Both the position numbers and the translations under genes were made by a program. A stretch of DNA of 20,298 nt from a virus. The notes under the pieces were generated by a model. It was not told the origin of the DNA, did no database searches, and saw nothing but the letters and a program-made list of their open reading frames with translations. Below are positions 1 through 20,298 of the stretch, in pieces. The first letter of the stretch is position 1. Every line of letters begins with the position of its first letter. The stretch covers positions 1-20,298 of the IMG/VR virus record IMGVR_UViG_3300050821_004783. The stretch is one strand, 5' to 3'.

Positions 1-2399
1 CCGGCTAGCAGGGTACCAACAAGGTCTTTGCCCGCCTCGCTAAGGAGATGGTAACCCTTGGCCCCTTCCCCGGCTGCCGCACTCTGCTGAATCAGGGCGT
101 TGTAGAGCGCGACGGCATCATTGATGTTAGAGGTGTAGTTGCCGCGTAGGGTAAGGCTAGCGGCGTTAAGCCCGAGCATGCTTGCGCCCGCTGCCTTGGC
201 ACTGGTAGCCTGGGTATTCAGGCCGGTGGCAAAGGTATTGAATGCGGTCTCGCTGCCGGTAACCAGGGTGATGAATGTTGTGTATCCCTGAAGCAGGTTA
301 CCCATCTTGGACTGCTGAAGCTCTTCCGACAAGGTAACAGCATCGACGGCATTTGTCAGGATACCGCCCTGCTCCCCCATCATGCGGTAACCCTCGATAA
401 GGTTATCGACCTTCTGCCGCATGATAGCGAAGGTGTCGCCCGCCTTGACCCCGGCTAGGGTCATCAGGGCTATAGCCTGCTCCCCTGAATAGCCCGCACG
501 GCCTAGGGTCCCCATCTCCATACCGAGGTTACCCAGGTCGTTAATGTAGTGGTTGATTGTGCGTTCGGAGAGGGCCAGTGAGTTGTCGTAGGAGATCTGG
601 TTAGCCTGACCCGTGGTAAAGAAGCTCGTGATCGCAGCCCCGGCGGACTTGAGGCCTCCGACCCAGTTACCCTGGCCAAAGTTCTTCAGTTCATCAAATA
701 CATCACCCCAGGCTGCCCTAGACTGGTTGGCGATGGTTATGATGTTATATGTACCGGGCGCCTTCCAGTTCTCGAGAGAGGTGTTTATCGCCTTGATGTC
801 GGTCGGGATGGCGGTAAGCGCCTGTCCGGCATTCAGCTGGGCCAGTTCGGTATTTAGGCCGCCGATGAAGCTCTTCGTGGCTGCCGTGGCCTGGGTCGAT
901 TCATAGACCAGATAACCGATGGCCGCTGCCCCAAGCAGGATCCCGCCCCAGGTGCTGGACCCGATGCCGGCGAACGTAGACTCCATGCTCGTCGCGCCAT
1001 CAGCGGCGACGACCGTTTCCTGCTTGAGGAGTCCGACGCTTCCGGCCAGCTTAGTCAGGCCGGTAACCGACGACAGCTTCTGCAGCCCGGTAACCGCGAG
1101 ACCGCCCCACAGATACACCGAGTGTAGCGCGAGAGCAACGGCAAGGATAGGCGTCGGGATCGACGTAACAATGTCCAGTACCTTGCCGAATCCCTCAACC
1201 AGGTCCAGCAATATGTGCGCCGTACCAGGGTCGGCCTTGATCAGGTTGTCTAGCGCTATGCCGATCTCGCCGAAGATAGTGCCGAACTGCTGCAGAAATC
1301 CGACTCCAGATTGCAGGATCTTGCCGAAGCCGCCCTGGGTCTGCTCCCAGAGGTTGAGCTTTGCCAGCCAGTCTTCGAGGATCGTCCCAACCGACATCAT
1401 TGTATGGCCGAGGATGCCCGTCTGGCTATTGATCAGGTTTAGGCCGCCACCGTACAATTCCAGGGCTGTGGGCGCCATCTGGTCCTGAAGCTGTCCAATG
1501 GCGTGGGTGAGCGGCGGGATACCGCCACCGCCCTTAATACCGACCAGGGCATCGTTAACCGAGTCTACCGCGTTGAGGTGGTTATAGACGTCAATAGCCG
1601 CAGCCGACAGGCCGTACAGCCCGATGCTTAGCGCAGCCGTCGCTAGCCCGACGGAGATCAGCGTCTCTATAGAACCGTCGAGCGCAATATGCCACAGCCC
1701 GACGCCGTGAATCAGCCCGCCAAACAATGGCACGGTAGCCCCGAGCCAGTAGCCAAACCGGCCGAAGTTACCTCCGCTAGCGGCAGCCGCTGCCCCGGCT
1801 GCTATGACCCCGGCCCCCGCTCCTCCGGCGTTAGCCTGGGTCTCCTTGAGCAGGGCATTCAGAATGGCTAGCTGAGCCTCCGCTGCCGCTATCCCCTGAA
1901 TGCTGAACTTATCGCTGATGTTCTGCGTCGGGCCAATGATGGGAATGGTACCGCCTGCAGCCTTCAGGGCTGCAATCTGTGCGGCTATGCTTGCTATGCC
2001 CGAGCCCTCGACATCGACACCGACATCAATGTTCCCTGACAGCGCACGGATTTTTGCTAGCTGGGCCGCGAGGTCGGCATCATTGACGTTGATGTCCATC
2101 AGGTCGTGAATACCGGCCTGGGCTATCAGGCGCTTCAGAATCATCAGCTGCGTCGTGATCTTGCCCAGCGGGACGTTCACGTCCGCGATGTCCGCGATGC
2201 CTAGGGACTGAAGCCTAGACTTAAGCATCAGCAGGGCAGCGTTCATCTTTGAGGGGTCAGCGTTGAACGTGACACCCCTCATCTCGTCTGCGAGTGCTTT
2301 AGCGGCAGCCTTCATGGCTACCATGCGCGCCATGGCCGAGGTAAAGCCAGGTCCGCTAAGGTCGTCCGCGGTAATAGTTATGTTAACTTCATTAGGCAA
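1..2399 (-). CDS. Tape measure protein, 3' end cut off by window edge
   Basis: Open reading frame of at least 799 codons that leaves the window at base 1, so the C-terminus is missing. Tape measure proteins set tail length and occupy the tail tube before DNA ejection. What shows this: great length, a position directly behind the frameshifted tail chaperone pair, Ala/Leu/Gln-rich helical sequence, and hydrophobic membrane-like stretches around 1590-1730, 1090-1160 and 900-950. The first 150 residues contain repeated patterns of the form INV/VNV followed by AAQLAKI-type helices. The start is unusual: the ATG overlapping the upstream stop (ATG at 2392) leads to a stop after four codons. The frame instead opens with TTG (2399), eight bases after the GGAGG of a perfect AAGGAGGTGA, or with GTG (2408), which lies inside that Shine-Dalgarno. 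I prefer TTG. No lytic or peptidase domain is seen in the visible part. Confidence 0.93.
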   Translation of the reverse strand, partial: MPNEVNITITADDLSGPGFTSAMARMVAMKAAAKALADEMRGVTFNADPSKMNAALLMLKSRLQSLGIADIADVNVPLGKITTQLMILKRLIAQAGIHDLMDINVNDADLAAQLAKIRALSGNIDVGVDVEGSGIASIAAQIAALKAAGGTIPIIGPTQNISDKFSIQGIAAAEAQLAILNALLKETQANAGGAGAGVIAAGAAAAASGGNFGRFGYWLGATVPLFGGLIHGVGLWHIALDGSIETLISVGLATAALSIGLYGLSAAAIDVYNHLNAVDSVNDALVGIKGGGGIPPLTHAIGQLQDQMAPTALELYGGGLNLINSQTGILGHTMMSVGTILEDWLAKLNLWEQTQGGFGKILQSGVGFLQQFGTIFGEIGIALDNLIKADPGTAHILLDLVEGFGKVLDIVTSIPTPILAVALALHSVYLWGGLAVTGLQKLSSVTGLTKLAGSVGLLKQETVVAADGATSMESTFAGIGSSTWGGILLGAAAIGYLVYESTQATAATKSFIGGLNTELAQLNAGQALTAIPTDIKAINTSLENWKAPGTYNIITIANQSRAAWGDVFDELKNFGQGNWVGGLKSAGAAITSFFTTGQANQISYDNSLALSERTINHYINDLGNLGMEMGTLGRAGYSGEQAIALMTLAGVKAGDTFAIMRQKVDNLIEGYRMMGEQGGILTNAVDAVTLSEELQQSKMGNLLQGYTTFITLVTGSETAFNTFATGLNTQATSAKAAGASMLGLNAASLTLRGNYTSNINDAVALYNALIQQSAAAGEGAKGYHLLSEAGKDLVGTLLA

Positions 2400-2957
2400 A
2401 TTGTTCACCTCCTTCCGGACCGCGACTGCCTAGCTGTCTGACCTTCAGCATGCGTATCAGACTAGCCTTCTGGTCCAGGATTCCGCCTGGGTCCGGAAGG
2501 GCATGGAACTGATCGCACATACTCAGAATGAATTCAGCCTCGGTTAGCTCCCAGGGTTTCCCAACAGCTTCCCCAGTCCGAGTGATTCCTCCTCCGAAAT
2601 CTCGCCATTGGGTGAGGGCGTGCTCAAGTTCGTAGGGACCTGTATCATCGCCACCTGCCACGCCACGACGATCTGTGTTACCACGCCGGGCTCAAGCGTG
2701 TGCAGGCCTTCCATGGTATGCGGTAGCGGCTGGCCGTCCGGCCCGTCGATGTTCCAGCTGATCAGGTGATCGAGGAAGAGCTCGCTGACGTAGTCGTTGG
2801 CATCGGCGGTCTCCTCCCCGGTCGTCCCGACTTTGGCGCGGAGCATGGTGTTCATCTCGCCGATGGAGCAGCAGCTCACCTTGACCTTGACCTGTGCGAG
2901 CTGCGGTACATCCTCGAACTGCAGGTTGTATATAGTCGGCTCGATCTGAATGCCCAT
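2392..2957 (-). CDS. Tail assembly chaperone, -1 frameshift fusion (gpG-T-like)
   Basis: Predicted long form of the chaperone. Residues 1-134 are read in the frame of the short form. The ribosome then slips back one base on G_GGA_AAC and continues with CCC TGG GAG for 54 more codons to a TAA at 2392, giving 188 residues. The extension begins PWELTEAEF and ends in a Gly/Glu-rich tail (PEGGEQFA). The extension frame has no good start of its own near the junction, as expected for a fusion-only segment. In lambda and many siphophages the fusion recruits tail tube subunits to the tape measure. The stop overlaps the start region of the tape measure gene. The segment alone covers 2392-2556. Confidence 0.82.
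2405..2414 (-). promoter_or_regulatory. Consensus Shine-Dalgarno for the tape measure gene
   Basis: On the minus strand the sequence reads AAGGAGGTGA, the full complement of a typical 16S rRNA 3' end, inside the last codons of the frameshifted chaperone extension. It is followed by ACAAT and then TTG. The spacing decides in favour of the TTG start at 2399, because the in-frame GTG at 2408 is part of the Shine-Dalgarno itself. Confidence 0.75.
2544..2957 (-). CDS. Tail assembly chaperone, short form (gpG-like)
   Basis: A 137-residue protein in the position of lambda gpG: after the tail-tube genes and before the tape measure. Such chaperones coat the tape measure during tail assembly and are not kept in the virion. 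The frame is also open from an ATG at 3017 that overlaps the upstream stop. The ATG at 2957 is chosen because it has AAGGAGG seven bases upstream while 3017 has no ribosome site. The body runs from MGIQIEPT through a beta-like N-terminal part (residues 1-50) to an acidic end (ISEEES). Near the end, codons 133-134 lie on a slippery heptamer that fuses the protein to the following frame; without the slip it stops four codons later. Sequence identity to named families is weak, and the call rests on position plus the frameshift. Confidence 0.85.
   Translation of the reverse strand: MGIQIEPTIYNLQFEDVPQLAQVKVKVSCCSIGEMNTMLRAKVGTTGEETADANDYVSELFLDHLISWNIDGPDGQPLPHTMEGLHTLEPGVVTQIVVAWQVAMIQVPTNLSTPSPNGEISEEESLGLGKLLGNPGS
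2556..2562 (-). promoter_or_regulatory. -1 programmed frameshift slippery site GGGAAAC
   Basis: The minus strand reads TTG GGA AAC CCT in the chaperone frame, placing the heptamer G_GGA_AAC in the exact X_XXY_YYZ register for tandem -1 slippage. It sits four codons before the zero-frame stop. A possible long-range pairing exists between CCTGGG directly after the site (2550-2555) and CCCAGG (2486-2491), which might serve as a stimulator. That part is speculative. Confidence 0.85.
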
Positions 2958-3013
2958 GCCAATCCTCCTTGCTATCCTGAGCGCCGTGACTAGCGCCCAT
3001 AGTGCATGCGGAA

Positions 3014-3430
3014 TCATGCCCAGGTTGGGACCGTTCCGTCGACGTTCTGGCCCGGCACCTGCCAGGTCAGGTCACCCGTCGTGTCACGTGTAATCTGGTA
3101 GTCGGTATAGATGACGTTGAGGTTCATCGTCGGCGAAGCGCTGCTCGTGACCTCGATGACGGTGGCGCGCTGGACGGAGGTCGTGGTAACCGTCGAGAAC
3201 ACCGCGTGCGAGCTCGTGGTCGCCGTCGGGTTGAAGACCCCGTTCCAGGTGATGGTGAAGTCGGCCAGGGTGAGCAGCTGCTCGTGGCCGTACGAGTTCA
3301 GGCCCGTGATGTCCGAAACGCCACGCGGAGTAGTGAATGCGTAGTTGGTGATGTCGTTGACAATGTTACGGGCAGTCCCGCCCGAGTCGGCCACGGTGAC
3401 GGTACTACCGAGGCCATTAACCTTAGCCAT
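3014..3430 (-). CDS. Tail-tube-like protein, short paralogue
   Basis: A 138-residue beta-rich protein beginning MAKVNGLGSTVTVAD. The opening AKV-GLG, the following D-T/S pattern and the F-NGVFN motif resemble the first 70 residues of the larger tail protein at 4060-5022, so the two are probably paralogues of the tail-tube fold. Its end contains DLTWQVPGQ, a pattern I recall from actinophage tail proteins in this position. The start ATG at 3430 follows GAGGGAGC and lies two bases past the upstream stop. It may be the main tail tube subunit or a minor tube/adaptor. Which of the two paralogues is the abundant one cannot be told from sequence. Confidence 0.75.
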   Translation of the reverse strand: MAKVNGLGSTVTVADSGGTARNIVNDITNYAFTTPRGVSDITGLNSYGHEQLLTLADFTITWNGVFNPTATTSSHAVFSTVTTTSVQRATVIEVTSSASPTMNLNVIYTDYQITRDTTGDLTWQVPGQNVDGTVPTWA

Positions 3431-3431
3431 G

Positions 3432-3950
3432 TCATGCTCCCTCTATAGCCCTCTTGATTCGATCCTGGTGGCTACCAAAATCGTCGATCCAATCGTCGTA
3501 GTTCCTGTGGCGCCGTACAGGGATCCTGCGCGGGTTACCCCGCCAGTCACCCTGCGCGACGAGCAGCAACGGCGGACGCCCTATGGGAACTTTGTGCTCT
3601 CCGGATCGAACGCATCGATTGCCCGGGGGAAAGTGGAAGCTGACGAGAGCTTCGTTGAGCCTCTCTATGGTGCTGTTAGCCTTGCGCTCTGGGTTGTGGG
3701 TCAGATAGTGAGCCTGCCTCTTCCCGAGCTCCGTCGATATGTCCACCGTGATCGTGAAGCCGTTGAGGAAGTCATTGCAGCCGAATTCTTCACAGCTAGC
3801 CGGGCGCCAGTGCGTACGCAGCGGCGCAGCCACCTTGTATGTCTTGTAGCTCTCCGGTCCGCGCGGCGGGATAATACGGCCGCCAACCGTTCGGGCCTGA
3901 CCCGGCATAACCCGTACAGGGATTCGCCGAATGGTCCGCATAGGAGGCAT
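3432..3950 (-). CDS. Conserved phage protein of unknown function in the tail region
   Basis: A 172-residue basic protein. The middle holds a Cys-containing segment (CEEFGCNDFLNG, about residues 53-64) followed by ITVDISTELGKRQAHYL. A later segment reads VPIGRPPLLLVAQGDWRGNPR, after which the protein ends in an acidic/aromatic tail (NYDDWIDDF). From memory, proteins with this order (Cys pair, DLSTELGQRQA-type stretch, GRPP...GDWRGNPR) sit beside tail-tube genes in many actinobacteriophages and have no assigned role. The start ATG at 3950 shares a base with the upstream stop (TGATG) and follows GAGGTGGG. The C-terminus ends two bases before the next gene. The function is unknown; a minor virion or tail assembly role is inferred from position only. 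Confidence 0.72.
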   Translation of the reverse strand: MPPMRTIRRIPVRVMPGQARTVGGRIIPPRGPESYKTYKVAAPLRTHWRPASCEEFGCNDFLNGFTITVDISTELGKRQAHYLTHNPERKANSTIERLNEALVSFHFPPGNRCVRSGEHKVPIGRPPLLLVAQGDWRGNPRRIPVRRHRNYDDWIDDFGSHQDRIKRAIEGA

Positions 3951-4060
3951 CAGAAGCCCACCTCGTTTTCGATAAACCAGCGCGTAACACGACCCCCGAG
4001 CTCAATCACCATCATGGTGTAAGTGAGCTTTGTAATGTCCCGTTCGGCTTCATGGTCCAT
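3950..4060 (-). CDS. Small 36-residue protein between tail genes
   Basis: A short frame fills the junction exactly. Its ATG shares one base with the stop of the upstream tail protein (TGATG at 4058-4062), and its own TGA shares one base with the ATG of the next gene (TGATG at 3948-3952). The product runs from MDHEAERDITKLTYTM to ENEVGF with no stop, and consists of one acidic/amphipathic helix followed by GGRVTRWFIENEVGF. The GGR-TRW-IENEVG ending is one I associate with small proteins of actinophage tail modules. The perfect tiling on both sides is the main support. Function is unknown. Confidence 0.72.
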   Translation of the reverse strand: MDHEAERDITKLTYTMMVIELGGRVTRWFIENEVGF

Positions 4061-5022
4061 CAGAAGCTCACTCCCGCAGTCAGGTTGCGGTTGATCATGA
4101 CGGCGAATGTGGCATAGGTGAATGTGCCCGCCGTCACCACCTTGACAAACTCGTTGACGGTTGTGGTATTGCTAACCGATTGCCGCACGGCACCGATGGC
4201 AGTAAGGCTACCGAAGTCCATCAGCGTCGAGTAGCTGCCACCCGAGGTGGTGGAATGGGTGATGGTAATGTCGACGCTCGTTCCGACAAAGTCAACCAGC
4301 TGCAGGTATGCCTGGGCTCCGAACGCGGTCGAGCTCGGGGTGCCCTGGTCAAAGGCTGGGCCAACCGTCGCTGCCGTGTCGGTACGTAGCCCGGCCGTGA
4401 GCATGTATCCCCACTCCATGCCGTACCGGTTGCCGGTTAGATCGACTACCAGGGAAAGATTCCCGACGTTGTCGCGGGTGGGGTTGTAGTCTGTCTGCTT
4501 GGCAACCGTCGAGGCTGCAGGCTGCCCGATCGTCGTACCCCGGAAGTACGTCGCGACGACATCCGTCGTGGGGATGACGGCCAGTGCCTGGTGCTCTGTG
4601 CCAATCGCCGTCCAGGTCCAGCTTGGGCTGCCAGTATACGTTACGGTGATGGCTCCCAGTGCCGGGAGAACATAGGTGCCATCCGTCGTGCCGGCCGTTA
4701 CACCGTTGATGCTGACGTTGCTGATCGTGCCACCGGTGATCGTGACCAGCACAGAAAAGTTGTACGTGCTGACGACCGGCACAGTCGTCAGCGGGAACCC
4801 AGGTGCGGATGCCCCGGTAGCAGACTCGAAGTAGCTCGTGAAGCTCCAGCTGGAGTTCTTCAGGCCGCCGATACGGGCATACGCCGAATTCTTGATGGCT
4901 GTTACATCAAGGACGTCCAGAGCTCCGCTCATGGTGCCGATGGAGGCTACGTCGCCGGAAAGATCGTAGCCTGCAATATAGAAGTTGTCGCCAAGACCAG
5001 CAACCTTTGCAGTAGCGGGCAT
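4060..5022 (-). CDS. Major tail (tube) protein with inserted beta domain
   Basis: A 320-residue beta-rich protein. The N-terminal part (residues 4-70) has AKVAGLGDNFYIAGYDLSGD and VLDVTAI, typical of the tail tube family in actinobacteriophages. The part from residue 150 (IPTTDVVATYFRG) carries on that fold. A second half (about 215-320) reads like a beta-sandwich with AQAYLQLVDF and GTSVDITITHS. Between them, at about residues 80-140, sits an extra domain (IT-GGTISNVSINGV ... PSWTWTA) that recurs in the protein at 9259-10017. The start could be GTG at 5025 or ATG at 5022. ATG is chosen because the GGAGG upstream then has a workable spacing; it shares one base with the upstream stop. Role: building block of the tail tube. 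Confidence 0.82.
   Translation of the reverse strand: MPATAKVAGLGDNFYIAGYDLSGDVASIGTMSGALDVLDVTAIKNSAYARIGGLKNSSWSFTSYFESATGASAPGFPLTTVPVVSTYNFSVLVTITGGTISNVSINGVTAGTTDGTYVLPALGAITVTYTGSPSWTWTAIGTEHQALAVIPTTDVVATYFRGTTIGQPAASTVAKQTDYNPTRDNVGNLSLVVDLTGNRYGMEWGYMLTAGLRTDTAATVGPAFDQGTPSSTAFGAQAYLQLVDFVGTSVDITITHSTTSGGSYSTLMDFGSLTAIGAVRQSVSNTTTVNEFVKVVTAGTFTYATFAVMINRNLTAGVSF
4603..4785 (-). other. Inserted beta domain (copy 2 of a shared module)
   Basis: About residues 80-140 of the tail protein. It interrupts the expected run from the first strand region to IPTTDVVATYFRG. Its pattern matches the insert at 9439-9645: TITGGTISNVSINGV, GTYVLP, AITVTYTGSPSWTWTA. Protein-level similarity is moderate and visible by eye; at DNA level the two copies are diverged. 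Confidence 0.6.
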
Positions 5023-5498
5023 CACGCCTCCTGGGTGAACATATCGTTAATGATGATTGGAACGGTGATTGTCATCACCCGGAAAACTTCCCTATCGATC
5101 TCTACGTAACCGGCCTGCGCACTAAGCGTCTTGCCGGAGGAGCCAAGGAGATCAACGTTGCGGACGCTAGCGACTCCACCCAGGAGAAAGTCGCCACTCA
5201 AGGAGCCCATCAAGTCAGTGGTGGCGCCCATGACCTTTGGGTCGATGGCGTCGAATGGCTGGGAGCGGAAGTTCTGGTAGATGCGAGCATTCATGATCAG
5301 CACACCAGACGTAGCCGCTAGGCCCGAGGAGCGAACAGGATTGATGTTCTGTACCCATATGGCCAGCGTGATCTCGGAGCCAGGGGCATTTTTTGGCTCG
5401 TGCTGGTTGACTGCGTCAAAGCGCCCGGACGCTAGGCCATAGCTGACTAGCTTATCCAGTATCTGGGCTATGGCCTGGTCATTGAAGTTAGCGCTCAT
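5022..5498 (-). CDS. Tail terminator / tail completion-like protein
   Basis: A 158-residue protein that lies between the gp10-like neck gene and the tail-tube gene, where siphophages encode the tail terminator. It starts with an amphipathic helix (IAQILDKLVSYGLASGRFD), followed by alternating beta segments (ITLAIWVQNI, GVLIMNARIYQNF) and a long closing beta segment (VFRVMTITVPIIINDMF). This is compatible with the alpha/beta fold of lambda gpU-like terminators, but no decisive motif is seen. The ATG at 5498 has no strong Shine-Dalgarno; translation may be coupled to the possible small frame ending at 5488. The stop shares one base with the ATG of the next gene. Confidence 0.65.
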   Translation of the reverse strand: MSANFNDQAIAQILDKLVSYGLASGRFDAVNQHEPKNAPGSEITLAIWVQNINPVRSSGLAATSGVLIMNARIYQNFRSQPFDAIDPKVMGATTDLMGSLSGDFLLGGVASVRNVDLLGSSGKTLSAQAGYVEIDREVFRVMTITVPIIINDMFTQEA

Positions 5499-5580
5499 AC
5501 GTGCCCCTGTCGGTGATGGCTCCGGGGGTCGCCTGTGTCAGGGACCGGCCGACAATCACAGCAACCCCCAGAGCCACCAC
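5488..5580 (-). CDS. Possible 30-residue peptide
   Basis: This frame bridges the only sizeable junction in this part of the operon. It starts with GTG at 5580, right after GGAGGATGAC that contains the upstream stop. It runs 30 codons and ends with TAA inside the first codons of the terminator gene (ATGAGCGCTAA). The product has a short hydrophobic start (VALGVAVIVG) and a polar end (ITDRGTYER). The ribosome site and tiling support it; the short length and lack of any recognised relative weaken it. The stretch may instead be a simple leader. Confidence 0.42.
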   Translation of the reverse strand: MVALGVAVIVGRSLTQATPGAITDRGTYER

Positions 5581-5581
5581 G

Positions 5582-6034
5582 TCATCCTCCCGGCTGCTCT
5601 AGGCCGGGACGCCCGAGGAGCAGCCCGCCGGATATGGCCTTCTCTTCTGCGGTCTTCTCGTGAGCCGCAATGTGCTCGAAGCAGACTGGCACGGAGCAGC
5701 AGGCCATGACCATCTGGCCCATGGTCTGGAGCGTCTGCCAGCTAGGAGCCAGGGTTACGGCGATCCGGATCGGCGGCAGAGGCTCGGTCGGCTCTGTGTA
5801 GTCGGCTCCGCGCGTCTTAGCCAGCGCCCGGTTGCCGTCGCGGTTGTGAACCTCGGTTTTGTGCTCGCCGATGCACTGGAGGCACTGGTAGGCGCCGACA
5901 GCGATAGCGTCGGCCGTGATAGGCACCAGCGGCTCCGGACGACTGAGCTCCCGGACTTCACGGAGAACCTGCAGCATGTCCCTGAGGATGTCGTCGGTGA
6001 TCTGGCGGTCGGTGCGCTGGTCGGGACTGGTCAT
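5582..6034 (-). CDS. Cys-rich hypothetical protein of the head-tail region
   Basis: A 150-residue protein of unknown function. Residues 8-31 form a likely helix or short coiled coil (ITDDILRDMLQVLREVREL). A CLQC pair stands at residues 51-54, and a second cluster, CC...C..H...H, at 112-125. These could together bind a metal ion. The C-terminus is Gly/Pro-rich. The ATG at 6034 overlaps the upstream stop (ATGA), so it is translated directly after the neck protein. The position among head-tail connector genes suggests a virion assembly role, but nothing in the sequence names it. Confidence 0.7.
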   Translation of the reverse strand: MTSPDQRTDRQITDDILRDMLQVLREVRELSRPEPLVPITADAIAVGAYQCLQCIGEHKTEVHNRDGNRALAKTRGADYTEPTEPLPPIRIAVTLAPSWQTLQTMGQMVMACCSVPVCFEHIAAHEKTAEEKAISGGLLLGRPGLEQPGG

Positions 6035-6495
6035 GATCTCATCTCCTCGAGATAGGGTGGGAGCTCAGCTAGAGCTATTTCCTCTGCCTGACCTTGCAGA
6101 AGCTGTGCGACGAGCCGGAATGCGTGATACCCCGGGAAGCGCCGAGGTGGAGGATTCCGGCGGTGCGGATACACGATCATGTTCAGGCTCGTGTCTCCTT
6201 CGATCCAGGCTCCGTACGTCACCCGGTCGCCAAGGACCATAACCTCGTTTTCTGACTGGCGTTCCGCAACGACGGAAGCAGTAAGCGCTCCCGCGTTCTG
6301 CGGAACGGGGTTGCTCTCGGGTGTTCCGCCGTGGTGGCCTAGGTACATGTACTGGGTAGGCAGGTAGGCCCGGATGTCAGTCACGGCCTTGTCACCAAGA
6401 ACATCTTCCATGTGCCGGGCGTAGCGCTGCGCCGCTTCTTCGGCTTCGCCACTAATGATGGCCCCGCGCAGACTCACCTCAAGGTTGATACCCAT
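6031..6495 (-). CDS. HK97 gp10-like neck / tail-completion protein
   Basis: A 154-residue protein. An open frame extends upstream to 6600, but the ATG at 6495 shares a base with the upstream stop (TAATG) and is the natural start. Features: N-terminal helix (EEAAQRYARHMEDVLG, about residues 18-33), a beta region with ALTASVVAERQ, and VTYGAWIEGDT near residue 95, which is the typical central pattern of gp10-type proteins. A C-terminal helix with FRLVAQLLQGQAEEIALAELPPYLEEM closes it. Proteins of this type form the ring between head connector and tail tube. The stop overlaps the next gene by four bases. Confidence 0.75.
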   Translation of the reverse strand: MGINLEVSLRGAIISGEAEEAAQRYARHMEDVLGDKAVTDIRAYLPTQYMYLGHHGGTPESNPVPQNAGALTASVVAERQSENEVMVLGDRVTYGAWIEGDTSLNMIVYPHRRNPPPRRFPGYHAFRLVAQLLQGQAEEIALAELPPYLEEMRS

Positions 6496-6899
6496 TAGGC
6501 ACCGCCCCGCAGTACATGCTCCCTGTGCTTCGCAGCTAGATGGTCTATGGAGAACTTCTTCTGCGGATGGCCGGTGATCTTGTTGTGGCAACGACGGCAT
6601 ACCGTGTACGCCCCGCCGACGATCGAGTGAAGCCCAATACGCCAGCAGTTCTCGGTATGGCAGTTGTGCTTGTGGTACCAGGCAGCCCCGAAAGTCACCA
6701 GCACAGACAGCAGCGTGGCCTCACCGAGATCGCTGCCGAACCCTGACCAGAAGTTGTAGTTATGCGCTACTCCGGATGTGTTGTAGCTGCCGGTGTACCA
6801 GGCGATCCAGTGTCCTTCGCCGAAAAACCATGCCACGGCGAAACCGACGACAAACGACAGGGCGAGTAGGGGCGCGTAACGCTTCAGGGCCGGGGTCAT
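6495..6899 (-). CDS. Membrane protein with cytoplasmic Cys/His cluster
   Basis: A 134-residue protein with two predicted membrane helices (about residues 8-26 and 58-75). A soluble C-terminal part follows, rich in Cys and His: C80, H81, C85, H91, C101, C104, H105, H111. The pattern HNCH...CWRIGLH...YTVCRRCH resembles small membrane/zinc proteins that occur in actinobacteriophage genomes. Their role is not established. It sits inside the head-tail module, overlapping the connector stop by four bases (ATGA), which is an odd place for a membrane protein. A holin-like or superinfection role is possible but not shown. Confidence 0.75.
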   Translation of the reverse strand: MTPALKRYAPLLALSFVVGFAVAWFFGEGHWIAWYTGSYNTSGVAHNYNFWSGFGSDLGEATLLSVLVTFGAAWYHKHNCHTENCWRIGLHSIVGGAYTVCRRCHNKITGHPQKKFSIDHLAAKHREHVLRGGA

Positions 6900-8014
6900 A
6901 TGACACGGCTTCGCGTCTTGCGGCCGTACTGGCTTAGGACACGGTCCCTCAGGTCCGGCAGGCCGACACCCGCCATCTGCTCCCGGACAGAAGTCCCAAA
7001 GTTGGTCGTACCGCTACGTAGTGTGTTCGCCGTGCCAGTCTGACCCCCGCTGATCGATCCGCTGTAGGCGCCCGGCTCCTGAGATAGGCCAACTATCGCC
7101 TCCGCCACGGCTAGCTGCTTGACCATGGCAGGCGCGTAGAAGACGTTAAGCGCGTCACCGTTGCTATGCGAGGCCGAGGCTGTCCCTAGCTGTCCGCGGA
7201 GGACGGTTAGGAGCCTGCGGGCCCATATCGTCCCCGACGTGTGGGCTGCGAGTATAGACCCGCCCCAGGCTCGCTTGACGATGAGCGTATTCCCCTGTAT
7301 CATCTGCACCAGGAGCCACTCTGCGTCTACCTGCAGAACCTCGTCCTTGAAGAACAGCGACCCGTTGGCCACGGTAACGATGTTGTCGGCAGCCGAGACG
7401 GTCGAAAGGCCAGAGTAACTGACCGTCGTATCGATGTAGTTCGAGTCGCTTACGATCATCCACTCGCTGTCGGCCGCGACAACGTCGCCTACCCCGGGCG
7501 TAAACCCGTCCGTCACCGTCATCGTGCTGTCGGTACTCAGCATGCTCGCTGCGAGAGTCCCGGCCGGATACTGGTTAGCCCAGTAGCCGTACGTGCCCTG
7601 GATAACGATTTCGCGCTGCGGAGTCGGCCCATTACCAAAGGCCGAGTCAGAATCCCGATTGAGCTCCAGGTATGTGAACGGGGCTACGGGATAGTTGGGG
7701 TCACCCCAGAATAGGGTCGACTCCGCAAGCACTACCCCGCCCGACGTGACAATCGGAGGGTTGATCGTGATATCAGCTAGCTCGTCAGCGTCCAGCCACA
7801 GCCGCCACGGGTAGGCGTACTGGTAGTTAGGCCAGTCGAAGGAGCGGGTGTCCTGCTCGGGATAGAAGACGCGCTGGCACAGGCCCTCAACGGAATCGGT
7901 GGCAGCCAGAATGTTGCGGTCAAGCTGGCTGTCGTTGTACGCAGCCTGCTTGATGTCAAGCGCACGCCTGACTTCCTCCCGTGTCGTGTAGCACGGGCGA
8001 TATATGGTTGCCAC
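6896..8014 (-). CDS. Head-tail connector (gp6-like) with inserted beta repeats
   Basis: A 372-residue protein. The N-terminal 150 residues look like a head-tail adaptor: helix-rich start (YTTREEVRRALDI, RNILAATDSVEGLCQRVFYP), then beta strands ending in IVIQGTYGYW. The last 80 residues return to helices (MVKQLAVAEAIVGL, DLRDRVLSQYGRK). Between them lie beta units with the pattern GD-V-E-M-V ... LTV-RG--GT---H--G. One unit appears nested in another: the first part at about residues 165-190 is completed only at 268-290, with a second full unit in between. GTG at 8014 is the only good start, with AAGGG upstream. The gene links portal to neck. Confidence 0.8.
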   Translation of the reverse strand: MATIYRPCYTTREEVRRALDIKQAAYNDSQLDRNILAATDSVEGLCQRVFYPEQDTRSFDWPNYQYAYPWRLWLDADELADITINPPIVTSGGVVLAESTLFWGDPNYPVAPFTYLELNRDSDSAFGNGPTPQREIVIQGTYGYWANQYPAGTLAASMLSTDSTMTVTDGFTPGVGDVVAADSEWMIVSDSNYIDTTVSYSGLSTVSAADNIVTVANGSLFFKDEVLQVDAEWLLVQMIQGNTLIVKRAWGGSILAAHTSGTIWARRLLTVLRGQLGTASASHSNGDALNVFYAPAMVKQLAVAEAIVGLSQEPGAYSGSISGGQTGTANTLRSGTTNFGTSVREQMAGVGLPDLRDRVLSQYGRKTRSRVI

Positions 8015-8075
8015 TCCTGTACCCTTGCTGTCTTGGCCGCTAGCCCGCAGGCTAGAGGGAGTTGCTGGTATTCAG

Positions 8076-8333
8076 TTATGTGGGCCCGGTACTGCTGTAG
8101 TTCGGGCTTACTCCGCTCCCGCCGAACAAGCCTGCAGGCCTTGGAGGCTCAGTCCAGTCTCTCGGGTACTGCCACCCGTCAAAGAGGCAGAAGAGGACCG
8201 GGCTGCTTACGCTGCTGGGTCCTTCCCGGAGCGGCTCCCCGCACCTTGGGCAGGCGATTGGCGGCCGGAGGTTGTAGAATTCCCATTCCGCGCGGGCTTC
8301 TTTCCGGATGTCGAGGAGCTGGTACCAGCTGAT
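8076..8333 (-). CDS. Zinc-ribbon-type protein with apparent ATC start, hidden by overlap
   Basis: A frame of 85 codons lies between the disordered protein upstream and the connector, overlapping the former by 127 bases. It is closed upstream by a TGA just before GGAGGAGAC. It contains no ATG, GTG, TTG or CTG before its conserved-looking core, so the first possible initiator behind the strong Shine-Dalgarno is ATC at 8331-8333. Starting there, the product begins (M)SWYQLLDIRKEARAEWEFY, then NLRPPIACPRCGEPL with a CPRC pair (residues 28-31), then VLFCLFDGWQYPRDW with a further Cys (49). I recall actinophage proteins of this pattern (SWY..LL.I..EAR, CP.CGEPL, C.FDGW.YP.DW) next to capsid genes, which is why I call it real. 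An ATG-to-ATC change or a sequencing error would look the same. Confidence 0.72.
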   Translation of the reverse strand: MSWYQLLDIRKEARAEWEFYNLRPPIACPRCGEPLREGPSSVSSPVLFCLFDGWQYPRDWTEPPRPAGLFGGSGVSPNYSSTGPT

Positions 8334-8578
8334 GTCTCCTCCTCAGGCTTGGCGTCGAGTTCGGGCACGGGTAGGGCTGGCGCCTCTTCCCCGCCCTTCT
8401 GCTCGGCTATGGTGACGGTTTCGTCGGACGGTACTCCGGCTGCCTTCTGCTCGGCTACCGGGACGGGCTCACCTTCGAGAAGCTTCTGTTCATATTCCAG
8501 TTGCTCCGGCTCTGAGACGTCGAAGTATCCGGGCTCGAGATCGTTGTACGGCGGGCTGCTTACGTGAATGCTAGGCAT
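8207..8578 (-). CDS. Disordered acidic head-region protein
   Basis: A 123-residue protein starting MPSIHVSSPPYNDLEPGYFDVSEPE. The ATG at 8578 overlaps the upstream stop by eight bases and follows GGGAAG; an open frame extends further upstream to 8665 but would fully overlap the preceding gene. The composition is low complexity: Glu, Pro, Ala and Lys in the middle, with EQKAAG and EQKGGEE echoing each other, then Ser/Gly/Thr in the last 40 residues. No fold or domain is recognised. The last 127 bases also encode the start of the next protein in another frame, which may explain the Ser/Gly-rich tail. Confidence 0.65.
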   Translation of the reverse strand: MPSIHVSSPPYNDLEPGYFDVSEPEQLEYEQKLLEGEPVPVAEQKAAGVPSDETVTIAEQKGGEEAPALPVPELDAKPEEETSAGTSSSTSGKKPARNGNSTTSGRQSPAQGAGSRSGKDPAA

Positions 8579-8825
8579 TCTCGGACTTCCCTTTCTTGGT
8601 GGAAGCCGACCCCGCCCCAGCGGGTGGATCGCTAGGGGCGGGGTCGGCGGACGGCTGCGGGTCACTCAGAGCGAGGTCTTCCGCCGCGCTCCCAGAGGCA
8701 GAACCTGCGCCCTCGCTCTCCGCAACCGCGTTCCGGTCGGGACGCGGTGCATGGCATGTCACGACGGGGCAGAACTCGACCGAGTCTGCAATCGCCTGGC
8801 AGCCACAATTATCGCAATCCCACAT
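8571..8825 (-). CDS. Small Cys-rich protein with Pro/Ser/Ala tail
   Basis: An 84-residue protein. The ATG at 8825 follows AGGAGGAGAT, an excellent ribosome site. An in-frame extension upstream overlaps the preceding gene and has no support. The first 25 residues hold C4, C7, C9, C19 and C24 (WDCDNCGCQ ... FCPVVTCH), suggesting a small metal-binding knuckle. The remaining 55 residues are Ser/Ala/Pro/Glu-rich and probably disordered, ending in a short Lys-rich stretch. The DNA of the tail contains a perfect 14-base inverted repeat. Function is unknown. Confidence 0.68.
   Translation of the reverse strand: MWDCDNCGCQAIADSVEFCPVVTCHAPRPDRNAVAESEGAGSASGSAAEDLALSDPQPSADPAPSDPPAGAGSASTKKGKSENA
8605..8648. 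repeat. Perfect 14-bp inverted repeat, GC-rich hairpin
   Basis: GCCGACCCCGCCCC at 8605-8618 is the exact reverse complement of GGGGCGGGGTCGGC at 8635-8648, with a 16-base loop. It lies in the 3' part of the small Cys-rich gene, about 30 bases before its stop and before the start of the next gene. There is no T-run after it on the minus strand, so it is not a classical terminator. It may be an RNA structure that attenuates, blocks or stabilises the message, or a by-product of the GC-rich Pro/Ala coding. Confidence 0.6.
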
Positions 8826-8833
8826 ATCTCCTC

Positions 8834-9262
8834 CTAGCCGACAGTCGCACCGACGTCGAGCGGAATGAAGCTGAGGTACACCTGGCATGTCCCGGTCTGA
8901 GTGGCCGAAGCTATCCAGGTGATAGCCCCGGCTGTCGCAATGACAGAGCCAAGGCCACCCGATGTCAGGACAGGGATTCCCGACACACTCGCGCCAGCAG
9001 CCAGAGACGTTAGCGTTCCGGCGCTGAGAAGCGCCGTAGCACTGGGCGACCCTGTGATGTTGCAGCCGATGTTCAGAGTCGTGGCTGTAGCCGACATGGT
9101 CGCCGTGACCACAACCTGAACGGATGTGATCGATATCGAGCCGCCAGCCACGGTCCACAGCGTCGTCGAGCCCGTCGGTGGAATCTGAGACGGACTAACT
9201 AGCTGTGGGCCGAAACTGGCAGCACGGATCTGCTGAGCCTGCTTTGCCGGACTAACCGTCAC
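8834..9262 (-). CDS. Third tandem paralogue, probable capsid decoration/virion protein
   Basis: A 142-residue beta-rich protein. The GTG at 9262 overlaps the upstream stop (GTGA), so the longer open frame up to 9328 is not used. It is a diverged copy of its two upstream neighbours: FGPQLVSP near the start, TLWTVAGGSISITSVQVVVT, a central cluster of Ala/Thr/Ser, GAITWIASATQTGTCQVYLSFIPLD at the end. It lacks the inserted domain of the middle copy. A virion surface or decoration role is inferred from the location behind the capsid gene and the small beta fold. Confidence 0.7.
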   Translation of the reverse strand: MTVSPAKQAQQIRAASFGPQLVSPSQIPPTGSTTLWTVAGGSISITSVQVVVTATMSATATTLNIGCNITGSPSATALLSAGTLTSLAAGASVSGIPVLTSGGLGSVIATAGAITWIASATQTGTCQVYLSFIPLDVGATVG

Positions 9263-10017
9263 GAGGCATACGCTCCGTTCGGGAAGCCCGCCGAAGCACC
9301 GTCGAGCGGCATGAATGTCAGGTACCACTTGATAGCGCCGGTCACCGACGCACTCGTGGTCCAGGTTATCACCCCGGCCGGAACAACGTGCTCCTTCGCG
9401 AGGTTCACAACCGTGCCAGGCGTCCCGGACTGCAGCGCGGTCGATGCAGTCCAGGCGAACGTCGGCTGGGTAGTGGTCCAGTTGATGGTGATTGACTCGT
9501 GCTGAGGAACCTGGAAGGTACCCGAGCCAGCGCCAGACTGAACCGTGTTACCGCCAATCACCACGCTTGTGATGCCGGTGCCGGTCGAAACGACAACCTG
9601 GACGGTCCCCTGGTAGTTGTTGGTGTACGGGGTACCACTAACCGGGTTGCCGCTCACGGGAGTGGCAATGGTAGCGTTGGCGCCCCCTGGGGTGGCGGGC
9701 ATCGCAATTACCGATCCCGCCGTTAGGGCGTTAGTCAGAGCCGTAGCGCTAGCGATACCGGCTGGCGCATTCGAGCCTCCCGATGGGGTGATCCCAATCG
9801 AGAGATTGGTGTTGCCGCCGATGGCGGTAGTTACCAGCCCGAGGAATCCGGTCACGATGATGGCACCACCGGTCACCGTATACAGGGTTGACGTCGCCGT
9901 CTGCGGCAGCGTCAGTGGCCCCTTGATGATCGGTGGTCCGAAGACCAGTTCCTCGAGCTGGTACCCCTGCTCGAACAACTGCGAAGCCGTCCCAAAGGGA
10001 TAGCTCTGGCTACTCAT
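9259..10017 (-). CDS. Second tandem paralogue with inserted beta domain, probable decoration protein
   Basis: A 252-residue protein. Residues 18-110 and 205-242 match the neighbouring 157-residue protein closely (GYQLEELVFGPPIIKGPLTLP, GGAIIVTGFLGLVTT, GITPSGGSNAPAGIA, GVITWTTSASVTGAIKWYLTFMPLD). About 85-95 residues between them are absent from the neighbour. Within that insert, residues 125-193 form a beta unit (TVQVVVSTGTGITSVVIGG ... FQVPQHESITINW ... PTFAWTA) that resembles the insert in the tail protein at 4060-5022. The ATG at 10017 overlaps the upstream stop by four bases (ATGA). Likely a surface-exposed virion protein. Confidence 0.72.
   Translation of the reverse strand: MSSQSYPFGTASQLFEQGYQLEELVFGPPIIKGPLTLPQTATSTLYTVTGGAIIVTGFLGLVTTAIGGNTNLSIGITPSGGSNAPAGIASATALTNALTAGSVIAMPATPGGANATIATPVSGNPVSGTPYTNNYQGTVQVVVSTGTGITSVVIGGNTVQSGAGSGTFQVPQHESITINWTTTQPTFAWTASTALQSGTPGTVVNLAKEHVVPAGVITWTTSASVTGAIKWYLTFMPLDGASAGFPNGAYAS
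9439..9645 (-). other. Inserted beta domain (copy 1 of a shared module)
   Basis: This is the domain-level feature within the second decoration-like paralogue. It shares with 4603-4785 the order [V-x-V/I]-[T/S-G-G/T-x-I-x-x-V-x-I-x-G]-[G-T-F/Y-x-[VL]-P]-[I-T-[IV]-x-[WY]-T]-[P-x-[FW]-x-W-T-A]. The surrounding sequence aligns with the paralogue that lacks it, so it is a clean insertion. Confidence 0.6.
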
Positions 10018-10487
10018 GACAGGTTGGCTCCAATGTCAAGCGGCACGTACGTGAAGTACCACTTGATAGCGCCGGTGTTCGTGGCCGATGTGGTCCAGGT
10101 GATGGCTCCTGCCCCGACGATGAACGGAGGTGACAGGAATACAGCGTTGCCCGGACCACCACTCAGGACCAGAGCCCCGCCGACGCCCCCGGAAACCAGG
10201 GGAACCAGCCAGTCTCCAACCGCCATAGCCGAGATCGAAGCACTGGCAGTAGCAATACCTGCCGGCGCACTCGACCCGCCAGTTGGCGTGATCCCGAGAG
10301 AGATGGTGCACGCCTGGGTCTGGATGACCGTCGTAACCAGCCCGAGCATGGACGTGACCATGACGCTGCCGCCAGCTACCGTGGCAATGGTGCCCAGGGT
10401 AGAAGCGGGCAGAGTCAGCGGACCCTTGATGACCTGGGCTCCGAACTGGACAGCCCGGAGCTGGTAGCCCTGGATGATGACGCTCAC
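10014..10487 (-). CDS. First tandem paralogue, probable capsid decoration/virion protein
   Basis: A 157-residue beta-rich protein with a GTG start at 10487 behind GAGAGGACTGG. The opening GYQLRAVQFGAQVIKGPLTLP, then GGSVMVTSMLGLVTT, GITPTGGSSAPAGIA and the closing GAITWTTSATNTGAIKWYFTYVPLD are shared with the next gene. It follows the capsid gene and its first neighbour closely, where actinophages often place decoration or head fibre proteins. No signal peptide or catalytic motif is visible. Confidence 0.7.
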   Translation of the reverse strand: MSVIIQGYQLRAVQFGAQVIKGPLTLPASTLGTIATVAGGSVMVTSMLGLVTTVIQTQACTISLGITPTGGSSAPAGIATASASISAMAVGDWLVPLVSGGVGGALVLSGGPGNAVFLSPPFIVGAGAITWTTSATNTGAIKWYFTYVPLDIGANLS

Positions 10488-10502
10488 GGGTTACCAGTCC
10501 TC

Positions 10503-10976
10503 TCAGGAACTCATCGCAGGCAGGTTCCAGGGAGCCCGCTCGACATCAAGGCAAGTGACGCCGATAAGGCTCGAGTTGACTGCCGTGCACTTGACGTACT
10601 CGTATCCTGCCGGCACCATGCTTGCCAGCAGGAAGAACGCCACGGCGGTCGTGGTCGCGATGGTACTGGTGTACGGCACCACGTTCGAGCCGGCACCGCT
10701 GTACACGTTGCCGGTCGCATTGTTTGCGACCTTATTGGACCACTGGCCGGTACCTGCACCGGCATCCGCGTTGGTGTAGTAGTGGATGATCGGCGTCCAC
10801 GAGATGGACGAGGCCACGTACGATCCGGCCAGCGTGGCACAGATGGTCAGGGTGAACGTTGCCGCTCCGGTCGTGACGCCGAAGAACCCGATCGAGTCCG
10901 CGTCGGCGATCTTGATCCCGACGCCCGACGCGGCGAGGCAGATGTTGTAGTCGAGGCCAAACCGTTCCATTGACAT
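10503..10976 (-). CDS. Beta-rich protein directly downstream of the capsid gene
   Basis: A 157-residue protein. The open frame extends into the capsid gene, but the ATG at 10976 has AAGGAGG eight bases before it and is the start. The sequence is Ala/Thr/Ser-rich with alternating hydrophobic residues (FTLTICATLAGSYVASSISW, AVAFFLLASMVPAGYEYVK) and two or three Cys. Size and location suit a capsid decoration protein. It does not clearly belong to the three-paralogue family that follows. No named family is recognised. Confidence 0.68.
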   Translation of the reverse strand: MSMERFGLDYNICLAASGVGIKIADADSIGFFGVTTGAATFTLTICATLAGSYVASSISWTPIIHYYTNADAGAGTGQWSNKVANNATGNVYSGAGSNVVPYTSTIATTTAVAFFLLASMVPAGYEYVKCTAVNSSLIGVTCLDVERAPWNLPAMSS

Positions 10977-10989
10977 ATTGGATACCTCC

Positions 10990-12414
10990 TTATCGGGTCG
11001 CAAGCTGGACGAACGGGGACAGCGTGTTCGCGCTGTTGTTGTGCGGAGTGATCGCACTCTGGATCCAGGGCCGACCGTCGAGACGCTCGATCACGCGGAA
11101 CGCCGTCTTGTCGTTCTGGAACCTGTACTGCTCGCTGGCCGCCGACTGCATCATCTGCCGGTCACCAACGAGGTAGTAGCTCAGGTCGACAAAGTTGATG
11201 TCGCCCTGGGTGGTCAGAGCCGGGGTCTTCTCAGTGAAGAACACTGGACGACCCAGGATCGTGATCGGAGGCGTTGCCGTCCCCGGGTTGGTGTAGTTGC
11301 CCATCCACACCGGCCCACCACCCGTGCCGACGGACAGCGCCATCGTCGCGAGTTCGGGGAAGGTGTCGATGGAGCAGATCCAGACCGCGTTGCCGAGCGC
11401 CGTGGGGAGCATGCGGGCATACATGCCCACGACGTTCTCCCAGACGATCGTGCCGGTGGCCTGGCCGGACTGCTTCGCGACCACGGCGGTGGCCGGGCAC
11501 CCGACAAAGCCGAGCGGCTCGCCGACGCCGGTGCCGGTCATGAACGCGATGTCTTCGTACCAGGCGATGGCCCGGGGGAAGATGGAGTCGAAGAAGGACG
11601 AGAAGGCCGGAGCATCCGCCAGAAGCTCGTTGGGCACTTCGGCGTATCCGGTGAGCTTCTTGGCGTCGAGCAGGACGCGCCCGAAGGTAGCCTGGCTCTC
11701 GACGAGTGCCGCACCTTCCTCTGTCCAGTAGCAGACCACCCCGCCGAACACGGACGAGACGTTGCTGGTGACGTCGATCATGGGGATCGGCACCCGCAGG
11801 CTGTCCATCGGGATGACCTGGGCGCGGGGCCGGACGACCGCCGACTCGAGCGCCACCTGGAGGATGTTCGAGCGCAGCACCTCGGGGATCAGGAATCCGC
11901 CGTCGGCCGGTACTTCCGACCCGAAGGAGTTCTGAATCTTGAGCATCTCCGAGCGCTTGCGCCCAAGCTCGGCTGCGTTCTTCAGCGTCTCGTACTTCGG
12001 CCAGCAGGCCTGGAAGAACTCGGCCGTGTCACGGAAGGCATTCTCCGGACCAAGCTGAGCCTCCAGTCGAGCACCGAAGCTTGACTTATTGTAGGCCGCT
12101 CCGCGACCGTGGCTCACGGCCCGGGCATCCCCAGGACCGGGCAGACCAGGCAGGCCCAGCTTGCTGTAGTCAGCGTTGCTGAGGTTCAGTCGCTTGCCAC
12201 CCATGCCGTTCTGCTGCATGAAGTCGGCCAGGCCAAGCTGGACCTGCTCCTTGATCTGCTTCTCCAGATCGCTGTCACGATTGACAACGAACTGGGCGTA
12301 AGCCTGGATGAACTCCTTGAACTTCCCGGGCTCCCCCATCATGGCCTTAACCTGAGCGGGGTCCCCGAGGAAGTCTTCAAGTTCCTCCGGCTTCGTTGGG
12401 ATCTTCACTGGCAC
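10990..12414 (-). CDS. Major capsid protein, HK97 fold
   Basis: A 474-residue protein. Residues 1-110 are helical and charged (PEELEDFLGDPAQVKAMM, SDLEKQIKEQVQLGLADFM), like the delta/scaffold domain that is removed by the prohead protease. From about residue 120 the HK97-type shell domain follows: N-arm (FFQACWPKYETL), GGFLIPEVLRSNILQVALES, then VRPRAQVIPM and IPMIDVTSN. The later parts include TGYAEVPNELLADAP and AWYEDIAFMTGTGVGEPLGFVG, the usual signature of this family. The last 60 residues hold FVDLSYYLVGDRQMMQ and AFRVIERLDGRPW. GTG at 12414 is used, three bases after the upstream stop, with GGGAG eight bases before. Protease and portal lie immediately upstream. Confidence 0.95.
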   Translation of the reverse strand: MPVKIPTKPEELEDFLGDPAQVKAMMGEPGKFKEFIQAYAQFVVNRDSDLEKQIKEQVQLGLADFMQQNGMGGKRLNLSNADYSKLGLPGLPGPGDARAVSHGRGAAYNKSSFGARLEAQLGPENAFRDTAEFFQACWPKYETLKNAAELGRKRSEMLKIQNSFGSEVPADGGFLIPEVLRSNILQVALESAVVRPRAQVIPMDSLRVPIPMIDVTSNVSSVFGGVVCYWTEEGAALVESQATFGRVLLDAKKLTGYAEVPNELLADAPAFSSFFDSIFPRAIAWYEDIAFMTGTGVGEPLGFVGCPATAVVAKQSGQATGTIVWENVVGMYARMLPTALGNAVWICSIDTFPELATMALSVGTGGGPVWMGNYTNPGTATPPITILGRPVFFTEKTPALTTQGDINFVDLSYYLVGDRQMMQSAASEQYRFQNDKTAFRVIERLDGRPWIQSAITPHNNSANTLSPFVQLATR

Positions 12415-12417
12415 TTG

Positions 12418-13716
12418 CTACACTCCCTTCAGAGCGTTGATCACTTGGGCAACATCGTCGTCGTTCCAGACGTCGACGTCGCCTAGGTTGTCACCGCTAG
12501 GCAGCCCGAGGGACCGAGCATGCGCCTTGAGGTGAGACAGCGCGGCCTCTTTGTTCTTGAGGCCCTCCGTCTGGTTCCAGCGTCCAAGGGCAGCGCTAAC
12601 GCCACCCTTGTCCGGACCGGCTCCAGGGGAGCTGTGGTGAGGGAGCGCCCAGTGTGCCTGGGTAGCGGGGTCGCCCGAAGAGCGTTCCCCGGCACAAATG
12701 GATCGGTAGTCGGATGCAGACGAGCACTTAGCGAAAGCAGCCGCCGCATCCCAGTCGAACAGTTCGGTGAAATCGTGATTCGAGAAGTGGTCCACTAGGG
12801 CCCACATCTCTTCCTCGCTCGCGCCACGGAGGTGTACGTGCTCGTGCGCCGACGGCCCAACGCCCACATGTCCTTCACCGGGACCGTGCGGCTCTTCGCT
12901 CGGCATGCCGGCACTGTGAACGTGGTGGTGATCGCCGTCGTTCTGGTGCGTGTGCGGGTGATAATGCATCCCGTCGTCGTGATCACCGGCTTCGTATGCC
13001 GCGTGGTCGTGGGTGTGGCGGCCGGTCATCGGCTCATGCCGCGCCTGCCGCTCCCCAACGTACGGAACCGAAGCCGCGTTGCGGTACACCGACAGGTCCC
13101 AGCTGTCCTCGGGGTTTGCCACGCGGCGCCCGGCGCCCGAAGGGACAAACCGGTCGCATAGACCTTCGGCGATGGCTTCCTCGCCGCTGTACCAGGTCTC
13201 CGCCTTCATCTTCTCGCGCCAGTACGCTTCCGGCTTCCCGGTGTGGTCGGCGTAGATGGAGGCGATGTTGTTGCTCGTCTTGTCGAGCAGCTCAGCCATG
13301 TCCCTGAAGTCCTGGGCACTCCCGATGCCCATAGCGTGGCCTTCGTGGATCATGACCTGGGCGTTCCTCGCAATGAGCAGCGGGTTGCAGGCCATCGCGA
13401 TCACCGAGGTGATAGAAGCCGCGACGCCGTCAATGATGCCGGTAACCTCCCCTCGTGCCAGCAGGGAGTTGTAGATGGCGATGCCATCGAACACCTCACC
13501 GCCCGGCGAGTTGAAGTGAACCTCGATTGGACCCTTGATGTCCGCGAGGTCGTGGATCAGGTCCTGGGCGGTCACGCCAAAGTACCCGATCTCATCGTAG
13601 ATGTGCAGCTGGGTTGGCCCATCTGCCTGGTTCTTGATCCTGTACCAGTCATTCACGCCCGGCTGGTGCAGGGCCATCATCCTCCTGGTCGTACGCCAGG
13701 GCGTGTTCCTGCTCAC
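12418..13716 (-). CDS. ClpP-type prohead protease with His-rich linker and C-terminal domain
   Basis: A 432-residue protein with three parts. Residues 1-215 are a ClpP/S14-like serine protease: FNSPGGEVFDG (oxyanion strand), VAASITSVIAMA with catalytic Ser101, MIHEGHAMG with His124, and AETWYSGEEAIAEGL, where Glu173 stands at the usual third catalytic position. Residues 234-295 are extraordinarily His-rich (17 His), e.g. HYHPHTH and HHHVH. Residues 325-402 form a small domain (FAKCSSASDYRSICAGERS, AHWALPHH, GVSAALGRWNQTEGLKNK) that I recall from other phage proteases and structural proteins. GTG at 13716 overlaps the portal stop (GTGA) behind GAGGAG; a later ATG at codon 13 is possible. Role: cleaves the capsid delta domain during maturation. 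Confidence 0.9.
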   Translation of the reverse strand: MSRNTPWRTTRRMMALHQPGVNDWYRIKNQADGPTQLHIYDEIGYFGVTAQDLIHDLADIKGPIEVHFNSPGGEVFDGIAIYNSLLARGEVTGIIDGVAASITSVIAMACNPLLIARNAQVMIHEGHAMGIGSAQDFRDMAELLDKTSNNIASIYADHTGKPEAYWREKMKAETWYSGEEAIAEGLCDRFVPSGAGRRVANPEDSWDLSVYRNAASVPYVGERQARHEPMTGRHTHDHAAYEAGDHDDGMHYHPHTHQNDGDHHHVHSAGMPSEEPHGPGEGHVGVGPSAHEHVHLRGASEEEMWALVDHFSNHDFTELFDWDAAAAFAKCSSASDYRSICAGERSSGDPATQAHWALPHHSSPGAGPDKGGVSAALGRWNQTEGLKNKEAALSHLKAHARSLGLPSGDNLGDVDVWNDDDVAQVINALKGV

Positions 13717-15152
13717 ACTAGCTCCTCGTGACCATTGCGGTGACCGTTAGCCTGCCCAAAGGCATCAACGATCGTCTTCCCTACATCCAGCCATTCCAGA
13801 CTTTCCTCGATAGCAAGCTGTCTTGCGGACGGCTCGCCGGTCTGGGTTGTCGGAATGCTAGGACGCGGTGCGGGACTGGGAGCATTGGGAGCGGGAGCGC
13901 CCGGGACCCCGGCCACAGCCGGGGCAGGAGGACCAGTAAAACTCATCTGCGGAAGCCCGACGACCTCACAGACTTGCTCAGGATCGTAGCCCGCCGCCAC
14001 CAGCTTCTGGGCAGCCGTTGACTTGGCGGTAAGCTCGTCATTGGCGTCATTGACGCTCGAGGGGTTCGGGTCCGCGAAGTCAAATTCAACGCCGACACCC
14101 GTACCCGCAAACATAGGCAGGAATAGCTCATTCAGGTAGGTGCGCTGCCTAATCAGCCGGGGTATCTCCTGCCAGCGGATGTGAACCTCTTCGGCCGTCT
14201 CGGCGTTGGCCCTGTTTACATCGGTAGAAATCCCGAGCATCGACTGGTGAATGCGATATGCCTCGCGGATGGTGTCTCTGTTGAAGACGCCGAGCTCTGT
14301 GAACTGCATATCACGAAGAGTGTAGGTATTGGGGATCCAGACGGCCCCCTGCTCCAGAACACCGACCCTGTGTCCACGAGCAACACCCTGATGCTGCTCA
14401 CGCCATCTTGCGACGAACTCATTGAACTCCTTATCCGTCAGCCGCTTGGCGAACTGAACAATGCCGCCCGGCGTCGCTGAATTGAGGAAGAAGTTCCTAG
14501 CCCACTCGGCCGTGTACTTGGCAGAGTCAATGTGGGCTAGCAGTGCCTGTACCGGCGAGAGTCCCCGGTAGAAGTCGGTCGGGTGCGGGTATCGCATCTG
14601 GATGACTTCGTCGACCGACAGTGGTACAGCCTCTCCATTCGGCCCCGTATACACCCAGCCAGCCAGGAAGTTGTCGCGGTCAGGTACAGGCTCCATACGG
14701 TCCGGACGGACCGGCCATATCTCGAGGGGGATGCCAGTACCGCTCGGCCCCCGGTTCAGCACCCAGTACCACTCACCGACGAGCTCCATGAACTGCCAGC
14801 CGATTTCCCGGAATAGCGATCCGACCATGAAGGGGTTAGGCCGGTTCCATAGCTTGAGTGCCTGGTGCTTAATTACCTCAACGCGCTGGTCGCTACCCTT
14901 GTCCGCCGTCGTGTAGCGCTGCCGCCCGTCCATCGTGGTGCGGTACATATGCCAGGGGGTAGCCGAAGCCCCACCCGCGCTGAGCAGCTGAACAATCGCG
15001 TAGAGTGTTCCCTGGCCCTGAGTTGTCTGCAGCAGCGTGAAACGGTCGGTCCCGCCCGAACCGTAAAGGTTGTCCCCGCGTACGTTCCACTTGCTGTTGA
15101 AGGGAATGGGTCGTCCCAGATCGAGCACCTTGCCGATCAGAGACTTTGACAC
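13713..15152 (-). CDS. Portal protein, HK97/SPP1-type
   Basis: A 479-residue protein that forms the dodecameric DNA entry ring. Visible family features: FTLLQTTQGQGTLYAIVQLL near the start, WYWVLNRG, VIQMRYPHPTDFYRGLSPVQALL with the clip/wing region, and FFLNSATPGGIVQFAKRL. Further on, the stem region reads HRVGVLEQGAVW, DMQFTEL, AYRIHQSMLGIS and ANAETAEEVHIRWQEIPRL. Residues around 405-440 are Pro/Ala-rich, and the C-terminus carries a helix (ARQLAIEESLEWLDVGKTIVDAF). GTG at 15152 shares a base with the upstream stop (TAGTG) and follows GAGGAGCC. The protease follows with a four-base overlap. Confidence 0.94.
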   Translation of the reverse strand: MSKSLIGKVLDLGRPIPFNSKWNVRGDNLYGSGGTDRFTLLQTTQGQGTLYAIVQLLSAGGASATPWHMYRTTMDGRQRYTTADKGSDQRVEVIKHQALKLWNRPNPFMVGSLFREIGWQFMELVGEWYWVLNRGPSGTGIPLEIWPVRPDRMEPVPDRDNFLAGWVYTGPNGEAVPLSVDEVIQMRYPHPTDFYRGLSPVQALLAHIDSAKYTAEWARNFFLNSATPGGIVQFAKRLTDKEFNEFVARWREQHQGVARGHRVGVLEQGAVWIPNTYTLRDMQFTELGVFNRDTIREAYRIHQSMLGISTDVNRANAETAEEVHIRWQEIPRLIRQRTYLNELFLPMFAGTGVGVEFDFADPNPSSVNDANDELTAKSTAAQKLVAAGYDPEQVCEVVGLPQMSFTGPPAPAVAGVPGAPAPNAPSPAPRPSIPTTQTGEPSARQLAIEESLEWLDVGKTIVDAFGQANGHRNGHEELV

Positions 15153-15424
15153 TACAGGCTCCTCGCCCTAATTTCCGCACGCTCTCGTTCTTGGTCGGTC
15201 AGGTCCGCCGCATGCTCATCACGCTGCCGCGCCCGCTCCCGGGATTCCCGCTTCCGCTTCTCCTGCTTCTCGATGTCGTTCAGCGCCCTGCCCAGCTGCC
15301 CCCAGAAAAGGCGCATATGCTGGTAGTGCTCGGTAGTCGCCCACACCGTAGGCCCGAAGGTAGCAACAACCTTTATGTCAGTGTCGCTGTCCGTACGCTC
15401 GATGAACATGGTCATGTAACTCAC
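15152..15424 (-). CDS. Small charged protein upstream of portal
   Basis: A 90-residue protein. The N-terminal half has VVATFGPTVWATTEHYQHMRLFW; the second half is a highly charged helix (EKQEKRKRESRERARQRDEH and DQERERAEIRARSL), a probable coiled coil. It overlaps the previous gene by about 47 bases if the GTG at 15424 is used; ATG at 15415 is the alternative. The stop overlaps the portal start by one base. Function is unknown; the location suggests an assembly or scaffold helper. Confidence 0.65.
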   Translation of the reverse strand: MSYMTMFIERTDSDTDIKVVATFGPTVWATTEHYQHMRLFWGQLGRALNDIEKQEKRKRESRERARQRDEHAADLTDQERERAEIRARSL

Positions 15425-15659
15425 TCACCTTCCATTCAAAGACCAGGAACATGATCCCGGTTACCAGGAAGCCGGTGAACATAGAATGGGTAAACGCTGC
15501 AACGTCGACACACCCCAGACCGGCTATGGTATAGCCGTGGTCGATAAGGTGATTCACGGCTGGGCGCGCGGTAGCCGTAACCGCTGAGAGGATAACGGCA
15601 AGCACGAGGCGAACGCGGTCCCGGATGCCTACCGGGCCATCGTTAGTGATGACTGCCAT
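15378..15659 (-). CDS. Two-helix membrane protein, holin-like
   Basis: A 93-residue protein with two membrane helices (about 16-33 and 53-74: RLVLAVILSAVTATARP and FTGFLVTGIMFLVF), a Gly-rich link and a short, charged, His-containing C-terminus. It begins with ATG at 15659 after GGAGGAACG, an excellent ribosome site, overlapping the preceding gene by 17 bases. Size and topology suit a class II holin, but no endolysin is present in the window, so another membrane role is equally possible. Confidence 0.7.
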   Translation of the reverse strand: MAVITNDGPVGIRDRVRLVLAVILSAVTATARPAVNHLIDHGYTIAGLGCVDVAAFTHSMFTGFLVTGIMFLVFEWKVSELHDHVHRAYGQRH

Positions 15660-15828
15660 CGTTCCTCCTTACCCTCTCCAGCCTATGGTTGCAATCGCAG
15701 AAAGAACGACCGGGGCAGCGGCCATGCAGATTCCTTACGGTCGTCCGCATGGTCGCTGACAGTCGCCCCAGCCCGTTATCGCTAAGTCTGAGTACATTCA
15801 GCGCGGCGGTGCAGCTACGGCATCTCAT
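15643..15828 (-). CDS. Small Cys-rich protein
   Basis: A 61-residue basic protein with CRSC near the start (residues 3-6) and C38, C44, C46 later (RCPGRSFCDCNHRL). Four or five of these could hold a zinc ion, with the two pairs apart. The ATG at 15828 overlaps the upstream stop by four bases (ATGA) and the stop overlaps the next start, which supports translation. Function is unknown. Confidence 0.6.
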   Translation of the reverse strand: MRCRSCTAALNVLRLSDNGLGRLSATMRTTVRNLHGRCPGRSFCDCNHRLERVRRNDGSHH

Positions 15829-16025
15829 CGGCGGTACACCACCAGTGCCGTAGCCCGCACAATGATGACCTCTACGCCCGGTAGGCTATCTTCGAGCTGG
15901 TTAGCGTGATCGTGTAGCTCCTTGTCGCTGAAGTTCCCGGGAACGGCGACAACCAGCTTATCGCCGGAACGAACGATGCCGACGGAGGTATTGACCAGCA
16001 GCTCAAGTTCGGACGTTCTGGGCAT
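15825..16025 (-). CDS. Conserved small phage protein of unknown function
   Basis: A 66-residue protein, MPRTSELELLVNTS at the start, then GDKLVVAVPGNFSDKELHDHANQL, and LPGVEVIIVRATALVVYRR at the end. The order beta (DKLVVAVPG), helix (SDKELHDHANQLEDSL), beta (VEVIIVRA) is a compact alpha/beta unit. From memory, many actinobacteriophages have such a small protein near packaging or portal genes, with no known role. The ATG at 16025 overlaps the upstream gene by 23 bases. The stop overlaps the next start. Confidence 0.7.
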   Translation of the reverse strand: MPRTSELELLVNTSVGIVRSGDKLVVAVPGNFSDKELHDHANQLEDSLPGVEVIIVRATALVVYRR

Positions 16026-16269
16026 CGCGTTCAGCCGCCTTCCTGGCTAGCGCCTGGCGGATGAAACAGCTGCGTGCCTCGAGCAGAGTGACAAGTCCAG
16101 CCATCAGATCCGGCCCCGACCTAAGCCGCAGGATCATCTCCTGCGCCAGCCGGGCGCAGGCCATGCTCGCCTGCCTTGCTTCGGGCTCCTTCAGTGACGC
16201 CGTGTTAAAGTCCGCAGCAATCTCTTCGATCTCGGGTGCGGTACCGAGCGGGACAACGATGTCATTCAT
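16003..16269 (-). CDS. Helical-hairpin protein resembling Acb2/Tad1 sponge domain
   Basis: An 88-residue all-helical protein between terminase and portal. Two helices are separated by S-G-P (residues 51-53): residues 29-50 (EARQASMACARLAQEMILRL) and 54-86 (LMAGLVTLLEARSCFIRQAL). The order LA......SGP........L.EA..........AR fits, from memory, the hairpin domain of Acb2 and related phage proteins that trap cyclic-nucleotide signals of CBASS or Thoeris defence. Spacing between the conserved spots agrees well. This is similarity by eye, not a search result. The ATG at 16269 overlaps the terminase stop by four bases (ATGA). If not Acb2-like, it is simply a small helical protein. Confidence 0.7.
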   Translation of the reverse strand: MNDIVVPLGTAPEIEEIAADFNTASLKEPEARQASMACARLAQEMILRLRSGPDLMAGLVTLLEARSCFIRQALARKAAERDAQNVRT

Positions 16270-17624
16270 GCCTCGAAGCTCCTGTATATAACGCGGACAC
16301 CGAACTCCCGCTCCGCCACAATGTACCTCAGGGCGTCACATCCGTGGTCGTCCGCCTTAATGGGCTCTTCCTTGGTTTTCTTGTCTGCCCATACATACCC
16401 CGGAATCTCCTCGACGGTACAGGTAGGCCTGCCGCCATCAACGAGTTCCGGATCTATCTCCACCACTGCATTGCGCATGAAGAACACACGGGGATGCCCG
16501 TCCCCAGCATCCCTCATGCGCGCTTGTACGGCCTCGATACCCTCCAGCACCGACTTGTGGGCGGGACTGGTAGACATACCAAGGTGATTTTCGAGGGTGG
16601 CGCGGCCTTCCGCGTCGTGGTCACAGACGATCACGCTCGGCTGAGGTTCTAGCCACTTCCCCTCCGGAGCGACTATCTTCAGTATGTGCTTTGCGTGGTC
16701 CTCGACGAGGGTCTTCGTCTGGTAGATCTCGCGGTACATGATCAGGCGTCCGTCGGGATCCTCTGTCCAGCACTGCAGCACGAAAGGATTCACATACCCG
16801 AAGTCCACCGACCAGAACCGGTCCCAGCTGAGCGGTATGCCATTCGGGTCTGTCGGCTCCCCGGTGAACGGTGGTAGCTCGCTGAGGAAGTGCTGACTGC
16901 CAAACTCCTCGAAGATGACCCCCTCGGCGGCGACCCAGCGGCCAAGCCGTAGCCGCTGGTGTCGCACGCCGCTCAGGCGGTCAAGCTTGTTTATGTAGTC
17001 GGCACCGCGTTCCGTGATCGTCCCATCGGACCGGAACAGCATCGGGTTGTCCTCATGCCGCGAGTTGAGCAAGCGGCACTTACCCTGATCACACCGCTGC
17101 TTCAGCCAGTGTGTCGGGTAGCTCGGGTTACAGTCAGCCATCATCTGCTGGAAACTGATCACCCAGTTACGCAGTCGGCTCGTTAGGCTCTCCCAGTCAT
17201 TCTCGGTGAGCTCCGTAGCCTCCTGCACGTACACGATGTCGTACTCGGCGGACATGATCCGGGTGATCTTATCGAGACCGCCAATAACGATGATCGAGCC
17301 ATTCTTGTATCTGTATTGGGGTGGCTCTTGTGCGCTCCCGCCGTAGAATTCTACATCCCCAGCAAGGAGACTCTCGTGTACAACGAACCTTCGCCATGTT
17401 ACGAGCGCGGTGGAGCTCAGGGAAGTAGCAGTCTTGCGACAGATAAGGCCCCGCATCCCCGGATTCATCAGGGCTAGCAGGTGAAGCTTCTCTAGACATG
17501 CCCGGCTCTTTCCGGTTCCGGCTGGACCCGAGACCAGGACCTCACTATCGCGAGCACTCAGTACCGCCCGGCACGCTCCACGTGGACGGTACCGGTGCTC
17601 GCTCTGCAAGGTCGTCAGGGTCAT
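16266..17624 (-). CDS. Terminase large subunit
   Basis: A 452-residue ATPase-nuclease that drives DNA packaging through the portal. Walker A is GPAGTGKS at residues 33-40; Walker B is DIVYVQEA with Glu135. MMADCNPSYPTHWL is the usual motif III region of the PBSX/T4-like families. The nuclease half has WSVDFGYVNP (first Asp), VIVCDHDAEG (second Asp), and KADDHGCDALRY (third Asp), so all three acidic sites of the RNase H fold are present. Length is normal. The ATG at 17624 overlaps the upstream stop by four bases. The 88-residue hairpin protein and four other small genes follow before the portal. Confidence 0.95.
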   Translation of the reverse strand: MTLTTLQSEHRYRPRGACRAVLSARDSEVLVSGPAGTGKSRACLEKLHLLALMNPGMRGLICRKTATSLSSTALVTWRRFVVHESLLAGDVEFYGGSAQEPPQYRYKNGSIIVIGGLDKITRIMSAEYDIVYVQEATELTENDWESLTSRLRNWVISFQQMMADCNPSYPTHWLKQRCDQGKCRLLNSRHEDNPMLFRSDGTITERGADYINKLDRLSGVRHQRLRLGRWVAAEGVIFEEFGSQHFLSELPPFTGEPTDPNGIPLSWDRFWSVDFGYVNPFVLQCWTEDPDGRLIMYREIYQTKTLVEDHAKHILKIVAPEGKWLEPQPSVIVCDHDAEGRATLENHLGMSTSPAHKSVLEGIEAVQARMRDAGDGHPRVFFMRNAVVEIDPELVDGGRPTCTVEEIPGYVWADKKTKEEPIKADDHGCDALRYIVAEREFGVRVIYRSFEA

Positions 17625-18022
17625 ACGGCGCTCGGGCTCCTGCGGGATGTCGAGCGGAGGATCGTGCCTACGTAGGGGTCGCGCTCCTCGGCGAGATACC
17701 GCAGTGTTAGCTGCCGCTTGTCGATGAGGATGCCCGCCCGGAACATAGCGTGATCTATGGCATCAGCGATCGCCCCAATCAGGGGCTGCGTGCTAGGCTG
17801 TGGCTGGCCCGAGGGAGGACCGGTGATCAGCGCCGAGCAGTTGGGGCAGTGCCCCGCCAGCTTTGACGTGGACCTGACGGCATCAACCCATGCCTTCCAG
17901 TGGGCGCCGCATACGTCGTACTCGTGTCCCTCCACGGTACAGAACAGAACCCGTTCCGCTGGCTCCGGCCTACGATGGGCTGCGCGGTTGTCGCACCAGC
18001 GCACGCCGTCGTCATCCTTCAC
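17621..18022 (-). CDS. Zinc-ribbon-like protein upstream of the large terminase
   Basis: A 133-residue protein starting with GTG at 18022; GAGGG lies about 12 bases upstream, a loose site. Cys/His positions C10, C28, C38, H41, C59 and C62 (WCDNRAAH, LFCTVEGHEYDVCGAHW, CPNC) suggest one or two zinc-binding knuckles. The second half is Pro/Gln-linked to a helix (AIADAIDHAMFRAGI), then LRYLAEERDPYVGTI. It overlaps the upstream gene by 11 bases and the terminase by four. No named family is recognised; a DNA or terminase partner is a guess from position. Confidence 0.72.
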   Translation of the reverse strand: MKDDDGVRWCDNRAAHRRPEPAERVLFCTVEGHEYDVCGAHWKAWVDAVRSTSKLAGHCPNCSALITGPPSGQPQPSTQPLIGAIADAIDHAMFRAGILIDKRQLTLRYLAEERDPYVGTILRSTSRRSPSAV

Positions 18023-18182
18023 GGCTTAGCCATTCCCTCACTTCGCGGTTGGCCAGCATCTTCTCCCGGGCCTCGCGCAGATCCCTGCGGTAGACCGGAC
18101 GCTTACGCTCGTAGGGGTCGTGGATCTGACTCTTGCGACCCTGCGGCATGAGCGGTGGCCGGGTACGGCGGGTGTTGCTCAT
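18012..18182 (-). CDS. Short basic protein
   Basis: A 56-residue protein, from MSNTRRTRPPLMPQG to REWLSREG. It is rich in Arg and Lys (about one third), with a likely helix in the second half (RRDLREAREKMLANREVREWL). The ATG at 18182 overlaps the upstream stop (ATGA), which picks it from a longer frame that would cover the membrane protein. It may bind nucleic acid. Function is unknown. Confidence 0.62.
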   Translation of the reverse strand: MSNTRRTRPPLMPQGRKSQIHDPYERKRPVYRRDLREAREKMLANREVREWLSREG

Positions 18183-18577
18183 GGGGTGTTGTGCGGGACC
18201 ACAGTAGCCGACGAGCCGGCACTGGTCCCGGTGGCGGCCACAGGGACCGGAGGGCCACCATGCATTACGGTCGCGGTTGCGGGGACGGTCACCGGCTCCC
18301 GCTTGTACACCTCTTCGGCCTTCGGCTGCGGCAGCAGGGCCACCTGGGCGGCGATGTCCTTCTTGATCGGGGACGGCAGCAACGGGGCCAGCCAGGCACC
18401 GAGCGCTGCAACGGCCGGAGGGGTAACGGTGAAGATCAGAGCGGTGACGCTCAGAGGGAGCGCCTTGTGGACGCCGTACGACTGGATCAGCTGGATAAGC
18501 GCGTTGGCTATAGCTGCTCCGGCACCGGCGCCAAGCCAGGCACCGTGTACCTTCGGGGAAACTGGTCCTACACTCAT
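18179..18577 (-). CDS. Two-helix membrane protein with Pro/Thr-rich tail, holin-like
   Basis: A 132-residue protein. Helix 1 spans about residues 14-34 (WLGAGAGAAIANALIQLIQSY) and helix 2 about 41-68 (LSVTALIFTVTPPAVAALGAWL). The tail (residues 70-132) starts with a charged segment (SPIKKDIAAQ) and ends in a Val/Ala/Thr/Pro stretch. The ATG at 18577 follows AGGAGGC, which also contains the upstream stop. Size and topology allow a holin, and the gene lies next to another small membrane protein. A lysis role is not shown by a neighbouring endolysin. Confidence 0.68.
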   Translation of the reverse strand: MSVGPVSPKVHGAWLGAGAGAAIANALIQLIQSYGVHKALPLSVTALIFTVTPPAVAALGAWLAPLLPSPIKKDIAAQVALLPQPKAEEVYKREPVTVPATATVMHGGPPVPVAATGTSAGSSATVVPHNTP

Positions 18578-18586
18578 TGCGGCCTC

Positions 18587-18745
18587 CTAGGCCAGGGCCC
18601 ATGCCAAGGCCACGGCGGCGAATCCCCCGAGTGCGAATGGCACGTAATTGGACCCCTTGAACACTACATTGCCGGCGATCAGCGCGGCTATCACAAACAG
18701 GACGGTTGCGACAAAGAAGAGCACGCGGCTCGCAGTCATTTTCAT
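18587..18745 (-). CDS. Small membrane protein, 52 residues
   Basis: The frame MKMTASRVLFFVATVLFVIA ... continues through a second hydrophobic stretch (YVPFALGGFAAVALAWAL) to a TAG, giving two short membrane segments joined by GNVVFKGSN. The ATG at 18745 overlaps the terminase-like stop (ATGA) and follows AGGA. The stop lies in the ribosome site of the next gene. The tiling on both sides makes it convincing despite its size. Function is unknown, perhaps a partner of the next membrane protein. Confidence 0.7.
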   Translation of the reverse strand: MKMTASRVLFFVATVLFVIAALIAGNVVFKGSNYVPFALGGFAAVALAWALA

Positions 18746-19281
18746 GTCAGTCCTGATCGAATGGTGTCATCGGCCTCGATGACGTAATGGATCATGTTCT
18801 TGTCGCTGTCGTTTTCGCCTGCCCGCTTCTCGAGCGGGCCGAGCTCGTTAGCTACAGCAACAAGGGCGTTAAGCTTGGTTCGGGCAATGTTCATATGGCG
18901 GCGACTGCCAAGGCCCGACTCGTAGCCTTCATTTCCCACGGGCATAACCCGCATACTGGCGATTGCAGTATTGCAATCTTCGATGTCGTCCTGTAGCTCT
19001 GCAATACGGTTCTGCTTCTTGGCGACCCAGAGCCCGGCCGACTCAACCGCTAGATGCCCAGCTAGGGCAGCCCGCACCTCTGCAATCTCGGAGGCAAAAT
19101 CCTGGGAGAATGTCTCTATAGTACGGCTGTCCAGGCCGTACCGGCGTGCAAGTTCGACGAATGTGAATTCGCCCAGCGCGATGTCGCGAATCAGCGTCAA
19201 ACGCCCGTGACCACGGTAAACATCCGTAATCAGCGTTCTTGGGCGTGCGTCGCTGACCTCACGGTTCTTGCCTGAGGGCAC
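18742..19281 (-). CDS. Probable terminase small subunit
   Basis: A 179-residue protein. Residues 27-60 form a helix-turn-helix (LTLIRDIALGEFTFVELARR, YGLDSRTIETFSQDF), as used by small terminases for DNA recognition. Residues 82-112 form a coiled-coil-like helix (WVAKKQNRIAELQDDIEDC), then helix ARTKLNALVAVANELGPLEK and the end HYVIEADDTIRSGLT. The order HTH, oligomerisation helix and short C-terminal strand, plus position two kilobases upstream of the large subunit, make this the best call. GTG at 19281 follows GGAGG with eight bases spacing. Between it and the large subunit lie four small genes, more than usual. Confidence 0.75.
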   Translation of the reverse strand: MPSGKNREVSDARPRTLITDVYRGHGRLTLIRDIALGEFTFVELARRYGLDSRTIETFSQDFASEIAEVRAALAGHLAVESAGLWVAKKQNRIAELQDDIEDCNTAIASMRVMPVGNEGYESGLGSRRHMNIARTKLNALVAVANELGPLEKRAGENDSDKNMIHYVIEADDTIRSGLT

Positions 19282-19354
19282 GCTCCCGACCTCCCAGAAC
19301 TACCTTATTGGGCCGAAGTATACGCTGGGACTTTGCCGTATAGCTACAGCAGGT

Positions 19355-19657
19355 TTATAGCGAAGGTGGCTCCACTTGCCAATAATCGCTCTGGATGGCC
19401 TGAACGGTGCCCGTTCCGACCCATTCGGTGGTATATAGAAGATTTCCCGGCCCAGCCCAGCCGGTCGTATCAATGTTGGCATAGAATATGCCGGCAGATA
19501 CCAGGACGACCGGAGCAGCCGGATAAACCGCAACATTGGTGACACCAGCCCCGGCCCGCCACTTGAATGTGATAACCGTGGGATTCGTTGGGGCCCCAGA
19601 GGCATTGAGAAAGGTGGCCAGAGACTGGACCAGAGATCCACTCATGTATAGATTCAT
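19355..19657 (-). CDS. Small beta-rich protein, perhaps fibre or virion surface
   Basis: A 100-residue protein: helix-like start (GSLVQSLATFLNASG), then PTVITFKWRAGAG, VAVYPAAPVVLVSAGIFYANI, LLYTTEWVGTGTVQAIQSDY, ending WQVEPPSL. It looks like a small beta-sandwich of the kind seen in phage fibre or adaptor proteins (pattern T-P-T-x-V-x-F-x-W, GTGxVQA, F/W-V-E-P). The ATG at 19657 overlaps the upstream stop (ATGA), so it is probably coupled to the repeat protein before it. Function is inferred only. Confidence 0.62.
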   Translation of the reverse strand: MNLYMSGSLVQSLATFLNASGAPTNPTVITFKWRAGAGVTNVAVYPAAPVVLVSAGIFYANIDTTGWAGPGNLLYTTEWVGTGTVQAIQSDYWQVEPPSL

Positions 19658-20298
19658 TCGGAATTCACCACGGCAATCCGCCCTATAAGACCATCAATAA
19701 TCGATACCGTTGCAGTATTCGAGTCGGCCACAATAATTCCCTGCGTCAAGTAATGGATTACGCTAACCGACCCCGGGTATTCAGAGTATATTTCCTGGCC
19801 CGAGGCAGCCATGATGCCTATGCCGGACAGTATTGCGTACTCGAGGCTCTTTGTCAGATATTGCGGAATAAGAATGCCGATCCCACTCAGCCCAGCCTGA
19901 TAGAACAGGCCCGAGTTAGGAGAGCCAGCAATAGCCCCGGTACCGGACAATGCGGCCGCACCCAGAAGCCCGACCGAAATTGGCGTACCTAGAACACCCA
20001 GGCCACTTAGGCTTGCAGCCATCGGGATATTGATCAGGCTGGCCGCTGCAATTACACCTAGGCCAGTCAGTGCGGCCGCTCCGCTGAATAGGGCCATGCC
20101 TGCTGCGGTAAGCACGCCGACGCCTGATAGGGTTACGGCACCGAACATTCCGACCACTACGGCGCCGGTCAGGGTGCCGGTGCCAGCCAGAGCAGCAATC
20201 CCCGGGAACCCCTGGCTCGACGCCGCAGCTATCGCACCTAGACCAGTAAGGGCAGCAAGACCAGGGAACCCCTGGCTAGCTGCAGCGCCAGGGGTTCC
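19654..20298 (-). CDS. 20-residue repeat protein, 5' end beyond window; probable fibre/tail protein
   Basis: The frame is open to the right edge, so only the last 214 residues are visible. Most of these are tandem 20-residue units, each starting with a core [AST]-L-[ST]-G-x-G-x-[LI] (ALTGLGVIAAA, SLSGLGVLGTP, ALSGTGAIAGS, GLSGIGILIPQ, ILSGIGIMAA). At least seven full units plus partial ones are present. The strictly kept length suggests a beta-solenoid, one unit per turn. The last 45 residues leave the repeat (YPGSVSVIHYLTQGIIV ... IAVVNSE). Gly/Ala/Leu-rich LSGxGxL repeats are common in minor tail and fibre-like proteins of actinophages. The placement upstream of the terminase is unusual but possible. 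Other options: a surface adhesin-like virion protein. Confidence 0.75.
   Translation of the reverse strand, partial: GTPGAAASQGFPGLAALTGLGAIAAASSQGFPGIAALAGTGTLTGAVVVGMFGAVTLSGVGVLTAAGMALFSGAAALTGLGVIAAASLINIPMAASLSGLGVLGTPISVGLLGAAALSGTGAIAGSPNSGLFYQAGLSGIGILIPQYLTKSLEYAILSGIGIMAASGQEIYSEYPGSVSVIHYLTQGIIVADSNTATVSIIDGLIGRIAVVNSE
20265..20298. repeat. 12-bp inverted repeat at window end, within repeat gene
   Basis: GGAACCCCTGGC (20265-20276) and its reverse complement GCCAGGGGTTCC (20287-20298) flank a 10-base loop. A further copy of the left arm's GGGAACCCCTGGCT lies 60 bases away at 20204-20217, in step with the 20-codon repeat. This is a DNA-level trace of recent repeat duplication or a local hairpin; it has no T-run. 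Confidence 0.5.

Follow-up and report, generated by a model that had tools for sequence, protein, structure and literature searches.

Two overlapping genes in a phage head module

The window, a virus record of 20,298 bases (IMGVR_UViG_3300050821_004783), carries on its minus strand the ordered head module of a tailed phage: terminase, portal, protease, capsid, several small genes, the overlapping pair considered here (f1 and f0), and an adaptor (Table 1). The position of f0, between the genes for the major capsid and the head-tail adaptor, suggests a role in head assembly. The gene before f1 (8571-9158, minus strand) holds MWDCDNCGCQAIADSVEFCPVVTC, a CxxC zinc-ribbon-like start followed by a long tail rich in Ser, Ala, and Pro. 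A tRNA scan of the window and of the corresponding region of phage Dagobah (considered at the end) called none.

Table 1. Coordinates of features in the window
Feature	Position	Strand	Remarks
Terminase large subunit	16266-17624	-	
Portal	13713-15152	-	
Protease	12418-13716	-	
Major capsid	10990-12414	-	
f1 gene	8207..8578	-	123 codons from ATG at 8578; MPSIHVSSPPYNDLEPG..., acidic linker, Ser/Thr-rich disordered tail
In-frame TGA closing the f0 frame upstream	8343..8345	-	three codons before ATC
Shine-Dalgarno site GGAGGAG for f0	8336..8342	-	same bases encode Glu in f1
ATC, inferred start codon of f0	8331..8333	-	aligned with codons of relatives
Dual-coded stretch, f1 and f0	8207..8333	-	zero NTG in the f0 frame
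f0 gene	8076..8333	-	85 codons, ATC to TAA; N-terminal helix and CPxC...C zinc-ribbon-like protein
Head-tail adaptor-like gene (phrog_442), next downstream of f0	6896..8014	-	

The f0 frame spans 88 codons from stop to stop, 85 when counted from ATC, and closes with TAA (8078-8076). Read along the minus strand, it runs TGA, GGA GGA GAC, ATC, AGC TGG TAC, and ahead of the core of the protein it offers no ATG, GTG, TTG, or CTG (together, NTG). An earlier note on this DNA had read from this arrangement that f0 starts on ATC behind a strong GGAGGAG and overprints the neighboring gene by 127 bases. The frame does lack the four codons, the Shine-Dalgarno (SD) site is there, the overlap has that length, and the start and the overprinting are both borne out by the relatives described below. 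The note was also right that a TGA closes the frame upstream, but the TGA lies three codons before ATC, not five. The stop of f1 falls inside f0 in the window; in most relatives it falls beyond. The sole interior NTG in the window's f0, TTG at 8129-8127, comes only after the f1 stop, as the model of overprinting set out below predicts.

The f0 protein is conserved in more than 100 loci, in which C28, G32, P34, L35, and C49 are invariant. The family shares S-W near the N-terminus, LL, C-P-x-x-G-x-P-L, and a second Cys. The window's protein has CPxC, many relatives have CPxD, and in most the second pair is C-x2-D. An AlphaFold model (mean pLDDT 81) gives a helix at residues 3-21, a small ribbon-like domain, and a disordered end. 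Fold searches of PDB and viral structures returned only weak matches of the zinc-ribbon type, sequence profiles gave L37Ae-like ribbons at E about 1e-3, and Pfam Zn_ribbon_3 fell far below its cut-off. No family in PHROGs, NCBIfam, or Pfam scored above cut-off.

The codon at the start position

What codon do relatives have where the window has ATC? A first search used patterns that included the Ile residue and was for that reason biased; nearly all of the 54 relatives it found had ATC. The search was repeated from residue 10 and then with an alignment beginning at Trp3, which leaves codons 1 and 2 unselected. The Trp3-based search yielded 80 loci from viruses, out of at least 552 candidates, and a further 26 from bacterial or MAG genomes, almost all of these actinobacterial; a DNA pattern from Trp3 onward added more. 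Relatives now number about 125, from IMG/VR contigs and from Streptomyces, Kitasatospora, and other actinobacterial genomes; a search of plasmids yielded none. Since all were found by sequence, very divergent homologues with other starts may be missing from the counts.

The 126 distinct loci have ATC at codon 1 in 82 cases, ACG in 9, GTG in 19, ATG in 8, TTG in 3, and something else in 5. The canonical codons (GTG, ATG, and TTG) thus account for 30. One ACG locus, L111, lacks f1, contains five NTG in the interior of f0, and offers a GTG in frame at -9; it was dropped from later counts, leaving 8. The exceptions are few, and they start in frame farther upstream, are fusions, or could not be placed: L177 has ATG slightly upstream, and L096, L100, and L245 carry f0 as a domain joined in frame to the ORF ahead of it. 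The junction in L096 and L100 comes after a TM-like segment (GASMAAGVAITASAQLG). Ten f0 matches turned up among 393 drawn genomes of Streptomyces (the genus of L147), all ten starting with ATC and all ten with f1 running through f0 or nearly so. Another carrier of a prophage of this kind is S. canus 299MFChir4.1.

ATC is also the most frequent codon for Ile, making up 91.5% of Ile codons in long ORFs, so its presence alone would not prove a start. But ATC is shared by many loci, and other homologues set their N-terminus at the same codon with canonical starts, some of them beginning MSWY with ATG or GTG. The codon is therefore a start position, one at which NTG is unavailable in the window, and not a sequence error. 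A misread or misassembled ATG might be suspected of a single metagenomic contig, which is what the window is, but it is refuted by ATC in 82 loci from many samples, among them isolate genomes of Streptomyces, Kitasatospora, Catellatospora, and others, and can be given practically no credence. ATC is thus a trait of the family, with ACG as the alternative, which goes beyond the earlier note.

The 90 near-cognate loci bear the marks of a start. Codon 1 is only ATC or ACG, codons -1 to -5 vary freely, and in 74 of the 90 the frame holds no ATG, GTG, or TTG from stop to stop. At codon 2 every one of them has Ser, Thr, Gly, Ala, or Pro, small residues that permit removal of the methionine. Threonines inside f0 are encoded by ACG in just 13 of 163 cases, but by ACG always when Thr stands at codon 1, as would be expected of a near-cognate start but not of an ordinary Thr codon. 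In ATC/ACG loci SD strength is greatest at the usual spacing from codon 1, as it is in canonical loci. In the former it averages -11.5 kcal/mol, as compared with -9.06 when f1 is recoded synonymously; the recoded sequences still give fairly strong sites, so f1 residues may account for part of the SD site.

Might f0 begin at some other codon, upstream or out of frame? There are candidates: a GTG at -12 in the ACG clade (L009, L012, L057-L059, L073) and, in some loci, a GTG or ATG at -10 or -7 in the third frame. These codons are not conserved, however, and are missing from the window. In L085 and L091, stops in the f0 frame separate any such codon from ACG, the GTG at -12 overlaps the SD site itself, and a start in the third frame would need a frameshift besides. 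A start elsewhere is accordingly quite improbable.

A little less improbable, though still hard to credit, is that f0 is reached from f1 by -1 ribosomal frameshifting near ATC, making an f1-f0 fusion in which ATC is an ordinary Ile codon. The direction from f1 to f0 is indeed -1, no ATC/ACG locus closes f1 at the site, and upstream there is an SD-like sequence of the kind found in some bacterial frameshift signals. The slip, however, would have to occur after the last f0 stop but ahead of the conserved part of f0, and this stretch contains no usable slippery heptamer or tetramer. In 56 of 90 loci the f0 stop is within 4 codons of ATC, and none of these has even a minimal Z_ZZN in the usable stretch; XXXYYYZ occurs in just 2 of 91 loci. 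ACG at codon 1 would be unexpected here for an internal Thr codon, and in homologues starting with ATG, GTG, or TTG, f1 mostly ends at the same codon and f0 stands alone. Finally, L142 (shown as GTC on the protein tree through an offset mislabel) holds the usual spacing from SD to ATC despite six codons inserted after ATC.

Overprinting and the absence of NTG

The reason for the odd start codon is the overlap. Counted from ATC, f1 codons begin at -2 mod 3, so that bases 2 and 3 of each f0 codon are bases 1 and 2 of an f1 codon, and each NTG in f0 puts TGN (Cys, Trp, or stop) into f1. In every ATC/ACG locus f1 is open across ATC, usually through the whole of f0, and it often ends no more than 30 bases past it. 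Its N-terminus is conserved (M[AP][KR][IV][TS]..GG.SN..) and leads into an acidic linker, whose coding sequence includes the SD site. In ATG/GTG/TTG loci, f1 mostly stops at or before the start of f0, often within NTGA or TGATG. None of the relatives had the overlap without the f0 frame, in searches that used that frame and could hardly have found such a case.

In ATC/ACG loci NTG has been purged from the interior of f0. With an expectation built on amino-acid content and codon use, and the start codon excluded, ATC/ACG loci contain 13 NTG against 332.7 expected, and canonical loci 128 against 132.2. In the part that is truly dual-coded, there are 6 NTG, from about two events, in 6650 codons, where about 5% is expected. 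The deficit persists in 26 representatives of no more than 70% identity (1 observed, 97 expected). CTG encodes 3 of the 552 Leu residues of ATC/ACG loci, as opposed to 73 of 182 in canonical loci. The f1 frame is open across f0 in 24 of the 26 representatives when 16.5 would be expected (P 2e-4), and in 3 canonical loci when 3.2 would be.

The residues of f1 in the overlap are likewise biased in ATC/ACG loci: Asp and Glu are enriched 4.3-fold, His and Gln 3-fold, and Asn and Lys 1.9-fold, and Arg and hydrophobic residues are depleted. Most of these ratios are near 1 in canonical loci. The purge of NTG and the bias of f1 residues argue that f1 is translated and selected through f0, and both frames are under selection in the stretch they share. 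This clear selection on f1 in the overlap might suggest that the f0 frame is a mere by-product, conserved only because f1 is. That idea is refuted by the canonical relatives, where f0 is kept, and annotated in a cultured phage, though f1 ends before it; nor are the W, C, G, and P motifs of f0 implied by a loose Ser/Thr-rich f1 tail. The chance that f0 is such a by-product is negligible.

The ban extends to NTG at the start codon, so f0 in these loci has a non-canonical start. Among triplets that differ from AUG by a single base, ATC puts Ser into f1 and ACG puts Arg. In loci with ATC TCN, an NTG start would put just Cys into f1 and no stop, so there the ban rests on the avoidance of Cys and Trp. 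It is not absolute: in one exception, L158:4995, a prophage of Streptomyces flaveolus, f0 starts with GTG, f1 is open across it, and f1 has Trp at that point.

Start type has changed repeatedly in the family. On the protein tree it switches at least 6 times on supported branches and 14 times on the best tree, and close neighbors may differ (L031 has ATC, L104 ATG). When independent pairs are compared, the purge of NTG switches with start type in 4 to 6 of 6 supported pairs in most pairings and in none goes against it; the sign test on these has six supported pairs only, with a median p of 0.06.

The end of f1 is variable. In L153, L024, and L063, as in the window, its stop lies inside f0, the tail being shortened or in the course of loss while ATC is kept. 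In L057, L058, L009, L073, L085, L002, and others, f1 has an extra C-terminal domain past the f0 stop (e.g., EAMKLAQEEYVKGNYDESERLLAVAENRG), TPR-like by eye and often ending GG[FT]LVP. It looks helical in some soil-phage loci, and a comparison with Pfam gave no match. In six loci with canonical starts (L108, L128, L133, L145, L146, and L262), the upstream protein ends in a SAP-like motif (LRAVAKSLGLPAGGTAAELQARIAEH) at the f0 start codon.

Proposed initiation at AUC

f0 is a real gene of the phage head module, and its translation very probably starts at AUC. The 30S subunit would bind the strong SD site that lies within f1, where AUC would then pair with fMet-tRNA at two of the three positions, giving Met-Ser-Trp-Tyr. 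The ancestral state was likely a short overlap, NTGA or TGATG, like that of present canonical relatives. A change such as ATGAGC to ATCAGC would in one step have removed the stop of f1 and left a near-cognate start. f1 could then have acquired its polar, Ser-rich tail, and selection to keep the tail would bar NTG all through f0, the start codon included. AUC is a weak start codon, and the yield of f0 is therefore probably low compared with that of f1.

Natural AUC starts are hardly known in bacteria and phages, conserved ones even less so, and a literature search found no bacterial or phage family that starts with AUC among the titles and abstracts listed. The f0 family offers a simple reason for such a start, NTG being forbidden by another gene in the same DNA, and contains its own natural controls, which lack the overlap and start with ATG or GTG. 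Since standard gene callers look mainly for NTG starts, they can be expected to overlook f0 in every locus with the overlap. A conserved frame with an SD site and no NTG is a logic that could be used to seek other hidden genes. A more speculative thought, one I would hold only tentatively, is that AUC and ACG initiation in actinobacterial hosts or in these phages is efficient enough to form a working, regulated class of starts, that other overprinted genes with non-NTG starts lie hidden from gene callers, and that weak initiation at AUC sets the ratio of f1 to f0 in head assembly.

Non-AUG starts within an overlapping frame occur elsewhere, such as the AUU start of IS911 orfB and the ACG starts of overlapping ORFs in eukaryotic viruses. 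The organisms and signals are different, however, and IS911 also uses programmed frameshifting. E. coli infC has a natural AUU start that is sensitive to IF3 (Sacerdot et al. 1996, cited in PMC2268962), and the work on IF3 presents AUC as a weak start (PMC2268962 and references there). This bacterial gene resembles f0 in its natural near-cognate AUH start, but infC serves autoregulation and is not overprinted, whereas the AUC of f0 follows from the overlapping gene. Short phase-2 overlaps, (A/G/T)TGA, are usual between prokaryotic genes (PMC3887535). In these the TG of the start codon occupies positions 1 and 2 of an upstream-gene codon, the same relation of frames as here, and the canonical relatives of f0 match it exactly. 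The overlap of f0 differs in that it is long and its start avoids NTG; the simulations in PMC3887535 considered only ATG, GTG, and TTG starts, with ATT noted as rare.

The closest known system is in Streptomyces phage Dagobah. tblastn of phages with a Streptomyces relative of f0 found it at E 4e-3; the window's protein and two relatives gave no match. HUN42_00015 (QMP84393.1, a hypothetical protein) is homologous along the f0 protein (MSWDQLLTI...VCP...LFCPF...YPRD), and its first residue aligns with the window's ATC. It lies in the same region of the head module, downstream of the major capsid gene, where an adaptor is not annotated. Unlike the window's f0, the gene in this cultured phage has an annotated ATG start in a four-base ATGA overlap with the upstream stop, and no long overlap. 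After it (L162, about 8250-8370) comes a stretch resembling a tRNA 3' end (GGTTCGATTCC), from which ARAGORN makes no call. The gene upstream of it (L162:7833-8066) has by its look a coiled coil and a membrane segment and is unlike f1.
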